DNA from: Actinospica robiniae DSM 44927
GTDB taxonomy: Bacteria; Actinomycetota; Actinomycetes; Streptomycetales; Catenulisporaceae
Length of the DNA stretch: 64,000 nt
Reading direction: 5' to 3'
NCBI RefSeq assembly: GCF_000504285.1
Contig: NZ_KI632511.1
Coordinates: forward strand, 2,539,372 to 2,603,371
Part shown: one piece after another, positions 1 through 64,000 of the stretch
Numbering within the stretch: position 1 is the first letter of the stretch
Layout of the letters: each line of letters opens with the position of its first letter
Translations under genes and position numbers: made by a program
Notes under the pieces: generated by a model
The model's input: only the letters and a program-made list of their open reading frames with translations
Told to the model about the DNA's origin: nothing
The model's database searches: none

Positions 1-248
1 GTTCCCTCGACGCGATACATGTCGATCGGCCTCGACTCACCGCGCAGTAGCCGCGTGACCTCGGCGTCCTCGCCGGGCGAATCGATGCGCACAAGCTCGC
101 CCTGGTGGAACGCGGCGGAGCCGCCGAGCACGTCGAGCCACGGAACGACGCGCGGCGCGGCCATGCCCAAGGAGGCAGCCGCCTCATTGAACAGGCCGAC
201 GCGCCGGTTGTCCGGATTGCCGACGACAGCCAGTCGCAGGGGGCTCAC
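1..248 (-). CDS. STM4014-family protein, N-terminal part (runs off window)
   Basis: Reading the minus strand from a GTG at 248 gives about 82 residues beginning MSPLRLAVVGNPDNRRVGLF and continuing through VPWLDVLGG and GELVRIDSPGEDAEV. This matches my memory of the N-terminus of STM4014-family proteins, which are ATP-grasp-like and of unknown function, in the STM4011-STM4015 cluster. The gene continues past base 1. The start overlaps the stop of a tiny upstream ORF (GTGA), and an STM4015-like gene lies just upstream on the same strand, which supports the family call. Biochemical role is unknown. Confidence 0.7.
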   Translation of the reverse strand, partial: MSPLRLAVVGNPDNRRVGLFNEAAASLGMAAPRVVPWLDVLGGSAAFHQGELVRIDSPGEDAEVTRLLRGESRPIDMYRVEG

Positions 249-298
249 TCGCCCACCGCGAGGTGGTGGGGCAGGTCGTGCTGCAGGACTTCGATCAC
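245..298 (-). CDS. possible 17-codon coupling ORF
   Basis: A GTG at 298 preceded by GAGGGA at good spacing opens a 17-residue frame (VIEVLQHDLPHHLAVGE) whose TGA overlaps the GTG of the STM4014-like gene. It may only provide translational coupling, or be leftover sequence of the upstream gene. No function can be assigned. Confidence 0.25.
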   Translation of the reverse strand: MIEVLQHDLPHHLAVGE

Positions 299-315
299 AG
301 CTGGCTTCCCTCGGC

Positions 316-741
316 CTATTCGCTGACTGCGATGTAGCGCATCGGCGGCTCGTCGTCGTCCCACTCCTCGGGCTCTTCCTGCTCGCTCAGGTCGAGGTCG
401 ACACCGGGCAGCGCCGCGCGCAGCCGCTGCATCATCGCGTCGGACATGAAGTGGTGGTGCAGGTCGAGTTTCGCCAGGTGGGTCAACGGCTGACCGGCCA
501 GCAGCGAGGCGGCGCCCTCGTCGCCGAGCGTCCCCAGGGACAGGTCGAGCGTCTCGAGCATCGCGTCGAGGTCCGCGTCCCAGTCGACGTGGAAGGCACG
601 CAGGCGCTGCTCCGAGGCGTCGGCGCTCAGCCGCCAAGCCACGCCGTCCGGCTCGACCGGAGTCGCCGATCCCTTGCCCCGCACCGGAAAATCAAGCACC
701 GGCAGTCCGGCGAACTCCTTGAGGTGACTGCCGAAACCCAT
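316..741 (-). CDS. STM4015-family leucine-rich-repeat protein, internally shortened
   Basis: The 141-residue product starts MGFGSHLKEFAGLPVLDF, like STM4015-family proteins, and ends with their typical tail (LDLSLGTLGDEGAASLLAG, then LDLHHHF, RLRAALPGVDLDLSE and an acidic end). Relatives are, from memory, about 300 residues with several leucine-rich repeats between these ends. Here WRLSADASEQ runs almost directly into the last repeat, so the central region is missing but the frame is intact. The ATG at 741 is preferred because the longer upstream frame has no family resemblance. It sits next to the STM4014-like gene on the same strand, the usual pairing. It may be non-functional. Confidence 0.6.
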   Translation of the reverse strand: MGFGSHLKEFAGLPVLDFPVRGKGSATPVEPDGVAWRLSADASEQRLRAFHVDWDADLDAMLETLDLSLGTLGDEGAASLLAGQPLTHLAKLDLHHHFMSDAMMQRLRAALPGVDLDLSEQEEPEEWDDDEPPMRYIAVSE

Positions 742-869
742 TCGCCGCACGCTCCTTGCCTTGGTGTGTGTTCGCCTACCCGTGAACCACGAACGCTTGT
801 TTCTATCACTCGCCTCCGACAGGCACTGTCGGAGCACCCATCAGCGCAGGGCGGAAGGAGACGCATCAC

Positions 870-892
870 CATGCGGGTGGAACGCCCGCATG
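870..892. promoter_or_regulatory. 8-bp inverted repeat upstream of GH65 gene
   Basis: CATGCGGG (870-877) and CCCGCATG (885-892) are perfectly complementary around a 7-base loop, 32 bases before the GH65 start. The left arm contains an ATG (871) with its own Shine-Dalgarno GGAAGGAG (853-860), opening a frame that overlaps the GH65 gene. It could be an operator or a leader structure. Confidence 0.35.
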
Positions 893-923
893 TCACAGTG
901 GAGGTGATCACCGAGGAGGCCGG

Positions 924-3338
924 ATGTCCGACTGGTCCGCCTGGTCGCTGGCGTACGAGGGGTTCGATCCCGCGCAGGAGAAGCTGCGCGAGACGCTGTG
1001 CACAGTCGGCAACGGCTACTTCGCCACGCGCGGATCCGCGCCCGAGTCGTCCGCCGACGCGGTCCACTACCCGGGCACCTATGCCGCCGGGCACTACAAC
1101 GCGCTCACCGACGTGGTCGCCGGGCACGAGGTGGTCAACGAGAGCGTGGTCAACCTGCCGGACTGGCTCGCCACCACGCTGCGGTTCGACGACGGGCCGT
1201 GGTTCGACGCCGGCTCGGTGGCGCTGACCCACTACCGCCAGACGCTTGACCTGCGGCTCGGCGTCCTGGTGCGCGATCTGGCCTTCCGCGACCCGGCCGG
1301 GCGCTCCACCCGGGTGGTGCAACGGCGCTTCGCCCACATGGAGTACCAGCATGTCGGCGGGCTGCAGACGACCGTGCTGGCGGAGGACTGGGACGGCACC
1401 CTCACGGTTCAGTCCACCCTCGACGGGCAGACGGCCAATGCCGGGGTGAGCCGGTACCGGGAGCTCTCCGGCAAGCATCTGCGGGTCGAGCGGGCCGAGG
1501 TGCTCAGCGCGGATTCGGCGCTGGTGGAGACGGAGACGGTGCAGTCCCGGGAGCGGATCGCCCAGGCCGTTCGAAGCCGGGCGTTCAGCGGCGGCGAGCC
1601 GTCGGCGTGCACGGGACGGCCGATCACCGAAGGCTCCCGCGTCGGCCACGAACTGATCCTCCCGCTCGAGGCGGGCAAGCCGGTGACGGTGGAGAAGATC
1701 GCCACGTTGTTCACCAGCCGCGATCGGGCGATCAGCGCGCCCGCGGACGCCGCGGAGCGCTGGCTCGGCCGGCTCGACGGCTTCGACGTGCTGCTCAACC
1801 GGCACACCCGGGCGTGGCGGCACTTGTGGGAGCACTGCCGGGTCGAGCTCGGCGGGGACGACGACGCCGCCAACGTGCTCCGGCTGCACCTGTTCCACCT
1901 GCTCCAGACGGTCTCGCCGAACACGATCGGCCTGGACGCGGGCGTGCCGGCGCGCGGCCTGCACGGCGAGGCTTACCGGGGCCACGTGTTCTGGGACGAG
2001 CTGTTCGTGCTGCCCGCGCTCACCACCCGCCTGCCGCACGTGGCCCGCTCGCTGCTGGACTACCGCCATCGCCGGCTGGACACGGCGCGCTGGGCCGCAC
2101 GCGACGCGGGCCTGCGCGGCGCGATGTTCCCCTGGCAGTCCGGCTCGGACGGGTCCGAGACCAGCCAGCGCTTCCATCTCAACCCCGCGTCCGGCCGGTG
2201 GCTGCCGGACGCCACCCACCTGCAGCGGCACGTGGGACTGGCGGTGGCGTACAACATCTGGCAGTACTACCAGGCCACCGACGACCGCTGGTTCGCGGTG
2301 AATCACGGGGCTGAGATGTTCCTGGAGATCGCCCGGTTCTTCGGATCGCTGGCCTGCTACGACCACTCCCTCGACCGCTACCGGCTACGCGGCGTGGTCG
2401 GCCCGGACGAGTTCCACACGCACTATCCGGGCAACACCGAACCGGGCATCGACGACAACGCCTACACCAATGTGATGGCCGTGTGGGTGCTCGAGCGTGC
2501 CAGGACCCTGCTTCGGCTGCTGCCGGCCGCGCGCCGGGATCAGCTCACCGAGGCGCTGGGGCTGACCGCGGAAGAGACCGAGCGATGGGATCGCATCGCG
2601 CACCGGATGTTCGTACCCTTCCATGAGGACGGACTGATCAGCCAGTTCGCCGGATACGAGGAGCTTGAAGAGCTGGACTGGGACGGGCTGCGGGCCCGGC
2701 ATCGCGACATCACCCGGCTGGACCGGATCCTCGAGGCCGAGCACGACGACGTGAACCGGTATAAGGCCTCGAAGCAGGCGGACGTGCTGATGCTGTTCTA
2801 CCTGCTGTCCGCGGGCGAGCTGCGCGGCATCCTGCGGCGGCTCGGCTACGCCTGGGATCCGGCGTCGATCCCGGACACGGTCGACTACTACCTGGCCCGC
2901 ACCTCGCACGGATCGACGCTCAGCGCCGTGGTCCACGCCTCGGTGCTGGCCCGGGCCCACCGCGACGACGCGCTGCACTACTTCCTCGAGGCGCTGCGCA
3001 GCGACGTCGCCGACGTGCAGGGCGGGACGACGGCGGAGGGCGTGCACCTGGCGGCGATGGCCGGCTCGCTCGACGTGCTCCAGCGCTGCTTCGCCGGGGT
3101 GGAGATGCGCGGCGACGTGCTGCATCTCAACCCCTACTGGCCGCCCGAGCTCGGCCGGCTGGAGTTCTCGATGACCTACCGGGAGCACGCGCTGGACGTC
3201 GAGATCGCCGAGGACCAGGTGCGGGTGAGCGCCGGCCCGGGCGGCCAGTCGCCGATCCGGGTGCGTTGCCGCGGCAGTTCGGCCGTGCTGGCGCCCGGCG
3301 GCCAGGTCGTGTTCGGCGAGCAGGCCGCGGCTCTCTAG
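924..3338 (+). CDS. GH65 glycoside phosphorylase (trehalose/kojibiose/maltose phosphorylase-like)
   Basis: This 804-residue protein has full GH65 architecture: an N-terminal beta-sandwich (YEGFDPAQEKLRETLCTVGNGYFATRG), an alpha-toroid and a C-terminal beta domain. The predicted general acid is Glu496 in GVVGPDEFHTHYPG. Phosphate-contact segments are visible as YKASKQADV and TSHGSTLS, so phosphorolysis of an alpha-glucobiose to beta-glucose-1-phosphate is expected rather than hydrolysis. Which disaccharide is used cannot be read from the sequence. GAGGAG at 913-918 sets the ATG at 924. No beta-phosphoglucomutase gene lies beside it, although one is a frequent partner. Cytosolic; no signal peptide. 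Confidence 0.88.
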   Translation: MSDWSAWSLAYEGFDPAQEKLRETLCTVGNGYFATRGSAPESSADAVHYPGTYAAGHYNALTDVVAGHEVVNESVVNLPDWLATTLRFDDGPWFDAGSVALTHYRQTLDLRLGVLVRDLAFRDPAGRSTRVVQRRFAHMEYQHVGGLQTTVLAEDWDGTLTVQSTLDGQTANAGVSRYRELSGKHLRVERAEVLSADSALVETETVQSRERIAQAVRSRAFSGGEPSACTGRPITEGSRVGHELILPLEAGKPVTVEKIATLFTSRDRAISAPADAAERWLGRLDGFDVLLNRHTRAWRHLWEHCRVELGGDDDAANVLRLHLFHLLQTVSPNTIGLDAGVPARGLHGEAYRGHVFWDELFVLPALTTRLPHVARSLLDYRHRRLDTARWAARDAGLRGAMFPWQSGSDGSETSQRFHLNPASGRWLPDATHLQRHVGLAVAYNIWQYYQATDDRWFAVNHGAEMFLEIARFFGSLACYDHSLDRYRLRGVVGPDEFHTHYPGNTEPGIDDNAYTNVMAVWVLERARTLLRLLPAARRDQLTEALGLTAEETERWDRIAHRMFVPFHEDGLISQFAGYEELEELDWDGLRARHRDITRLDRILEAEHDDVNRYKASKQADVLMLFYLLSAGELRGILRRLGYAWDPASIPDTVDYYLARTSHGSTLSAVVHASVLARAHRDDALHYFLEALRSDVADVQGGTTAEGVHLAAMAGSLDVLQRCFAGVEMRGDVLHLNPYWPPELGRLEFSMTYREHALDVEIAEDQVRVSAGPGGQSPIRVRCRGSSAVLAPGGQVVFGEQAAAL

Positions 3339-3392
3339 CGATCAGCGCGCCAAACGCCGGAGCGGCGGCGCGGAACGGCTAATCTTTGCGCC

Positions 3393-3839
3393 ATGAAGGG
3401 TTTCCGACAGTTCATCCTCCGGGGCAACCTCGTCGACCTCGCGGTCGCGGTCGTCATCGGCGCTCAGTTCTCCGACCTGGTGAAGGGCCTGACCAGCTCG
3501 TTCATCACGCCGTTGCTCAAAATGTTCGGCGGCACGCAGAGGTTCGAGAGCTACAGCTTCACGGTCAGGCACTCGGTCTTCACCTACGGTGTGTTCATCG
3601 ATGACGTCATCTCGTTCGTGATCTCGGCCGCCGTCATCTACTTCGCGATCGTGCTGCCGGTCGCCCGCCTGCTGCGCATGATCGCCAAGGATCAGGCCAC
3701 GACCGAGCGCCCCTGCCCGGTGTGCACCCGCAGCATCCCGATCGCGGCGCAACGCTGCCCGGAGTGCACGAGCGTGCTGACCGAGGGCACCAAGGCCACG
3801 ACCGAGGTGCCGGAGCCGCGGCCGGCCCCGGTGGGCTGA
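3393..3839 (+). CDS. mscL: large-conductance mechanosensitive channel MscL with C-terminal zinc ribbon
   Basis: The N-terminus MKGFRQFILRGNLVDLAVAVVIG is the conserved amphipathic helix and pore-lining TM1 of MscL, and TM2 lies near residues 72-95 (VISFVISAAVIYFAIVLPVA). The channel opens under membrane tension to release osmolytes during hypo-osmotic shock. At 148 residues it has about the usual length, but the cytoplasmic tail holds a CxxC-x10-CxxC knuckle (Cys108, Cys111, Cys122, Cys125), a zinc-ribbon signature not seen in the E. coli or M. tuberculosis proteins. It sits alone between GH65 and a convergent PBP gene. Confidence 0.93.
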   Translation: MKGFRQFILRGNLVDLAVAVVIGAQFSDLVKGLTSSFITPLLKMFGGTQRFESYSFTVRHSVFTYGVFIDDVISFVISAAVIYFAIVLPVARLLRMIAKDQATTERPCPVCTRSIPIAAQRCPECTSVLTEGTKATTEVPEPRPAPVG

Positions 3840-3857
3840 CCGCCTGCATCGGTTCGA

Positions 3858-5627
3858 TCACAGCGCGTTGAGTACGGATTTCACCAGCGGACCTGCCGCC
3901 TCGTCGCCGAACCCGCCGTTGAGCACGACGCAGGCGATGGCCACGTCCTTCTGCGGGTCGTAGGCGATCATCCACGAGTCGGCCGCGGTGCCCGGGGCAC
4001 CGTGGTCGGCCGTGCCGGTCTTGGCGTAGACATCGGAGCCGAAGCCGACCTTGTGGGCGGTGCCGTCGGAGTAGCTGACGACCGCGTGCATCATGCTGCG
4101 CAGCTGGCTCGCCGTGGACGAGGGCAGCGGCGTGGCGGACACCTGGTGGGCGCCGGGCAGCAGGATCGGCTGGCGGAAGACGCCGGTGTCGACCGTCGCC
4201 GCGACCGAGGCCATGGCCAGCGGGTTCGTCTGGATCACGCCCTGGCCGAAGGACTCGGCCGCGAGCTCGGAGTCCTCGGCGGCGGGCGGGATGCTGAAGT
4301 AGTCGGTTCCCTGGCCGAGGCCGATGTCCCACTGCGCGCCCAGCCCGAAATAGGTGCGCGCGGTCTCGGCCAGCGTGCCGTCGGACAGCTTCTGGTACTG
4401 GGTGGTGAAGGCGTTGTTGCAGGACGCTGCGAAGTCCTCGATCAGCGGGGTTCCGGCCGACTCGGACTCACCCGAGGAGTTGTGGAACGTCACGCCGGTG
4501 ACGGTGTAGGCGGAGGGGCAGGCCACGTCGGTGTTCATCGACATGCCCTGATTCAGCAGCGCGGCGGAGGAGACCACCTTCATGGTGGAGCCGGGCGCGA
4601 TCTGGGCGGTGAGCGCGTCGTCGTTCTGCCCGTCGTTGTTGGCGATCGCCAGGATGTGCCCGGTCGAGGGCTGGAGCACCACCATCGAGCTCTGCGACTG
4701 GCGCGCGACCGCCGAAACGGCCGCGCTCTCGACCGTCGGATCGATGGTGGTGGCGAGGTTCTTGGCCGCCGGCGCGGTGACGACGGACGGCTGGGTGTCG
4801 CCCGCCTCGCCGTCGGCGTCCGTGTAGACGACGTCGAGGCCGGGGGTGCCGCCGCCCTGGCCGGCGTCGGCGGCGCCTGCGAGCATGCTCGCTATCCGCT
4901 GCACACCGGGGTCGGAGGCCTGGGACAGGTCGCCGCCCTTCGCGTCGGTGACCTCTCCCCCGCTCGGATCCACGGTCTGCACGCCCAGTGTCATGTCCTC
5001 GCCCAGGTTCGGCGCGAGCACGTCCGGCTGCCATTGCACGACCGGGCCGGACGGGCCGACGTAGACCTGCAGCTGCGAGGTGTAGTGCCAGACGCCGGTG
5101 AGTTTGCCCGAGCGCACCGTCGCGGAGACGCTGAAGACCGAGGCCCCGAAGGAGTCCGTGCTGTTCAGCTTGATACTCAGGGATTTGAGATCAAGCCCGG
5201 ATCGGTAGGCCGCCAACGCCTTGCCCGCCGCGCTCGGAGAGTCGGTGAGCTTCGCCGCGGCGGTGTAGTCGCCGGCCTGCCAGTCGCCGAGGAACGCCTG
5301 CGTCGTGTGCTGCGCCGCCTGCTGCGCGACCGGGCTCGGGCCGGGAGCGCCGTTGTCGCTGCCGGCCGCCTGTCCGGCGACGGTCGCGGTCGGGGGCGTC
5401 GAGGGCGCGGAGCCCGAGGAGAGCAGCAGATAGGCGGCGTAACCCGCGGCCGCGAACCCGCCGGCCATGCCCAGCGACAATCGCAGACGTCTGCCACGCG
5501 CCATCGGCGCGCGGCCGACGCGGCGTCCGTCGCCGCCGTCGTATTCGTCGTACTCCTCGTACTCGGGGTACCGCTCGTACTCGGCCGGGTCGTCGCGGCC
5601 GCCGCGCCCATCTTCGAAGTCTGACAT
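3858..5627 (-). CDS. penicillin-binding protein (MecA_N/NTF2-like domain plus transpeptidase)
   Basis: The product is about 589 residues. After a charged cytoplasmic tail (DEYDGGDGRR) there is one membrane anchor (GMAGGFAAAGYAAYLLLSS). Next comes an NTF2-like MecA N-terminal domain (AQQAAQHTTQAFLGDWQAGDY), a PBP dimerisation region and a penicillin-binding transpeptidase domain. All three active-site motifs are present: STMK with nucleophile Ser347, SCN, and KTG in YAKTGTADHG. It should cross-link peptidoglycan peptides outside the membrane and is a beta-lactam target. I chose the ATG at 5627 because a GGGGGG run precedes it at 5634-5639; ATGs at 5633 and 5642 are alternatives. There is no glycosyltransferase domain, so it is class B-like. 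Confidence 0.88.
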   Translation of the reverse strand: MSDFEDGRGGRDDPAEYERYPEYEEYDEYDGGDGRRVGRAPMARGRRLRLSLGMAGGFAAAGYAAYLLLSSGSAPSTPPTATVAGQAAGSDNGAPGPSPVAQQAAQHTTQAFLGDWQAGDYTAAAKLTDSPSAAGKALAAYRSGLDLKSLSIKLNSTDSFGASVFSVSATVRSGKLTGVWHYTSQLQVYVGPSGPVVQWQPDVLAPNLGEDMTLGVQTVDPSGGEVTDAKGGDLSQASDPGVQRIASMLAGAADAGQGGGTPGLDVVYTDADGEAGDTQPSVVTAPAAKNLATTIDPTVESAAVSAVARQSQSSMVVLQPSTGHILAIANNDGQNDDALTAQIAPGSTMKVVSSAALLNQGMSMNTDVACPSAYTVTGVTFHNSSGESESAGTPLIEDFAASCNNAFTTQYQKLSDGTLAETARTYFGLGAQWDIGLGQGTDYFSIPPAAEDSELAAESFGQGVIQTNPLAMASVAATVDTGVFRQPILLPGAHQVSATPLPSSTASQLRSMMHAVVSYSDGTAHKVGFGSDVYAKTGTADHGAPGTAADSWMIAYDPQKDVAIACVVLNGGFGDEAAGPLVKSVLNAL

Positions 5628-5709
5628 TCCCATACCCCCCATTACCGCACGCGGAGACAGCGCATTGCTACGGACTTGCTACTCAGATCACACACTGGGT
5701 GTACTCACT

Positions 5710-6252
5710 TCACGCGTCCGACCGGCCCGCGGTGCGCAGATCGACGATGCTGCGCCGCTCCCGGCCGTCCGGCGCGGCCGCGGCCGCCACCCCGACCGCG
5801 GTCATGGTCAGGATGTGCCAGCCCGGGCGCACACCGAGGGCCTCCTCGAGCCCGTCGAGGTCGAAGGCCCGGAACTGCCGGCAGGCCAGGTCCATTGCCT
5901 GCGCCTGCAGCGTCATGTGCGCCACGGCCTGGCCCAGGTCGTAGTCGGCGAACTCGGAGTACGGCATGCCGCTTTCGTCCACTTCGCGCCGGGCCAGGTT
6001 CACCACCAGTGCGCTGGCGTCCGGCGCCCACAGCCGCGAGCTGCCGGCCAGGTGCTCCACCAGCGTCGCGTGCCCCTCCTCGCCGCGCCGGCGCGGGTGG
6101 AACGCCCAAGGCTGGGAGTTTCCGGCCGACGGCGCCCAGCGGGCAGCCTCGAGCAGCGCCTCGAGCTGCTCGTCGGCGAGCTCGTGGCCCTGGTCGAAGC
6201 GCAACGGGCTGTAGCGGGCGCGCAGGAGCGGACTGACCCTTACGTGATCCAC
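5710..6252 (-). CDS. nitroreductase-family FMN protein
   Basis: The 180-residue protein shows the nitroreductase fold signature: RYSPLRFDQG near the N-terminus, RWAPSAGNSQPWAF (FMN contact loop) and a C-terminal VGVAAAAAP segment before a short tail. Members reduce nitro compounds, quinones or enones with NAD(P)H; the substrate here is unknown. It is slightly shorter than the roughly 200-residue norm. The GTG at 6252 lacks a convincing Shine-Dalgarno sequence and may be leaderless. It is divergent from the oxygenase gene at 6354. Confidence 0.82.
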   Translation of the reverse strand: MDHVRVSPLLRARYSPLRFDQGHELADEQLEALLEAARWAPSAGNSQPWAFHPRRRGEEGHATLVEHLAGSSRLWAPDASALVVNLARREVDESGMPYSEFADYDLGQAVAHMTLQAQAMDLACRQFRAFDLDGLEEALGVRPGWHILTMTAVGVAAAAAPDGRERRSIVDLRTAGRSDA

Positions 6253-6353
6253 GCGTTGATTCTGCCACGGGTCAAGGCCCGGATTTCCCCCGGCGACCGC
6301 GGCCCGTCATCATGGGAGGGCCACGCCCGACCTGCACCATGACGGAGAACCGC

Positions 6354-7331
6354 ATGATTCCTCTGATCGATCTCTATCGCTGGCGCCGCGGCGACCGGGC
6401 CGCCGTCGCCGCCGAGACCGATGCCGCGCTGCGCGAATCCGGCTTTCTCCTCATATCGGGACACGGGATCGATCCGACGCTGCGTGCCAAGCTGCGCACG
6501 GCGGCGAAGGAGTTCTTCGACCTGCCGGACTCGACCAAGTCCCGCTACGCGGCGCCGGTCGGCGGGCGGGGGTGGATCCCGATCGGCAAGGAGGCCAACG
6601 CCTTCTACGGGCTCGAGGCCGACACCTCCCGGGCGGACCTGAAAGAGAGCCTGACCATGGGCCGCGACTTCGCCACCGGCGATGCGGCCACCGACGCGGC
6701 CTGGTTCGCCCCGAACGTCCAGCCGGCCGAGGTCCGCGACCTGGCCGAACTGTGCGCTCTCTACGCCGAGCAGGTGCGCGCGCTCTACGACGAGCTGCTC
6801 GACGTCTGCGACGCGGCGCTCGGGCTGCCCGAGGGCTTCTTCCGCGCTCGCAGCCGGAACTCGCCGCACACCTTCAACATCAACCGGTACCCGCCGCTGC
6901 GCGAGACCGGGGCGCCGCAGGAGGGCCAGTTCCGGGTCGCGCCGCACACCGACTGGGGCATGCTCACGATCCTCGACCGGCAGGCCGGCTACGGCGGGCT
7001 GCAGATCCAGACCCTCGACGGGGACTGGGTCGACGCGCCCCTGCACGACGACGCGTACACCATCAACATCGGCGACCTGCTGGCCCGGTGGACCGGCGAC
7101 CGCTGGCGCTCGACCCGCCACCGCGTGCTCCCGCCCCCGGCCGACCAGCCCGGCGAGGAGCTGATCTCGCTGATCATGTTCATGGAGGCCGACGTCGACA
7201 CCGAGGTCACCCCGCTGCCCGCGCCGATCAGCGTGCGCCAGGACCTCCCGCCGGTCCGCTACGGCGACTACCTCGCCGAGCGCGCCCGCGCGGCCTCGGT
7301 CGCGCTCGAAACCGAGTCGATGACCGGCTGA
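6354..7331 (+). CDS. isopenicillin N synthase-family Fe(II) oxygenase
   Basis: From the ATG at 6354 the protein is 325 residues. The N-terminal DIOX_N region (IPLIDLYRW, ESGFLLISGHGID) is followed by a jelly-roll core. The iron facial triad is visible as HTD in APHTDWGMLTIL and the distal His in RWRSTRHRVLPP. The family uses Fe(II) and usually 2-oxoglutarate for hydroxylation, desaturation or ring formation. The usual RxS 2-oxoglutarate motif is not obvious (GEELISLIMF instead), so the co-substrate is uncertain. GGAG at 6344-6347 favours 6354 over ATGs at 6339 and 6312. No biosynthetic cluster surrounds it. Confidence 0.85.
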   Translation: MIPLIDLYRWRRGDRAAVAAETDAALRESGFLLISGHGIDPTLRAKLRTAAKEFFDLPDSTKSRYAAPVGGRGWIPIGKEANAFYGLEADTSRADLKESLTMGRDFATGDAATDAAWFAPNVQPAEVRDLAELCALYAEQVRALYDELLDVCDAALGLPEGFFRARSRNSPHTFNINRYPPLRETGAPQEGQFRVAPHTDWGMLTILDRQAGYGGLQIQTLDGDWVDAPLHDDAYTINIGDLLARWTGDRWRSTRHRVLPPPADQPGEELISLIMFMEADVDTEVTPLPAPISVRQDLPPVRYGDYLAERARAASVALETESMTG

Positions 7332-7380
7332 GCGCTCGTGGGACGTGCTGGCTCATCGGGTTGGGGTGTTTGCCAAGGTG

Positions 7381-7810
7381 TGGGCGGCCGCTTCGCGTCG
7401 CCTGTTTCGTCCGTCCACGCCCACCCGTTACGTTGGCGGGGTGGGCTGCGGTTTCAAGATCTCGCCTCCGGCGCGGGCCCTTCCCTCGGAGAGAGTGCCG
7501 GGGTCGCGTGGGTGCTGTCGTTGGCGGAGCGGGCTGAGGTCCGGGGTGGTCGGGTACCGGGGGGCGTGCTCTCTCCTCGGCCGGACACCAGAGGCAATCA
7601 GGAACCTGCCGGGAGGTCAAGCGGCGGTGGCCCTCGTTGATGCTGGATCTTGCATCGCGCCGCTTGACCTCCCGGCAGGTTCCTGATCGGGCTTCGCCTG
7701 CCCGACCGAGGAGAGAGCACACCCCCTGAGGGGCCGGTGCGAGCTGCGCTCGGGCCGAGTCCCATCGCGTGGCCCGGCCGCGCTCGATGCGGAAGGATTC
7801 TGCATCGCCG
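7381..7810 (+). repeat. left arm of ~420-bp inverted repeat
   Basis: Starting at TGGGCGGCCGCTTCGCGTCG (7381) this arm matches the reverse complement of 8682-8267 over its whole length, with a few small indels, including about 10 extra bases near 7762-7776. Flanks outside 7381 and inside 7810 do not match, so these look like true element boundaries. The arm contains the palindromic element at 7566-7720 and the first short palindrome at 7786-7806. Confidence 0.8.
7566..7720. repeat. 155-bp self-complementary element (copy 1)
   Basis: The outer stem pairs GTGCTCTCTCCTCGG (7566-7580) with its exact complement at 7706-7720. An inner, perfect 30-bp stem pairs 7597-7626 with 7658-7687. The 31-base apical loop carries a GATGC/GCATC mini-stem at 7639-7656. 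Transcribed either way, it would fold into one very long hairpin. Confidence 0.85.
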
Positions 7811-8291
7811 TGATCCGAACCGTCCCGATTCCCGATCGGCGCGCAGGGTCGGCGCTTCGGTCGCGCTCGATGTGAAATCTCACATCGCCCTGGGCTCCAC
7901 CTCGATTCCAGACCTCGCGGCAGAATCCCGCAGCGCCAGCCGCGTTCGATGCGGAAGGATTCTGCATCGCCCCGGTCTGATCCACCCGATGCCCACGTAC
8001 TGCGCAGGACCGCGCGGCCCGGTCGCACCCCGAGGGGAAATCCTGCACCGCTTTCCGCCACACCCCTGACCCCATCTGCCCAGCCAACCCGTCCACCACC
8101 CTCCCGTCACCAGCCCCGACCCTCGTACTCTTCCATGCTAGACGCCACCACCGACAAAAACAGCGAATCCGGCTTTTGCCGGAAAAGAAAAAATACGGGA
8201 GATTTCCGGGCACTCGGGCGTGCTCCCCAGCGTTGAAGGAGTAGAGAAGAAGACAGCGGCCCAGAACGGCAATGCAGGATTCTTCCGGATC
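7786..8291. repeat. family of ~21-bp GATGC...GCATC palindromes
   Basis: Copies lie at 7786-7806 and 7948-7968 (identical: GATGCGGAA, loop GGA, TTCTGCATC, which pairs fully with one G-U), 7869-7886 (GATGTGA-AATC-TCACATC) and, inverted and more degenerate, 8271-8291. Each is flanked by CGCTC or CGTTC on the left and GCC on the right in the sense orientation. Related sequences form the loops of both 155-bp elements. The changed bases in the 7869 copy keep the stem paired, which suggests selection for structure or a transposable origin. Confidence 0.7.
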
Positions 8292-8682
8292 GAGCGCGAC
8301 CGGACCAGGCCCGAGCGCAGCTCGCACTGCTCCCTAGGGGGTGTGCTCTCTCCTCGGTCGGGCAGGCGAAGCCCGATCAGGGTTCTGCCGGGAGGTCAAG
8401 CGGCGCCATGCACAATCGAGCATGAGCGGAAACCACCGCCGCTTGACCTCCCGGCAGGTCCCTGATTGCCTCCGGGGACCGACCGAGGAGAGAGCACACA
8501 CCCGCAACCCCACCACCCCGAACCCCAACCCGCCCCACCAACGCCAGCACCCCACAGACCCCGGCAATCTCTCCGAGGAAGGGCCCCCGCCGGAGGCGAA
8601 ATCTTGAAACCGCAGCACGCCCCGCCAACGCAACGGGTGGGCGGGTGGACAGACAAACAGGGCGACGCGAAGCGGCCGCCCA
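8267..8682 (-). repeat. right arm of ~420-bp inverted repeat
   Basis: This is the inverted counterpart of 7381-7810. The outer end at 8682 reads, on the minus strand, TGGGCGGCCGCTTCGCGTCG as at 7381. The inner end is the degenerate short palindrome at 8271-8291. Overall identity with the left arm is roughly 85 percent by eye. Confidence 0.8.
8343..8497. repeat. 155-bp self-complementary element (copy 2)
   Basis: It has the same length and design as copy 1. The outer stem is 8343-8357 with 8483-8497, and the inner stem is 8376-8405 with 8437-8466 with three mispairs or wobbles. An extra small stem TCGGGC/GCCCGA occurs at 8358-8376. It is inverted relative to copy 1. Confidence 0.85.
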
Positions 8683-8837
8683 TCAACTCGCGTTAGGCCG
8701 GCCTCAGCCCGCCCCGGCGGGTCCGCGCAATCCACTCGGATGGAGCACGCGGGCCTGCCCGGGGCGGCTGCGCGTGCTGTCTAAAATCTGATCAAACCGT
8801 TATCAAACGGACACGGTCGCAGAGAAAGCACACGCAT

Positions 8838-9593
8838 ATGACAGAACGCTCGCGACGCTCCTTCCTCCGGACCGCCGCCGTCGGAGGCGCGCTGACCGGC
8901 GGCGCCGTCCTGCTGCCCGGCGGCCTCGCCCGGGCCGCCGCCGTCCCGGCCGCACCCCGCACCGGCGCCTCGCCGGACGCGGTCACCCTCCAGGTCACGA
9001 ACGACTCCAGCGCCTTCGAGCAGTTCGCCGTCTACCAGAACGACCCCGACCTCGGCGTCTACAACGTGATGAGCCTGGCCTGGTTCGTCAAGGGCGCCCA
9101 TCCGCAGCAGACGGTGCAGTTCCAGTGGCAGCAGGACTACAGCTTCCTGCTCTTCGGCAAAGGCGGCAGCACCATCACCCAGAGCGTGAACGCCGATCCC
9201 TCCGACCTGAACCAGAATCAGATCGCGCTCACCTACACCAACGGGGCTTACGCGCTGGTACCGGGCCGTGCCCTCGGCACGGCGGAGCTCGGCAGCCTCT
9301 ACGTCGACGAGCTCGTCACCGTCCCGGTCGACGGCGTGGGCAAAGTCGGCATCGGCATGTCGGGAGCCGCCCTGTACGCGGTCCAGACCGAGCCCAACCA
9401 GGAGCTGGTGTTCACGCCCCACCCGACCCAGCATTTCTGGCTCACCGCGGGCAACTTCACGCCCGGGGAGAATCTGGACATCGAGGAGATCAGTACGGCG
9501 GTCGCGCTCGACTTCGTGCCGGGCACGCCCGGGCTGGCGGTGACCCTCAACCGCGACAGCACCTGGAGCACCTCGCTGCTTCCGACCTCGTAA
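8838..9593 (+). CDS. Tat-exported protein of unknown function
   Basis: The 251-residue product begins MTERSRRSFLRTAAVGGALTGG, a twin-arginine signal (RRSFL) with a hydrophobic core, and a likely cleavage site after ARAAAV near residue 35. The mature part is beta-rich, low in Cys and Lys, with many Gly, Thr, Gln and Asn (VTLQVTNDSSAFEQFAVYQN, FQWQQDYSFLLFG, HFWLTAGNF). I do not recognise a named family. Tat export implies folding in the cytoplasm before secretion. It lies between the repeat tract and a convergent nuclease gene. Confidence 0.75.
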   Translation: MTERSRRSFLRTAAVGGALTGGAVLLPGGLARAAAVPAAPRTGASPDAVTLQVTNDSSAFEQFAVYQNDPDLGVYNVMSLAWFVKGAHPQQTVQFQWQQDYSFLLFGKGGSTITQSVNADPSDLNQNQIALTYTNGAYALVPGRALGTAELGSLYVDELVTVPVDGVGKVGIGMSGAALYAVQTEPNQELVFTPHPTQHFWLTAGNFTPGENLDIEEISTAVALDFVPGTPGLAVTLNRDSTWSTSLLPTS

Positions 9594-9600
9594 ACGCCAA

Positions 9601-9636
9601 GGCCGTGCGGCCCACTCCCAGGTGGGCCGCACGGCC
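9601..9636. terminator. bidirectional terminator hairpin
   Basis: GGCCGTGCGGCCCAC (9601-9615) pairs perfectly with 9622-9636 around a 6-base loop, between two convergent genes. There is no T tract, as is common for terminators in high-GC actinobacteria. Confidence 0.85.
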
Positions 9637-9658
9637 GCTTCGCGAGCCGCGCCGGAGG

Positions 9659-12109
9659 CTACGGCTTCAGGTCCACGACCTGCGGGTCGTGGTCACTGGT
9701 CTGGTTCGCGTACTCGGCGTTGATGTGCACGACCTGGTAGTCGTACGAGGTGATGCCGGGCGAGACCAGGATGTGGTCGAGGACCTCGGAGACGCCGTCG
9801 TAGTCGTACGTGTACTGCTGGTCCACCGGCAGGGTGGTGATCAGGTCGGTCAGGATCGCCGGGCCGGTGCCGGAGGCGTTGCCGGTCTCCAGCGCCGCGA
9901 GGGACGGGCTGAACTGGTAGTCGTTCAGGTCGCCCACCACCACGACGTCGGCCTTCTTGTCGATGGCGAGCAGCTGCTGCACGAAGTCGTGCTCGACCTG
10001 GGCCTGGCCGGCCCGCTGGATCGCCGAGTCCTGCTCCGGGTACTGGTAGCGGCCGTCCTGGTTCTGGTCGCCGAGCTTCGCGTCGAAGTGGTTGGCGATG
10101 ACGAACACGGTCTTGCCGTTGAACGAGAACTCGCCCACCAGCGGCTTGCGGCTGTAGGACCAGACCGGGTTGGCCGGGTCGATCCGGCCGGGCGAGAGGG
10201 TCAGGTCCGGCTCGCCCTTGGTCTTGATGACCGCGGTGGCGGTGGTCGACCGGTCCACGTTCACGCCGCCGCGGTCGACGAAGGTGACCACGGCCGGGTT
10301 GTACAGGAACACCTGGCGGATGTTGCCGCCCGGCTCGCCGCCGTCCGCGTCGTTGACCGGGTCGATCTGACGGTAGGCGTACTGCGGGCCGCCGGCCGCG
10401 GCGATCGCCGTGGTCAGCGCGGCCAGGGTCTTGTCCGCGGCAGCGGTGCCGTCGTCGGTGGCGCCGTCGTTGTCCTGCACCTCCTCGACCGCGATGATGT
10501 CGGGCGAGTTGAGGTTGGTGACGATTCCCTTGGCCAGCGCCGTGAACTTCGCCGCCGGGTCGCTCGGCGCCAGGTTCTCGACGTTGTAGGTGGCGATGGA
10601 GAGCTGCTTCTTCGCCGGTGCGGTGGCCACGGTCGGCGCCAGGTTGCCCGACACGACCGTGCCGAGCTGCGAGGCCGAGACCAGGAAGCCGCCGTACTGC
10701 GAGTAGTCGATGTTGCCGACGGTCGCGCCGGAGAACTCGTCGCCGACGTTCACCTCGGGGTTGGTGCCGTTGTCGGCGACGACCTCGAGCCGGCCGGCCG
10801 GCGTCTGGTTCTCGCCGAGCAGCTCGGCCCCGCCTCGGATGGTGGCGTCCTGGCCCGGCTTGGTGGTGATGTACTGCTCGCCGTAGGCGTCGGACGGACC
10901 GACCACGGAGGCGTTGTCGACCTCGACCCGCATGCCCTCGATCGACTCGTAGTAGTCGAGCGCGGAACGTGTCGGCTGGATGGTGCCGTTCTCGATGCTG
11001 GCGTTGCCGAGGTCCGGCGCGTAGGTGCTGGGCACGGTGGTTGGCGTGATCACGATCGGCGCGGGCAGCGCGTTGCCGGTGCTCAGCGTGATCGTGGTCG
11101 GGCTGCCGATCTCAGTGGTCGACAGGTTCGAGGTGGTGGCGTCGGTGTCGCCGCTGGCGAGCGGGTAGTACTGCTCGACCTTGCCGGACACCAGCACCGA
11201 GTCGCCCACCGCGACGGCCGGGGCGGAGGAGGTGTAGACGAACACCGCCTCGCTGGTCGCCGCGTCGCTGTCCGGGTTCGGGTCCTGGACCCAGTAGCCC
11301 TTCGAGCCGCTGGTACGGATCGCCGTGACGATGCCGGGCACGTTCGTGACCTGCTGCCCGTTCTCCGGCGAGATCCACTTGTCGCTCTGGATGTCGTGGA
11401 TGCGCAGCGGGCCCGGAGCCGGGGTCTGGCTAGGGGTCGGCGTCGGGGTCGGGCTGGAGCTCGAGCCGGTGGAGGAGGAGTTCTCCGGGTCCACCGCGCC
11501 GGCGGTGAAGTCGACGCCGTTCTGGCCGGTGTCGGTGCCGGTCGCGGAACGCGAGTCGGCGGTCGTGTTGCTCAGCAGCGGCGCGTCGGCGCTGCCCTCG
11601 TAGACCACGGCCGTGCCGTAGCCGACCAGGTCGCCGATGGTGCCGTCGGCCGCGCAGTCTGCGGCGGTCTTGCAGGTGAGCGCGGTCTGCGTGGTGTCGA
11701 GGGCGACGGTGCCGCTGGTGCCGGACATGTTGATGGTGCCGGTGGCGTCGGGGGTCGGCAGCGCCGTGGTCCCGCCGGTGCCGGCCGCCTCGCCGACCAG
11801 GTAGTGCGCGCCCGGCGCGATCGAGCCGGACAGGGCGGTCACCTGCCAGGTCGTGCTGGCGCCGGGTGCGGCCGAGATGTACTGGACCGAGTCGTTGGCG
11901 AGCGAGACCGTGCTGGTGCCGCTGTTGTAGAGCTCGATGAAGTCGTTCGTGTAGGTGGCGCCGGAGTTTCCTCCGCCGCCGTACACCTCCTCGATCACCA
12001 CACCGCCGGCGCCTGCGTCGGCGTGGGCTCCGGCGGTCGGCACCAGGGCCACGAACGCGGCTGACGCAGCGGCGGTGCCGGCTGCTGTCAGGGAACGGAT
12101 TTTGGACAC
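9659..12109 (-). CDS. secreted ExeM/NucH-family endonuclease
   Basis: From the GTG at 12109 (GAGGAGG just upstream) the protein is 816 residues. A signal peptide (SLTAAGTAAASAAFVALVPTAGAHA) is followed by a lamin-tail domain (VVIEEVYGGGGNSGATYTNDFIELYN), a Thr/Pro linker (SPTPTPTPSQTPAPG), an OB-fold region and a C-terminal endonuclease/exonuclease/phosphatase domain. The latter shows SIATYNVENL, DIIAVEEVQDND, VIANHFDAKLGDQ, VVVGDLNDYQF and a final TSDHDPQVVDL, the metal and catalytic motifs of the family. It should degrade extracellular DNA for nutrients or during lysis. Neighbours are other secreted enzymes. Confidence 0.9.
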   Translation of the reverse strand: MSKIRSLTAAGTAAASAAFVALVPTAGAHADAGAGGVVIEEVYGGGGNSGATYTNDFIELYNSGTSTVSLANDSVQYISAAPGASTTWQVTALSGSIAPGAHYLVGEAAGTGGTTALPTPDATGTINMSGTSGTVALDTTQTALTCKTAADCAADGTIGDLVGYGTAVVYEGSADAPLLSNTTADSRSATGTDTGQNGVDFTAGAVDPENSSSTGSSSSPTPTPTPSQTPAPGPLRIHDIQSDKWISPENGQQVTNVPGIVTAIRTSGSKGYWVQDPNPDSDAATSEAVFVYTSSAPAVAVGDSVLVSGKVEQYYPLASGDTDATTSNLSTTEIGSPTTITLSTGNALPAPIVITPTTVPSTYAPDLGNASIENGTIQPTRSALDYYESIEGMRVEVDNASVVGPSDAYGEQYITTKPGQDATIRGGAELLGENQTPAGRLEVVADNGTNPEVNVGDEFSGATVGNIDYSQYGGFLVSASQLGTVVSGNLAPTVATAPAKKQLSIATYNVENLAPSDPAAKFTALAKGIVTNLNSPDIIAVEEVQDNDGATDDGTAAADKTLAALTTAIAAAGGPQYAYRQIDPVNDADGGEPGGNIRQVFLYNPAVVTFVDRGGVNVDRSTTATAVIKTKGEPDLTLSPGRIDPANPVWSYSRKPLVGEFSFNGKTVFVIANHFDAKLGDQNQDGRYQYPEQDSAIQRAGQAQVEHDFVQQLLAIDKKADVVVVGDLNDYQFSPSLAALETGNASGTGPAILTDLITTLPVDQQYTYDYDGVSEVLDHILVSPGITSYDYQVVHINAEYANQTSDHDPQVVDLKP

Positions 12110-12470
12110 GGTCCTCCTCAGTTGAATGGGAAGCCCTCCAGTATCTGGAAATCTTGGCGCCGTGTCATGGTTGCGCAGAAGAAAAGCGCGCGACCACCAG
12201 GTTTCCACCCGGCGGCGCGCGCGCTCCTCGGCCCGATCGGCTCAGCTCACCAAGCTCCGTCCGCCGCGAGTCCGAGAACGGTCCGGGACCGCGCGGTTCA
12301 GCACCCGACGCCCCGCCAAACCGTGAGCCTCACCACATCGCGCCAGCAGTTCTCTGACTCACTACTCGGCAGTAGAGTCCACCCTGCTTCCGCGGACGGG
12401 GCCCGACCGGCCACCCAACGTGTCAGGGTCCTGCCGCTGCCGCCTTCCACCCACGAAGGAGCCCACCGCG
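12110..12470. other. divergent intergenic region
   Basis: These 361 bases separate the nuclease and G1 peptidase genes, so promoters for both must lie here. The only structure I see is AGCGCGCG (12185-12192) opposite CGCGCGCT (12218-12225). No confident -10/-35 pair or gene. Confidence 0.5.
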
Positions 12471-13277
12471 ATGATCCGCAACCGCTCGCTCACCGCCCTC
12501 GGCGTGGCCGCCGTCGCCCTCGGCCTGACCGCCGCCGCCGGCCCCGCGTTCGCCGCCGCCCCGGCCGCCAAGGCCGGCGCCTCGTTCAACCCCGGCGGCC
12601 TGTTCCGCCCGGCCGCCGGCGCCCACCCGAACGCCGCCCGCGCCGCCGCCGGCAAGACCGTGCTGGACTACTCGACCAACTGGCCCGGCTACGCCGTCAC
12701 CGGCGCCGCCTTCACCTCGGCCAGCGCGACCTGGGTGCAGAACGCCGCGACCTGCTCCTCCAGCGGCGGCGAGACCGACATGTCGCCGTGGGTCGGCCTC
12801 GACGGCTTCAGCGACAGCACCGTCGAGCAGATCGGCACCTCGGCCGACTGCAGCGGCTCGAGCGTCGACTACTACGCCTGGTACGAGATGTACCCGGCCA
12901 ATTACGTCACGATCAACAAGACCATCAAGAAGGGCGACAGCTTCACCGGCACGGTGACCCACACCTCCGGCACGACCTACAAGCTGACCCTGGTGAACAA
13001 CACCGAAGGCTGGACCTACAGCGTCAGCAAGTCGCTCTCGGCCGGCAACTCCTCCGCCGAGGCCGTGATGGAGCAGGCCGGCGACCACCTCACCAAGTGG
13101 ACCGGGACCGACCCGTTCACCAGCTTCACTGTGAACGGCTCGCCGGCCGGCTCGTTCACCGGCTCGCAGTACACGATCTACCAGATGGAGATCCAGAACG
13201 GCTCCACCCTCTGCGACTCGGACTCGGCGCTCAGCGGAAATGAGAACTTCACCACCACGTGGCTCAACGCCTGCTGA
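12471..13277 (+). CDS. secreted G1-family glutamic endopeptidase (eqolisin-like)
   Basis: The 268-residue protein has a Sec signal (SLTALGVAAVALGLTAAAGPAFA) and a short propeptide, followed by the G1 fold. Visible family motifs are NWPGYAVTG, SATWVQNAA, WVGLDGFSD, YYAWYEMYPA and the catalytic-Glu segment AEAVMEQAGDH. Gln and Glu form the catalytic dyad, and enzymes of this family are typically active at acid pH and insensitive to pepstatin. GAAGGAG at 12458-12464 fixes the ATG at 12471. It is followed by a very strong terminator, so it is monocistronic. Confidence 0.88.
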   Translation: MIRNRSLTALGVAAVALGLTAAAGPAFAAAPAAKAGASFNPGGLFRPAAGAHPNAARAAAGKTVLDYSTNWPGYAVTGAAFTSASATWVQNAATCSSSGGETDMSPWVGLDGFSDSTVEQIGTSADCSGSSVDYYAWYEMYPANYVTINKTIKKGDSFTGTVTHTSGTTYKLTLVNNTEGWTYSVSKSLSAGNSSAEAVMEQAGDHLTKWTGTDPFTSFTVNGSPAGSFTGSQYTIYQMEIQNGSTLCDSDSALSGNENFTTTWLNAC

Positions 13278-13310
13278 ACCGGTTGACCCGCTGAGCCTGT
13301 GATCAGGCAC

Positions 13311-13355
13311 GGCGTGGCGCGGGCCCGATCCGGACTGCCGGGCCCGCGCCACGCC
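13311..13355 (+). terminator. terminator hairpin after G1 peptidase
   Basis: A 17-bp perfect stem, GGCGTGGCGCGGGCCCG (13311-13327) with 13339-13355 around an 11-base loop. It has no T tract. Confidence 0.85.
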
Positions 13356-13404
13356 CGCCTGTTCCCCTGCTGACTTCGACCCCTGACCCTGGCACCATGA
13401 TTAC

Positions 13405-14595
13405 GTGTATGACGTCATCATCGTCGGGGCGCGCTGCGCCGGCGCGTCGACCGCGCTCCTGCTGGCCCGCCAGGGCGTGCGCGTGCTGCTGGCGGACCGG
13501 GTCGTGTTCCCGAGCGACACCGTCTCGACCCACTTGCTGCACCCTGCCGGTGTCGCCCACCTGCGCAGCTGGGGTCTCCTCGACGCGCTTCTGGCCAGCG
13601 GCTGCCCGAAGATCGAGAGCATCGCGTTCCAGCCGGCCCCAGAACTGACGCTGCGTGCGGCGCCCTATCCCGCCGCGGACGGCTCGACTCTCGTGCTGGC
13701 GCCGCGCCGGACCAAGCTCGACCTGCTCCTCGTCGAAGCCGCGACCGCCGCCGGCGCAACGGTGCGCGAAGGCGTCTCGTTCCAGCGGCCGGTCTGGCAG
13801 GACGGCAGGGTGGTCGGGGCGGAGTTCCGAGACCGGGACGGCCGCGCCTTCGCCGAGCAGGCCGCGCTGCTCATCGGCACGGACGGACGCAACTCCGAGG
13901 TGGCTAAAGCCGTCGGCGCGCAGGTCCTGCGGGACGAGGGGAACTTCGGCTGCCAGTACTACGGCTACTGGAGCGGGCTGCCGGACAACGGCGCGCAGGT
14001 CTTCGTCGGACAGGGCAAGGCCGTGCTGGCGTTCCCCACGCACGACGGCAGCCACCTCGTCCTCGTCGGCTGGCCGCGCGAGCGGTTCGAGGAGGTCAAG
14101 CGCGACCTCGAACGCCACTTCCTGGACGAGGTCGAGGCACTGGCCCCGGAGATCCGGGGCTATCTGACCGAGGAGAACCGGACCGCCCGCATCGTCGGAT
14201 CCGGCGACATGGCCAACCGGATCCGCGAGTCCGCCGGCCCCGGCTGGGTCCTGGCCGGAGATGCCGCCGTGGCCAAGGACGCCGTGACCGCGCAGGGCAT
14301 CGGCGACGCCTTCGCCCAGGCCCAGTCTCTCGCCGACCTGCTGCCCGCGGCCCTGGCGGCGGGCCCGGCGGCGGTCGACGAAGCGACCGCCGCGCACGTC
14401 ATCGGCCGCGACCGCGACGGCGCGAACGGGTTCGAGACCACCCTCGCCTTCGCCACCGGCGGCGGAGGCGACGCCCTCGGCCCGATCTTCCGCGCGATAG
14501 AGGACCGGCCGGAGCTGATCTCGATGTTCTTCGGCGTCTACGCCGGCCGGGTCGCGATGGGCGAGTTCGCCGCGGCGGTCGGAGCGGCCGGCTGA
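13405..14595 (+). CDS. FAD-dependent oxidoreductase/monooxygenase
   Basis: This 396-residue protein has an N-terminal Rossmann FAD-binding motif (DVIIVGARCAGASTALLLAR, where an Arg-Cys pair sits within the Gly-rich loop), a central LLIGTDGRNS motif and a C-terminal GWVLAGDAAVAKDAVTAQGIGDAFAQAQ, the second FAD motif of the PHBH-like group. Geranylgeranyl reductase-like and phenolic hydroxylases share this pattern. The substrate is unknown. The GTG start at 13405 has no clear Shine-Dalgarno. It stands alone, and the next gene is convergent. Confidence 0.82.
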   Translation: MYDVIIVGARCAGASTALLLARQGVRVLLADRVVFPSDTVSTHLLHPAGVAHLRSWGLLDALLASGCPKIESIAFQPAPELTLRAAPYPAADGSTLVLAPRRTKLDLLLVEAATAAGATVREGVSFQRPVWQDGRVVGAEFRDRDGRAFAEQAALLIGTDGRNSEVAKAVGAQVLRDEGNFGCQYYGYWSGLPDNGAQVFVGQGKAVLAFPTHDGSHLVLVGWPRERFEEVKRDLERHFLDEVEALAPEIRGYLTEENRTARIVGSGDMANRIRESAGPGWVLAGDAAVAKDAVTAQGIGDAFAQAQSLADLLPAALAAGPAAVDEATAAHVIGRDRDGANGFETTLAFATGGGGDALGPIFRAIEDRPELISMFFGVYAGRVAMGEFAAAVGAAG

Positions 14596-14602
14596 GCGGC
14601 TG

Positions 14603-14986
14603 TCAGCCCTCGTCGAAACAAAGGCAGAACGGATGCCCGGCGGGATCGAGCAGAACCCTGACATGATCCTGCGGCTGGAACTCGGCCACGGTGGCCCCCG
14701 ACGCGACCGCCTCGGCCACCGCCGAGTCCAGATCCGCCACCTGGAAATCGAAATGCATCATCGCCCGCTGCCGGCCGTCCGCCGGCGGCCACACCGGAGG
14801 CTGATAACCCTCGGCCCGCTGGAAAACAAAGTACGGACCCTGCGGCGAAGCCGCGACGACGGCCGTCTCCGGGTCCTCATGTCCCACGTGCCAGTCCAGA
14901 AGCTCGGCGTAGAACCTCGCCAGAGCGCCGGGATCCGGCGCCTCGATCGCCGTTCCCCACCACATGCCGTCAGCCCGGGATTTCAT
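14603..14986 (-). CDS. VOC-family (glyoxalase/bleomycin-resistance fold) protein
   Basis: About 127 residues with two beta-alpha-beta-beta-beta modules: WWGTAIEAPDPGALARFYAELLDW and MMHFDFQVADLDSAVAEAVASGATVAEF, ending RVLLDPAGHPFCLCF. This is a typical VOC layout, and His/Glu metal ligands are plausible. Function is unassigned. The start could also be the ATG at 15007 or 14965. Confidence 0.82.
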   Translation of the reverse strand: MKSRADGMWWGTAIEAPDPGALARFYAELLDWHVGHEDPETAVVAASPQGPYFVFQRAEGYQPPVWPPADGRQRAMMHFDFQVADLDSAVAEAVASGATVAEFQPQDHVRVLLDPAGHPFCLCFDEG

Positions 14987-15056
14987 GCCCGCAGCCTGAC
15001 CGATCATCCGCGGACGGTCAAGTATTCGATAGCTCGCGCGCGCGACTCATGGCACC

Positions 15057-15398
15057 ATGGTTTTCATGGAGACACACGGCACGATCCCTGACTGGGTCGT
15101 CATCATGGCCTACCAGAACCTCCCCGGCTGCCCGAGCCCGTATCGCGCGGTCTGCGACTGACTGCTCGACCGGCAATTCGACTGGTATCCCCTGGACGCC
15201 GGCGAACTGGTGATCGACCATTACTGTGGGAGATACAAGGACGGCACGCCCTGGGGCTCGTTCACCTTCAAAATCCGGGCTTCGGCGTTGCAACGGTTGG
15301 GACTGCATCCTGATCAGCCGACGTCGCGGATCATCGGGCCGACGCAGCCCAAATGGTGGCGCGCGGACGCGTTGCGGCGGATGGGGTGTCGGCGCTGA
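15057..15398 (+). pseudogene. small hypothetical gene interrupted by an in-frame TGA
   Basis: An ATG at 15057 opens a frame encoding METHGTIPDWVVIMAYQNLPGC and so on for 34 codons, hits TGA at 15159-15161, and continues in the same frame without another stop to 15398 (LLDRQFDWYPLDAGELVIDHYCGRY, then WGSFTFKIRASALQRLGLHPDQ). The uninterrupted composition on both sides argues that one substitution broke a 113-codon gene. I do not recognise the family. A residual start at 15210 could still give a 62-residue fragment. Confidence 0.6.
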
Positions 15399-15475
15399 GA
15401 CATCGGCCGGCCCGCACCATCCCAGCCTTCGAATCTCAGTTGCCTCATCCGCTGCAGCCTGACGAGCATCGACCC

Positions 15476-16111
15476 ATGCTCATCGATCAGCACTTGTTCG
15501 CCTTGTTCCTCATCACCACGTTCATCGCGATGATCAGCCCGGGGCCCGACATGCTCTTCATCCTCGGCTGCGGCATGCGCGGCGGGCCGCGGGCCGGCCT
15601 GCTCGCCACGGCCGGCGTGGCCACCAGCGAGGTCGTGCACATCACCTTGGCGGCCGCGGGGCTCTCCGCGTTCTTCGCCGCCGCCCCGGCCGCGTTCACC
15701 GCCCTGCGGATCGCCGGCGGCGGGTACCTCGTCTACCTCGGCGTCCAGGCGATCCGACACCGCGGCGAGGACCGGCTCGAACTCGGCGGTCCGGCGGGCG
15801 CGGGGATGCCCGGGCGGGTCGCGTATCTTCGGGGTCTGCTGACGAACCTGGTGAACCCGAAGATGGTCACCTTCACGATCGCGTTCCTGCCGCAGTTCGT
15901 CGATCCTCGCCTCGGGCGGGTCTGGCTGCAGTTCGCGGTGCTCGGCGCGGTCTTCATCGCGCTGGAGTTCTTGGTGGACGGGACCGTGGGCGTGCTCGCG
16001 GGACGCATCGGCCGGTGGCTGGGGCGCCGGCAGCGGGCGCGGCGAAGGCTGGACGCGGCCACCGGCGGCGTGTTCATCGGGCTGGGCGTGCGCTTGGCCG
16101 TTGAACGCTGA
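15476..16111 (+). CDS. LysE/RhtB-family amino-acid exporter
   Basis: The 211-residue membrane protein has the LysE-family signature near its start (FIAMISPGPDMLFILGCGMRGG), about six hydrophobic segments, and the conserved LLTNLVNPKMVTFTIAFLPQFV motif. Such proteins export amino acids or related small molecules using the proton motive force. The specific substrate is unknown. The start at 15476 places the first helix as in relatives. It may be read together with the broken small gene just upstream. Confidence 0.88.
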   Translation: MLIDQHLFALFLITTFIAMISPGPDMLFILGCGMRGGPRAGLLATAGVATSEVVHITLAAAGLSAFFAAAPAAFTALRIAGGGYLVYLGVQAIRHRGEDRLELGGPAGAGMPGRVAYLRGLLTNLVNPKMVTFTIAFLPQFVDPRLGRVWLQFAVLGAVFIALEFLVDGTVGVLAGRIGRWLGRRQRARRRLDAATGGVFIGLGVRLAVER

Positions 16112-16129
16112 GACTCTTCCGCTCACGCC

Positions 16130-16930
16130 TTATTCAGGGCGCCAGATGTAGCTGTCGACGAGGCCTGCTTCACGGAATCCGAGGCGGCGGTATACGCCGA
16201 TGCCGAACTCGGAAGCGGTCAGTACCGCGAGGCGGCAACCGGCCGCGCGGGCCTCGCGCAGCGCGGCATCCGTCATCGCCGCACCGATGCCGCGGCGGCG
16301 GTGCTCGGGAAGCGTGACGACGTAGTGCACGGTGGCCACGTCCGCGACGACGTGCACGTAGACGGTCGCGACCGGCTCGGATGCGAGTGTGCCGATGAAC
16401 ATCCGCAGCGCACGAGCCGGACCGTAGGGCAACGTCGAGTAGACCCGATGCCAGCGTTCGACGACGTCGTCCGGGGCGCCGCAGCCCCAGACCCGCGTCC
16501 AGGTGAGCAACGCGTCGTCATCGGCGACGGGATGGAACTCCAGGCCGGGAACGGCTGCGGCCACCTCGGCGACGCGGGGCGCGGCGAGGTCCAGCAGCAT
16601 GGCCGGCTCTGCCTCGTCGAAGCCCAGGCCGCGCTCCAGCAGCGTTTCGGCGGCGCCTGCCGGGTCGGCGCGCAGACCCAGGCTCCAGTGAAAGGGCAAG
16701 CCGCGTTGACGGAAGTGCCCGATGACCCTGTCCACGGCCGCGGCGAACTCGGCGGGTGAATCAGGGCTCCGGTACACGAAGTTGAAAGTGCTGTCCGGCA
16801 GCCCCGAATCGAGCCATGCGAGCGCGCCGTCATCGAATGCGGCTGCTCCCGGAAGCGCCGCCGCGATCTCGGCAGCGAACGCGGCCTTGTCCGCGGCGAG
16901 CGCCGGAGCCGCTGAGCTCTCATCGATCAC
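16130..16930 (-). CDS. GNAT-family N-acetyltransferase
   Basis: The 266-residue protein has a divergent N-terminal half (LDSGLPDSTFNFVYRS) and a C-terminal GNAT domain with the acetyl-CoA loop VTLPEHRRRGIGAAMTDAAL and a following AGCRLAVLTASEFGIGVYRRLGFRE. It acetylates an unknown amine. The GTG start at 16930 has little Shine-Dalgarno. It runs convergent with the LysE gene, with an 18-base gap. Confidence 0.82.
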   Translation of the reverse strand: MIDESSAAPALAADKAAFAAEIAAALPGAAAFDDGALAWLDSGLPDSTFNFVYRSPDSPAEFAAAVDRVIGHFRQRGLPFHWSLGLRADPAGAAETLLERGLGFDEAEPAMLLDLAAPRVAEVAAAVPGLEFHPVADDDALLTWTRVWGCGAPDDVVERWHRVYSTLPYGPARALRMFIGTLASEPVATVYVHVVADVATVHYVVTLPEHRRRGIGAAMTDAALREARAAGCRLAVLTASEFGIGVYRRLGFREAGLVDSYIWRPE

Positions 16931-17059
16931 GAAGGGACGTTAGCGCGGGCGTCAACCTGATTCACGCCTCGGCGAGTCGGCGCAGATGAGGGTCCGCAGC
17001 GGGTCCTCACCAACATCCGAATATTGACAGGGCCGGGCGGGGAGCGTAGACATCCCCGT

Positions 17060-17075
17060 GGGAGAGCGCTCTCCC
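17060..17075. promoter_or_regulatory. LacI-type operator (16-bp perfect palindrome)
   Basis: GGGAGAGCGCTCTCCC shares the GAGAGCGCTCTC core with three other sites around the LacI gene at 20624-21730. Central-CG palindromes of this kind are typical LacI/CebR-type sites. It lies 353 bases upstream of the GH16 gene, farther than usual, and on the GNAT side of the intergenic region. Confidence 0.7.
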
Positions 17076-17144
17076 GCTCTGGTACCACCAGCACCATTTC
17101 TCTGGCACCACCGTGGCATGCGCGACCCCACCCGGCGCGGGCCG

Positions 17145-17173
17145 CCGCTCGGATCGCCTCGCGATCCGAGCGG
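17145..17173. other. 13-bp perfect hairpin between two operators
   Basis: CCGCTCGGATCGC (17145-17157) and its complement (17161-17173) surround a 3-base loop in the 497-base region 16931-17427. There is no T tract and no gene ends on the plus strand just upstream, so it may be a leader structure, a terminator for antisense transcription or a protein-binding site. The rest of the region shows no gene. Confidence 0.5.
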
Positions 17174-17345
17174 TGGGGCCCGTCGGCGCGCGGCCGAACC
17201 CGCACCATCCGCCGGCACGCGACACCCGCCCGCAGGACTTCGCGCAGGCAGGGCGCTCGATCTGCTCGAGGCACCGGAGGGATCCGGGCACCCGGGACGG
17301 CCCATCCGCCGCCCCGCGTCCCCGGCGCACCTCCAGGCACCCCGA

Positions 17346-17357
17346 GAGAGCGCTCTC
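17346..17357. promoter_or_regulatory. LacI-type operator upstream of GH16 gene
   Basis: GAGAGCGCTCTC lies 70 bases before the ATG of the GH16 gene, well placed to block its promoter or early transcription. Confidence 0.75.
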
Positions 17358-17427
17358 ATCACGCGGCACAGTCCTCTGAGCGGCTCTGACCTCGGCCGAC
17401 GTCCCTACGAACCACCCAGGAGCCCCG

Positions 17428-20400
17428 ATGACCGCATCCTTCTCCGGCCCGACGCCGCGCCGGAGACCTCTCAGCGACCTGCCACCGCGGGTACGGGCCG
17501 GCCTGGCCGTGCTCGTCACCGTCGCCATCGCGCTGGCGCTCACCGCGTTTCCGCTCCTCGCGGCGCACGCCGCGAGCCCGGACGCCACCGGGAGCTGCGG
17601 CACCGCAGACATCGCGCTGAATCAGCCCACGACCGCGTCCTCGCTGGAGAACGGCGCGCAGTTCCCGGCGTCGGCCGCCACCGACGGGAACACCGCCACC
17701 CGCTGGTCCAGCGCCTTCAGCGACCCGCAGTGGCTCGCCGTGGATCTCGGCTCCACCCAGTCGATCTGCGGTGTCTCGCTCAACTGGGAGTCCGCCTACG
17801 CCAAGGCGTTCCAGATCCAGACCTCGACCGACGACTCCACCTGGACGACGATCTACTCCACCACGACCGGCACCGGTGGGGTGCAGAACCTGACCGTCAG
17901 CGGCAGCGGGCGCTACATCCGCATGTACGGGACCGCGCGCGCCACCGGCTACGGCTACTCGCTCTACGAGTTCGACGTCTACGCCGGGACCGCTGCCAGC
18001 TCCACCCCGACGGCCAGTGCCAGCGCCTCCGCCAGCGCGTCGGCCAGCGCCTCGGCAAGCGCGTCGGCCAGCCCGACCGGCAGCTCCACGCCCACCTCCG
18101 GCCCGACCATCCCCGCCGAGAACTGGAACACCGTCTGGAACGCCGACTTCAGCGGCTCCGCCGGGTCCGCGCCCTCTTCCTCGGACTGGATCGAGGACAC
18201 CGGCACCAGTTCACCGGGCGGTCCGGCCAACTGGGGCACCGGCGAGGTCGAGACCATGTCGAATTCGACCTCGAACGTGCACCTGGACGGCAGCGGCCGC
18301 CTGGATATCACGGCTCTGTCTTCCGGCGGCTCATGGACGTCGGGCCGGATCGAGTCACAGCGTTCCGACTTCGCGGCTCCGGCCGGCGGGATGATGGAGA
18401 TCTCCGCCTCGATCGAGCAGCCGAACCCCACCCACGGGGTCGGCTACTGGCCGGCCTTCTGGACGCTCGGGGCAGGCGACCGCACCGGCGGGACCTGGCC
18501 GTCCATCGGCGAGACGGACATCCTCGAGGACGTCAACGGCCACAGCGAGACCTCGTCCACCCTGCACTGCGGGGTCGCGCCGGGCGGGGCCTGCAACGAG
18601 TACACCGGGCGCACGAGCGGGATGACCGCCTGCGCGGGCTGCCAGACGGGCTACCACACCTACACCGAGGTCATCGACCGCAGCGTCAGCAACGAGTCGA
18701 TCCGCTGGTACCTCGACGGCCACGAGTACTGGCAGGTCACCGAGTCCCAAGTCGGCACCGCAGCCTGGCAGGCGGCCATCGACCACGGGTTCTTCATCAT
18801 CCTCGACCTCGCCATCGGCGGTTCCTTCCCGAACGCGGACTGCGGGTGCACCTCGCCCAACGCGCAGACCTCGTCCGGCGGCACCATGAGCGTCGCGTCG
18901 CTCTCGGTGCAGACCGCGGCGGTGAACGCGGCTCCCAGCCAGCCGACCGCTCCCCCGACCCCCGCCAACACCCCGAGCGTGGTCAAGGTGACCGGCAGCC
19001 AGGGCAACTGGGGACTGTCCGTCAACGGATCGCCGTACTACGTCAAGGGCGTCACCTACGGCCCGGCCAACACCGACGCGCCGTACTACCTGCCGCAGAT
19101 CGCGGCGACCGGCGCGAACACGGTACGGACGTGGGGCACGGACAACACCGACACCGTCGACCTGCTCAACGCGGCGGATGCCAACGGGGTCAAGGTGGTC
19201 ATGGGCTTCTGGCTCAGTCAATCAGAGGACTACATCACCGATACCACCGACGAGACCAGCGACTTGAACAACATCGTCTCGCTAGTGAATCAATATAAGA
19301 ACAACGGCGGCGTGCTGATGTGGGACGTCGGGAACGAGGTGATGAACTCGCTCTCGAGCACATACTCGGGCACGCAGCTGACCAACGAGCGGATCGCGTA
19401 CGCGCAGTTCGTGGAGAGAGTCGCCGACGCGATCCACGCCGCCGACCCGAACCACCCGGTGACCTCCACCGACGCGTGGGTGGGCGCCTGGCCGTACTAC
19501 CAGCAGTACACCCCGCACCTGGACCTGATGGCGGTCAACTCGTACGGCGCGGCCTGCGGCGTGCAGTCCGCCTGGCAGTCCGGCGGCTACAACAAGCCCT
19601 ACATCCTCACCGAGGCCGGCCCGGACGGCGAGTGGGAGGTGGCCAACGACGAGAACGGAGTGCCGACCGAGGACACCGACCAGGCCTCGACTCAGGGCTA
19701 TGCGACCGACTGGAACTGCGTGAAGGCCGCGAGCGGCGTGGCGCTGGGCGCGACGCTGTTCAACTACGGCGTGGAGAACGACTTCGGCGGCATCTGGTAC
19801 AACTTCATCACCGGTGACTGGCGCCGCGACTCGTTCTACGAGATCAACGCGCTCTACGGCGGCCAGAACCCGGTGAATCAGGCCCCGGTGATCTCCAGCA
19901 TGACCATCGGCAACCCGACCGCGGTGCCGGCCGGCGGCACCTTCACCATCAACGTCGGGGCGAGCAGCCCGATCGGCGCTCCGCTGCGCTACAGCGTGGA
20001 CTACGACGCCAAGTACATCACCGGCGGCACCGCGCAGCAGGGCGCGACCTTCACCACGTCGGGCGGCACGATCACCGCGACGGCGCCGAACCAGATCGGC
20101 GTGTGGAAGGTCGACGTATACGTGTACGACGATCAGGGCAACGCCGGGATCCAGACCGCGTCGATCAACGTCGTACCCGCGACGATGTCCGGCACGAACG
20201 TGGCCCGCGGCGCGACCACGACGGCCTCGTCGTATCAGGCCACTGGTACCGGCGCGCCGTTCCCGCCGAGCAACGCGACGGACGGGAACCTGACCACCCG
20301 GTGGGCCAGCGACTGGAGCGACCCGCAGTGGATCGAGGCGGATCTCGGCAAGTCGGACCCGATCTCCGGCGTTCAGCTGGTCTGGGAGTCGGCCTACGCG

Positions 20401-20592
20401 CAGGCCTACCAGATCCAGGTGTCGAACGACAACAGCACCTGGACGACGGTCTACTCGACCACGACCGGGATCGGCGGTGTGGACAGCATCAGCCTGAGCG
20501 GCGTATCAGGACGCTACGTCCGCGTCTACGGAACCGCCCGCGGCACCGCGTACGGCTACTCGCTGTACGAATTCGGGGTCTACACCCCGTAG
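17428..20592 (+). CDS. secreted two-catalytic-domain glucanase: CBM32-GH16-TIM barrel-CBM32
   Basis: This 1054-residue exoenzyme begins with a signal peptide (residues about 24-49). A CBM32/F5-8 type C domain (55-186) and an Ala-Ser linker (197-213) lead to a GH16 domain (about 229-495) with catalytic ExDxxE as E360-T-D362-I-L-E365. Next is a TIM-barrel glycosidase (about 516-815) with acid/base Glu635 in WDVGNEV and nucleophile Glu727 in ILTEAGPDG. An Ig-like segment and a second CBM32 domain (about 915-1054) follow. GH16 enzymes of this type cut beta-1,3- or mixed-linkage glucans; the barrel resembles GH5/GH2/GH72-clan enzymes. AGGAG at 17418-17422 supports the ATG. LacI-type operators upstream and a GH3 gene nearby indicate one regulon. 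Confidence 0.88.
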   Translation: MTASFSGPTPRRRPLSDLPPRVRAGLAVLVTVAIALALTAFPLLAAHAASPDATGSCGTADIALNQPTTASSLENGAQFPASAATDGNTATRWSSAFSDPQWLAVDLGSTQSICGVSLNWESAYAKAFQIQTSTDDSTWTTIYSTTTGTGGVQNLTVSGSGRYIRMYGTARATGYGYSLYEFDVYAGTAASSTPTASASASASASASASASASASPTGSSTPTSGPTIPAENWNTVWNADFSGSAGSAPSSSDWIEDTGTSSPGGPANWGTGEVETMSNSTSNVHLDGSGRLDITALSSGGSWTSGRIESQRSDFAAPAGGMMEISASIEQPNPTHGVGYWPAFWTLGAGDRTGGTWPSIGETDILEDVNGHSETSSTLHCGVAPGGACNEYTGRTSGMTACAGCQTGYHTYTEVIDRSVSNESIRWYLDGHEYWQVTESQVGTAAWQAAIDHGFFIILDLAIGGSFPNADCGCTSPNAQTSSGGTMSVASLSVQTAAVNAAPSQPTAPPTPANTPSVVKVTGSQGNWGLSVNGSPYYVKGVTYGPANTDAPYYLPQIAATGANTVRTWGTDNTDTVDLLNAADANGVKVVMGFWLSQSEDYITDTTDETSDLNNIVSLVNQYKNNGGVLMWDVGNEVMNSLSSTYSGTQLTNERIAYAQFVERVADAIHAADPNHPVTSTDAWVGAWPYYQQYTPHLDLMAVNSYGAACGVQSAWQSGGYNKPYILTEAGPDGEWEVANDENGVPTEDTDQASTQGYATDWNCVKAASGVALGATLFNYGVENDFGGIWYNFITGDWRRDSFYEINALYGGQNPVNQAPVISSMTIGNPTAVPAGGTFTINVGASSPIGAPLRYSVDYDAKYITGGTAQQGATFTTSGGTITATAPNQIGVWKVDVYVYDDQGNAGIQTASINVVPATMSGTNVARGATTTASSYQATGTGAPFPPSNATDGNLTTRWASDWSDPQWIEADLGKSDPISGVQLVWESAYAQAYQIQVSNDNSTWTTVYSTTTGIGGVDSISLSGVSGRYVRVYGTARGTAYGYSLYEFGVYTP

Positions 20593-20609
20593 TACGAACC
20601 CTGACGGCC

Positions 20610-20641
20610 GTGCGCGCTTCGGGTCAGCCCGAGGCGCGCAC
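20610..20641. terminator. bidirectional terminator between GH16 and lacI-type gene
   Basis: GTGCGCGC (20610-20617) pairs with 20634-20641, and inside it TCGGG (20619-20623) pairs with 20628-20632 around loop TCAG. The stop codon of the LacI-type gene lies in this loop. It can serve both convergent genes. Confidence 0.8.
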
Positions 20642-21730
20642 GACCAGTTCGGAGTCGAAGAGCACCGCGCGGGGCTGAGCCTTGGGCTCATCGAGGCGCT
20701 CGAGCAGCAGCTGCGCCATCTGCGCGGCCATCTCCTCCACCGGTTGACGCACCGTGGTCAGCCGGGGCCTGGCGGAGGTGGCCGCGCTGCTGTCGTCGAA
20801 GCCGATGACGGCGACGTCCTGCGGCACCCGTCGGCCGCGTTCGAGCAGGACGTGCAACGCGCCGACGGCCATCAGGTCGTTGGAGGCGAAGACCCCGTCC
20901 AGCTCGGGTTCGCGTTCGAGCAGTTCGCGCATCGCCCGCTCGCCGCTGTCCTGGGTGAAGTTCCCGACGGTGTAGGGCACGTAAGCGACGCCGTGCCGGG
21001 CCATGGTGTCGCAGAAGCCGTCGAGCCGCGCCCGGCCGGCGTGCAGCGCGAGCGGGCCGGCTATCGCCGCGACGCGGCGGCGGCCCTGCGCGAGCAGGCG
21101 TTCGGCGGCGAGCCGGCCGCCGTCCTGGTGCGCGAGGTCTACGTAGCGCACGGGCAGCGGGCGTTCGGGGCGGGCGAAGAAGACAGCCGGCAGCCCGGCC
21201 TCGACCAGCAGGCCAGGCAACGGATCGGACGGATCGATGGAGACCACCAGCGCGCCGTCGGCCGCGCCCTGGCGCAGATGGTCCAGCACCTGCGCGCGCG
21301 AGGCGTCGTCCTCGGCCAGCATCAGCAGTGGGTGCAGCCGACGCGGGCGCAGGTAGGCGAGTACGCCGGCGACGATCCGGCCGAAGAAGGGGTCTGCGAA
21401 GACGCGGTCCGGCGAAGTGTCGGCGGTGTCCGGCGTGCCGGGTGCGGCGGATTCAGCGCCGTCGTGGCCGGGTCCGGGCCCGGCCGCCTCCGGTGCGAGC
21501 GACATGACGAGGGCGATCACCCCGCTGCGGCCGGTGATCAGCTGGCGCGCGGCCCGGTTCGGCACGTAGCCGACCGCGGCGATGGCGTCCTGGACCACCC
21601 GCTGCAGATCGCTGGAGACGTTCGGGGCGCCGTTGACCACGCGGGAGACGGTGGCGCGCGAGACCCCCGCCGCGCGTGCCACGTCCTCCAGGGTGGGCAC
21701 GACGGTTCGGCGCGCGTCGCTGATGGCCAT
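20624..21730 (-). CDS. LacI-family transcriptional regulator
   Basis: A 368-residue repressor with an N-terminal helix-turn-helix and hinge helix (TLEDVARAAGVSRATVSRVVNG, then YVPNRAARQL) and a periplasmic-binding-protein-like effector domain ending VIGFDDSSAATSARPRLTTVRQP. A Gly/Pro/Ala insert of about 30 residues (near 90-120) is unusual. It sits between two glucan-degrading enzymes, and the sites at 17346, 21752 and 21908 fit repression of both enzymes and itself, with release by an oligosaccharide. The effector is probably a beta-glucan fragment; that is inference. Confidence 0.9.
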   Translation of the reverse strand: MAISDARRTVVPTLEDVARAAGVSRATVSRVVNGAPNVSSDLQRVVQDAIAAVGYVPNRAARQLITGRSGVIALVMSLAPEAAGPGPGHDGAESAAPGTPDTADTSPDRVFADPFFGRIVAGVLAYLRPRRLHPLLMLAEDDASRAQVLDHLRQGAADGALVVSIDPSDPLPGLLVEAGLPAVFFARPERPLPVRYVDLAHQDGGRLAAERLLAQGRRRVAAIAGPLALHAGRARLDGFCDTMARHGVAYVPYTVGNFTQDSGERAMRELLEREPELDGVFASNDLMAVGALHVLLERGRRVPQDVAVIGFDDSSAATSARPRLTTVRQPVEEMAAQMAQLLLERLDEPKAQPRAVLFDSELVVRASG

Positions 21731-21751
21731 GGACCAGTTATAACAGAATCC

Positions 21752-21763
21752 GAGAGCGCTCTC
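21752..21763. promoter_or_regulatory. LacI-type operator (autoregulatory)
   Basis: GAGAGCGCTCTC lies 21 bases upstream of the ATG of the LacI-type gene, next to an AT-rich stretch (TTATAACAGAAT, 21738-21749) that could be its -10 region. Confidence 0.75.
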
Positions 21764-21907
21764 TCCAAACGCATTCGAACCCTGCGGTCCATCGGCTCAC
21801 AGGACTCGCCGGCCGGATCGGGCGCCACCCGACGTCGGCGCGAGCATGCCGGATTCCGGAACCCGGCGGCCTTGACGCTCCGGACGGCCGGGAGTTCACT
21901 TCCGCGT

Positions 21908-21919
21908 GAGAGCGCTCTC
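21908..21919. promoter_or_regulatory. LacI-type operator upstream of GH3 gene
   Basis: GAGAGCGCTCTC, extended to TGAGAGCGCTCTCCCA, lies 53 bases before the GH3 start. With the site at 21752 it brackets the divergent promoter region. Confidence 0.75.
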
Positions 21920-21972
21920 CCATCCTGCGCCGCGCCATCGGCGCGACGGCGCACCCACCTCGAAGGAGAGTC

Positions 21973-24900
21973 ATGGCTGCCAGCCTCCGGGCCCTCGATC
22001 GGCCGTTCCGGCCGTATCGACCAGCCCGGCCATCACGACGTCCGCTCATCGCGGTCCTCAGCATCCTCGCCCTGCTCGCCTCGCTGCTCGGCGGAGCCCG
22101 GGCGGCGCATGCGGCGACCGCGCTGCTGTCCCAGGGAAAGCCGACCACCGCGTCCTCGCTGGAAGGCGCCGGCTATCCGGCGTCCGCCGCGACCGACGGC
22201 TCCACCACCACCCGGTGGTCCAGCGCGTTCAGCGACCCGCAGTGGCTCCAGGTGGACCTCGGCTCCGTCTCCACGATCTCGCAGGTCGTGCTGAACTGGG
22301 AATCCGCGTACGCGACGGCGTTCCAGATCCAGACCTCGAACGACGCCGCCACCTGGACCACCATCTACTCGACCACGACCGGCACCGGCGGCACCCAGAC
22401 CCTGAATGTCACCGGCAGCGGCCGCTACGTCCGCATGTACGGCACAGCCCGAGCCACCGGTTACGGCTACTCGCTCTGGGAATTCCAGGTCTACGGCGGG
22501 TCAGGCGGCGGGTCCGGCTCCAGCTGCGGCACGCAGAACGCCGCGCTCGACCAGCCGACCACCGCGTCCTCGCTGGAGAACGCCGGCACCCCGGCGGCGG
22601 CCGCGACCGACGGAAGCACCACCACCCGCTGGTCCAGCGCGTACAGCGACCCGCAGTGGCTTCAGGTCGACCTCGGCTCGGCCGTGACGATCTGCCAGGT
22701 CGTGCTGAACTGGGAAACCGCCTACGCCACCGCGTTCCAGATCCAGACCTCGACCGACGGCACGAACTGGACCTCGATCTACTCCACCACCACGGGAACG
22801 GGCGGCACCCAGACCCTGGCCGTCACCGGCACCGGGCGCTACATCAGGATGTACGGAACGACCCGAGCCACCGGCTACGGCTACTCGCTCTGGGAGTTCC
22901 AGGTCTTCACCGGCGGCAGCGGCTCGACCGGCGGTGGAGGGGGCAGCGGTGGCGGCAACGGCACCTGCGGCACGACGAACGCGGCCCTGGGCCACCCGGC
23001 CACCGCATCCTCGACACAGGACTCGAATCCTGCATACGACCCCTTCTACGCGGTCGACGGAAGCACCGTGACCCGCTGGGCCAGCGCCTATGCGGACCCG
23101 CAGTGGCTGGAGGTCAACCTCGGCGCCAGCCTGCCGATCTGCGGTGTCGTGCTGCAGTGGGAGAATGCGTACGCGACTGCGTTCCAGATCCAGACCTCGA
23201 CCGACGGCACGAACTGGACTTCGATCTACTCGACCACCACCAGTGCCGGCGGCACCCAGACACTGTCCGTCACCGGCACCGGCCAGTACATCCGGCTCTA
23301 CGCCACCGCGCGAGCGACCGGCTACGGTGACTCGCTCTACGAGTTCCAGGTCTTCACCACCGACAACCAGACCGCGACCGTTCCTCCGCCGCCCTCGCAG
23401 CCCGCGCCCGGCAGCTGCCCCTGGCTCAACTCGCCGAACACGCCGGTGGCCACCCGCGTCGCGCAGCTGATGGGTCAGATGACGCAGGACCAGAAGGACG
23501 CGATGCTCTACGGCGACGGCACCGGCACGTACATCGGCCAGATCGCCGCGCAGCCGGCGCTGTGCATCCCGGCCGTCAACCTCGAGGACGGCCCCACCGG
23601 CGTGGGCGACGGGCTCGGCGGCGTCACCCAGATGCCGGACGGCGAAGTCTCCGCAGCGACCTTCGATACCTCATACGAATACAACTACGGAGTGGCCGTC
23701 GGCCAGGAGTTCGCCGGCAAGGGCGTCAACGTCTCGCTCGGCCCGACCATCAACCTGGTGCGCGACCCGCGCTGGGGCCGGGCCTACGAGACCTTCGGCG
23801 AGGACCCCTACCTGGCCGGCGAGATCGGCAGCGCGGACATCGAGGGCATGCAGGCGCAGGACGTGATGGCCGAGGTCAAGCACGTGGCCGCGTACAGCAT
23901 CGAACAGCCCTCCGCGCCCGGCAACGAGATCATCGACCCGCGCACGCTGGAGGAGATGTACCTCTCCTCCTTCCAGACCGTGGTCCAAAAGGGCGGCGCG
24001 GCGGCGATGATGTGCTCCTACGCCATGGTCAACGGCGCCTACTCCTGTCAGAACCCGTCGATCGAGAACGTGCCGCTCTACCAGCAGGCCGGGTTCACCG
24101 GCTTCATCACCTCGGACTGGGGCGGGATCCACTCCACCGTGCCGTCGGCCAACGCCGGCGAGACGGTCGAGATGCCGTTCGGCGGGTTCTTCGCCTCCGC
24201 GCTCGAGCAGGCGGTGGCGAGCGGCCAGGTCACCCAGGCCACCTTCGACACGATGGTGTCCCGGGTGCTGACCCAGATGTTCCGCTTCGGCATGTTCGAC
24301 AAGGCGCCCAGCGGCTCGACCACCGCGATCGTGGCCGCGCCCGCGCATCTCGCCACCGCCCTGCAGGGTGACGAGGAGGGCACGGTGCTGCTGAAGAACA
24401 ACGGCGTCCTGCCGTTGAGCCCGACCGGCGGCGAGTCCATCGCCGTCATCGGGAGCGACGCGAGTTCGGGCGCCGTGACCGACGGCGGCGGCAGCGGCGG
24501 GGCGACTAGCTCCGGCACCTACGACCCCCTCTACAGCATTCAGCAGCGCACGGCCGGCACGAACGTCACAGTCAGCTACAACGACGGTTCGAACCAGGCT
24601 TCCGCGGTAGCGCTCGCCCAGTCCTCGAAGGTGGCGATCGTCTTCGCGGCCGACGACTACGGCCACGAGGAGTCCGACACCACCACGCTGAACCTGCCGA
24701 ACAACCAGGACCAGCTGATCGAGGCGGTCGCCGCGGCCAACCCGAACACGATCTTGGTGCTGGGCGACAACTCGGCGATCCTGATGCCGTGGCTCGGCCA
24801 GGTCGCGGGTGTGTTCGAGGGCTTCTACCAGGGCCAGGAGTACGGCCAGGCCATCGCGGCGCTGCTGTTCGGCGACGTGAACCCGTCCGGGCACCTGCCG

Positions 24901-25440
24901 GTGACGTTCCCGAGCTCGCTCTCCGCGCTCCCGGCGAGCACCACGGCGCAGTGGCCCGGCACGAACGGCGAGGTGGACTTCACCGAAGGGCTCGACGTCG
25001 GATACCGCTGGTACGACGCGAACAACGTCACACCGCTCTTCCCGTTCGGCTACGGCCTGTCGTACACCTCGTTCTCCTTCAGCAACGTGCAGGTGGGCGC
25101 GATGACGAACGGTAAGGCCACGGTGACGGCCACGGTCACCGACACCGGGAGCCGGGCCGGCTCCGAGGTGGCCCAGCTCTACGTCGGGGACCCGGCATCA
25201 GCCGGGGAACCGCCGCACCAACTCAAGGGGTTCCAGCGGATCACGCTCAATCCGGGCGCCTCCGGCACGGTGACCTTCACCCTGACGCCGCATGACCTGG
25301 CGGCCTACAACGCCACGTCGGGCAACTGGGTCGCGGGCGCCGGCTCCTATCAGATCCTGGTCGGCGACTCGTCCCGCAACCTGCCGCTGAGCGGCGCGCT
25401 CTCGCTCGCCTCCGCCATCACGGACAACACGGCGGACTGA
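21973..25440 (+). CDS. secreted CBM32x3-GH3 beta-glucosidase-like enzyme
   Basis: The 1155-residue protein has a signal peptide (ending RAAHA near residue 47) and three consecutive CBM32/F5-8 type C domains (about 48-175, 185-310 and 326-458) separated by Gly/Ser linkers. A complete GH3 module follows: the (alpha/beta)8 domain with nucleophile Asp715 in GFITSDWGG, the alpha/beta sandwich domain and a C-terminal fibronectin III-like domain (SEVAQLYVGDP, QLKGFQRITLNPG). It releases terminal glucose or xylose from oligosaccharides and completes the work of the GH16 enzyme. GAAGGAGAG precedes the ATG. The 3-prime 91 bases overlap the MFS gene on the other strand. Confidence 0.92.
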   Translation: MAASLRALDRPFRPYRPARPSRRPLIAVLSILALLASLLGGARAAHAATALLSQGKPTTASSLEGAGYPASAATDGSTTTRWSSAFSDPQWLQVDLGSVSTISQVVLNWESAYATAFQIQTSNDAATWTTIYSTTTGTGGTQTLNVTGSGRYVRMYGTARATGYGYSLWEFQVYGGSGGGSGSSCGTQNAALDQPTTASSLENAGTPAAAATDGSTTTRWSSAYSDPQWLQVDLGSAVTICQVVLNWETAYATAFQIQTSTDGTNWTSIYSTTTGTGGTQTLAVTGTGRYIRMYGTTRATGYGYSLWEFQVFTGGSGSTGGGGGSGGGNGTCGTTNAALGHPATASSTQDSNPAYDPFYAVDGSTVTRWASAYADPQWLEVNLGASLPICGVVLQWENAYATAFQIQTSTDGTNWTSIYSTTTSAGGTQTLSVTGTGQYIRLYATARATGYGDSLYEFQVFTTDNQTATVPPPPSQPAPGSCPWLNSPNTPVATRVAQLMGQMTQDQKDAMLYGDGTGTYIGQIAAQPALCIPAVNLEDGPTGVGDGLGGVTQMPDGEVSAATFDTSYEYNYGVAVGQEFAGKGVNVSLGPTINLVRDPRWGRAYETFGEDPYLAGEIGSADIEGMQAQDVMAEVKHVAAYSIEQPSAPGNEIIDPRTLEEMYLSSFQTVVQKGGAAAMMCSYAMVNGAYSCQNPSIENVPLYQQAGFTGFITSDWGGIHSTVPSANAGETVEMPFGGFFASALEQAVASGQVTQATFDTMVSRVLTQMFRFGMFDKAPSGSTTAIVAAPAHLATALQGDEEGTVLLKNNGVLPLSPTGGESIAVIGSDASSGAVTDGGGSGGATSSGTYDPLYSIQQRTAGTNVTVSYNDGSNQASAVALAQSSKVAIVFAADDYGHEESDTTTLNLPNNQDQLIEAVAAANPNTILVLGDNSAILMPWLGQVAGVFEGFYQGQEYGQAIAALLFGDVNPSGHLPVTFPSSLSALPASTTAQWPGTNGEVDFTEGLDVGYRWYDANNVTPLFPFGYGLSYTSFSFSNVQVGAMTNGKATVTATVTDTGSRAGSEVAQLYVGDPASAGEPPHQLKGFQRITLNPGASGTVTFTLTPHDLAAYNATSGNWVAGAGSYQILVGDSSRNLPLSGALSLASAITDNTAD

Positions 25441-26660
25441 CCCCGGGCCTGAGTCCGGCCGGGCCGAGCTTCCCGAACACCAGGAGGCTCGGCCCGGTCG
25501 CGCTCCACCTTCACCGCGAAAAGCGCCAAGCTGAGGCCGATGACGACGAGGATGGCGGCCACCGCGTTCGGCGAGCCGTACCCGTAACCGGCGGAGATGG
25601 CCAGGCCGCCGAGGTAGGCGCCGATCGAGTTGGCGATGTTGAACGCGGCCTGGATCGAGGCCGCGGCCAGGTTCGGCGCGCCGCCGGCGAGCGCGATGAT
25701 CCGGCCCTGCAGCGTGGGAAGCCCCGCCAGCGAGGTCGCCGGGAACAGGAAGATGGCCACGGCGGCGGTGACCCGGTTGTGGTCGAACGCGAGGAACGCC
25801 AAGGCCACCGCTATCTCGGCGACCAGCGAGATGAGCAGCGTGCGGGCCGGGAAGCGGTCGGAGAGCCGGGCACCGACCAGATTGCCGACGGTCATGCCGA
25901 GGCCGAAGAGCACCAGCAGCCAGGTGATCGAGGAGTCGGCGTAGTGCGCCTCGTTCGTCATCATCGGCGTGATGTAGCTGAAGGTGGCGAACAGCCCGCC
26001 GCCGCCGAGCATGGCGATGCCGAGCACCAGCCACACCTGCGGGTTGCCGAACGCGCGCAGTTCGCGCCGCAGCGAGACCTCGTTCTCCTCGGCCTTGGCC
26101 GTCTCACCGGGCACCGCGACCGCGATCGCGACAACGGCGAGCAGGCCGATGAGCCCGACGATCGCGTACACCTCGCGCCAGCCGGCGTGCTGGCCCAGGA
26201 TCGTCGTCAGCGGCACGCCGATGATGTTCGCGACGGTCAGCCCGGCGAACATCACCGCCATCGCGCTGTTGCGGCGGGTTTGCTCGACCAGCGAGCCGGC
26301 CACCACCGCGCCCGCGCCGAAGAACGCGCCGTGCGGCAGGCCGGAGACGAAGCGGGCGGCCAGCGCCAGGCCGAAGGTGGGCGCGACGGCCGAGAGCACG
26401 TTGCCCACGGCGAACCAGCCCATCAGGACCATGAGTACCGTTTTGCGGGGATATCTGACCGACACCGCGGTCAGCAGCGGCGCGCCGACCACCACCCCGA
26501 GCGCGTAGATGGAGATCAGCTGCCCGGCCTGCGGAATGGAGACCGACAGGTCGCCGGCCACCTGGGGCAGCAGCCCCATGATGACGAATTCCCCGGTGCC
26601 GATGGCGAATCCGCCCACGGCCAGGGCGAGCAGGGCACGACGGACGGTGCCGGAGAGCAT
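25350..26660 (-). CDS. MFS drug/sugar exporter (DHA1, AraJ/YdhP-like)
   Basis: A 436-residue, 12-helix MFS protein starting MLSGTVRRALLALAVGGFAIGTGEFVIMGLLPQVAGDLSVS, the AraJ/arabinose-efflux subgroup. The motif-A loop (VSVRYPRKTVLM) and LARFVSGLPHGAFFGAGAVVA are visible. It probably exports a drug, dipeptide or sugar with proton exchange. The transport core ends near VKVERDRAEPPG. About 40 further residues (REARPGRTQARGQ and on) are encoded across the hairpin at 25459-25497 and into the 3-prime end of the GH3 gene, so the original stop was probably lost. I use the ATG at 26660, since the TTG at 26669 is less likely. Confidence 0.85.
   Translation of the reverse strand: MLSGTVRRALLALAVGGFAIGTGEFVIMGLLPQVAGDLSVSIPQAGQLISIYALGVVVGAPLLTAVSVRYPRKTVLMVLMGWFAVGNVLSAVAPTFGLALAARFVSGLPHGAFFGAGAVVAGSLVEQTRRNSAMAVMFAGLTVANIIGVPLTTILGQHAGWREVYAIVGLIGLLAVVAIAVAVPGETAKAEENEVSLRRELRAFGNPQVWLVLGIAMLGGGGLFATFSYITPMMTNEAHYADSSITWLLVLFGLGMTVGNLVGARLSDRFPARTLLISLVAEIAVALAFLAFDHNRVTAAVAIFLFPATSLAGLPTLQGRIIALAGGAPNLAAASIQAAFNIANSIGAYLGGLAISAGYGYGSPNAVAAILVVIGLSLALFAVKVERDRAEPPGVREARPGRTQARGQSAVLSVMAEASESAPLSGRLRDESPTRI
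25459..25497. terminator. terminator hairpin between GH3 and MFS genes
   Basis: CCGGGCCGAGC (25459-25469) pairs with 25487-25497 around a 17-base loop, 18 bases after the GH3 stop. The MFS reading frame runs through it on the other strand. Confidence 0.75.
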
Positions 26661-26814
26661 CGCTGCCAACTACTTTCCATGAATCGCAAGGATGGAGGGC
26701 GACGACGCTGTCCGCCGACTGCGGCAACACCCGCAGCCCGGCAGTTGTTCCCGCGCCGGCTCGGCGGCGGCCGCGGTTTTGGTCCGTTACCTACAGATTA
26801 TGCACTATATATGA

Positions 26815-26863
26815 CTTCTTCGGCCCCGGGCGCGGCGCAGCTTTGCGCCCGGGGCCGAAGAAG
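26815..26863 (-). terminator. terminator after S53 peptidase
   Basis: A 19-bp perfect stem: CTTCTT plus CGGCCCCGGGCGC (26815-26833) with 26845-26863, loop of 11. It lies 14 bases after the peptidase stop on the minus strand, followed by AT-rich sequence. Confidence 0.88.
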
Positions 26864-26877
26864 ATCACGTTCTGGTC

Positions 26878-28068
26878 TTAGAAGGCGCCGACCCCGTTCG
26901 GGGTGCCGAGGCCGGTGGGACCGTCCCAGCCGGCGCGGGCCTTGCAGAGCTGGCTCGTGGAGCACGAGCCGTCACTGCCGGAGGTCACGTCGTTGAGCGA
27001 GCCGGTGTTGGCGTAGGCCAGCGCGGCGTTGTTCACCGAGGCGGTGTTGCCGGCGAGGGCGTAGACGCTCGCGATGATCGGCGAGGCCACGCTCGTGCCG
27101 CCGTAGACCTGCCAGCCGACGTAGCCCTCGTACGCGGTCGAGTCGTATACGGCGACGCCGGTGTTCGGGTCGGCCACGGCCGACACGTCGGCGATGGCGC
27201 GCTTGGAGCAGCCGGTGCCCACGCTGGCCTGGTAGCTCGGCTGCGCGTCGTAGGCCGAGCAGCCCGCGCCGGCGTCGGACCACGCGGTCTCGGTCCAGCC
27301 ACGGGAGTTCGAGGACGTGCTCAGCGAGGTGCCGCCGACCGCGGTGACGTAGGGGCTGGCGGCCGGGTACTGGGCGCCGTAGCCGCTGTCGCCGGAGGAC
27401 GCGGTGATCGCGATGCCCGGGTGGTCGTAGTAGGTGGTGTCATAGGTCTTGTCCGAGGAGGACTCGCTGCCGCCGTAGCTGTTGGAGATCGCGTCGGCAC
27501 CGAGCGCCGCGGCCTCGTTGACCGCCTTGCCCAGGTTCGCATTGGAGGAGCTGGTGGCCTCCACCAGGATGATGTGGCAGTTAGGGCAGGTGGCCGAGAC
27601 CATGTCCAGGTCCAGCGACTCCTCGGTGGCCCAGCCGGCGTCGGTCTTGGGCAGCGAGGTGGTGGAGCCGGTCTGGCTGACGATCTTCAGGCAGCCGCTG
27701 GCCACCGTGCACGCCGCGAGGCCGAACTGGCTGCGGTAGACGGCGAGGTCGGCCGCGGCGGTCGGGTCGTTGTAGGCGTCGACGATGGCGACGGTCTCGC
27801 CGCTGCCGGCCGTGCTCGAGGGCAGCTTGTAGGCCGACTGGATGCTCGACGGGCCGTAGCCCGAGGGGGTGGCGTGCGCCGTGGCGTCGATCTTGTGCGA
27901 CCTGGCGTCGTTGCGGATGGCGTCGCTGTGCGCCCAGTTCGCGGCCGAGGAGGCCGCGGCCGCGTGGGCGGCAGCCGGGGCCGCGGCCGCGGCGAACGCG
28001 GGGGTCGCGCCGAGTCCCGTCGCCACGGCGGTAGCCGCGACGACGAGCGTGGGTATCAGGCGGGGCAT
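26878..28068 (-). CDS. secreted S53-family serine-carboxyl peptidase (sedolisin)
   Basis: The 396-residue protein has a Sec signal (LIPTLVVAATAVATGLGATPAFA) and the S53 catalytic set: Glu/Asp in ATEESLDLDMV, Asp in SSGDSGYG and Ser in GGTSVASP. Sedolisins are acid-active endopeptidases. Only a short segment separates the signal from the catalytic start (YGPSSIQSAYKLP), so the large activation propeptide seen in kumamolisins is absent. The ATG at 28068 follows GGAGGATCAC. That Shine-Dalgarno lies inside the stem at 28071-28124. Monocistronic, with a strong terminator. Confidence 0.9.
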   Translation of the reverse strand: MPRLIPTLVVAATAVATGLGATPAFAAAAAPAAAHAAAASSAANWAHSDAIRNDARSHKIDATAHATPSGYGPSSIQSAYKLPSSTAGSGETVAIVDAYNDPTAAADLAVYRSQFGLAACTVASGCLKIVSQTGSTTSLPKTDAGWATEESLDLDMVSATCPNCHIILVEATSSSNANLGKAVNEAAALGADAISNSYGGSESSSDKTYDTTYYDHPGIAITASSGDSGYGAQYPAASPYVTAVGGTSLSTSSNSRGWTETAWSDAGAGCSAYDAQPSYQASVGTGCSKRAIADVSAVADPNTGVAVYDSTAYEGYVGWQVYGGTSVASPIIASVYALAGNTASVNNAALAYANTGSLNDVTSGSDGSCSTSQLCKARAGWDGPTGLGTPNGVGAF

Positions 28069-28070
28069 GT

Positions 28071-28124
28071 GATCCTCCGTCTCGAGCCGCCCCGTCGTGT
28101 CGGGACGGCATTGAGACGGAGGAT
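28071..28124 (-). promoter_or_regulatory. 5-prime UTR hairpin sequestering the peptidase ribosome-binding site
   Basis: In the mRNA sense, ATCCTCCGTCTC (28124-28113) pairs perfectly with GAGACGGAGGAT (28083-28072). Inside, GCCGTCCCG pairs with CGGGGCGGC (one G-U) around loop ACACGA. The paired 3-prime strand contains the GGAGG Shine-Dalgarno, three bases before the ATG triplet region. This 21-bp structure should block initiation unless opened, as in an RNA thermometer or a protein- or ligand-controlled switch. Confidence 0.65.
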
Positions 28125-28261
28125 GGCGAACACCGGGCCAGACCAGAGCAAAGCCGCGGCAAACACTGGGCAATAGCCCTTTAGCGTTGCGCGTATTCGT
28201 ACTGTTCGAGCAGGTGGCAAGCCATCAAAACCCTGTATTGGTAGCCAGAGTATGAGAAGGC

Positions 28262-29038
28262 TTAGTCGGGGAGCCGCACCCCGGTGATCTCGGCGAGCAC
28301 CGCGAGCAGCTTCTCCTGCTGGGCTTCGTCGCGCGCCTCGGGATTGGCCGTCAGGACGCGGCGGTGCTTGAGGTAGCGGCCGCTGATCCCGATCTCGTCC
28401 GAGTCCGTGCCGACGGCGAGCCAGACCTGCGTGTCGGCACCCTGCGGCAGCTCGTCGGTGGCGGCCGGCCCGCCCATCCGGGTCTTGACCCAGCCGGGAT
28501 CGACCGCGTTCACGACCGTCTTCGGCCAGCGGCGGGCGACCGCGAAGGCCAGCATCACGTCGTAGAGCTTCGAGTCGCTGTAGGCCTGCATGCCGTCCCA
28601 GCTGCGGTAGTCGAACTGAAGGTCGTCCCATTCGACCCGGCCCGCCTCCTCAAGGCCCGAGGTCAGGTAGATCAGCCGCGAGGGCCTGGGCATCAGGGCG
28701 GTGAGCAGGTAGGGAGCGACCACGTTGATCTGGAAGATCCGCTCGAGGCCGTCCGCGGTGACCGCCCGCTCGGGCACTCCCCCGCCCACGCCCGCGTTGT
28801 GGATCACGGCGTCGAAAGGCCCGACCCGCGCGGCCGCGGCAGCGAGCTCGCGGGTCTGCGCGAGCGAGGCGAGGTCGCCGACGACGATGCCGGCGGCCTC
28901 CGGCAGGAGCACGTGGGCGTCAGCCGCCCGGGCCTCGTCCCGAGCGTGCAGCACGACCTGGTGCCCGGCCGCGATCAAGGTGGTGGCGGTCTCCAGGCCG
29001 ATGCCCTGGGTCGACCCGGTCACGAAAACGCTGCTCAC
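28262..29038 (-). CDS. short-chain dehydrogenase/reductase
   Basis: The 258-residue SDR has the NAD(P) motif VFVTGSTQGIGLETA, the structural motif VIHNAGVGGG and the catalytic segment LIYLTSG..YSDSK (YxxxK in QAYSDSKLYD). It resembles retinol dehydrogenase/WW-oxidoreductase-like SDRs. The GTG at 29038 is chosen because GAGGGGGC precedes it and the Rossmann strand begins at once. It lies downstream of the lanthipeptide synthetase gene on the same strand, but a repeat-filled 172-base gap separates them, so a tailoring role is only a possibility. Confidence 0.85.
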   Translation of the reverse strand: MSSVFVTGSTQGIGLETATTLIAAGHQVVLHARDEARAADAHVLLPEAAGIVVGDLASLAQTRELAAAAARVGPFDAVIHNAGVGGGVPERAVTADGLERIFQINVVAPYLLTALMPRPSRLIYLTSGLEEAGRVEWDDLQFDYRSWDGMQAYSDSKLYDVMLAFAVARRWPKTVVNAVDPGWVKTRMGGPAATDELPQGADTQVWLAVGTDSDEIGISGRYLKHRRVLTANPEARDEAQQEKLLAVLAEITGVRLPD

Positions 29039-29057
29039 GTTGTAAGCCCCCTCGGCG

Positions 29058-29245
29058 CGATGGAGATCTTCTGTACCGCGGCAGCATACCCGCGCGCACC
29101 ACCCACACTTTGCCCGCACGCACGATGGCTACCTTCTGTACCGCGGCAGCCTACCTGTGTGCGCCTTCACCGTTTGCCCGCGCCCGTCGCGGTCTTCTAC
29201 ATCGAGGCGGCTACCCGCGCCCACCATCACCGTTCGCCCGCACGG
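29058..29245. repeat. three degenerate ~61-65-bp tandem repeats
   Basis: Each unit contains CTTCTGTACCGCGGCAGC or a relative (starting at 29068, 29133 and 29194), then a (C/T)CAC...TTTGCCCGC segment. The last unit covers the final codons of the LanL gene (tail PVRANGDGGRG), and the upstream copies look like duplicated, decayed versions of this gene end. Confidence 0.65.
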
Positions 29246-31907
29246 GTATCGGCATCGGCATCGGCAGGCTCCACGGCCCGCCGCGCTCGGCGAGGCGGCG
29301 GAAGAACGCGAGCACCCCCGCGTTGCCGAACGCCCACGACGCGCAGCCGTCTTCAGGTCTGTCCACCATCAAAACCGGGTGGGTGGGCGTGCCCGCACCG
29401 CGCAGCAACAAGAAGGCCGCTGCCTCGTCGGCGCCGTCCCAGTAGCGGCCGGCCCGTCCGCCTTCTCCACCTTGGACGCCCTGCTCGGCGAGGGCCACAT
29501 CTATCAGGGTATTGCCGACGCCGGCCAGCCCGCAGCACTGCGCGATCACGCTGACGTGCGGTAGGAAAGCGACGCAGGCGTCAGCTATTCGCCCGGCGAG
29601 CAAGCCGAACTCTGGATCGTCGAACACGTCGGCCGCATGCAGCAAGGTCTGGTTGATCCCCGCCATGCCCTGACACCAAGACACGGCTATGGGCGCGGCG
29701 TAGGGCGTGGGCAGCCGATCGAGCAGCGATTCCGCGCGCGCACGCAGCAGGTTCGCCCACTCGCGGGATTGGCCGAGGATCTCGTCGTCATGGGTCCGCT
29801 CAGCGTAGTAGAGCAGGAATTCGACGGTGCCGGCCAGACCGTGCGCGCGGCCGGTCGAGGTCTCGACCGCAGCTTGCGCCGGAAGCAGATCGTCGTGCTC
29901 GTTCCGCCCGGCCGCGCTGCCGTCGCAGATCGCCTGCGCACACCACCGGGCGACCTCGAGGTGATCCGCGCCGCCGCTTCCGAGATCGCTCAGGACGAGG
30001 TGGCCGATCCCCACACCTGCCGCGCCGATCATCAGGTCCGCCCCGACCGGCTTCCACTCCTCTCCCGGCAGCACCGGCCCGGCATACGCGTCGCCGACGT
30101 CGATGCCGGCCGCAGCAGCGTGGGCGAGGAAGACGTCCACGCCGGTGCGGCCCGACAAGTAGCCGTGCGGCAGGCGCATCTCGTCGGCGACCCGCACCGC
30201 GAACCGGGCCAATTCGCCGACGTGCTCGCGCACACCAGGCCGGTCGAGGTGATGCAGAAGTTCGAGCCCTGCTCCGGCCGCGCCGCTGTAGATCGAGGCG
30301 TCGTGGGTGATCGAGCGGCTCGACGGACCGGTGATGCTCCGATGCGACTGTTCGAGCAGGTCGGTGAGCAGGCTCTCCCGAATGTGCGCGGGCAGCAGCG
30401 GATCGAGCGCGGCGCCGGTCGTGGTCTGCGGCGCGGTCTGGTCGCCCACCACACCAGCAGCAAGCCGACGCGCGGCAGCGTGGGCGCGCTCGTCCAAGCT
30501 CAGCAGGTCTTCGATGGCGCCCATCACCCCGGCCGGTGCCTCGCCGTAGCGGCGGCGAAGGTATTGCAGGGCGCGGTGGGCCGGAAGCTCGAGATCCTCG
30601 CCGAGCGTGCTCGGCGACAGGCTGCTCTCGGCGTAGAGCAGGGTCATGCCGAGGCCGAAGAAGTCGTCGGACTCGCTCGGCTCCTCACCGCGGCGCTGCC
30701 GGGCCGGCGCGTAGCCGGGTGTGCCGCCGGGCAGGTGCAGGTCCTGGTACGAGGCGAGCCCGAAGTCGATGAGGGTGATGCTCTCACCCGCCACGACGAT
30801 GTTGCGCGGCGTCAGATCACGCATGATCACGCCGCGTTCGTGCACTGCGAGCAGGATCCGGGCCAGCCGCTGCGCGAGCAGCTCGAGCGGCCGCGCTCCC
30901 CGCGCCGCAGCCGCCGAGCGGACTGGGGCGTACCGGCCGTTCAAGGTCACGTCCTGAGCCAGGTTGTACCGACCGGCGTCCACGGTGACCAGGAACTCGT
31001 CCGGCCCGTGCCGGAAGTGGTCGACGAAGCCGGCCACCCCGTCGAGCCCGGCGAGGACCTGCAGCACCCGCCGCTCGTTGCGCACCCGCAACCGCACGTC
31101 GCCGGCCGCCTCGGTCTCGTCGACCAGGGCGCGGGCCTGCTTGACGATCACACTGGCACCATCGCGCTCGTCGACGGCCCGGTAGATGTTGCCGCGCCCC
31201 GACTCCAAAACGCCCTCGATCAGCCGGAAGCGTCCGCCCAGGACCTCTGCTTCGGATTCCGGTGCCATGCCGTCGGATTCCACCGCGAACGCCGCGAAGC
31301 CGGGCGTGGCTGCGACCGGATCAGGACCCTGTCGGAAGGGGTCGACGGTCCAGGACGGCTGCCGGTAACGCATCGTGGCGAGCCCTCCGAACTCCTCGTC
31401 CCGCGCGTCCGGGCCGTGGATCACGGTGACGAGCCGGGCCCGCTCGTCAGCGCCCCACTGTCGGGTGAAGGGACCATAGCGGTAGTAGACCGGCGCATCC
31501 GCGGCCACGGCGCGGTCGCTCAACACTCGCGGTCCGGCCCAGCCGCCCAACAGGTCGGCCAGGCGCAAGCCGAGTTCGCGCACCCGGTCCTGCGGCGGAT
31601 AGACCGTCACCGCCTTGCCCACCGTGGCGGGCGAACTGTGGCCGTTGTTCAGCCGGGTCAGCACCTCGGCCGACCGCGCGAGCTTGAACGAGCAGCGCTC
31701 CTCGAGCAACACCGGTATCAGCCGGTCGACCAGGTCGGCGAAGGTGGCGGCGCGGGTGGAGACGTGCAGCTTCCAACCGTGCGGCGGCAGGCCGAGATCC
31801 GGGTGGTGCAGATACAGCCAGGTCTCATTGCCACGCAGGTTGTGCGGCGACCCGGGGCACTGCTGAAGCAGGTGTCTGACCCGGCCTTCGAAATCCACTT
31901 CCGCCAT
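29211..31907 (-). CDS. class IV lanthipeptide synthetase LanL
   Basis: This 898-residue enzyme has three modules. The N-terminal phosphoSer/Thr lyase region shows GWKLHVS, CSFKLAR, KAVTVYPP and PVYYRYGPF. A Ser/Thr kinase domain follows (RLIEGVLESGRGNIYRA, IVKQARA, catalytic MRDLTPRN with Asp364, LIDFGLA). A C-terminal LanC-like cyclase completes it. The cyclase keeps zinc ligands Cys745 (SWCQG) and Cys791-Cys792 (QCCGLAG), so it is class IV rather than class III, which lacks them. The Cys-Cys-Gly triad replaces the more common Cys-His-Gly, as in three-Cys (ProcM-like) cyclases. It should phosphorylate, eliminate and cyclise the adjacent precursor. No dedicated transporter or leader peptidase gene is visible. 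Confidence 0.88.
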   Translation of the reverse strand: MAEVDFEGRVRHLLQQCPGSPHNLRGNETWLYLHHPDLGLPPHGWKLHVSTRAATFADLVDRLIPVLLEERCSFKLARSAEVLTRLNNGHSSPATVGKAVTVYPPQDRVRELGLRLADLLGGWAGPRVLSDRAVAADAPVYYRYGPFTRQWGADERARLVTVIHGPDARDEEFGGLATMRYRQPSWTVDPFRQGPDPVAATPGFAAFAVESDGMAPESEAEVLGGRFRLIEGVLESGRGNIYRAVDERDGASVIVKQARALVDETEAAGDVRLRVRNERRVLQVLAGLDGVAGFVDHFRHGPDEFLVTVDAGRYNLAQDVTLNGRYAPVRSAAAARGARPLELLAQRLARILLAVHERGVIMRDLTPRNIVVAGESITLIDFGLASYQDLHLPGGTPGYAPARQRRGEEPSESDDFFGLGMTLLYAESSLSPSTLGEDLELPAHRALQYLRRRYGEAPAGVMGAIEDLLSLDERAHAAARRLAAGVVGDQTAPQTTTGAALDPLLPAHIRESLLTDLLEQSHRSITGPSSRSITHDASIYSGAAGAGLELLHHLDRPGVREHVGELARFAVRVADEMRLPHGYLSGRTGVDVFLAHAAAAGIDVGDAYAGPVLPGEEWKPVGADLMIGAAGVGIGHLVLSDLGSGGADHLEVARWCAQAICDGSAAGRNEHDDLLPAQAAVETSTGRAHGLAGTVEFLLYYAERTHDDEILGQSREWANLLRARAESLLDRLPTPYAAPIAVSWCQGMAGINQTLLHAADVFDDPEFGLLAGRIADACVAFLPHVSVIAQCCGLAGVGNTLIDVALAEQGVQGGEGGRAGRYWDGADEAAAFLLLRGAGTPTHPVLMVDRPEDGCASWAFGNAGVLAFFRRLAERGGPWSLPMPMPIPVRANGDGGRG

Positions 31908-32016
31908 GTCGAACGCCTTTCCGCGAGCGCCACCGGGCGTGGCGCGAAACCTGGCCCCCGCACGGCCTGACGGCCACGCCGCTCACCGCGCCGACCTTAC
32001 GAATCAGACCCCTTCG

Positions 32017-32184
32017 TCACTGGGTGACGGAGTGGGTGATCAGATCGATGTTGGTGTGCTCCTCGCAACACCCGACGCACCGGCTGCGGTCGTGCAATCC
32101 GGTGGTGACCTCGTCAAAGGCGATCGCGGGCTCCACGACCTGCGTGCCGGCGTCACGGGGCTCCAGCTCGAACAGTTCCCTCAC
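32017..32184 (-). CDS. probable class IV lanthipeptide precursor (LanA)
   Basis: From the GTG at 32184 the peptide has 55 residues. The leader MRELFELEPRDAG carries an amphipathic ELFELE motif like class III/IV leaders. The C-terminal core has Thr27, Thr28, Ser34, Cys36, Cys39, Cys40 and then Thr44, Thr50, Ser52, Thr54 (DRSRCVGCC and EEHTNIDLITHSVTQ). Ser/Thr lie on both sides of a Cys cluster, so rings in either direction are possible. AGG seven bases before the GTG supports this start. In-frame starts at 32205 (ATG) and 32271 (GTG) would lengthen the leader. It lies 109 bases upstream of the LanL gene on the same strand. Confidence 0.78.
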   Translation of the reverse strand: MRELFELEPRDAGTQVVEPAIAFDEVTTGLHDRSRCVGCCEEHTNIDLITHSVTQ

Positions 32185-32347
32185 GGGTTTACCTGCCTTC
32201 CTCATCCGGTGGTGCGGATTCTTCGACGGCGCGCCCGTTTTCGCGGCCGATGGGTGCGGCCCCGAGGACACGACCTTTCCCGATCGTGTCTAGCAGAGCC
32301 CCTTTGACTGTCAACCGCGCATTCGTCCCGGCAATCTTTCGACTCAC

Positions 32348-32457
32348 TCAGACGCCACCGGCATTCCCACCCCCGCGGGCCTCGCGCCATTGCGGGCTGT
32401 CCAGGAAGTGGTTGTCGAACCGGTCCTGCGTCTCGAGAATCTCCTGCGGGCTCGCCC
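32348..32457 (-). pseudogene. 3-prime part of IS-interrupted cupin gene
   Basis: In frame, this segment encodes SPQEILETQDRFDNHFLDSP followed by QWREARGGGNAGGV and a stop. Joined across the IS element after removing one target-site copy, it continues the cupin at 34082-34509 without a shift (176 codons in total). It includes the left target duplication at 32448-32457. Confidence 0.85.
32448..32457. repeat. target-site duplication, left copy
   Basis: GGGCTCGCCC occurs here and at 34082-34091, directly abutting the two terminal inverted repeats of the IS element. Confidence 0.88.
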
Positions 32458-34081
32458 CAATGCCGCTCACGGTAGATTGATCATGCGGTGAGTTCGAGGT
32501 TTCCCGTGCTGATCCGTCCCGGATGCAGCACTTGGCGTGCCGGCGGGAGGTTGGCGATGCGTAGGGTCGGCGGCCCGGCGTGGCGTACCCCGACATCAGT
32601 GGCCTTCTTCACGGCGTACTGGTTGTGACGTGCCCGTTTGACCACGCGCGGGTAGGAACGGTGGCGCCGCTCGCGATGCAGCTCGCGCGGTGCGGTGATC
32701 TCCGTGTTGAACCGCTCGAGCAGGGCCGCCAGGCCCTCAGGGGGAAAAGGCCGCCGGATCATCGATCCGGCGGCGGATGATGCGGACCGCGTTGGTGAAC
32801 TTCACCCGGTCCGGGTCGATGTCCGCCTCGGTCGCGGCCCGACAGATCAGGGAGTTGATCGCATAGTGGGTGAGCAGGTAGCCGTAGAGCTCCTGGATCA
32901 CCATGTCAGGGCTCTGGGACCGCATGACCTTCCCCGGTCCCCGTAGAACCGTCTTGGCCTGCGCGTTCGCCTGCTCGTGCTCCCACCGCTCGTGATATCC
33001 CGCCGCCAGCAGCGCGGCCGGGGCACTGCGCGCATCCAGCAGCGTCGTCAGCAGGCAAAACAGCTCCCGCTCCCCAGCGGTGCCCCGGTCCGCCACCTCG
33101 TACTCCACCACCCGAACCAGCCGCGCGCGATCCTCGAACTCCTCCAGATCCGCCCCCGCCCGAGCCGCCGCCAGGACCTGCTCACGGACCTTCGCCGAGG
33201 TACGCGACGCGAACACCACCGAGGTGTACGAGCCGTCCCCGAGCTTGGCGACCAGCGGCAGCGCAATCGTGTCACCCAGGCGCCACAGCAGCTCAGCACC
33301 CGTCTGCGACGCCTGACACCAGTCGGCGAACGAGTAGAAGTTGCGATCGGCCAACAACAGCATGTCCTGGTCGAGGAACCGGTAGAGCCGACGCGCCGCG
33401 GACTGCTCCCCGCTGCCCTTGCCGCCGCACGGCCCCGCGTCCGCGCCGATCGGAGCCCGCGAGCCGCACTCGACCAACGTCACCACCCGCATCTTCGGGA
33501 ACGCCGACCGGTTGCCGCCCGAACCGGCGTACCCGAAGTACCCCGCGTTCGCCGCACTGTCCGGCACATCCCACTCGAACCCGTCGATCGAGACCATCCG
33601 CCTGCCCGCCAGCCACGCCCCCCGCGTCAGCATCCCCGCCACCGGCTGCGCAACCTGCTCGAACACCTCCCGGACCACGTCAGAACCCAGACGCTTGCGC
33701 GCCTGGGTGATCCCGCCCGACCCGGGACACTCCCACCCGGCGTCCCAACGCCCCCAATCCTTCAGGACCTCGGTCAACCGGGTCAGGACCTCCTGATAGT
33801 CCTCGTCCGCGAACAACGCCATCGCCATCGCGAAATACACCATGACATGCGCCGGAAGCTTCGCATCCGCCCGCTTCGCACCCCTGCCGAACTCCGCCAC
33901 CGCGTCATCGATCACCACACGCGGCACCGCCGCCGCCAACAACCCGACCGACACATGATCCGTCAAACGGCCCGACAGGCCCTCCACAGCACTATGCGAC
34001 ACCCCCCGACCGTAACGCCCCACCAATCACCGCACGAACACACAGGTCACAAGCATGATCCCACTACGCTGAGCGGCATTG
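32458..34081 (-). mobile_element. IS4-family insertion sequence, 1624 bp
   Basis: The ends are 18-bp imperfect inverted repeats: CAATGCCGCTCACGGTAG (32458-32475) and its near complement CTACGCTGAGCGGCATTG (34064-34081), with two mismatches. A 10-bp direct repeat flanks it. The inside is filled by one DDE transposase gene in two frames. The clean target duplication and exact gene split show a recent insertion. Confidence 0.92.
32737..34002 (-). CDS. IS4-family transposase, main frame (C-terminus continues in +1 frame)
   Basis: The DDE catalytic residues are visible: Asp in SIDGFEWDVPD, Asp in LLADRNFYSF and Glu in YHERWEHEQANAQAK (the Y-R-E-K signature of IS4). The frame stops at TGA (32737-32739) after DDPAAFSP. 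The usual C-terminal region of this family (LLERFNTEI, RRHRSYPRVVKRARHNQY, GPPTLRIANL) continues in the +1 frame to 32481. The junction reads TTTTCCCCCTGAGG. Either a programmed +1 shift at CCC-TGA makes the full protein, or the element is inactivated. The GTG at 34002 is a likely start; a TTG at 34026 is possible. Confidence 0.85.
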   Translation of the reverse strand: MSHSAVEGLSGRLTDHVSVGLLAAAVPRVVIDDAVAEFGRGAKRADAKLPAHVMVYFAMAMALFADEDYQEVLTRLTEVLKDWGRWDAGWECPGSGGITQARKRLGSDVVREVFEQVAQPVAGMLTRGAWLAGRRMVSIDGFEWDVPDSAANAGYFGYAGSGGNRSAFPKMRVVTLVECGSRAPIGADAGPCGGKGSGEQSAARRLYRFLDQDMLLLADRNFYSFADWCQASQTGAELLWRLGDTIALPLVAKLGDGSYTSVVFASRTSAKVREQVLAAARAGADLEEFEDRARLVRVVEYEVADRGTAGERELFCLLTTLLDARSAPAALLAAGYHERWEHEQANAQAKTVLRGPGKVMRSQSPDMVIQELYGYLLTHYAINSLICRAATEADIDPDRVKFTNAVRIIRRRIDDPAAFSP

Positions 34082-34091
34082 GGGCTCGCCC
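34082..34091. repeat. target-site duplication, right copy
   Basis: Second GGGCTCGCCC, adjoining the right terminal inverted repeat. Confidence 0.88.
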
Positions 34092-34509
34092 GGCCGCGCG
34101 TCACCCGGTCGATCAACCGGAAGTAGGCACTGCGGTCCTGCATCCCGGGCGCGAAGACGATCAGGAGGTCGGCGGCCGAGCCCGCGGGCGTGGCGAAGGC
34201 GTGTGGCATGGACTTGGGCACCACCAGGAAGTCCCCTTTCTCCAGCGTCAGCACCCTGTCCCCGGCCAAGGCCTGCGCCACACCCTCGATGACGAAGAAA
34301 ATCTCCGCGGAGCCGTTATGGAAGTGCGGCGGCGGACCCTCCACGCCCGCCGCGAGCCGAGTGCGGTTGGCGCTGATCGCGCCGTCCGTGGTCGAGCCGT
34401 CGGCGAGCAGGCGGACGGTGTTGGCCCCGGCACCCAGCTGCTCGGCCTCGTCCGCCCTGGTCAGCAGGGCATTACCACTCCACGCGCGCTCGTTCGGGAA
34501 CACGGTCAC
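34082..34509 (-). pseudogene. cupin-domain protein, 5-prime part, interrupted by IS4 element
   Basis: From a GTG at 34509 (AGGAGG upstream) the frame encodes a single-domain cupin: motif 1 PPPHFHNGSAEIFFVIEG and motif 2 GDFLVVPKSMPHAFATP hold the metal-binding His/Glu residues. The coding sequence then runs into the IS at RASP, so the present product ends in IS-encoded residues (NAAQRSGIMLVTCVFVR) at 34027. The lost tail is at 32348. The metal core is intact, so a shortened protein could still fold. It is divergent from the MarR gene and was probably its target. Confidence 0.85.
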
Positions 34510-34549
34510 GATGGCGCCTCCTCGCAGTCTCCGATTTACTTCTCTAGAA

Positions 34550-34571
34550 GATAGTACACCGGAATACTATC
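34550..34571. promoter_or_regulatory. probable MarR operator
   Basis: GATAGTA (34550-34556) and TACTATC (34565-34571) form a perfect 7-bp inverted repeat with an 8-base spacer in the short divergent region between the cupin and MarR genes, in an AT-rich stretch likely to overlap both promoters. Size and spacing suit a winged-helix dimer. Confidence 0.7.
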
Positions 34572-34594
34572 ACCCGGTAGCTAGAATCGCGGAC

Positions 34595-35113
34595 ATGAGC
34601 GAGCAAGAGCCCGGGGACGCCGTCGACGAGATCCTGGCCCAGTGGCGCCGGGAGCGTCCTGACCTGGACCTCAGCGCCCTGGGTGTGTTCGGCAGGATCG
34701 CCCAGCTGTCATCGGTGCTGGGCTCGGTGATGGACCGGGTCTACGCCCGGCACGGGCTGCGCGGCGGCGAGTTCGACGTGCTGACCGCATTGCGCCGGGC
34801 ACTGCCCCCGCACGCGCTGACCCCCTCAGAACTGGCCGAGGCGCTCATGATGTCGCGGGCCGGCATGACGAAGCGGCTCGACCGGCTCGAGGCGGCCGGC
34901 CTGGTCGAGCGGACCCTCGATCCGGCCGACCGGCGCAGCTTCCGCATCACCCTGACCCGCTCGGGCCTCGAACTGATCGACGCGGCACTCACCGAGCACG
35001 CGGCGAACCTCGCCCAGCTCGAGACGGCGCTCGAACCGGGGGAACGCTCGGCCCTCGAACACTCGCTACGAACCCTGCTGCGCACCGTGAGCGAGCAGCC
35101 GCCCGCGCCTTGA
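34595..35113 (+). CDS. MarR-family transcriptional regulator
   Basis: The 172-residue protein has an N-terminal dimerisation helix (DEILAQWRRERPDLDLSALGVFGRIAQL) and a winged-helix domain (GLRGGEFDVLTALRRA, LTPSELAEALMMSRAGMTKRLDRLEAAGLVER, and wing DPADRRSFRITLT). It probably represses the divergent cupin gene and itself through the palindrome at 34550. The ligand is unknown. Confidence 0.9.
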   Translation: MSEQEPGDAVDEILAQWRRERPDLDLSALGVFGRIAQLSSVLGSVMDRVYARHGLRGGEFDVLTALRRALPPHALTPSELAEALMMSRAGMTKRLDRLEAAGLVERTLDPADRRSFRITLTRSGLELIDAALTEHAANLAQLETALEPGERSALEHSLRTLLRTVSEQPPAP

Positions 35114-35118
35114 CGCGG

Positions 35119-35151
35119 CGCCGGGCTCGAATGGGCGCAGCGAGCCCGGCG
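35119..35151 (+). terminator. terminator after marR-type gene
   Basis: CGCCGGGCTCG (35119-35129) pairs with 35141-35151 around an 11-base loop, six bases after the stop. Confidence 0.75.
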
Positions 35152-35287
35152 AGCCGGTTCTCCGAGGTCAGCCCGGGTCCACCCCACGCATCTCCCCGGC
35201 GCCACCCGTTACCATCCTGCGACAACCGATCTTCGTTCCCTTCGTCTCTCCCCTCGAAGACCCACGGGGATCGAGGGAGCGAACCAG

Positions 35288-35965
35288 ATGTCGAACAATC
35301 AGATCATCGGGCGGTGCGCGGTCGGCGTCGCCGCCTTGGGCGCGGCCGCCGCACTGGGCGGTTGCACTTCGGCCGACACGGTCTCCGCCGGGTCCGCGCC
35401 GCAGAGCACTGCCGCGGTCGTCACGGCGACGACCGCACCGGCCGCCGCCACGAGCGCCGCGGCGGACCCCGCCGTGAGCGGGGCCACCGCGACCGGTTCG
35501 AGCGCCGGCTCGGGCAGCTCCGGCAGCTCGAACGGCTGCGCCGGCACCCAGCTGACCGTCGCGGAGACGAACCCGGACGCGAGCCTGGGGCATCGCGCGT
35601 ACGTGCTCGTGTTCACCAATAAGAGCTCGAAGGCGTGCACGGTGAGCGGATATCCGGGCGCGGCGGTGGCCGACACCTCAGGCAAGGTCGTCCTCAACGC
35701 GCAGCGCACGCTCGTCGGCTACGAGAGCAGCGGCACCAAGGTGACGACGGTGACGCTCGCCCCCGGCGCCTCGGCCTCCTCCGTACTCGAGTGGGATGTG
35801 GCCGGGCCGCTCGGCTCGTCCTGCCCGGGGGCCGCGGGCGGCCACCTGCTGATCACCCCGCCCAACACCACCACGACCACCTCGTTCGAGCTGCCGAACG
35901 ACCTGTGCGGGGACTTCCAGACCCATCCGGTCATAGCCGGGAAGGCCGGCCGCGTGAACGGCTGA
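35288..35965 (+). CDS. DUF4232 lipoprotein
   Basis: The 225-residue product has a lipoprotein signal (VGVAALGAAAALGGC, lipobox LGGC), an Ala/Ser/Thr-rich spacer and a DUF4232 domain (YVLVFTNKSSKACTVSGYPGAAV, LLITPPNTTTTTSFELP, FQTHPVIAG). Such proteins are common surface lipoproteins of actinobacteria without a known role. A paralogue lies at 43340. The start follows GGGAGCGAACCAG. Confidence 0.85.
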   Translation: MSNNQIIGRCAVGVAALGAAAALGGCTSADTVSAGSAPQSTAAVVTATTAPAAATSAAADPAVSGATATGSSAGSGSSGSSNGCAGTQLTVAETNPDASLGHRAYVLVFTNKSSKACTVSGYPGAAVADTSGKVVLNAQRTLVGYESSGTKVTTVTLAPGASASSVLEWDVAGPLGSSCPGAAGGHLLITPPNTTTTTSFELPNDLCGDFQTHPVIAGKAGRVNG

Positions 35966-36086
35966 CCCGGAGCCCCTGGACCTGAGCGGACCTGACCCGA
36001 GCCACGATCGCTCCACCGCAGCTGACCCGGGGCTCCGCCGCATCCCGCGAGCGCATGCGACGGCGTTTTGGGGGCAAAGTGGGCTC

Positions 36087-36740
36087 ATGCACATGGTCCG
36101 AGCTCCTGGGGTCTACGCAGCTCAAGGCGACACCCTCCTGCTGCTCTCGGCGCTGCGACAGGAAGGGGTCGGCCCGGGCACCCGAGTCCTGGACATCGGC
36201 ACCGGCAGTGGGGCGCTGGCGGTCACGGCGGCGCGCCTGGGCGCGTCCGTGACCGCCGTGGACGTCTCGCGGCGGGCGCTCGGCACGGCCTGGGTCAACG
36301 CGGCGCTGCGCGGCCGGTTCATCGACCTGCGCCGCGGCAGCCTGCTCGACCCGGTCCGCGGCCGGCGCTTCGATCTGGTGGTGTCCAACCCGCCCTACGT
36401 CCCCTGCCCGGCCGAACGTCTGCCCGAGCACGGCGCCGCCCGCGCCTGGGATGCCGGGCCGCAGGGGCGGGTGCTGCTCGATCAGCTGTGCCAGGACGTG
36501 CCCGGCGTGCTCAACCCCGGCGGCGTAGTGCTGCTGGTGCAGTCGGCCCTTAGCGGCGTGGCCGCCACCTGCGCGGCCTTGGAACGCGGTGGCCTGCAAG
36601 CCAGTGTGGTCGGTCGCAGCCGGCAGCCGTTCGGGCCGGTGATGCGCTCGCGCGCGGCATGGTTCGAGCGGCAGGGACTCATCGGCGCGGGCGAGCGCGA
36701 AGAGGAGCTGGTGGTGGTGCGTGGTGAGCGGGCGCGCTGA
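36087..36740 (+). CDS. HemK2/MTQ2-like protein methyltransferase
   Basis: A 217-residue SAM-dependent methyltransferase with motif I VLDIGTGSGALAVTAA, acidic motif II VTAVDVS and the catalytic NPPY in LVVSNPPYVPCP, the signature for N-methylation of Gln/Asn side chains or nucleobases. It lacks the N-terminal helical domain of HemK/PrmC, so it belongs to the short HemK2-like group. The target protein is unknown. Its end overlaps the CDGSH gene by 20 bases, implying co-translation. Confidence 0.85.
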   Translation: MHMVRAPGVYAAQGDTLLLLSALRQEGVGPGTRVLDIGTGSGALAVTAARLGASVTAVDVSRRALGTAWVNAALRGRFIDLRRGSLLDPVRGRRFDLVVSNPPYVPCPAERLPEHGAARAWDAGPQGRVLLDQLCQDVPGVLNPGGVVLLVQSALSGVAATCAALERGGLQASVVGRSRQPFGPVMRSRAAWFERQGLIGAGEREEELVVVRGERAR

Positions 36741-36978
36741 GCGGGAGCCCGAGGCGCCGGGCGGGTGCGGCGGCGGCCGCCGCGTGCGCGTCGTGATGCC
36801 TGAGGAGATCGGGCCGATGCTGGTCGAGGGCCCGGTGGAAATCGTGCTCGCTAACGGCAGCGTCCACGTCAGCGAACGGCCGACCGTGGCGCTGTGCACC
36901 TGCCGACGCAGCCGCAGCTTCCCGTTCTGCGATACCAGCCACCGCCGCCGCTCGCGGCCCGCGGCCTCCAGCAAATAG
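36721..36978 (+). CDS. CDGSH iron-sulfur domain protein
   Basis: The 85-residue protein ends in a CDGSH motif, CTCRRSRSFPFCDTSH, whose three Cys and one His bind a [2Fe-2S] cluster. Such proteins transfer electrons or clusters. It starts at GTG 36721 (or 36724) within the end of the methyltransferase gene. The nearby diiron-oxidase gene at 37031 is convergent with it, and the Fe-S protein could be its electron donor; that link is inference. Confidence 0.88.
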   Translation: MVSGRAEREPEAPGGCGGGRRVRVVMPEEIGPMLVEGPVEIVLANGSVHVSERPTVALCTCRRSRSFPFCDTSHRRRSRPAASSK

Positions 36979-37030
36979 CGCCAGCGACCAGCGCCAGGTC
37001 GCGGCCTCCAGCGGCCATAGTCAGGTCGCC

Positions 37031-38047
37031 TCAGCCGGACGGAGCATCCGCGAGCGGGACGAGCAGTGAGCTGCGGCGCTTCTGCCAGCTCGCGACTGCG
37101 TGCTCACCCAGGCGCTGGTCGGCCAGACCGCTTGCGGCGAGCCCGAAGGCGACGTCCTGTTCGAGCTCTGGCTCGTCGTCGAGCAGCGCGCCGATGACCT
37201 CGCGGCGCATGAGCTGTTCGTGTACTGCGTCGGCCTCGATGTGCTCCCGATAGAAGCGCGTGCCCGCCTCGCCGGCTCCGAGCCGTTCGAGCGCCTCCGT
37301 CAGGCGTCGTGCGCCCGGTGACGAGGTGATCTCGACTCCGGCGAACTGGCCGACCAACGCGCCGCGGTGCTCGCGGTGCAGGCCGAACAACGACATCAGA
37401 TTGACTACCGCCAGAGCCTGCGCGGGTGAGGCCGCCACGTACGCGCCGTACGACGTATCAAGGTCCAGATCCCGCATCATCTCGGCGAACAGCCGGGAGT
37501 GCACGCGCTGCGGATGTCCGCCGCCGTACTCGTCGTACTCGATCGCCACCAGTGCCGCTTGGGAACGGCCGTGTAGTCGCGGGATGACCCAGGCCTGCGG
37601 GTCGGCTTCCTTCAAGTGGTAGAGCGAACGCAGCGCCAGATACTCGCGCGCCTGCCATCGTTCGCCTTGCTCCAGCAGGAAATACGACGGGCCCGTGCCG
37701 GTCGGAGGTTCGATCAGCAGCTCTTCCAGCTGGTCGTTCAGGGCGGGCACCGGGCCTAGTTCAGCCCGCATCGCCTCGAGGAAGCGCTCCTCGAGGCGTC
37801 CGCGCAGGGCGAGTAGCGACGGCTCCCACTCCCATTCGGCCGCCACGCCGGTGAATCCGCGGTAGTGCAGCTCGTAGCAGAGGTAGAGCGCGAGTTGGAG
37901 GTCCTCGGCCAGCGGATCGCCGGTTTCGGCAGCGTGTGTATACAGGCCCCGGCCGTCCGGGGGCGCGGCGAGACGCTCGGTGAGCAGCTCGCTGACCGGG
38001 CCGCGCGGCGGGGCCAGCGGCGGCAGGTGCTTGCCGGCGATGCCCAT
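37031..38047 (-). CDS. iron-containing redox enzyme (heme-oxygenase-like diiron oxidase)
   Basis: The 338-residue all-helical protein shows spaced metal-ligand motifs of heme-oxygenase-like diiron oxidases: LCYELHYRGF (Glu, His), VAIEYDEYGGGHPQRVHSRLF (Glu, Asp/Glu, His) and RFYREHIEADAVHEQ (Glu, His, Asp, His). Members use O2 for N-oxygenation, desaturation or C-C cleavage. Its ATG (38047) overlaps the stop of the upstream DDAH-family gene (TGATG), which means coupled translation and probably a shared pathway. The CDGSH protein encoded from the other side may supply electrons. Confidence 0.82.
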   Translation of the reverse strand: MGIAGKHLPPLAPPRGPVSELLTERLAAPPDGRGLYTHAAETGDPLAEDLQLALYLCYELHYRGFTGVAAEWEWEPSLLALRGRLEERFLEAMRAELGPVPALNDQLEELLIEPPTGTGPSYFLLEQGERWQAREYLALRSLYHLKEADPQAWVIPRLHGRSQAALVAIEYDEYGGGHPQRVHSRLFAEMMRDLDLDTSYGAYVAASPAQALAVVNLMSLFGLHREHRGALVGQFAGVEITSSPGARRLTEALERLGAGEAGTRFYREHIEADAVHEQLMRREVIGALLDDEPELEQDVAFGLAASGLADQRLGEHAVASWQKRRSSLLVPLADAPSG

Positions 38048-38946
38048 CAGGCGAAGCTCCTCACCAGGGGCCTTTCGACGACGCGGTCCGCGCGGACCGC
38101 GCGGACTGGCGCGCCGGCCATCCGGGACCGCAGTTCCAGCACGCAGCATTTGGGTCCGCCGCCTGCCTTGAGCAGTTCGCCGAGCTCCACCGCCACCGGC
38201 TGGTATCCGCGTTCCGCGATCCGCCGGGCCAGGCCGGTCGCCGCGGCGGGGAGCACGACGTGGCGCCCGTCGCTGATGGCGTTGAGCCCGAACACCGCCG
38301 CGTCGGCCTCGTCGGCTTCGATGGCGTCGGGGAACAGCGAGCGCAGCCGCTGCAGGCTCTCGGGGTTGAAGGCCCCGGGGTAGTACATGATCTCGCGTTC
38401 GCCGAGCACCGCGAGCGCGGTGTCCAGGTGATAGAAGCGCGGGTCGACCAGGGTCAGACCGACCACGGGCCGGCCGAAGTAGGTGCTGGTCTCGTCGTGC
38501 GAGGCGGGATCGGTGCGCAGTCCGTGGCCGGCCAGGATGACGCCGGCGACTGGCAGGTGGTCGCCCTCGCCCTCGTTGGCGCCGCGGGCCCGACGTACCC
38601 AACCGTATCCGCGTTCGCGGAACCACTGTTCGAACAGCGCCGACTCGGCGGCGCGTTCCGGGTGGCGGAACGAGGCCACCAGCACGCGGCCGTCGATCAC
38701 GGTGGCGGCGTTCGCGGTGAAGACCATGTCCGGCAGATCGGGCTGGGCGGTTGCCTGCTCCACGGCGTGTCCGAGGCCCGCGAGCACGCGGCGTAGCCGG
38801 TGCCACTGGACCCGGGCGCGAAAGACGTCGACCGGACGGGCCGGGTCCATCCAGGGGTTGATCGCATACCTGACCGAGAAGTAATCCGGGGGACACATCA
38901 AGTACGAACGGGGAACACCGACACGCTGCGCGCCACCGCGGGACAT
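38047..38946 (-). CDS. DDAH/amidinotransferase-family guanidino-modifying enzyme
   Basis: The 299-residue protein has the pentein catalytic set of dimethylarginine dimethylaminohydrolases: acidic segment GANEGEGDHL, His in DPRFYHLDTAL and the C-terminal nucleophile Cys in GGGPKCCVLEL. N-terminal MCPPDYFSVRYAINPWM and FTANAATV are also typical. It should cleave or transfer an amidino group from an arginine-like substrate, for example a methylarginine. AAGGAGG before the ATG gives a strong start. First gene of a two-gene operon with the diiron oxidase. Confidence 0.87.
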   Translation of the reverse strand: MSRGGAQRVGVPRSYLMCPPDYFSVRYAINPWMDPARPVDVFRARVQWHRLRRVLAGLGHAVEQATAQPDLPDMVFTANAATVIDGRVLVASFRHPERAAESALFEQWFRERGYGWVRRARGANEGEGDHLPVAGVILAGHGLRTDPASHDETSTYFGRPVVGLTLVDPRFYHLDTALAVLGEREIMYYPGAFNPESLQRLRSLFPDAIEADEADAAVFGLNAISDGRHVVLPAAATGLARRIAERGYQPVAVELGELLKAGGGPKCCVLELRSRMAGAPVRAVRADRVVERPLVRSFA

Positions 38947-39040
38947 ATATCCTCCTTCCGCCGGACCTGCGGGTGGACGTGCCCGGACCGGCGCGTGGGG
39001 GGGCTTATCAAGCGGTTACAAGTACCCGATCGCCGGGCGA

Positions 39041-40162
39041 TCACACGGCCGCGACGCGATAGCGCTCGGCGTCCTTCTCGCGCAGGGTCAGGCCGTTGCC
39101 CGGGGCGTCCGTGGGCTCGATGGTGCCGCCATGCGGGTCAAGCGTGCCGTCGAACAGCAGCGATTCGATCCGCACATGGTCGTGGAACCACTCGAGGTGC
39201 CGGAAGTTGGGAATCGCCGCGGCGATGTGGGCGTGCAGGTGGGGCGCGCAGTGGCCGGAGATCTCCAGTCCGTGGGAGGCCGCGACGGCGGCTACACGCT
39301 GGAACTCGGTGATGCCGCCGCAGCGCGACGCGTCGGCCTGCAGGCAGTCGACGGCGCCGGCCGCGCACATGCGGGCGAAGTAGGTCAGGTCGTAGCCGTA
39401 CTCCCCCGCGGCCACGTCGGCGGTGACGGCGTCGCGCACCTCGCGCAGTCCGTGCAGATCATCGGAGGATACGGGTTCTTCGAACCAGGTCACGTCCGCG
39501 TCCTCGGCCGCACGCAGCACCCTGATCGCCTGTTTGCGCGTGTAACCGCCGTTCGCTTCCACGTAGAGCTCCATGCCGTTGCCGATCCGCGCGCGGGCCT
39601 GCCGGATGCGGTCGAGGTCGCGGTCGACCCGGGTTCCCCAGGACTCGCCGATCTTGATCTTGACGCGCGGGATCTCCTGCTCGGCGACCCAGCTGTCGAG
39701 CTGTCGGTCGAGTCGCGCCGCGTCGTACGTGGTGAACCCGCCGCTGCCGTAGACGGGCACTGCGGACCGGGCCGCGCCGAGCAGGCGGTGCAAGGGCAGA
39801 TCGAGCATGCGGGCCTTGAGATCCCACAGCGCCGTATCGACGGCTGAGACGGCGTAGCCGGCCACGCCCGGGCGGCCGATGTTGCGGATCTCCTTGACCA
39901 TCGCATCGAAGGCGCCCACCACGTCGAAGGCGCTGCGGCCGTGGACGACGTCGGCCAGCGTGTCCTGCACGATCGCTGCGCAGGCGGGCGCGCCGTAGGT
40001 CCAGCCGGTTCCCACGGTCCCGTCCGCCGCCGTCACCCGGACGACGACCATGCTCGTCGAGAGCCAGGCGAATGTCCCGTCGGCCTCGGGCTGCTCGGTG
40101 GGCACGGTGTAGGCCGCGACCTCGACCGAAGTCACCTGATCAACGGATCGGGATGCGTTCAT
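39041..40162 (-). CDS. enolase-superfamily enzyme (mandelate racemase/muconate lactonizing type)
   Basis: The 373-residue protein has the capping domain and a modified TIM barrel with expected residues: catalytic KxK in RVKIKIGES, metal ligands in YVEANGGYT, TWFEEPV and AAGEYGYD, and a C-terminal GHCAPHLHAHI with a potential catalytic His. It abstracts a proton alpha to a carboxylate: a racemase, epimerase or acid-sugar dehydratase. The substrate cannot be told. The ATG at 40162 overlaps the stop of the upstream YihY gene (ATGA), and GGAG lies upstream. Confidence 0.86.
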   Translation of the reverse strand: MNASRSVDQVTSVEVAAYTVPTEQPEADGTFAWLSTSMVVVRVTAADGTVGTGWTYGAPACAAIVQDTLADVVHGRSAFDVVGAFDAMVKEIRNIGRPGVAGYAVSAVDTALWDLKARMLDLPLHRLLGAARSAVPVYGSGGFTTYDAARLDRQLDSWVAEQEIPRVKIKIGESWGTRVDRDLDRIRQARARIGNGMELYVEANGGYTRKQAIRVLRAAEDADVTWFEEPVSSDDLHGLREVRDAVTADVAAGEYGYDLTYFARMCAAGAVDCLQADASRCGGITEFQRVAAVAASHGLEISGHCAPHLHAHIAAAIPNFRHLEWFHDHVRIESLLFDGTLDPHGGTIEPTDAPGNGLTLREKDAERYRVAAV

Positions 40163-41250
40163 TCGTCTCTCCTGCCCTCGCCATGGTCCTGTTCGTGGGG
40201 TTCCACGTCCTGTTCGTGGGGTTCCACGTCCTGTTCGTGGGGTTCCACGTCCTGTTCGTGGGGTTCCTCGGCCTGTTCGTGGGGTTCCGTATCCTGCTCC
40301 GGCTCGAAGTGCGTCTCGACCCTGATCTCCGGGCGGCGCTGCTCGGCCTCGGCGTACGAGCGCAGCACCTCCCGGTCCTGCTCGGTCAGCGGCGGCGGGA
40401 ACAGGCTGCGCGGCCAGAGTCGGCGCGAGCGCACCACGTCCGCCTCCACCGCGTAGAGGGTCAGCTGCGCCTGCAGGGCGAACCAGCTGAGCAGGCCGAG
40501 GACCAAGCCGAAGGTGCCGTAGAGCTCGGAGGCGTGCCGCAGCGAGTGCGCCACCACGTAGCCGCCCACGTATTGCAGCACCTGCCAGACGATCGCCGAC
40601 AGGATCGCGCCGAGGATCAGGTCGCGCCAAGTAACGTTGCCGGACGTGGCCGTGCGCAGCCCCAGCCAGAACAGCAGGATGTTGAGCACCAGCGACACGG
40701 CGACGATCAGGAACCTGAGCCCGCCGCCGAACTCGGTGTGCCCGCTCCACGAGGCGATCCCGGACAGGCCCGAGGTGACCACCACGCCGAGCCCGATGAT
40801 CGCGATGAGGGCGAAGCTGCGCAGCCAGGAACCGGGGAAGCTGGGGCGCTCGTGCCGGGGAATGCCCCAGACGGTGTTCATCGCGTTCTGCATCGCGTTG
40901 GCGACGCCGCGGGCGCCGACGAAGGTCAGGACCAGTCCGACGGCCAGGCCGAAGCCGCTGCGGCCGAGTGAGTGCACGTTGGCTCGCAACTGGTCGCCGA
41001 TCACCGGGAACTCGGTCAGCGCCGAGTTGAGCACGTCCTTCTGCAACTGCGGGTTGCCGGACAAGACCATGCCGAGCACGGTCACCAGCACCAGCAGCAG
41101 CGGGAACGTGGACAAGAACGCGTAGTAGGCCAGCAACGCGGCGAGCGACCCGGCCTGGTCGTCGCTGAACTTGTGCCAGACCGCGATCGGGAACGCCAGT
41201 GCTCGATGACGCTGTTGGAAGGCGTCCACCGACGTGATGAACCGCTTCAT
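40159..41250 (-). CDS. YihY/BrkB-family inner-membrane protein with repetitive acidic tail
   Basis: A 363-residue protein with about six membrane helices (ALLAYYAFLSTFPLLLVLVTVLGMVL, RGVANAMQNAMNTVWGIPRHERP, LGLLSWFALQAQLTLYAVEAD), the YihY/BrkB signature. Its function is unsettled; some relatives are called ribonuclease BN-like from an old misassignment. After residue ~320 comes a cytoplasmic tail of repeated PHEQDVE units (five). Overlaps the start of the enolase-superfamily gene by 4 bases. Confidence 0.88.
   Translation of the reverse strand: MKRFITSVDAFQQRHRALAFPIAVWHKFSDDQAGSLAALLAYYAFLSTFPLLLVLVTVLGMVLSGNPQLQKDVLNSALTEFPVIGDQLRANVHSLGRSGFGLAVGLVLTFVGARGVANAMQNAMNTVWGIPRHERPSFPGSWLRSFALIAIIGLGVVVTSGLSGIASWSGHTEFGGGLRFLIVAVSLVLNILLFWLGLRTATSGNVTWRDLILGAILSAIVWQVLQYVGGYVVAHSLRHASELYGTFGLVLGLLSWFALQAQLTLYAVEADVVRSRRLWPRSLFPPPLTEQDREVLRSYAEAEQRRPEIRVETHFEPEQDTEPHEQAEEPHEQDVEPHEQDVEPHEQDVEPHEQDHGEGRRDE
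40187..40291. repeat. five 21-bp tandem repeats in coding sequence
   Basis: Units begin at 40187, 40208, 40229, 40250 and 40271 (TCCTGTTCGTGGGGTTCCAC plus one base). The first three are identical and the last two diverge. Each encodes seven residues of the YihY tail, so copy-number change keeps the frame. Confidence 0.9.
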
Positions 41251-41459
41251 CGGCTCGCCCCGCCCGTCGCTGTGCCCATCGGTGTGCCCATCGCTGTGCG
41301 CGCCTCCCGCTCCGCCGACCCTCCGGAACCCTCGCGTCCGGAGCCAACAGGTATCCCGATTCCCGCTGCTGATGCGCGCAGCCGCGCGGATGGGCCGCGG
41401 TTGCCGCTCCGTCGGACCAAGCGGAGAATGTCCTCCGCCGAAACGGGCACTGTGGCGAG

Positions 41460-43238
41460 ATGAGTCTGTCGACCGCGGCTGCCGGGTCGCTCCTCCCGCT
41501 CGCGGTCGCGATCCCGCTCATCGGCGCGGTGCTCGCGCCGCTGCTCGCCCGCTGGTCTCGGCACGCGGCCCTGATCGGCTGCCTGGTCGGCATGGGCGGC
41601 GCGTTGGCCGTCCTGGCGCTGGTCGCCCCGAAGGTCTTCGGCGGCACGATCCTCGTGCACTACCTCGGCGGATGGAAGCCGGTCGGCGGCGCGGCGCTCG
41701 GCATCGCGTTCGCGGCGGACCCGTTCGGATTGCTGTGCGCGCTCTCCATCGCCGGTATCGGCTTACTCCTTCTGGTCTACGTGCTCTCCGAGCTCGGCGG
41801 GCTCGGGCCCCGCGAACTCGGCGGCTTCGCCTGCCTGTTCGAGCTGCTGCTCTCGGCGCTGATCGGGGCCGCGCTCACCGGCGACCTGTTCAACCTGTTC
41901 GTCTGGTTCCAGGTGGCGGCGCTGTCCAGCTACGGCCTGACCGGATTCTTCCTGGAACGGCCGATCGCGTTGGAGGCCGCGTTCAAGATCCTGGTGCTGA
42001 CCACGCTGGCCGGCTTCACGGTCTTCATCGGCGCGGGCCTGCTCTACGTGCACACCGGAGCGCTCAACTTCGGCCAGCTGCATCTCGCGCTGCCCGCGGC
42101 GGCCGGGGTGCTCGACGCGGTCGCGCTCGGTCTGCTGCTGGCCGGGTTCGCCACGAAGGCCGGGCTGGTGCCGTTCCACGGCTGGCTCGCCGACGCGCAC
42201 ACCGCGGCGCCCGGGCCGGTCTCGGCGCTGTTCTCCGGGCTGATGGTCAACCTCGGGCTGATCGGCATCTCCCGGCTCGCGCTCCAGGTGTTCCCGGGCT
42301 CCGGCCTGCCGGTGCTCGGGGCGCTGATGGTGGTCGGGCTGTGCTCGGCCGTGCTCGGCGCCGCCCTCGCCCTGGCCCAGGACGACTTCAAGCGGGTGCT
42401 TGCCTACGACACGGTCTCGCAGATGGGCGTGATCACGGTGGGCTTCGCCTCCGGGAGCACCACCGGTGTCACCGGCGCCGTCTACCATCTGGTCAACCAC
42501 GCGCTGTTCAAGTCACTGCTGTTCCTGTGCGCGGGCGCGATCGTGCACCGCACCGGGCAGACTTCGCTGCGCGCTCTCGGCGGCCTGGCCCGCAAGGCCC
42601 CTGCGATCACGGTCGCGTTCACCATCGGCGCCGCCTCGATCGCGGGCGTGCCGCCGTTCAACGGGTACGTCTCGCTGAGCCTGATCCACAAGGGTCTGAC
42701 GGAGACTCACCAGGACGTGCCCTACGCGATCATGCTCGTGGCCCAACTGCTGACGGTCGGCGCGCTCGGCCGGGCCACCTGGCTCGCGTTCTTCCGCCGG
42801 GAGCCGCAGGACACCGAGATCGAGGCGCCGCTGCCCTCGCACGAGCGGCTGCGCCCGGGCATGGCCGTGGGCCTGGTCGGGCTGAGCAGCTGCTGTATCG
42901 CCTTCGGCGTGCTGCCGCAGCGGATCCTCAGGTACCTGATGGAGCCGGCGGCCGGCGGACTGCTCGAGGCCGGCCGATACGCCGCCGCGGAGCTGCGTTC
43001 CGGCGGGACGATCGTGCCGACGCACGTGTCCTTCGACTACGCGGACTGGCAGGAGCTGGCCATCACCATCATCACGCTCGCGCTGGCCGCGCTCGGCGTC
43101 CGCGCATACCTGCGCGCACGCCGCGATCCGGCGCCGCTGCGGCTGCTGCGGTCGCTGCACACGGGCTCGGCCAACGATTACACCGCTTACGCCGTGCTCG
43201 GTCTGGTCGTACTGGTCGCCGCGCTGCGCTGGGGATGA
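41460..43238 (+). CDS. mrpD: MrpD/MbhH-type proton-conducting antiporter subunit
   Basis: A 592-residue membrane protein of the NuoL/M/N-MrpA/D family, with about 14-16 helices. Conserved ion-path motifs are seen: LFNLFVWFQV, FATKAGLVPFHGWLADAHTAAPGPVSAL (Lys and His) and AVYHLVNHALFKSLLFLCAG (broken helix with His/Lys). It is the only large antiporter subunit here and should belong with MrpE, F, G, B and C at 45221-47946, from which it is separated by a lipoprotein gene and a minus-strand oxidoreductase gene. The ATG at 41460 has a weak Shine-Dalgarno. Confidence 0.85.
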   Translation: MSLSTAAAGSLLPLAVAIPLIGAVLAPLLARWSRHAALIGCLVGMGGALAVLALVAPKVFGGTILVHYLGGWKPVGGAALGIAFAADPFGLLCALSIAGIGLLLLVYVLSELGGLGPRELGGFACLFELLLSALIGAALTGDLFNLFVWFQVAALSSYGLTGFFLERPIALEAAFKILVLTTLAGFTVFIGAGLLYVHTGALNFGQLHLALPAAAGVLDAVALGLLLAGFATKAGLVPFHGWLADAHTAAPGPVSALFSGLMVNLGLIGISRLALQVFPGSGLPVLGALMVVGLCSAVLGAALALAQDDFKRVLAYDTVSQMGVITVGFASGSTTGVTGAVYHLVNHALFKSLLFLCAGAIVHRTGQTSLRALGGLARKAPAITVAFTIGAASIAGVPPFNGYVSLSLIHKGLTETHQDVPYAIMLVAQLLTVGALGRATWLAFFRREPQDTEIEAPLPSHERLRPGMAVGLVGLSSCCIAFGVLPQRILRYLMEPAAGGLLEAGRYAAAELRSGGTIVPTHVSFDYADWQELAITIITLALAALGVRAYLRARRDPAPLRLLRSLHTGSANDYTAYAVLGLVVLVAALRWG

Positions 43239-43339
43239 AGTCGCCTGAATCCCCGTCAACCAACTCGACGGACGTTCGTCTCTCCTTTTAGAGCGATCAC
43301 GGGGCATCATCCGACGATCGCAGAACATGGGGAGGCATC

Positions 43340-44035
43340 ATGAAGGTGAAGGGCGTCGCCCGCTTCGCGGGCATCACACTCGTCGCGATCGCGGTCTTCG
43401 TCGCCGCGACCGCTTGCGTCGGTTCATCGGTCGGGGGCGGGGCAGGCGCGGCGAGCAGCGCGAGTGGCTCGTCGACGTCCGCCGCAGCATCTGCGAGCAC
43501 GAGCGGAGCCATACTCTCGGGTTCCACTCCCACGGCCACACACCCGGCGACACATCCGGCGGCCGGCCAGAGCAGCGAGTCCGGCGCCGCGCCGTGTACG
43601 GGTTCGGCGATCCGGGTCGCCGTCAAGAGCGCCGGCGCCGCGATGAACCACGGGGGCGACGTGCTGATCTTCACGAACCGCGGCGGCTCCGCCTGCACGC
43701 TGCAGGGCTACCCGGGCGTCGCGGTCGTGCAGGGTTCGACGACGCTGCTCAACGCGACCCGCACCCTCAGCGGCTATATCGGAGGCGGCCCGGGGACCAG
43801 CAGCCCCCTGCTGGTCACCCTCGCGTCGGGCGGGAGCGCTTCGGCGATAGTCGAGTGGGTCGGCAACGCGGGCGAAGCCTGCTACCCCGACGCCACCGGC
43901 ACCCTCGAGGTCACGCCGCCGAACACGCGCAGCACCTCGTCCTTCGGCACGCTCACCCTCGGCGGCGACGGCATCTGCGCCGACTTCGAGGTGCACCCCG
44001 TCGTCAGCGGCGTCCAGCCTTACGTGAGCGGGTGA
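43340..44035 (+). CDS. DUF4232 lipoprotein (paralogue)
   Basis: The 231-residue protein has a lipoprotein signal (ITLVAIAVFVAATAC), a Ser/Ala/Thr-rich spacer and a DUF4232 domain (VLIFTNRGGSACTLQGYPGVAVV, LEVTPPNTRSTSSFG, FEVHPVVSG). GGGGAGG precedes the ATG. It is paralogous to the protein at 35288 and lies inside the split antiporter locus without an obvious link. Confidence 0.85.
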   Translation: MKVKGVARFAGITLVAIAVFVAATACVGSSVGGGAGAASSASGSSTSAAASASTSGAILSGSTPTATHPATHPAAGQSSESGAAPCTGSAIRVAVKSAGAAMNHGGDVLIFTNRGGSACTLQGYPGVAVVQGSTTLLNATRTLSGYIGGGPGTSSPLLVTLASGGSASAIVEWVGNAGEACYPDATGTLEVTPPNTRSTSSFGTLTLGGDGICADFEVHPVVSGVQPYVSG

Positions 44036-44042
44036 TGCCCCG

Positions 44043-45011
44043 TCACTCGGTCGGAGCAGCGAGCTGAGGCAGGATCTCCCGGCTGTAGAAGTCGAAGAAG
44101 CCCTTCTGGTCCGGCCCCATCTGGCCCACGTACACCTCGTCGAACCCGGCGTCGAAGTACTCGGTGATGGCGCGCAGATGCTCCTGCGGGTCGTTGCCGC
44201 AGGGGAAGCGCTGCGCCACGGCCTCTTCGTCGACCAGGGAGTTGGCCTGCTCGAAGTGCGCCGGCAGCGGCAGCATCTGGGCGAGCTCGCCGGGCAGCAG
44301 CTCGGTCGCCCAGAGCCGGTGCGCCGTGCGGGCCGCGCCGGCGCGGTCCGGGCCCCAGCACACCTTCAGCCCGGCCTGGGTCGGCTTGCCGGCGCCGCCG
44401 CCCTTGCGGAACGCCCCGAGCAGGTCCGCGTCCGGGAAGGTGGAGACGTACCCGTCGCCCAGCCGCCCGGCCAGCGTGGCCGCCTTCGGGCCGAATCCGG
44501 AGACGAAGATCCGCGGCGGCTCGGGCGGCACGGTGAAGAGCCGCGCGCCCTCGACGGTGTAGTGCTTGCCGCGGTGGTTGACCGTCTCGCCGGTCCACAG
44601 CCGCCGGATGACCTCGACGGCCTCCTCGAGCATCTCGAGGCGCACCGCGGTCGAGGCGGGCCAGCCGGTGCCCAGGATGTGCTCGTTCAGCGCCTCGCCG
44701 GAGCCGACGCCGAGGGTGAAGCGGCCGTTGGTGAGCACCGCGGCCGTGGCCGCCGCCTGCGCCACCACGGCCGGGTGCATCCGCACCGTCGGGCAGGTCA
44801 CGGCGGTGGTGATGGGCAGCTCCACGGCCTGCGAAAGCGCGCCGATGGTGGCCCAGACGAAGCTCGCCTCGCCCTGCTCCTCGGTCCACGGATGGTAGTG
44901 GTCTGAGATCCACAGCGCGTGGAACCCCGCGTCCTGGGCCATCTTGGCCTGCTCGACGAGTTCTCGGGGGCTGAACTCCTCGCTGGAGAGGAAATACCCG
45001 ACCCGCGCCAT
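44043..45011 (-). CDS. LLM-class F420-dependent oxidoreductase
   Basis: The 322-residue TIM-barrel protein matches the FGD-like F420 subgroup: GYFLSSEEFSPRELVEQAKMAQDAGFHALWISDHYHPW, then VTCPTVRMHPAVVAQAAATAAVL, RFTLGVGSGEALNEHILG and the C-terminal FDEVYVGQMGPDQ. It transfers hydride with coenzyme F420, fitting an actinobacterium. The substrate may be a sugar phosphate or other alcohol. It lies between the two parts of the antiporter locus, convergent with the lipoprotein gene (7-base gap). Confidence 0.88.
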   Translation of the reverse strand: MARVGYFLSSEEFSPRELVEQAKMAQDAGFHALWISDHYHPWTEEQGEASFVWATIGALSQAVELPITTAVTCPTVRMHPAVVAQAAATAAVLTNGRFTLGVGSGEALNEHILGTGWPASTAVRLEMLEEAVEVIRRLWTGETVNHRGKHYTVEGARLFTVPPEPPRIFVSGFGPKAATLAGRLGDGYVSTFPDADLLGAFRKGGGAGKPTQAGLKVCWGPDRAGAARTAHRLWATELLPGELAQMLPLPAHFEQANSLVDEEAVAQRFPCGNDPQEHLRAITEYFDAGFDEVYVGQMGPDQKGFFDFYSREILPQLAAPTE

Positions 45012-45220
45012 GCTCGCCTCATCTCCGTTGTCGCACTGCTGCTCGTTGTCGTCGCACTGCCTCGTGGTCCGTGAATAAGCCCCCGGCTACCCGATTCGGC
45101 GCCTTTCACCGGCGGGGCGGGCGATTTCCTCACCCGGCTCACCCGTTCGGCCCGTCCGCGCGCTTCGCCCGGTCGGCCAGCGCGGCGCATGCTCTCGCCG
45201 CCCCGGGGTATCGAGGGCCC

Positions 45221-45736
45221 ATGCTCGCGCTCGCCAGCTGGTGCTATCTCGTGTGGATCCTGCTGACCTGGACCCGCACCGCCGAGCAACTGCTCATCGG
45301 CGCGGGTATCTCGCTCGCGGTGGGAATCGCGCTGGCCCCGCTGGGGAAGGTCGCCGGGCCGTGGCGGCTGCTGGTGCCGCGCAACGCCCTGACCGCGTTG
45401 CGGCTGCTGGCCACCGCGGCGGTGCGGATCCCGATGGCGAACCTGCGGCTGGCCGCCCGGATCTGGAAGCCGAGCCGGCCGCTGCGCAGCGGGATGGTCG
45501 TGGTGCCCACCCGCGAGCGCTCGGACCTGGGACTGACCACGGTCGGCCTGGTCACCTCGCTGATCGTGGACAACCAGATCGTGGACCTCGACCGGCGCCG
45601 CCACCTGCTGCAGTACCACGCCGTCGACGTGCCGGAAGGCTCCCCCGAGGACAAGCGCGCGGCGATCAACGAGCCGGTCGAACGCTGCCTCGAGGGCTTG
45701 GCCGGGCACCGTTTGGAGGATCGGTCGGAATCATGA
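45221..45736 (+). CDS. mrpE: Mrp antiporter subunit E (MbhA-like)
   Basis: 171 residues; two or three helices near the start (ASWCYLVWILLTW, LLIGAGISLAVGIAL) and the MrpE signature RIPMANLRLAARIWKPSRPLRSG, then SLIVDNQIVDLD and HAVDVP. First gene of the E-F-G cluster; its TGA overlaps the ATG of mrpF. Confidence 0.85.
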   Translation: MLALASWCYLVWILLTWTRTAEQLLIGAGISLAVGIALAPLGKVAGPWRLLVPRNALTALRLLATAAVRIPMANLRLAARIWKPSRPLRSGMVVVPTRERSDLGLTTVGLVTSLIVDNQIVDLDRRRHLLQYHAVDVPEGSPEDKRAAINEPVERCLEGLAGHRLEDRSES

Positions 45737-45996
45737 ACCCTGACGTCTACCTGGCCGCGGCGGTCGCCGAACTGACCGTCGCGCTTCTGCTGCTGCCCCG
45801 CCTGGCCATCGGCCCGAGCGTGAGCGACCGGGTGGTGGCGCTCAACACCGCCTCGACCCAGGCCGCCCTCGCCGTGCTCTTCTACTCCGCGTACGCCGAC
45901 CGGACCATCTACCTCGACGTCGCGGTCTGGCTCGTCTCCTTCAGCTACCTCGGCGCCATCGTCTGGGCGCGCTTCCTGGAGAGGGGGCTGCTGTGA
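45733..45996 (+). CDS. mrpF: Mrp antiporter subunit F (MbhB-like)
   Basis: 87 residues, three hydrophobic helices (AAAVAELTVALLLLPRLAIGPSVSDRVVALN and on). GPSVSDRVVALN is the usual MrpF core motif. Overlaps both neighbours by 4 bases (ATGA at the start, GTGA at the end), showing tight coupling. Confidence 0.87.
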   Translation: MNPDVYLAAAVAELTVALLLLPRLAIGPSVSDRVVALNTASTQAALAVLFYSAYADRTIYLDVAVWLVSFSYLGAIVWARFLERGLL

Positions 45997-46328
45997 GCGC
46001 CGCGCACACCGCGATCGTGGCCGGCCTGGTCACCGTCGGACTCGGCTTCTCCCTCTCCGGCGCGGTCGGCATCCTGCGCATGCCAGACCTCTACAACCGG
46101 ATCCAGTGCTCGTCGAAGACCATCACCATGGGCGCCCTGCCGGCCCTGATCGCACTGGTGGCGGGCGAAGGGATCATCAGTTCGTATGCGTCCCGGGCGC
46201 TGATCGTCGGCTTCCTGCTCCTGGTGGTCAACCCGGCCGCGTCGCACGCGCTGGCCCGCGCCGCCTATCGCGCCGGGACGCCCATGTGGCCCGGAGCGGT
46301 GCGCGACGAGGTGGCTGACGATGAGTGA
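45993..46328 (+). CDS. mrpG: Mrp antiporter subunit G (MbhC-like)
   Basis: 111 residues with three helices and the MrpG signature GAVGILRMPDLYNRIQCSSKTITMG, then NPAASHALARAAYRAG. Starts at GTG overlapping the mrpF stop and ends 8 bases into the next gene. Confidence 0.88.
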   Translation: MSAAHTAIVAGLVTVGLGFSLSGAVGILRMPDLYNRIQCSSKTITMGALPALIALVAGEGIISSYASRALIVGFLLLVVNPAASHALARAAYRAGTPMWPGAVRDEVADDE

Positions 46329-46626
46329 GTTCTGGGTGCTGGACTACCTGGTGCTCGCGTTGATCCTCGGTTCCGCCGTCCTCGTGGTGCGCGTCACCAA
46401 CCTCCCGGGCGCGACCATGGCGCTCTCCGCCGTCGGCACGTTCCTCGCCGTGCTCTTCGTCGTCCTCGGCGCGCCCGACGACGCGCACTCGGAGGTCGTC
46501 GTGGGCGCCATCGCCCTGCCAGTGCTCTACCTCGCCGCTATCGCGAAGGTCCGCGCGCACGTGCTGGACGAGGGCGAGCTGCGGGAGGAGGGCGAGGATG
46601 AGGGGGAAGGGAACGCCGGTCGTTGA
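46321..46626 (+). CDS. MbhD-like subunit (DUF4040; C-terminal MrpA module)
   Basis: 101 residues with three helices (DYLVLALILGSAVLVV, TMALSAVGTFLAVLFVVLGAPD, EVVVGAIALPVLYLAAIAKVRA). This DUF4040/MbhD pattern corresponds to part of the C-terminal region of MrpA, and has an added acidic tail. In Mbh-type complexes this module is a separate small protein, which fits the gene order here. Confidence 0.8.
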   Translation: MSEFWVLDYLVLALILGSAVLVVRVTNLPGATMALSAVGTFLAVLFVVLGAPDDAHSEVVVGAIALPVLYLAAIAKVRAHVLDEGELREEGEDEGEGNAGR

Positions 46627-47581
46627 ACGCGAGCCGCAGCACCGCCGGGCGCTCGGGCTGGGGCTGACCGCGGCGACGGCCGTGGTCCTGTGCGCCGGCT
46701 ACCTCACCGCGCCGCGCGAGCACGCGCCCTTGCCGGCCGTCGCCCGCTACGCGCTGGTCACCGCGCTGCCGGACTGGAAGCTGCTGGAGCCGGTCAACGA
46801 GGTCGTCTACGGCTCGCGCGGCTTCGACACGTTCGGCGAGACGTTCCTGCTGCTCGCCGCCGTGGTCAGCGTCATCGTGCTGACTCGGCCGCGGGAGGCG
46901 CGGGCCGGCTACTTCGGCGAGCACACGGCCGGGGAGCGCGAGCAGCGGGAGATCGATCCGCAGCAGCCCCCGAACTCCGAGGAGCGCGAAGCCCGCGAGG
47001 CCGACGAGCACGAGCAGGAGGAGCACGAGGGCCGGAGGCGGCGCCTCGACGACGACCCGGACCAGGAGCGGCTCGGCCGACACGACCCGGAGCGCGCCGA
47101 GTCGCTGACTGTCGTGACCCGCACCGCGATCCGGCTGGCCGCGCCGGTGCTGGCCGTCACCGGGTTCTACCTCGTCGCCTGGGGCTACTCCCCCGGCGGC
47201 GGCTTCCCGGGCGGCGCCGTCATGCTCGGCGTCCTGCTGTTGGCCTACGCCGGATTCGGCCGGCGACGGATCGCCAAGGTCGCGAAGCCCAAGCTGCTGG
47301 AGACCACGGAGCTGGCCGGGGCGCTGCTGATCATCGCCACCGAGCTGTTCGGTCTGCTGCTGAAGGGCTCCTTCAGCGCGAACTGGCTGCCGCTGACCGC
47401 GCCGGGCACCATCCGCTCGGGCGGCGTCGTCCAGCTGTTCTCGGTCGGCGAGCTGATCGAGGTGGGTACGGGCCTCGCGATCGTGGTCTTCGCGGTACTC
47501 GGAGTGCGCCAGGACTGGGCCCGGCACGACGACGAGGGGGATGACGGAGACGAGGGGCACGACGGGGAGCGGAGCCCGTGA
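46598..47581 (+). CDS. mrpB: MbhE-MrpB fusion subunit
   Basis: 327 residues in three parts. Residues 1-105 form an MbhE-like module with two helices and VYGSRGFDTFGETFLLLAAVVSVIVL. Residues about 108-175 are a highly charged linker rich in Glu, Arg and Asp. The rest is an MrpB module (VLAVTGFYLVAWGYSPGGGFPGGAVMLGVLLLAYAGFG, IATELFGLLLKGSFSANWL, FSVGELIEVGTGLAIVVFAV). In Mbh-type clusters these are usually two genes (MbhE, MbhF). The start overlaps the preceding gene by 29 bases. Confidence 0.83.
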   Translation: MRGKGTPVVEREPQHRRALGLGLTAATAVVLCAGYLTAPREHAPLPAVARYALVTALPDWKLLEPVNEVVYGSRGFDTFGETFLLLAAVVSVIVLTRPREARAGYFGEHTAGEREQREIDPQQPPNSEEREAREADEHEQEEHEGRRRRLDDDPDQERLGRHDPERAESLTVVTRTAIRLAAPVLAVTGFYLVAWGYSPGGGFPGGAVMLGVLLLAYAGFGRRRIAKVAKPKLLETTELAGALLIIATELFGLLLKGSFSANWLPLTAPGTIRSGGVVQLFSVGELIEVGTGLAIVVFAVLGVRQDWARHDDEGDDGDEGHDGERSP

Positions 47582-47946
47582 TCGTCGCGAACTACCTCAC
47601 CTCGGCGGCGGTGTTCTGCCTGGGGCTCTACACCCTGCTCACCCGGCGCAACATGATCAAGATGGTGATGGGCCTGTCCCTGATGGAGGGGTCGACCTAC
47701 CTGCTGTTCGTCTCACTCGCCTACCGGGCCCGCTCCACCGCGCCCGTGCTGCTCGGCCCGCCCCACGGCCAGAGCCCGAACCAGCTCGCCCACGGCGACG
47801 CCGCCGACCCGGTGCTGCAGAACTTCTGCCTCACCGCGATCGTGATCGGCGTCGCCGTCACCGCCGTGTTCCTGGCGGTGGTCGTCCGGATCGCGCAGCA
47901 CTACCGCACCCTCGACTCGGACGACGTGCGCGAGATGCGCGGCTGA
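47578..47946 (+). CDS. mrpC: Mrp antiporter subunit C (NuoK-like, MbhG)
   Basis: 122 residues, three helices. YTLLTRRNMIKMVMGLSLMEGSTYLLFVSLAY carries the NuoK/MrpC conserved Glu in the membrane, and LTAIVIGVAVTAVFLAVVVRIAQ closes it. It overlaps the preceding stop by 4 bases. The mrpD gene that normally follows mrpC is not here but at 41460. Confidence 0.87.
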   Translation: MIVANYLTSAAVFCLGLYTLLTRRNMIKMVMGLSLMEGSTYLLFVSLAYRARSTAPVLLGPPHGQSPNQLAHGDAADPVLQNFCLTAIVIGVAVTAVFLAVVVRIAQHYRTLDSDDVREMRG

Positions 47947-47995
47947 CCCGACGTCAGACGCCGGGTCAGCCGGTCCGTCGTCCGCCTGCTCGCGC

Positions 47996-48529
47996 TCAGA
48001 TGCCGAGCAGGTCCACGATGTCGTCGGCGTGCTCTTCCTCCTCCTCGAGGATCCGCTCGAGCAGCCGGCGCGTGGTCGGATCGCCGTCGCCGAGCCAGCG
48101 CACGATCTCCTGGTAGGTCTCGATCACGATGCGCTCGGCCAGCAGGTTGTCGCGCAGCATCTGCTCGAGGTCGTTCGGCGCCGGCGCGGTGTAGTCGGTG
48201 TGCGCCCGGTCCGCGAGGGTGTTCGGGTCCAGATCCGGCTCGCCGCCGAGCTGGGAGACGCGCTCGGCCGCCCACAGCGCGTGCTGCAGCTCCTGCGCGG
48301 CGTGCTCGGTGAACTCGGCGGAGACCTGCGAGCGGTTTATCCCGCTGGCCGAGATCGCGTGCCGGATATAGCGGGTCCAGCACACCACTTCCGTGGCGAC
48401 CACGTCGTTGAGCACGGCGACCACCTTCTCCGGGTCCGCGCCGAGCGCCGGGGTGCGCGGTCCGGCTTCCATCCTCTGCCGCGCCTGGGCCCGGATCCGC
48501 TCCACATCGAGCACGAAATCGTCGCTCAC
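47996..48529 (-). CDS. ferritin-like (bacterioferritin/Dps-type) protein
   Basis: 177 residues, all-helical, with ferritin-like metal motifs VATEVVCWTRYIRHA, FTEHAAQELQHALWAAERV (ExxH), LLAERIVIETYQEIVRWLGD and ILEEEEEHADDIVDLL (ExxH). It may store or detoxify iron, or act as an oxidase. The GTG at 48529 is preferred, with GAGGAGAG upstream. Divergent from the MFS gene at 48638. Confidence 0.85.
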   Translation of the reverse strand: MSDDFVLDVERIRAQARQRMEAGPRTPALGADPEKVVAVLNDVVATEVVCWTRYIRHAISASGINRSQVSAEFTEHAAQELQHALWAAERVSQLGGEPDLDPNTLADRAHTDYTAPAPNDLEQMLRDNLLAERIVIETYQEIVRWLGDGDPTTRRLLERILEEEEEHADDIVDLLGI

Positions 48530-48637
48530 GTCTTTACTCTCCTCATATCGGCTCCACCCGCGGGTCGCCCCGCGCAAACGCTCGGGTTACCCGGCTGATC
48601 CCGAATACACGCGCGCTGACGGGGTAGCCTCACCCGC

Positions 48638-50134
48638 ATGCTCAGACAAAGCGGGCGAACTGCGTATGCGAACGACCGGCGCCGCTCGGCCGCACTCGCG
48701 GTGTGCCTGGTCGGCGGCTTCATGACGCTGCTGGACGTGAGCATCGTCAACGTCGCACTGCCCTCCATCAAGGCCGGCCTCGGCGCGTCGTCCGGCGACC
48801 TGCAGTGGGTGCTTTCGGGTTACGCCCTCGCCTTCGGCCTGATCCTGGTGCCTTCCGGCCGGCTCGGGGACGCGCACGGACGGCGGTTGATGTTCATGCT
48901 CGGGCTCGCCGTGTTCACCCTCACCAGCGCGCTGGCCGGCCTGGCCACCGGTCCGATCTGGTTGGTCACGGCGCGGTTCGCGCAGGGGCTGGCCGGCGGG
49001 ATGCTCAGCCCGCAGACGGTCGGGCTGATCCAGCAGCTCTACCGGGGCGCCGCCCGCGGCCGCGCGTTCGGCCTGCTCGGCGCGGTGATCGGGATCTCCA
49101 CCGCGATCGGCCCGCTGCTGGGCGGCCTGCTGATCCAGGCGGGCGGGCCGAGCGACGGCTGGCGCTGGGTGTTCTACGTGAACGTGCCGATCGGCGTGCT
49201 CGCGCTGCCCGCGGCTCGCAGGTATCTGCCGGGCAAGGGCGAGGAGGAGGACGAGCGCAGCAGCGGGCGCAGAGCCCGGGGGCTGGACCCGGTGGGCGTC
49301 GGGCTGCTCGGCCTCGCCGTCATCTCGCTGCTGATGCCGCTGGTGGAGGCGCAGGAGTGGCACGGCTCCGGCAAGTGGCTGCTGATCCCGGTCAGCCTGG
49401 TGCTGCTGACGGCGTTCGTGTTCTGGGAAAGGCGGCAGGCCGATCCGGCCGTGGACCTGAGCCTGTTCAGCCGTCAGTCGTTCTCGCTGGGCACCGCCCT
49501 GGCGCTGTGTTACTTCGCCGGGTTCACCGCGCTCTTCTTCATCTTCACCCTGTTCCTGCAGAACGGGCTGGGCCGCAGCGCCCTGATCGCGGGCCTGGCC
49601 ATCACCCCGTTCGCGGCCGGATCGGCCATCTCCGCGGCCGTCGGCGGGCGGCTGGTGGAGCGGGCCGGGCGGACGCTGGTGGCCGGCGGCATCGTCGCCG
49701 TGCTGGTCGGTCTGGGCGCGACGATGCTGGCCGCGCGGCTGGTCAGCGGGCCGGGCGTGGCCTGGGCCACCGCGGCGCCGCTGCTGCTGGCCGGGATCGG
49801 CAGCGGCCTGGTGATCGCGCCGAACCAGACCATCACCCTCTCCGAGGTGCCGGTCAGCGAGGCGAGCACGGCGGGCGGGGTGCTGCAGACCGCCCAGCGG
49901 ATCGGCTCGGCCGTCGGCATCGCCGTGGTCGGTGCCATGTTCTTCAGCGAGATTCCCGGGGGCGGCCAGGCTACCGGCACCGCGGGCGCGAACCCGCAGA
50001 TGTGGGCCGACGCGTTCGACCGCGGCCTGACGGTCATTCTGGCCTTGGTCGGCGCGTCGCTGCTGATCGCCCTGGTGGACGTGGTCGGCACCCGCGGTAA
50101 GAGGGCGCGGCGCGAAGAAGACGTCGCGGCCTAG
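48638..50134 (+). CDS. MFS multidrug exporter, DHA2 (EmrB/QacA) family
   Basis: A 498-residue, 14-helix transporter. Diagnostic segments are FMTLLDVSIVNVALPSIKAGL (motif D1), LQWVLSGYALAFGLILVPSGRLGDAHGRRLMFMLG (motif A) and GRAFGLLGAVIGISTAIGPLLGG (motif C). It should export drugs or secondary metabolites with proton exchange. No regulator is adjacent. Its last 4 bases overlap the convergent GNAT gene. Confidence 0.9.
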   Translation: MLRQSGRTAYANDRRRSAALAVCLVGGFMTLLDVSIVNVALPSIKAGLGASSGDLQWVLSGYALAFGLILVPSGRLGDAHGRRLMFMLGLAVFTLTSALAGLATGPIWLVTARFAQGLAGGMLSPQTVGLIQQLYRGAARGRAFGLLGAVIGISTAIGPLLGGLLIQAGGPSDGWRWVFYVNVPIGVLALPAARRYLPGKGEEEDERSSGRRARGLDPVGVGLLGLAVISLLMPLVEAQEWHGSGKWLLIPVSLVLLTAFVFWERRQADPAVDLSLFSRQSFSLGTALALCYFAGFTALFFIFTLFLQNGLGRSALIAGLAITPFAAGSAISAAVGGRLVERAGRTLVAGGIVAVLVGLGATMLAARLVSGPGVAWATAAPLLLAGIGSGLVIAPNQTITLSEVPVSEASTAGGVLQTAQRIGSAVGIAVVGAMFFSEIPGGGQATGTAGANPQMWADAFDRGLTVILALVGASLLIALVDVVGTRGKRARREEDVAA

Positions 50135-50631
50135 GCCGCGACGGCGGGCAGGGCGAGCCAGTCCGCCCAGCTGATGTCACGGCCCAGACAGCGCGGCAGC
50201 TGGAACGGCCAGTCGGCCGCGATCCACTGCGGCACCCACGCGTCCAGCGCCCGCTCCGCGTCGCTGCCGGCCAGCTCGTCCACGACCCACCAGGACATCT
50301 CGCCGTCGGCACCGACACGCTCGGGCGGGTCGATGTAGACGCACCCGAGGATCGCGGATTCCTGCTCGTCGAGCAGGCAGTAGTTGAACGACTGGTGCGC
50401 GGCGATCTCGCGCTCGTGGCGCAGCAGGTCGACCCGGTCCTCGTCGTAGGTCATGGTCGGCTTGGGCCAGTCCCAGGCCGGGCCGAAGACCTCCCACAGC
50501 CGGGGCTGCGAGCCCATCACGGCCGGGTAGTCCAGCGGCGTGTCCGCCTCCCGGATCGGCCGCAGGTGCAGCCCGGTGCCGGGGACGGGCACGCGGACGG
50601 GATGGGAGAAGTCCGCGGGCAGCCAGCTCAT
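50131..50631 (-). CDS. GNAT-like acetyltransferase
   Basis: About 166 residues from the ATG at 50631: LHLRPIREADTPLDYPAV, ILGCVYIDPPE and GEMSWWVVDELAGSDAERALDAWVPQWIA resemble the GNAT fold, but the acetyl-CoA Q/RxxGxG/A loop is degraded, so activity is uncertain. It may be a structural relative only. Convergent with the MFS gene. Confidence 0.65.
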   Translation of the reverse strand: MSWLPADFSHPVRVPVPGTGLHLRPIREADTPLDYPAVMGSQPRLWEVFGPAWDWPKPTMTYDEDRVDLLRHEREIAAHQSFNYCLLDEQESAILGCVYIDPPERVGADGEMSWWVVDELAGSDAERALDAWVPQWIAADWPFQLPRCLGRDISWADWLALPAVAA

Positions 50632-50801
50632 GATCGAAACGCTACACCGGCCTGCCGACGCGTTCACCGGGATTTTGCCGCGCCCGGCGCGAAGCAGGTG
50701 CTGCTCCAGGGCGACTGACCTGCATGAAACGGCATTTTCGGGGCACTTGTCGGATTTTCCAGGAACGGATCCCGGAACCCTCCAGGACCAGGAGGCACAT
50801 C

Positions 50802-51218
50802 ATGGCGCAGACAGTGAGCGAGATCATGTCGACCGACCCGGCCACGGTGCCCGGACAGGTCCCGATCTCCGAGGTGGCGCGGCTGATGCGCGAACGAGAG
50901 ATCGGGGATGTGCTGGTGACCGACGAGGGGCGGCTGTACGGCGTGCTGACCGACCGCGACATCGTGGTGCGGGCCGTCGCCGAGGAGCGCTCCGACACGG
51001 CGACCGCGATGGAGATCTGCTCCGGAGACGTGGTCTCCTGCCGCGTCGCCGACGAGGTCGACCGCGCGTTGGCGCTGATGCGCGAGCACGCGGTGCGGCG
51101 GCTTCCGGTGGTCGAGGACGGGCGGCCGGTCGGCGTGGTGAGCCTGGGCGACCTCGCGATCGAGCGGGATCAGCGCTCGGCGCTGGCCGACATCAGCGCC
51201 GCCCATCCGAGCCCGTGA
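50802..51218 (+). CDS. CBS-pair domain protein
   Basis: The 138-residue protein is just two CBS motifs: VSEIMSTDPATVPGQVPISEVARLMREREIGDVLVTDEGRLYGVLTDRDIVVR, then VADEVDRALALMREHAVRRLPVVEDGRPVGVVSLGDLA. Stand-alone CBS pairs bind adenosine nucleotides and signal energy or stress; in actinobacteria they are common in dormancy-type regulons. AGGAGG precedes the ATG at 50802. Probably followed by the small membrane protein gene. Confidence 0.9.
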   Translation: MAQTVSEIMSTDPATVPGQVPISEVARLMREREIGDVLVTDEGRLYGVLTDRDIVVRAVAEERSDTATAMEICSGDVVSCRVADEVDRALALMREHAVRRLPVVEDGRPVGVVSLGDLAIERDQRSALADISAAHPSP

Positions 51219-51293
51219 CGCGTTTTCGGGCGCACCGGTTTGAGCCGGGGCGGATCGGCAACCTGACAGCAGCGACACAGAAGGAGTAACGAC

Positions 51294-51467
51294 ATGGGTG
51301 TCATTCTGTTGGTCTTGCTGCTCGCCCTCGTGCTCGGCGGCCTCGGTTTCGCGGCGCACGTGTTGTGGTGGATCGCCGTCGTGGTGTTCATCGCGTGGCT
51401 GATCGGCTTCGGTGTGAGCCGGGGTGAAGGCGCCGGATCGCGTCGGCGCTGGTACGGCAGGTGGTGA
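51294..51467 (+). CDS. small hydrophobic membrane protein
   Basis: 57 residues: one or two helices (VILLVLLLALVLGGLGFAAHVLWWIAVVVFIAWLIGF) and a basic tail SRRRWYGRW. AGAAGGAG before the ATG makes translation likely. Short proteins of this kind, often called hydrophobic or lmo0937-like proteins, are frequent in actinobacteria and tend to be stress-induced. Role unknown. It has a strong terminator just downstream. Confidence 0.82.
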   Translation: MGVILLVLLLALVLGGLGFAAHVLWWIAVVVFIAWLIGFGVSRGEGAGSRRRWYGRW

Positions 51468-51483
51468 GCGGCAAGCTATTGTC

Positions 51484-51509
51484 AGCGGGCGGGCTTCGGC
51501 CCGCCCGCT
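51484..51509 (+). terminator. UUCG-tetraloop terminator
   Basis: AGCGGGCGGGC (51484-51494) pairs with 51499-51509 around TTCG, followed shortly by CGGCTTTT. A classical intrinsic terminator. Confidence 0.92.
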
Positions 51510-51572
51510 CGGCTTTTCCGGCTCTGTTAGCGTGGACGGGTCCTCGACGGTCGAGCGCGAGATGAGGCTCCG

Positions 51573-52088
51573 GTGTTCCCGTTCTCCCGCTCGCGACGAG
51601 CGCACCGCGCGGAGGGCGACGTTGCGCTCGGCCCCGGCTCGGGTGGCTTCCGCATCGGCGAGGTCCTGCGGATCTCCTGCGCGTCGGCCCAGGCCCGCGT
51701 CGTCGGGGTGAGCGCAACACACTTCATGCTGGTTTGGCCGTGGGGGACGGTGGATCCGGCCTCGACAGGCGTGCGCTGGGATGGGACCTTCGCCTTCCCG
51801 CGAGACCCGGACCATCCCGAGTGGCACAACACACCATGGCGTATCGAAGCAGATGACCTCAGCGGCCTGAGCGTCGGCGACGCGTGCGCCGTCGGCATCC
51901 CGCCCAAGCGCGTCCGCGTGCAGGGGGTGCGCCGCCACCAGCCGCCGGCCGATCTCGGCCGGCTCCCCCGCCCCGAACTGACGTTGAACGTCGTCTTCCG
52001 CGGTGACGAACGCCGGCCGGACGCCGGATTCAGCCTGCGCCTGCCGCCCGCGGAACCGCTGCGGATCGAGCACGAGGATGCCCCGTAG
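51573..52088 (+). CDS. hypothetical protein
   Basis: The 171-residue protein has coding-type composition and balanced content with several Trp (FMLVWPWGTVDP, WDGTFAFPRDPDHPEWHNTPWRIE) and a C-terminal beta-like stretch (LTLNVVFRGDERRPDAGFSLRLPP). I do not recognise it. No signal or membrane helix. It lies upstream of the WXG100-like and RHS toxin genes, so a link (for example immunity) cannot be excluded, but there is a 111-base gap. The start GTG 51573 lacks a clear Shine-Dalgarno. Confidence 0.6.
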   Translation: MFPFSRSRRAHRAEGDVALGPGSGGFRIGEVLRISCASAQARVVGVSATHFMLVWPWGTVDPASTGVRWDGTFAFPRDPDHPEWHNTPWRIEADDLSGLSVGDACAVGIPPKRVRVQGVRRHQPPADLGRLPRPELTLNVVFRGDERRPDAGFSLRLPPAEPLRIEHEDAP

Positions 52089-52199
52089 CAGGTCGACGCC
52101 GCTCCGATGGTAACGCAGAGCATTCATGCAGTTGCTTTCGGGACATACAGTCTTCTGATAAGTTCCGTGTGCACCATGGATCTTGGCAAGGAGGACGGC

Positions 52200-52916
52200 G
52201 TGGCGCTCGATCCGCCGGCGGAAGTCGTGCAGTTCCTCAATTTCATCGGCATCGACTGGCCTCAGGTGAACGAGGACCAAGTGCGGGATCTGGCCTCGCA
52301 CGTGCGTACCTTCGCCAGCAACGTCGAGGGTACCCACCAAGACGCCACCTCCACCGTCTCGGCGATGAGCCAGTCGTATCAGGGCAGTTCCTACGAGGCG
52401 CTGGTCCAACGCTGGGCCGATCTGTCCTCACAGCACCTCAGTGAGCTGACGCAGGCCTGCGAGGTGCTCGCCACGGCGCTGGACGCGGCAGCGGACTTCA
52501 TCGTCGCGCAGAAGGGCGTGGCGATCGCCGAACTGGTCGTCATGGCCGTGGCGTTCGTGGCGGACCAGGCCGCCGCCGTGGCCACCCTCGGCCTGGCCGA
52601 AGCGGCGCTGGTGGCGGTCGAGCAGGCCGGCAAGAAGCTCGTCCAGTTCCTCGAGGACCAGCTGACGCAGTACATCGTCGGCAAGGTGATCGACGCCGCC
52701 GTCACCCCGCTCATCGGGGTGATCGAGAAAGCCGTCGAGGGCTTCACCTTCCAGGCCGCGAGCACCGCGCAGGCGGCCGGGTCGGCGGCAGAGTCCTTCA
52801 TGATGGATCCCGATGCCCTGCGCCAGCAGGCGAGCGAGCTGCTGACGCACGCGGACACGATGAATCAGCATGCGGAGACGTTCACGTCGGCGGTCTCCTC
52901 ACTGTCTTTCCAGTAA
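52200..52916 (+). CDS. WXG100-superfamily protein paired with RHS toxin
   Basis: The 238-residue protein starts with a WXG100-type helical hairpin (VNEDQVRDLASHVRTFASNVEGTHQ, YQGSSYEALVQRWADLSSQHLSEL) followed by long Ala-rich helices (VAIAELVVMAVAFVADQAAAVATLGLAEAALVAVEQAGKKL) and a final coiled segment. Such proteins precede polymorphic toxins in streptomycetes and probably help ESX/type VII or contact-dependent delivery. The GTG at 52200 is chosen for AAGGAGG at 52189-52195. Its 3-prime end is triplicated (52902-52955), 70 bases before the toxin start. Confidence 0.82.
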   Translation: MALDPPAEVVQFLNFIGIDWPQVNEDQVRDLASHVRTFASNVEGTHQDATSTVSAMSQSYQGSSYEALVQRWADLSSQHLSELTQACEVLATALDAAADFIVAQKGVAIAELVVMAVAFVADQAAAVATLGLAEAALVAVEQAGKKLVQFLEDQLTQYIVGKVIDAAVTPLIGVIEKAVEGFTFQAASTAQAAGSAAESFMMDPDALRQQASELLTHADTMNQHAETFTSAVSSLSFQ

Positions 52917-52955
52917 GCGCTGTCCTTCCGATAAGCACTGCCCTTCCGGTAAGCG
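52902..52955. repeat. three 18-bp tandem repeats covering the stop codon
   Basis: Units 52902-52919, 52920-52937 and 52938-52955 (CTGTCTTTCCAGTAAGCG and variants) each carry an in-frame TAA, so the end of the WXG100-like gene has been triplicated. Confidence 0.88.
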
Positions 52956-52986
52956 CTCCCCGCACGTTTCGAAGAGGTCAAAGCTC

Positions 52987-55900
52987 GTGGGTACTGAGAT
53001 CGCCAAGGCACTCAAGGACGGCGCGGACAAGCTCGGCGAGGGGCTGGGCAAGGGCGTGCCCAACGTCTTCCGCAGGTTCTACGGCGAGGCCCACCAGGGC
53101 ATCAACGGCAACATCGAACGCAGCGTGGCCTCGGACTCCAAGTCCGCCAAGGACTTCAGCGCGCTGCACGACGGCGACGCGCCCAAGGACGTGCACGCGT
53201 CGAAGGATCCCGGCAGCTCGAGCGGCAAGAGCCAGAGCGAGGCGACCGGCAAGGCCGCCGGCGACCTGTCCAAGGACGAGGGCAACGTCCTCGAACACGA
53301 CGGTGCGAAGAAGTCCACCGTGGCCGGAGACCCGGTCGACACCGCCACCGGCCAGATGATCACCGGGGAGACCGACGTCGAACTGCCCGGCCGGCTACCG
53401 CTGATCCTGCACCGGGTCTACGCCTCGGGCTACCGGGGCGGGCGTCTGTTCGGCCCGGGCTGGTCCTCGACGCTCGACACCCGGATCCAGATCGACGCGG
53501 ACGGCATCCACTTCACCGACGACGACGGCAGGATCCTGCATTACCCCACGCCCGAGCGGGACGATGCGCAGGTCTTCCCGGCTGAGGGCGCGCGCTGGCC
53601 GTTGACCTGGGACCGTCGTTTCGACACGGTGCGGATCACCGACCCGCGGCGCCGGATCTCCTATGAGTTCACGGTGACGGCCGACACGCCCGACGCGTCT
53701 GAAGCGGCGCAGGCGTATCAGCGACCCCTGACAGCCATCACCGATGGCGACGGCAACCGCATCGACGTGGTCTGCGACGAAGGCCTGCCCGTCGAGGTGC
53801 GGCACGTCGGCGGCTACCGGATCAAGGTCGACACGGTGTTCACACCGGCCGGATTCCGCGTGCAGGCCCTGCATCTGGCCGACGATGCCGCGCCGCACGG
53901 GTCCACGACGCTGGTGCGCTACGACTACGACGCGCGCGGCCGGCTCATCGCGGTGACCGACAGCGCCGATGCCGCCGAACTCTACGAGTGGGACGAGCAG
54001 GACCGGATCAGCCTGATCACCAGGCGCGACGGATTCGCGTACGGGTACGAATACGACGAGCGCGGACGCGTCATCGCCGGCCACGGTCCAGACGGCATGC
54101 TCTCCATGGCGATGTCCTACGACGACGACGCGCGGGTGACGACGTCCACGAACAGCCTCGGGCACCGCACCACATACGGTTTCGACGCGCACGGACGGCC
54201 GGTGCGCATCGAAGAGCCCGACGGCAGTGCCCGCTGCTACGCGTACGACCGGAACAGCCGACTGCTGGCCGAGACCAACGGCGCTGACGAGCGCGCCGAG
54301 TACACGCTGAACGAGGCAGGCGACCCGGTCAGGGTGACGCGGCCGGACGGCACGGCGACCGAGCTCGCCTACAACGATCTCGGCCTGCTCACGACGCTTT
54401 CCGAGGTGAACGGCGACTCCTGGCGGTTCGACTACGACGAGCGGGGCAACCTGGCCGCTTACACGGATCCGACCGGCGCGACGACCCGGTACACGCACAC
54501 CCGGCAGGGCCATCTCGCCACCATCACCGACGCGCTCGGGCACACCACGACGTTCGAGAGCAACGCCGCCGGCCTGCCAGTCGCCGAGACGAACCCGCTC
54601 GGGGACGTCACCCGCTACGCATACGACGCCGCCGGTCGGATGACCCTGATCGTGCACCCGGACGACACGGAAGTCCGCTTCGCCTGGGACGCACGCGGGC
54701 TCCTGGTCTCGCGGGAGCACTCCAACGGCGAGCGCGAGGTCTGGTCCTACAACGACATGCGCAACGCTGTCGAGTACCACGACCCGCTCGGGACCACGGC
54801 TCGCCTGGAGTACGGACCATTCAGTACCCTGATCGCCCGCACCGATCCCTCGGGCCGACGCCACCGCTTCGCGTACGACACCGAACTGCGCCCGACGGCG
54901 GTGACCGGCCCCGACGGCCAGAGCTGGCGCTACGCCTACGATCCGGCCGGGAACCTTCGCGCCCAGACCGATTATGCGGGTCGCACCATCGAGTACCGCC
55001 GCGGCCTCGCGGGCCGCTTGATCGGCCAGACCGAAGGCGAGAACCGGTCGATCGAGTTCGGCTACGACGCGCTCGGGCACATCACCTCGGTGCGCGGCCC
55101 GGACGTGGAGCAGTCGTTCGAGTACGACCAGCTCGGCCGGCTGCGGCGGGCCACGAACGGCGACGGCGTGCTGGATCTGACTCTCGACCCGCTCGGCCGC
55201 CTGCTGAGCGAGACCTGGAACGGGCACACCGTCACGCACGAGTACGACGCGGTCGGGCAGCACGTGCGGCGGAGCACTCCCGGCGGCGCGTCCACGACAT
55301 GGACGTACGACGAAGCGGGCCGGCCGGTCGCGCTGACGGCCGCGGAAGCGGTGATCGCGTTCGAACACGATGCGATGGGCCGCGAGACGAGCCGCCGCTT
55401 CGGCACCCACGGCGCCCTGACTCAGAGCTATGACGAAGTCGGTCGGCTCACCGCGCAGGCGGTCTGGGCGTACCGGCCGGGCGAGACCGGCGTCCAGGAC
55501 GATCCGAGCCAGGCGTACCAGCTTCTTCAGCAGCGAGCGGTCAGCTACCGGGCCGACGGCGTGCCGCTCGAGATCACCGACCGGCTGCGCGGAGACCGGC
55601 GCTTCGACCTCGACCTGCTCGGCCGCGTCACGGGCGTGACCGGTCCGGCGCGCGTGGAGCAGTACGCCTACGACGCGCTCGGCAACATCGCCCGATCCAC
55701 CGTGGGGGCGCCGGAGGTGCCGGACGGGACGGAGACCGATCGCGAGAGGCAGTACGACGGGCTGCTGCTGCGCAGCGCCGGACGCACACACTACGAGTAC
55801 GACGATGCCGGCCAGTTGGTACGTGTGCTGCGACGCACCCTGTCCGGCCAGCGCCATTCCTGGACGTACACCTGGAACAGCCTCGGCCAGCTCGTCGAGA

Positions 55901-56934
55901 CACAGACCCCTGACGGCACGAGATGGCGCTACGTCTACGATCCGCTGGGACGGCGCCGCAGTAAGCAGCGCCTCGACGAAGCCGGCGAACTGGTCGAAGA
56001 GACCCGCTTCGACTGGGACGAGACCCGCCTAGCAGAACAGACCACGAATACCCCGCACGGCGAAGCCAGGGTCCTGACGTGGGACTACGAACCGGGCAAC
56101 TACCGCCCGGCGACCCAGCGGGAACAGATCTGGGCCGGCACGGCCGACCAGCGCACGTACGACCAGCGCTTCTACGCGATCGTGACCGACCTGGTCGGCA
56201 CACCCGCCGAACTCGTCGCCATGGACGGCCGAATAGCCTGGCACCGCACCGCCGACCTGTGGGGCGCGACGATCACAGCCCCCGAAGCGGAAACCGAGTG
56301 CCCGCTGCGATTCCCGGGCCAGTACTTCGACGCGGAGAGCGGGCTGCACTACAACCTGCACCGCTACTACGACCCGGAGACCGGGACGTACGTGTGCGCC
56401 GACCCCCTCGGCATCGACCCCAAGCCCAATCCCCGCACCTACGTCGGCAACCCGCTGACCCAGGTCGACCCGCTGGGCCTGACCCAGCAGGAGGATTGGG
56501 CGGTACAGGACTACAACATCGCCTCCCAACTGCACAGCGCGCTGCCGACGAGCTCTCAGGGCTACCGCACCACCGCCGTCGTCTCCGCCCTCGACGGCAG
56601 CGGCAACCGCGTCCGCATCGCCGCGACGAACGGCGCGAGCCTGCTCTCGCCGGGCCTGCGCAACGACCTCGACGCGGCCGTCACGATGGTCCAGTTGAGC
56701 GGCCAGGGCGGCACGGACCGATGGCAAGTCGCCCCCAGCAGCAAGGTCAAGAACCAGCATGCCGAGGTCAACGCCCTCGAATACATCCATAGCCAGGGCT
56801 GGACCCCGCAGGGCGGCGGCGCGAGCCGCAACTGCTGCGACAACTGCGCGAGCTACCTCCAGGGCGAAGGCGCCCACCTGTTCGGCACCGTCTACCCGGG
56901 CAACGGGCCGGGACAACGCACTTTCGCGTGGTAG
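52987..56934 (+). CDS. RHS-repeat polymorphic toxin with C-terminal deaminase domain
   Basis: From the GTG at 52987 (GAAGAGG upstream) the protein has 1315 residues. An N-terminal helical region (DGADKLGEGLGKGVPNVFRRFYGE) leads to a DUF6531-like start (DPVDTATGQMITGETDVELPGRLPLILHRVYAS). Tens of RHS/YD repeats (YDYDARGRL, YEYDERGRV and so on) follow, ending at the conserved core end GLHYNLHRYYDPETGTYVCADPLGID and NPLTQVDPLGL. The last ~150 residues form the toxin, with HAE (His1258-Ala-Glu1260) and CxxC (Cys1284-Asp-Asn-Cys1287), the zinc and catalytic motifs of the cytidine-deaminase fold. It likely deaminates nucleic acid in competitor cells. No immunity gene follows. Confidence 0.88.
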   Translation: MGTEIAKALKDGADKLGEGLGKGVPNVFRRFYGEAHQGINGNIERSVASDSKSAKDFSALHDGDAPKDVHASKDPGSSSGKSQSEATGKAAGDLSKDEGNVLEHDGAKKSTVAGDPVDTATGQMITGETDVELPGRLPLILHRVYASGYRGGRLFGPGWSSTLDTRIQIDADGIHFTDDDGRILHYPTPERDDAQVFPAEGARWPLTWDRRFDTVRITDPRRRISYEFTVTADTPDASEAAQAYQRPLTAITDGDGNRIDVVCDEGLPVEVRHVGGYRIKVDTVFTPAGFRVQALHLADDAAPHGSTTLVRYDYDARGRLIAVTDSADAAELYEWDEQDRISLITRRDGFAYGYEYDERGRVIAGHGPDGMLSMAMSYDDDARVTTSTNSLGHRTTYGFDAHGRPVRIEEPDGSARCYAYDRNSRLLAETNGADERAEYTLNEAGDPVRVTRPDGTATELAYNDLGLLTTLSEVNGDSWRFDYDERGNLAAYTDPTGATTRYTHTRQGHLATITDALGHTTTFESNAAGLPVAETNPLGDVTRYAYDAAGRMTLIVHPDDTEVRFAWDARGLLVSREHSNGEREVWSYNDMRNAVEYHDPLGTTARLEYGPFSTLIARTDPSGRRHRFAYDTELRPTAVTGPDGQSWRYAYDPAGNLRAQTDYAGRTIEYRRGLAGRLIGQTEGENRSIEFGYDALGHITSVRGPDVEQSFEYDQLGRLRRATNGDGVLDLTLDPLGRLLSETWNGHTVTHEYDAVGQHVRRSTPGGASTTWTYDEAGRPVALTAAEAVIAFEHDAMGRETSRRFGTHGALTQSYDEVGRLTAQAVWAYRPGETGVQDDPSQAYQLLQQRAVSYRADGVPLEITDRLRGDRRFDLDLLGRVTGVTGPARVEQYAYDALGNIARSTVGAPEVPDGTETDRERQYDGLLLRSAGRTHYEYDDAGQLVRVLRRTLSGQRHSWTYTWNSLGQLVETQTPDGTRWRYVYDPLGRRRSKQRLDEAGELVEETRFDWDETRLAEQTTNTPHGEARVLTWDYEPGNYRPATQREQIWAGTADQRTYDQRFYAIVTDLVGTPAELVAMDGRIAWHRTADLWGATITAPEAETECPLRFPGQYFDAESGLHYNLHRYYDPETGTYVCADPLGIDPKPNPRTYVGNPLTQVDPLGLTQQEDWAVQDYNIASQLHSALPTSSQGYRTTAVVSALDGSGNRVRIAATNGASLLSPGLRNDLDAAVTMVQLSGQGGTDRWQVAPSSKVKNQHAEVNALEYIHSQGWTPQGGGASRNCCDNCASYLQGEGAHLFGTVYPGNGPGQRTFAW

Positions 56935-56941
56935 CCGGGGC

Positions 56942-58570
56942 TCACCTCCGCCCCGCCAGCTTGTCAGCGGCGCGGGCGGCGACGGACATGATGGTCAGCG
57001 CGGGGTTGGCCGCGCCCTGGGTCGGCAGGACGCTGCCGTCGGCGATGTAGAGGTTCGGCACGGCGAAGCTGCGGCAGTCGGCGTCGACCACACCGTGCTG
57101 CTCGTCCGCGGCCATCCGGGCGCCGCCGACGAGGTGGGCGTAGCGCTCGATGGTCATGACGTCCTCGGCCCCGGCCGCCTGCAGGATCTGCTCCATCGTC
57201 TGGCGCGCGGCCGAAAGCAGGGCCTTGTCGTTGTCGCACTGGCTGTAGCTCAGCCGCGCGATCGGCAGGTCGTGCCGGTCGGTCTGATCCTTGTCCAGGG
57301 TGACCCGGTTGTCCGGCTGCGGCAGGAACTCGCACAGCGAGCCGAGAGTAGCCCAGTGCACGTAGTCGCTCATCAGCTTGCGGAGATTCTCGCCCCAGTG
57401 GCCCTGCGCGGCGACGTGCTCGGCCCAGGTGATCGGCATCGGTGAGACGTTCTGCACCGAGAAGCCGCGGCGGTAGGGCCGGGTCGGATCGGTCTCGTAG
57501 AAGTCCTCGCTGCTCACCTCCGGCGGCGGGGCCTTGTACATCCGGATCTCGGACGCGAAGCGGCCCGCGGTCTGCGGCGCGCCCTGCACCATCACGTACC
57601 GGCCGACCTGGTCGAAGTTGTTGCACAGCCCGTCCGGGAAGTCCCGGCACGCCGAGTTGAGCAGCAGCCGCGGCGTCTCGATGGAGTACCCTGCGACGAT
57701 CACCACCTTGGCCCGCTGGTAGTGCTCGACGCCGCCGCGGATGTAGTGCACGCCGGTGGCGCGACCGCTGTGTTCGTCCACGTCGATGCGCGCGACCATG
57801 CTGTCGGCCCGGATCTCGGCCCCGTGCGCGAGCGCGTCGGGCACGTGCGTGATCAGCGGCGAGGCCTTGGCGTTGACCTTGCACCCCTGCAGACAGAACC
57901 CGCGGTAGATGCAGTGCGGCCGGTTTCCGAAGCGCCCGTTGGGGATCGCGACCGGCCCGACCTTCGCGGTGATGCCGAGTTCGCGGGCGCCGCGCTGGAA
58001 GATCTCGCCGTTGCCGCCGACCGGATGCGGCCGATGCGGGTAGCCGTGCGGGTCGCCCCAAGGCCAGGACTCGCCGGCCACCGGGAGCTCCTGCTCGATC
58101 GCACTGTAGTAGGGCTCGAGGTCGCGGTACTCGATCGGCCAGTCCGCACCCACCCCGTCCTGGCTCAGGGTCCTGAAATCGCTGGGATGGAACCGCGGGA
58201 CGTACCCGGCGAAGTGGACCATCGAGCCGCCCACCCCGCGCCCGGAGTTGTTCGATCCGAGCGGCACCGGGTCGTCGCCGCAGATCACCCGCGGATCGGT
58301 CCAGTACAGGTGATGCGACCCGGCCTCATCGCTGACCCAGTCGGTGTCCGGGTCCCAGAACGGGCCGGCGTCGAACCCGACCACCTTCCAGCCGGCCCGG
58401 GCCAACCGCTGCAGCAGCACGGATCCGCCCGCGCCGCAGCCGACGATCACCGCGTCCACCTCGTCGGTGTCGTCGAAGCGGCGCATGCCCCGGCGCAGCT
58501 GATGGTTGGTGCGCGTGCCGTCGTTCGGCAGCAGCCAAGCCGAGGCGTTGCGCTCGCGTACGGAGTTCAC
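56942..58570 (-). CDS. GMC-family oxidoreductase (gluconate/sorbitol dehydrogenase-like large subunit)
   Basis: A 542-residue FAD enzyme: AVIVGCGAGGSVLLQRLARAGWKV binds ADP, GSNNSGRGVGGSMVHFAG is the GMC signature region, a Cys pair CIYRGFCLQGCKVNAK resembles gluconate 2-dehydrogenase flavoproteins, and the C-terminal VPNLYIADGSVLPTQGAANPALTIMSVAARAADKL closes the active site. It oxidises a sugar, sugar acid or alcohol. The start (58570) overlaps the stop of the subunit-3-like gene by 4 bases, so the two form a complex. No Tat signal is seen on either, unlike proteobacterial enzymes. Last gene of the operon. Confidence 0.88.
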   Translation of the reverse strand: MNSVRERNASAWLLPNDGTRTNHQLRRGMRRFDDTDEVDAVIVGCGAGGSVLLQRLARAGWKVVGFDAGPFWDPDTDWVSDEAGSHHLYWTDPRVICGDDPVPLGSNNSGRGVGGSMVHFAGYVPRFHPSDFRTLSQDGVGADWPIEYRDLEPYYSAIEQELPVAGESWPWGDPHGYPHRPHPVGGNGEIFQRGARELGITAKVGPVAIPNGRFGNRPHCIYRGFCLQGCKVNAKASPLITHVPDALAHGAEIRADSMVARIDVDEHSGRATGVHYIRGGVEHYQRAKVVIVAGYSIETPRLLLNSACRDFPDGLCNNFDQVGRYVMVQGAPQTAGRFASEIRMYKAPPPEVSSEDFYETDPTRPYRRGFSVQNVSPMPITWAEHVAAQGHWGENLRKLMSDYVHWATLGSLCEFLPQPDNRVTLDKDQTDRHDLPIARLSYSQCDNDKALLSAARQTMEQILQAAGAEDVMTIERYAHLVGGARMAADEQHGVVDADCRSFAVPNLYIADGSVLPTQGAANPALTIMSVAARAADKLAGRR

Positions 58571-59157
58571 GATTCCCCCCGATCCGGCGCCTCGCGCGGG
58601 TCAAGCGCGTCCACGCCCAGGTGCTTGTAGCCGCGCGGATACGCCGGACCGGGGAAGCCGATCTCGTTCCACGCATACGGGTGCGAGTAAAAGGCCGTAC
58701 ACGCGTAGCGGGTCCACAGACTCCACAGGTGCCCGGCCGGCATCTCGTGCCACGGCTTGCTGCCCAGATCGTGCACGTGCCCGATCAGCCGGTCCCGTTC
58801 GGCTTCGCCGAGGTCGTAGAACGGCAGCTGGTACTGGTCCACGGCGTCGGCCTTGAGCGCAGCCAGCGAGAGCCGCCAGGCCAGGCCGTCCTCGGGCATG
58901 TCCTCGTAGTGCCAGCCGTCGGTCTCCTGCTCGGCCAGCCGGGAGTCGATCATCGCGACCACCGGCACCGGGCAGTCCGGCCCCAACGCGAGCAGCCGCG
59001 AGCACAGCGCGTCGGCCGTCGCGTGCTCCTCCGGATTGAAGTAGCGGATCGGCGGCGGCTGGCCGACCCGCGCGAGCACGGTGCCCACGGTGGTCGCGTC
59101 CCAGTGCTTCCACTGGTCCGTCACATCGAAGCCGGGGAAGCGGTCACGCCATTCCAT
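58567..59157 (-). CDS. gluconate 2-dehydrogenase subunit 3-like protein
   Basis: 196 residues: PPPIRYFNPEEHATADALCSRLLALG is the family start, followed by VPVVAMIDSRLAEQETDGW, LKADAVDQYQ and the tail YSHPYAWNEIGFPGPAYPRGYKHLGVD. Subunit 3 assists the GMC flavoprotein encoded directly downstream. AAGGA before the ATG at 59157. The last 4 bases overlap the next gene. Confidence 0.85.
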   Translation of the reverse strand: MEWRDRFPGFDVTDQWKHWDATTVGTVLARVGQPPPIRYFNPEEHATADALCSRLLALGPDCPVPVVAMIDSRLAEQETDGWHYEDMPEDGLAWRLSLAALKADAVDQYQLPFYDLGEAERDRLIGHVHDLGSKPWHEMPAGHLWSLWTRYACTAFYSHPYAWNEIGFPGPAYPRGYKHLGVDALDPREAPDRGES

Positions 59158-59174
59158 CTGTCCTTCCCCTCCCC

Positions 59175-59651
59175 TCACTGCTCCCGGCGCAGCACCGAGG
59201 CGAGCAGCCCCATGCCGCCGACCATGGTCACGAGCAAGGGAGCGAACAGCGGCGGACCCATCTCCAGGTTGTAGCGGGCATTGGACCAGCCGCCGGGCTT
59301 CTGCGCGATGCCGCGCGCGTGCAGATACGTGCCCTGCAACCCGTTGGCGACGATGGCCGCCGAGGTGATCGGCAGCACGGTCTTGGCCATCCGCCGGCTC
59401 ACCACCCCGGCGACGCCGGCCGCCGCGCCCACCGGGCCGAGTGCCACCGGCACCCACATCATCTTGTTGCCGAAGCTCGCGGAGTCGTGCTCGAAGTAGA
59501 TCTCCGCCGCGGTCACCAGCGCGCCCGCCGCCGTCAGGGCGGAGAGCGAGCGTTCGAACCGGCCGGTGCGCACGTCGCGCAACAGCCGGTCGATGCCCTG
59601 GGCGGCGACCACTGTCTCAGGCTTCTTCGTCAAGCTCGTCAGGGATCTCAT
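59175..59651 (-). CDS. four-helix membrane protein of the GMC operon
   Basis: 158 residues, about four hydrophobic segments (LSALTAAGALVTAAEIYF, MMWVPVALGPVGAAAGVAGVV, VLPITSAAIVANGLQG, FAPLLVTMVGGMGLLASVL). I recognise no named family. The ATG at 59651 overlaps the stop of the GH15-like gene (ATGA), and 17 bases separate it from the subunit-3 gene, so it is co-transcribed and may anchor the dehydrogenase or pass electrons. Confidence 0.75.
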   Translation of the reverse strand: MRSLTSLTKKPETVVAAQGIDRLLRDVRTGRFERSLSALTAAGALVTAAEIYFEHDSASFGNKMMWVPVALGPVGAAAGVAGVVSRRMAKTVLPITSAAIVANGLQGTYLHARGIAQKPGGWSNARYNLEMGPPLFAPLLVTMVGGMGLLASVLRREQ

Positions 59652-60624
59652 GTGCCGGTACCTCCGATCATCGTGGACGGCGGGCGGGCCGGCCGCGTCG
59701 CCGCCTCGAGCAGCATGGCGTGCACAAAGGCCTGCGGAAGGTTCCCGCGCAGCTGGCGCTGCTCGACGTCGTACTCCTCGGCGAGCAGGCCGGGCGAGCC
59801 GCAGCCGGAACGGGAACGCTCGAACCAGCGGTTCGCCCGCGCCTCGTCACCCTGCTGGTGCAGGGCCAGGCTGGTGGCGAAGCCGCACAGCAGGAACGCG
59901 CCCTCGCCCTCGCCGAGCGGGAGATCGCCGAGCCGCCGCGCACGGTGTAGGCGGGCCGCAGCTTCGCTCCGTCCTCGGCGAGCCGGTCGGCCACGAAATC
60001 GACGGCGCGATTCATCAGCGTATGCCGGCCGACGGCCGCCACGGCCTGGCCCGCATAGCACTGGTCGCGGATCCACGCGTGGTGCTCGCCTTCCGGCACC
60101 TCGAACACCGCCTCGAGGCCGCCGTCCTCGCACGGCGCCGCATCCGGCGCGCCGGACCAGCGCACGTACAGGCTGCCGCAGCGCCCGGCCCACACCCCGT
60201 CCCGGCAACGCAGCCGGGTCAGCCGGTGCCGGCCGAAGTCGGCCCGCGGATCGAGCACCGCACGGACCCGGGCGGGCCCGTCCACGGTCTCGATCCGCCG
60301 CAGCACCACCACAGTGTGCGGATCGGCGGGCCTGGCCAGCGCATCACAGCACTCGACGATGCCGGTATCAGTCGCCCAGCGGTTGCGCCAGATCAGCGTC
60401 GCCTCGTCGTAATACCCGCCCCACACGAACGGGTCGCCGACCGGCGTGACGGCATAGAGGCCGCCACCGCCGATCAGCGCGCCGAACACCGCCGCCGAGT
60501 CCCACACCGGCGCGCACAGCCACGCGTGCTCGCCGCGCGGCCCGACCAGGATGCCCCGTTCCCCATCGGCGATCAGGGCGTAGTCGCGCAGCACGTGCAC
60601 CGGATACTCGGGCCTTTGTCCCAC
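59648..60624 (-). pseudogene. GH15 glucoamylase/trehalase-like gene with internal deletions and frameshift
   Basis: The N-terminal frame (from GTG 60624) matches GH15 proteins: YPVHVLRDYALIADGERGILVGPRG, WLCAPVWDSAAVFGALIGG. It then passes abruptly from FEVPEGEHH to AWIRDQCYAGQA, skipping the region that normally precedes this motif. After KLRPAYTVRGG near 59950 the authentic sequence moves to another frame (LPLGEGEGAFLLCGFATSLALHQQG, GLLAEEYDVEQRQLRGNLPQAFVHAMLLEA), with most of the catalytic barrel absent. The family is, from memory, about 600 residues; only some 325 codons remain. Both ends still abut their operon neighbours. Confidence 0.8.
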
Positions 60625-62451
60625 TCAGGCACCGTCGCCCTGGTCGTCCTTGGCGTCCTTGGCGTCCTTGTGCGGCAGGAACTCCTGGATCTTCGTCTTC
60701 AAGCCCTGCTTCACGATGCCGGACCGGTCCTCGTCGCCCTTGATCAGCGCGGCAGCGGTATCCTTGGCCTGCTCGAACGTGGCGTGCGGCGGAATCGGCG
60801 GCACGTTCGGGTCGCAGCGCACGTCGAGCACCACCGGCCCGGCCGCCATCAGCGCCTGCTCCCAGGCCGCCCCGATCTCCTCCGGCTTGTCCACCGAGAT
60901 GCCGCCGAGCCCGAGGCTGCGCGCGAAGCCGGCGTAGTCGACCTCCGGCAGGCTCTGCGACTCGGTGAACTTCGGCGCCCCGCCCATCGCGCGCAGCTCC
61001 CAGGTCACCTGGTTCAGGTCGTTGTTGTGCAGCACCGCGATGATCAGCCGCGGGTCCTCCCACTCCGGCCAGTACCGCTTGATCGTGATCAGCTCGGCCA
61101 GGCCGTTCATCTGCATCGCGCCGTCGCCGACGAAGGCGATCACCGGCCGGTCCGGACAGGCGAACTTCGCGCCGATGCCGTACGGGACGCCCGGCCCCAT
61201 GGTCGCCAGCGTGCCGGAGAGCGAGCCGCGCATCTGCTCGCGGAACCGCAGGTGCCGCGCGTACCAGTTCGCCGAGGAACCGGAGTCGGCGGTGACGATC
61301 GCGTTGTCCGGCAGCCGGTCCGAGCACTCGTGGAACAGCCGCATCGGGTTGACCGGCTCGGCGTCCACCATGGCCTCGGCGGTCATCGTCTCCTGCCAGC
61401 GAGCCACGCCGGACTCGATCCCCTCGCGCCACTTGCCCCGCTCCTTCTGCTCCAGCAGCGGGATCAGGGCCCTGATGGTGGACGCCGCGTCGCCGACCAG
61501 GTTCACCTCGTTCGGGTAGCGCAGCCCGACGAACTTCGCGTCGATGTCGATCTGCACCGCGCGGGCCTGGCCGAACTCCGGCAGGAACTGGGTGTAGGGG
61601 AAGCTCGACCCGACGATCAGCAGGGTGTCGCACTCCTTCATCAGCTCGTAGCTCGGCCGGGTGCCGAGCAGGCCGATGGAGCCGGTGACATACGGCAGGT
61701 CGTCCGAGAGCACGTCCTTGCCGAGCAGCGGCTTGGCCACGCCCGCCTGCAGGATCTCGGCGGCCTGCATCACCTCGCCGCGGGCGCCGCGCGAGCCGGC
61801 GCCGGCCAGGATCGCCACCTTCTCCCCCGCGTTGAGCACCTCCGCGGCCCGCCGCACCGCCTCGGCGTCCGGCGCCGTGGTGGGCCACTCCACGCCCAGG
61901 CTCGAGGGCACCTGCTTGAACGCGTGCTGCGGCGCGCTGTACTCGAGCTCCTGCACGTCCGAGGGGATGATCAGGGCGGCGGGGGCACGCTGGTCCATGG
62001 CGGCGCGCATGGCCCGGTCGAGCACGTTGGGCAGCTGCTCGGGGACGTTGACCGTCTCCAGGAAGGCGCCGGCCACGTCCTTGAACAGCGCGTGCAGGTC
62101 GACCTCCTGCTGGTAGGAGCCGCCCATGGCGCTGCGCGCGGTCTGCCCGACGATGGCGACCACCGGCACGTGGTCGAGCTTGGCGTCGTACAGGCCGTTG
62201 AGCAGGTGGATCGCGCCCGGCCCGGAGGTGGCCGCGCAGACCCCGACCTTGCCGGAGAACTTGGCGTAGCCGACCGCCTCGAACGCGGCCATCTCCTCGT
62301 GCCTGGCCTGCACGAATTTGGGCCTGTTATCTGCCTCGCCCCAGGCGGCCACCAGGCCGTTGATCCCGTCCCCGGGATAGCCGAAGACGGTTTCCACGCC
62401 CCAGTCCCGCAAGCGGTCGAGAAGATAATCGGCTACGGTCTGACCAACCAT
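60625..62451 (-). CDS. thiamine-pyrophosphate enzyme (pyruvate oxidase/acetolactate synthase-like)
   Basis: A 608-residue TPP enzyme: N-terminal FGYPGDGINGLVAAW and the catalytic-Glu segment VQARHEEMAAFEAVGYAKFSG, the central FAD/DHS-like domain, and the C-terminal GDGAMQMNGLAELITIKRYW..NNDLNQVTWE that binds Mg-TPP. It resembles pyruvate oxidase/dehydrogenase-like proteins annotated as thiamine pyrophosphate-requiring, so decarboxylation of pyruvate or another 2-oxoacid is likely. The tail ends in repeated Lys-Asp-Ala (DAKDAKDDQGDGA) from 9-bp DNA repeats. Its stop abuts the GH15-like start directly. Confidence 0.88.
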   Translation of the reverse strand: MVGQTVADYLLDRLRDWGVETVFGYPGDGINGLVAAWGEADNRPKFVQARHEEMAAFEAVGYAKFSGKVGVCAATSGPGAIHLLNGLYDAKLDHVPVVAIVGQTARSAMGGSYQQEVDLHALFKDVAGAFLETVNVPEQLPNVLDRAMRAAMDQRAPAALIIPSDVQELEYSAPQHAFKQVPSSLGVEWPTTAPDAEAVRRAAEVLNAGEKVAILAGAGSRGARGEVMQAAEILQAGVAKPLLGKDVLSDDLPYVTGSIGLLGTRPSYELMKECDTLLIVGSSFPYTQFLPEFGQARAVQIDIDAKFVGLRYPNEVNLVGDAASTIRALIPLLEQKERGKWREGIESGVARWQETMTAEAMVDAEPVNPMRLFHECSDRLPDNAIVTADSGSSANWYARHLRFREQMRGSLSGTLATMGPGVPYGIGAKFACPDRPVIAFVGDGAMQMNGLAELITIKRYWPEWEDPRLIIAVLHNNDLNQVTWELRAMGGAPKFTESQSLPEVDYAGFARSLGLGGISVDKPEEIGAAWEQALMAAGPVVLDVRCDPNVPPIPPHATFEQAKDTAAALIKGDEDRSGIVKQGLKTKIQEFLPHKDAKDAKDDQGDGA

Positions 62452-62527
62452 GATGTCCTCCTGGAGGGTTGAGCTGTGGTTCTTTCGCGGGTTGGCGCGG
62501 GCCGTCGCGGGCCGCCGGCTCGAAAGC

Positions 62528-63604
62528 TCAGCGGCGGCGCCCGAGCAGGCCCAGCGCGGCGGCGGCCAGCCCGCCGCCGGCCGCCGCGGCGAGCACGCCG
62601 TGGTGCTGCGAGCCCCACAGCTGCACGCTGCGGTCCTTCGCGCTCTCGTCGAAGCTGCCGTGCGCGCAGTGGTCGTGGCCGTCCGCGCCGTCGGCGGCGG
62701 TGAACAGGTTGTCCTCGATCTCGGGCTCGGGCCGGTCCACCTGCTGCGAGGAGAACCCGGTCTTCGCCAGGTAGCGATCCAGCACGCCCGGTGCGACGGC
62801 GTTGGCCAGCAGCGTGCCGACCGTGCTGCCGCCCACCCAGTACTCGCGCCGGCGCGGATGCACGGCCGCGTACGCGATGGCGCGCCCGGCGAGCTCCGGC
62901 TGGTAGATCGGGGGGACCGGCTGCGCGGGCTTGCCGAGGCGGGAGCGGACCCAGTCGAACTGCGGGGTGTTGACCGCCGGCAGCTGCACCATCGTCACGT
63001 TGACGCCGCTCTTGTCGTGCATGAGCTCGCAGCGCACTGATTCGTTGAAGCCCTGGATGGCGTGCTTGGCGCCGCAATACGCGCTCTGCAACGGGATCCC
63101 GCGATAGGCCAGCGCCGAGCCGACCTGCACGATGGTGCCCCGGTCGCGCGGCAGCATGCGCCCCAGGGCCGCGCGGGTGCCGTACACGTAGCCGAGGTAG
63201 TCGACCTCTGTCACGCGCCGGAACTCGTCCGGCATGATGTCGATGAAGCGGGCGAAGACCGAGGTGAACGCCACGTTGACCCAGCCCTCGATCGGACCGA
63301 GCCAGTCCTCGACCTCCGCGGCCACCTGCTCGATCCGCTGCGGGTCGACCACGTCCGCCGGAAACGCCCTGGCCGTCCCCCCGGCCTCGGTGATCTCCTT
63401 GACCGCGCCGTCCAGCCCGGACTCGCCCCGGGCCACCAGAGCCACCTTCGCGCCGGCCCGGGCGAGCTCCGAGGCCGCCGCACGCCCGACCCCGGCGCTC
63501 GCGCCGGTCACCACCACCACGTCGCCGGGTTTGATCCCCGCAGCCTTGCCGTTCCTCGCGACCATGGGCACCATGTTGCCCGGGCGATCGAGGCCAAACA
63601 TCAC
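62528..63604 (-). CDS. short-chain dehydrogenase with C-terminal membrane anchor
   Basis: 358 residues: NAD(P) motif VVVVTGASAGVGRAAASELARAG, the variant NAG motif (WVNVAFTSVF) and catalytic QVGSALAYRGIPLQSAYCGAKHA (YxxxK). The C-terminus holds a His-rich stretch and a final hydrophobic segment (HHGVLAAAAGGGLAAAALGLLGRRR) that may anchor it to the membrane. First gene of the minus-strand operon that continues with the TPP enzyme and the GMC dehydrogenase. Starts at 63601 (ATG) or 63574 (ATG) are also possible. Confidence 0.87.
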   Translation of the reverse strand: MMFGLDRPGNMVPMVARNGKAAGIKPGDVVVVTGASAGVGRAAASELARAGAKVALVARGESGLDGAVKEITEAGGTARAFPADVVDPQRIEQVAAEVEDWLGPIEGWVNVAFTSVFARFIDIMPDEFRRVTEVDYLGYVYGTRAALGRMLPRDRGTIVQVGSALAYRGIPLQSAYCGAKHAIQGFNESVRCELMHDKSGVNVTMVQLPAVNTPQFDWVRSRLGKPAQPVPPIYQPELAGRAIAYAAVHPRRREYWVGGSTVGTLLANAVAPGVLDRYLAKTGFSSQQVDRPEPEIEDNLFTAADGADGHDHCAHGSFDESAKDRSVQLWGSQHHGVLAAAAGGGLAAAALGLLGRRR

Positions 63605-64000
63605 GTACTTTCGGTTTTGTCACGGACTGTTTGTACCGATATAGGCGGGGTAGGGCTGGCCCGAACCGCACAGCGGCAAGCGTCCGATCCACCAGCGCCC
63701 GGACTCCGGCGAGGTCCTCGCCTGCCGCCCGTAATGGCTGATGGTGGTTGGCCGAACTGCGTGTCGCGCACCCCCACGTGACCGTGGCGCTCGGCGTGAG
63801 AGCCGGACAGGCGCTTTTCGGTTCGCCCTTCCAGGTAGGCGTCTACCGCGCCGTGCTGCGCGCGCCGGACCGGGACAAGATGCCGGCGGGCATGATCGAG
63901 GACCTGCGCACTGCCAAGCGCCTGCTCGACCAGGCGCAGGTCCTCGATCCCCGCTAACTACCGCACGTCGTCCGGCGCGGCCCGCTGCGCAGGTCAGCCC
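63605..64000. other. window-end region, largely without recognisable genes
   Basis: The first ~60 bases (63605-63650) are AT-richer and probably hold the promoter of the SDR-TPP-GMC operon. Beyond that only one weak small frame (63748-63957) is seen. Confidence 0.5.
63748..63957 (+). CDS. small hypothetical ORF or gene remnant
   Basis: From a TTG at 63748 the 69 residues (GSPFQVGVYRAVLRAPDRDK, MIEDLRTAKRLLDQAQVLDPR) have reasonable coding composition and end in TAA, but there is no good Shine-Dalgarno, no recognised family and no upstream partner. It may be the decayed C-terminal end of a larger gene. Confidence 0.3.
   Translation: MAELRVAHPHVTVALGVRAGQALFGSPFQVGVYRAVLRAPDRDKMPAGMIEDLRTAKRLLDQAQVLDPR

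What the first reader, a model, noticed from the sequence alone, without database searches (positions are those of the whole stretch)
29211..32184. Class IV lanthipeptide locus with a three-Cys zinc site and a Cys-cluster precursor
LanL (29211-31907) has lyase, kinase and zinc-bearing cyclase domains. The zinc ligands read Cys745, Cys791, Cys792 (CCG) instead of CHG, and the 46-residue spacing fits LanC. The upstream 55-residue peptide has an ELFELE leader and a core with RCVGCC between Ser/Thr on both sides. Few class IV systems have been characterised; CCG cyclases in other classes are linked to broad ring tolerance. The product cannot be assigned to a named lantibiotic from sequence alone.
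Basis: partly seen in the sequence, partly recalled or inferred. Interest (0 to 1): 0.75.

Follow-up and report, generated by a model that had tools for sequence, protein, structure and literature searches.

The report
Curvocidin-type class IV lanthipeptide gene pair
A soil actinomycete carries a small two-gene unit that should make a ring-bearing (lanthionine) peptide; its three-cysteine zinc site is shared by a whole enzyme branch that already has one characterised, structurally solved member, so this is a new member with a new peptide core rather than a new kind of system.

Summary
lanL (29211-31907, minus, 898 aa) has lyase, kinase and LanC-like domains and a Cys745/Cys791/Cys792 triad. 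Upstream, a GTG-started 55-codon gene (32017-32184, minus) encodes a leader (MRELFELEPRDAG...) and a CVGCC core. A profile made only from relatives' precursors picks exactly this peptide (18.3 bits; next best in the window -17.5; best of 20 shuffled windows -12.1). The three-Cys site is not an oddity of this gene. It marks one clade (38 rows on one side of a branch, SH-aLRT 100; one further CCC row, L144, lies elsewhere). The clade holds CuvL, the curvocidin synthetase (PDB 8car/8cav), whose triad I read as CCC; a 2024 survey already tabulated 'L-CCC' synthetases. New here is a CxxC(C) core family with conserved Ser/Thr C-terminal of the Cys cluster, also found in Planosporangium, Fodinicola and Catenulispora-like genomes. 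An IS4 element present in nine near-identical copies has split the cupin gene upstream. Verdict: real, apparently intact, a new member of a known kind. Off-window, sister LanLs sit beside Cys-less precursors, and others beside repeat-leader precursors.

The parts
29211..31907 (-). lanL, class IV lanthionine synthetase, 898 aa (lyase ~22-196, kinase ~239-425, LanC-like cyclase ~536-805)
29673..29675 (-). Cys745 codon, first presumed zinc ligand (SWCQG)
   Evidence: aligns with CuvL C729
29532..29537 (-). Cys791-Cys792 codons (QCCG), second and third presumed zinc ligands; Cys792 stands where CCH enzymes have His
   Evidence: aligns with CuvL C775/C776
32017..32184 (-). lanA, 55-residue precursor, GTG start, TGA stop
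32065..32079 (-). CVGCC (Cys36, Cys39, Cys40) of the precursor core
   Evidence: Cys36 and Cys39 in 14 of 14 rows, Cys40 in 12 of 14
32457..34082 (.). IS4-family element, 1626 bp; 8 other near-identical copies in the genome; 8-bp target duplication GGCTCGCC at 32449-32456 and 34083-34090
32737..34026 (-). IS4 transposase, 429 aa
34083..34509 (-). 5' part of a cupin-domain gene split by the IS; its 3' part lies at about 32348-32456; 175 aa at the empty site
28262..29119 (-). short-chain dehydrogenase downstream of lanL; no homologue in the relatives' loci compared, part of the unit not shown

Best explanation
lanA-lanL is a two-gene class IV lanthipeptide unit of the CuvL (curvocidin) branch. 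LanA's leader (LFELEPRDAG...VEP) docks as a helix on the lyase/kinase groove of LanL. The kinase phosphorylates Ser/Thr of the core, the lyase eliminates phosphate to Dha/Dhb, and the LanC-like domain, with zinc held by Cys745, Cys791 and Cys792, adds the thiols of Cys36, Cys39 and Cys40 to dehydro residues. Conserved acceptors lie mostly C-terminal of the Cys cluster (44 or 45; 50-52), so at least two rings should run with Cys before its partner. Leader removal and export use proteins encoded elsewhere. Shown by sequence: domains, conserved residues, precursor family, clade, predicted fold. Inferred: zinc binding, dehydration, ring direction, leader docking, unclustered maturation.
For: Domains; class IV model far above class III (598.7 vs 273.8 bits; both models hit 37 of 37 rows of A2). 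Kinase residues Lys256, Asp364, Asn369, Asp381, lyase-domain residues Lys46, His48, Lys75, Lys98 and Arg143, and Cys745/791/792 are invariant in the 37-row CCC alignment (that these are the catalytic ones is from recall of kinases and OspF/SpvC lyases). AlphaFold model pLDDT 88.1, pTM 0.89; best solved match CuvL 8car, Z 46.4, rmsd 3.9 over 793 residues, ahead of LanCL2 (33.6) and ThurKC (30.7). CuvL has the CCC triad and two upstream ORFs that begin (M/V)SALLEPRDAG. Precursor control; 25 of 49 identical to the Planosporangium precursor; Cys36/39 in 14 of 14 rows, Ser/Thr at 44/45 and within 50-52 in 14 of 14, Ser/Thr34 in 12 of 14 (11 of the 14 rows are Catenulispora-like and two of those are identical). 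Precedent: venezuelin has Cys34-Dhb39 and Cys45-Dha49 (PMC2843593, passages). A helical leader in a lyase/kinase groove is seen in ThurKC (PMC10604976, passages).
Against: No activity, zinc content or product was tested. The score is below NCBI's class IV naming cut-off. No ABC ATPase motif was found in the 64 kb by a regular expression. The IS4 insertion ends 272 bases short of the lanA start and no sigma-70-like promoter was found nearby. The two other genomes of the same genus that were searched lack a LanL at E <= 1e-60. Two sister LanLs with an intact triad sit beside precursors without any Cys, so the triad does not guarantee ring formation. L072 passes the class IV cut-off without the triad (DFR), so model and triad do not always go together.
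Confidence: 0.82

Rival explanations
1. LanL is a substrate-tolerant, ProcM-like cyclase because of its three-Cys site and modifies several precursors across the genome.
For: CCG/CCC is associated with tolerance in class II enzymes (PMC12328550, passage; PMC11251773, section 10). Precursor cores vary widely across the CCC clade.
Against: A search of the 9.9-Mb genome with the full precursor found only itself; the next matches have E 1.1 and 1.96 (precursors with an unlike leader would be missed). In relatives the regex mostly found one plausible precursor per locus; two near L097 and near cuvL.
Confidence: 0.08
2. The locus is decaying: the IS4 insertion cut off transcription and no exporter remains, so no peptide is made.
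For: IS4 with near-identical genomic copies and an intact 8-bp target duplication splits the gene upstream; no ABC ATPase motif in the window.
Against: lanA and lanL are both open and lanL keeps all residues invariant in the clade alignment; the break lies 272 bases upstream of lanA, inside another gene; 44 of 57 CCC loci with enough flank also show no ABC ATPase motif within 5 kb, so that absence is usual in this clade, although cuvL has one about 1 kb away on the other strand.
Confidence: 0.15
3. The Cys cluster is not cyclised; LanL only dehydrates, and the CxxCC peptide keeps free thiols (for example as a metal-binding peptide) or takes up external thiols.
For: Two sister LanLs with an intact CCC site pair with Cys-less precursors, so the cyclase site is kept where no intramolecular ring is possible.
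Against: Cys36/39 and downstream Ser/Thr occur together in 14 of 14 precursor rows, as expected for rings; CuvL makes a lanthipeptide (PDB entry title).
Confidence: 0.07

Closest known systems
CuvL / curvocidin (PDB 8car, 8cav; Sigurdsson et al. 2023, doi 10.1002/anie.202302490; paper not held, title seen, reference entries)
   Same: Same three domains and fold (model match Z 46.4), CCC triad with 46-residue spacing, candidate precursors upstream with EPRDAG leader, same clade
   Different: 35% protein identity, a distant branch of the clade, unlike core (SCTVCHWGRTVLCDDFSTQA-type against SRCVGCCEEHTNIDLITHSVTQ); an ABC ATPase motif lies near cuvL, none in the window
'L-CCC' synthetase group of the 2024 cyclase survey (PMC11251773; passages and section 10 read)
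   Same: Lyase/kinase dehydratase with a Cys-Cys-Cys cyclase triad; 8 predicted peptides listed for the group
   Different: The text I read names no CxxCC core; its dataset was not opened, so I cannot say whether this peptide is among the 8
Venezuelin / VenL and globisporin / SgbL class IV systems (PMC2843593 passages; PMC9889658 passages)
   Same: Lyase-kinase-cyclase order and overall chemistry
   Different: Cys-Cys-His triad; in the CCH-rich set a venezuelin-like precursor (LHALPETDP leader) was found downstream of lanL in 11 of 29 loci scanned, and an ABC ATPase motif within 5 kb in 19 of 23
Planosporangium mesophilum locus L080 (uncharacterised)
   Same: 57% LanL identity; precursor with CTGCC...T...T.S
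   Different: Flank only partly held (4.2 kb downstream); its surroundings were not compared with the window

Membership tests
Class IV lanthipeptide synthetase (LanL) | N-terminal lyase, central Ser/Thr kinase and C-terminal LanC-like cyclase in one protein | tested here: met
   RamC_N, Pkinase, LANC_like in order; full-length match to CuvL
Class IV lanthipeptide synthetase (LanL) | Zinc-ligand residues present in the cyclase (absent in class III) | tested here: met
   Cys745, Cys791, Cys792 by alignment; metal itself not measured
Class IV lanthipeptide synthetase (LanL) | Adjacent precursor with leader and Ser/Thr/Cys core | tested here: met
Class IV lanthipeptide synthetase (LanL) | Dehydration and thioether cyclisation of the precursor | not testable with these tools
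   needs co-expression and mass spectrometry
NCBIfam NF038150 (NCBI's naming model for LanL) | Score at or above the curated cut-off of 650 bits | tested here: not met
   598.7 bits; not filed under this equivalog; CCC relative L069 scores 769.4
CuvL / curvocidin branch of class IV | Cys-Cys-Cys zinc triad (my definition, from CuvL's sequence) | tested here: met
CuvL / curvocidin branch of class IV | Falls in one clade with CuvL apart from CCH LanLs | tested here: met
   38 CCC rows one side of a branch, SH-aLRT 100 (quick tree, no bootstrap)
CuvL / curvocidin branch of class IV | Precursor upstream with EPRDAG-type leader | tested here: met
Curvocidin itself | Core of the precursors beside cuvL | tested here: not met
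   different core sequence and Cys spacing
Venezuelin-type (VenL/SgbL) class IV | Cys-Cys-His triad | tested here: not met
Venezuelin-type (VenL/SgbL) class IV | Downstream precursor with LHALPETDP leader and nearby ABC gene | tested here: not met
   no such ORF in the list (27000-36000, by eye); no ABC motif in the window
Class II CCG enzymes (ProcM-like) | LanM architecture | tested here: not met
   TIGR03897 39.2 bits vs cut-off 304, cyclase part only
Class II CCG enzymes (ProcM-like) | Many dispersed precursors | tested here: inconclusive
   one precursor found in the genome, but only precursors like this one would show
Class III LanKC | Cyclase without zinc ligands | tested here: not met
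   NF038151 273.8 bits vs cut-off 575

The most novel reading that the evidence does not exclude
The CCC branch of class IV uses its three-Cys cyclase in more than one way. In the window's subfamily three clustered Cys attack downstream dehydro residues to give a compact peptide whose rings all run with Cys first; in sister lineages the Cys are gone and the same intact site serves either as a relic or to add an external thiol to Dha-rich, Trp-containing repeats, so the branch would span ring formation and intermolecular thiol addition.
Probability: 0.1. Interest if true: 0.65.

Novelty: new member of a known kind. Interest (0 to 1): 0.32.

Why it matters
It ties the three-Cys zinc site to a coherent branch of class IV enzymes with its own leader motif and gene order, mostly without a clustered exporter, and anchors that branch on a solved enzyme (CuvL). 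The CxxC(C) core family gives a simple test of whether class IV cyclases close rings with Cys N-terminal to the acceptor, and the Cys-less sisters give a natural control for what the zinc site does.

Tried and rejected
CCG as a singular feature of this gene: rejected. ProcM-like dispersed substrates: searched for with this precursor, none found. Shared neighbourhood with the 20 relatives' loci (window part 18001-45000, called ORFs, blastp E 1e-10): apart from lanL only one common-family regulator-like ORF is shared, with L037; the neighbours conserved in 10 of those loci (an LtrA-like and a GNAT-like protein, judged by eye from the sequence starts) have no match here. The IS4 breaking lanA or lanL: rejected; it splits a cupin gene. 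Sigma-70 promoter scan: nothing. First genome-contig scan with the single protein found no relative; the alignment query did. A viral-contig scan gave one distant match (24% identity), not used. The ABC test is a regular expression for Walker A plus signature, not a domain search, so absence is weak evidence; cuvL itself has such a motif about 1 kb away on the other strand. The leader regex also gave downstream hits in 15 of 74 loci; by eye these are pieces of longer unrelated ORFs. The trees used 62 or 63 rows chosen by hand from the fetched loci; L098 and L125 (broken or cut lanL) were among those left out, and L144 (CCC-like triad inside the CCH branch) was kept as its own group. The set holds duplicates (window twice; L030/L044, L048/L069 and L032/L052 the same loci).

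No paper passage I read describes the CxxCC core; this is not a claim of absence, as the key class IV papers and all supplements were out of reach. The search for 'EPRDAG' found no paper in the held library.

Full report
What is there. On the minus strand, lanL (29211-31907, 898 aa) follows a 55-codon gene, lanA (32017-32184, GTG start). LanL carries RamC_N, Pkinase and LANC_like domains in that order. NCBI's class IV model is the best hit at 598.7 bits, below its 650-bit naming cut-off; class III scores 273.8. Both models hit all 37 rows of alignment A2. Residues that should be catalytic in the kinase and lyase, and the Cys745/Cys791/Cys792 triad, are invariant in that alignment.

Is the precursor real? 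I built a position matrix from 8 distinct 55-residue precursors found beside LanLs of Catenulispora-like genomes and scanned the six frames of the window. (The genomes are genus g2, unnamed there; contigs of the same lengths carry Catenulispora titles. Eleven precursors were found; two of other length were left out and one pair was identical.) The lanA peptide, starting at the GTG codon, came first with 18.3 bits; the next best scored -17.5, and the best of 20 shuffled windows -12.1. It aligns without gaps to the 55-residue relatives. In 14 rows Cys36 and Cys39 occur in 14, Cys40 in 12, Ser/Thr at 44 or 45 and within 50-52 in 14, and at 34 in 12. The closest precursors from other families are those of Planosporangium mesophilum (25 of 49 identical) and Fodinicola feengrottensis.

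Is the three-Cys site unusual? It is fixed in a clade. Of the 53 rows of the earlier set, which holds a few duplicates, 26 read CCC, 20 CCH and 7 neither. One of the seven, L072, passes the class IV cut-off (652.1 bits); the other six were picked up below it. In the trees 37 or, with CuvL, 38 CCC rows lie on one side of a branch with SH-aLRT 100. L144, with a CCC-like triad, lies inside the CCH branch, a probable second origin. The window LanL groups with Planosporangium (support 84) inside an 11-row set (99) that also holds the Catenulispora-like enzymes and those of Nonomuraea zeae and Actinoallomurus purpureus.

The CCC and CCH branches differ in more than the ligand. In 51 of 74 CCC-branch loci a leader regex found a candidate precursor upstream of lanL; the other 23 gave none by that regex, though several show one by eye, and the same regex gave 15 downstream hits that look like pieces of unrelated ORFs. 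In 11 of 29 loci, L131-L159, nearly all CCH, a venezuelin-like precursor was found, each time downstream of lanL. An ABC ATPase motif lies within 5 kb in 19 of 23 CCH loci and 13 of 57 CCC loci; 4 of 27 and 14 of 71 loci were dropped for short flanks. The window has none in 64 kb; cuvL has one about 1 kb away on the other strand.

Known counterpart. The AlphaFold model (pLDDT 88.1, pTM 0.89) matches PDB 8car best (Z 46.4, rmsd 3.9 over 793 residues), an entry titled after curvocidin and its trifunctional synthetase CuvL. A 100% match to a CuvL fragment lies in an unnamed 5.64-Mb genome; from recall the producer is Thermomonospora curvata. There CuvL reads SFCQG and QCCG, i.e. CCC, C729/C775/C776, and two short ORFs upstream begin (M/V)SALLEPRDAG. 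So the CCC type of class IV has a characterised member. I could not read that paper and do not know whether it discusses the triad. A 2024 survey (PMC11251773; passages and section 10) lists 'L-CCC' with 8 peptides among its new synthetase combinations.

How it most likely works. Leader docking on the lyase/kinase groove as in ThurKC (PMC10604976, passages), phosphorylation, elimination, then zinc-assisted thiol addition. The downstream position of the conserved Ser/Thr argues for rings with Cys N-terminal of its partner, as in two rings of venezuelin (PMC2843593, passages). Protease genes are missing from most characterised class III and IV clusters (PMC8960859, passages). All of these steps are inferred for this locus.

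The IS4 element (32457-34082, 8-bp duplication GGCTCGCC) has 8 further copies in the genome that read 100% identical, rounded, over nearly its whole length. It splits a cupin gene that reads 175 codons at the empty site. It leaves lanA and lanL intact, but its near end lies 272 bases upstream of the lanA start, so expression may be changed.

Verdict. A real, apparently intact class IV unit of the CuvL branch with a core family that I could not match to a named peptide: a new member of a known kind.

Noticed in passing
L081 (Nonomuraea zeae), L082 (Actinoallomurus purpureus), L175 (G925:C82): LanLs near the window's in the tree sit beside Cys-less precursors with EPREAG leaders and 5, 4 or 1 copies of a DS[ST]W unit; the CCC triad is intact in L081 and L082 (L175's triad lies outside the stretch held, and L175 was not in the tree). 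What the cyclase does there is open.
   Followed up: partly
L045, L046, L049, L050 (Catenulispora-like; L105 and L101 look like named copies of L045 and L049): Precursor ORFs of about 170-305 aa whose N-terminal part is a tandem array (for example 11 copies of a VVSNKLLASADANR-like unit in L050, or NVRDALSM/NVREAKL units in L045) before a single core EHQACLP(N/E)P(Y/W)PTATTR..C: a multiplied leader element.
   Followed up: partly
32457-34082: IS4-family element with near-identical genomic copies and an 8-bp target duplication, inserted in a cupin gene.
   Followed up: yes
29055-29244: Degenerate repeats with 60-65-bp spacing between the SDR gene and lanL, running into the 3' end of lanL.
   Followed up: no
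26878-28173: Secreted protease-like ORF (GTSVASP motif by eye) without a Pfam hit at E 0.001.
   Followed up: no
L144 (Actinacidiphila bryophytorum): A LanL with a CCC-like triad (RWCTG/LCCG) inside the CCH branch: a possible second origin.
   Followed up: no
L072 (G471): A protein above the class IV cut-off (652.1 bits) whose triad columns read D, F, R instead of zinc ligands.
   Followed up: no
L002, L003 (own genome): Two further LanKC/LanL-like synthetases in the same genome (29-30% identity to LanL).
   Followed up: no
L098 (Actinocatenispora rupis), L125 (Fodinicola feengrottensis): Close relatives (55-57% in the best segment) whose lanL reading frame is broken in the held sequence: pseudogenes or sequencing errors.
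   Followed up: no
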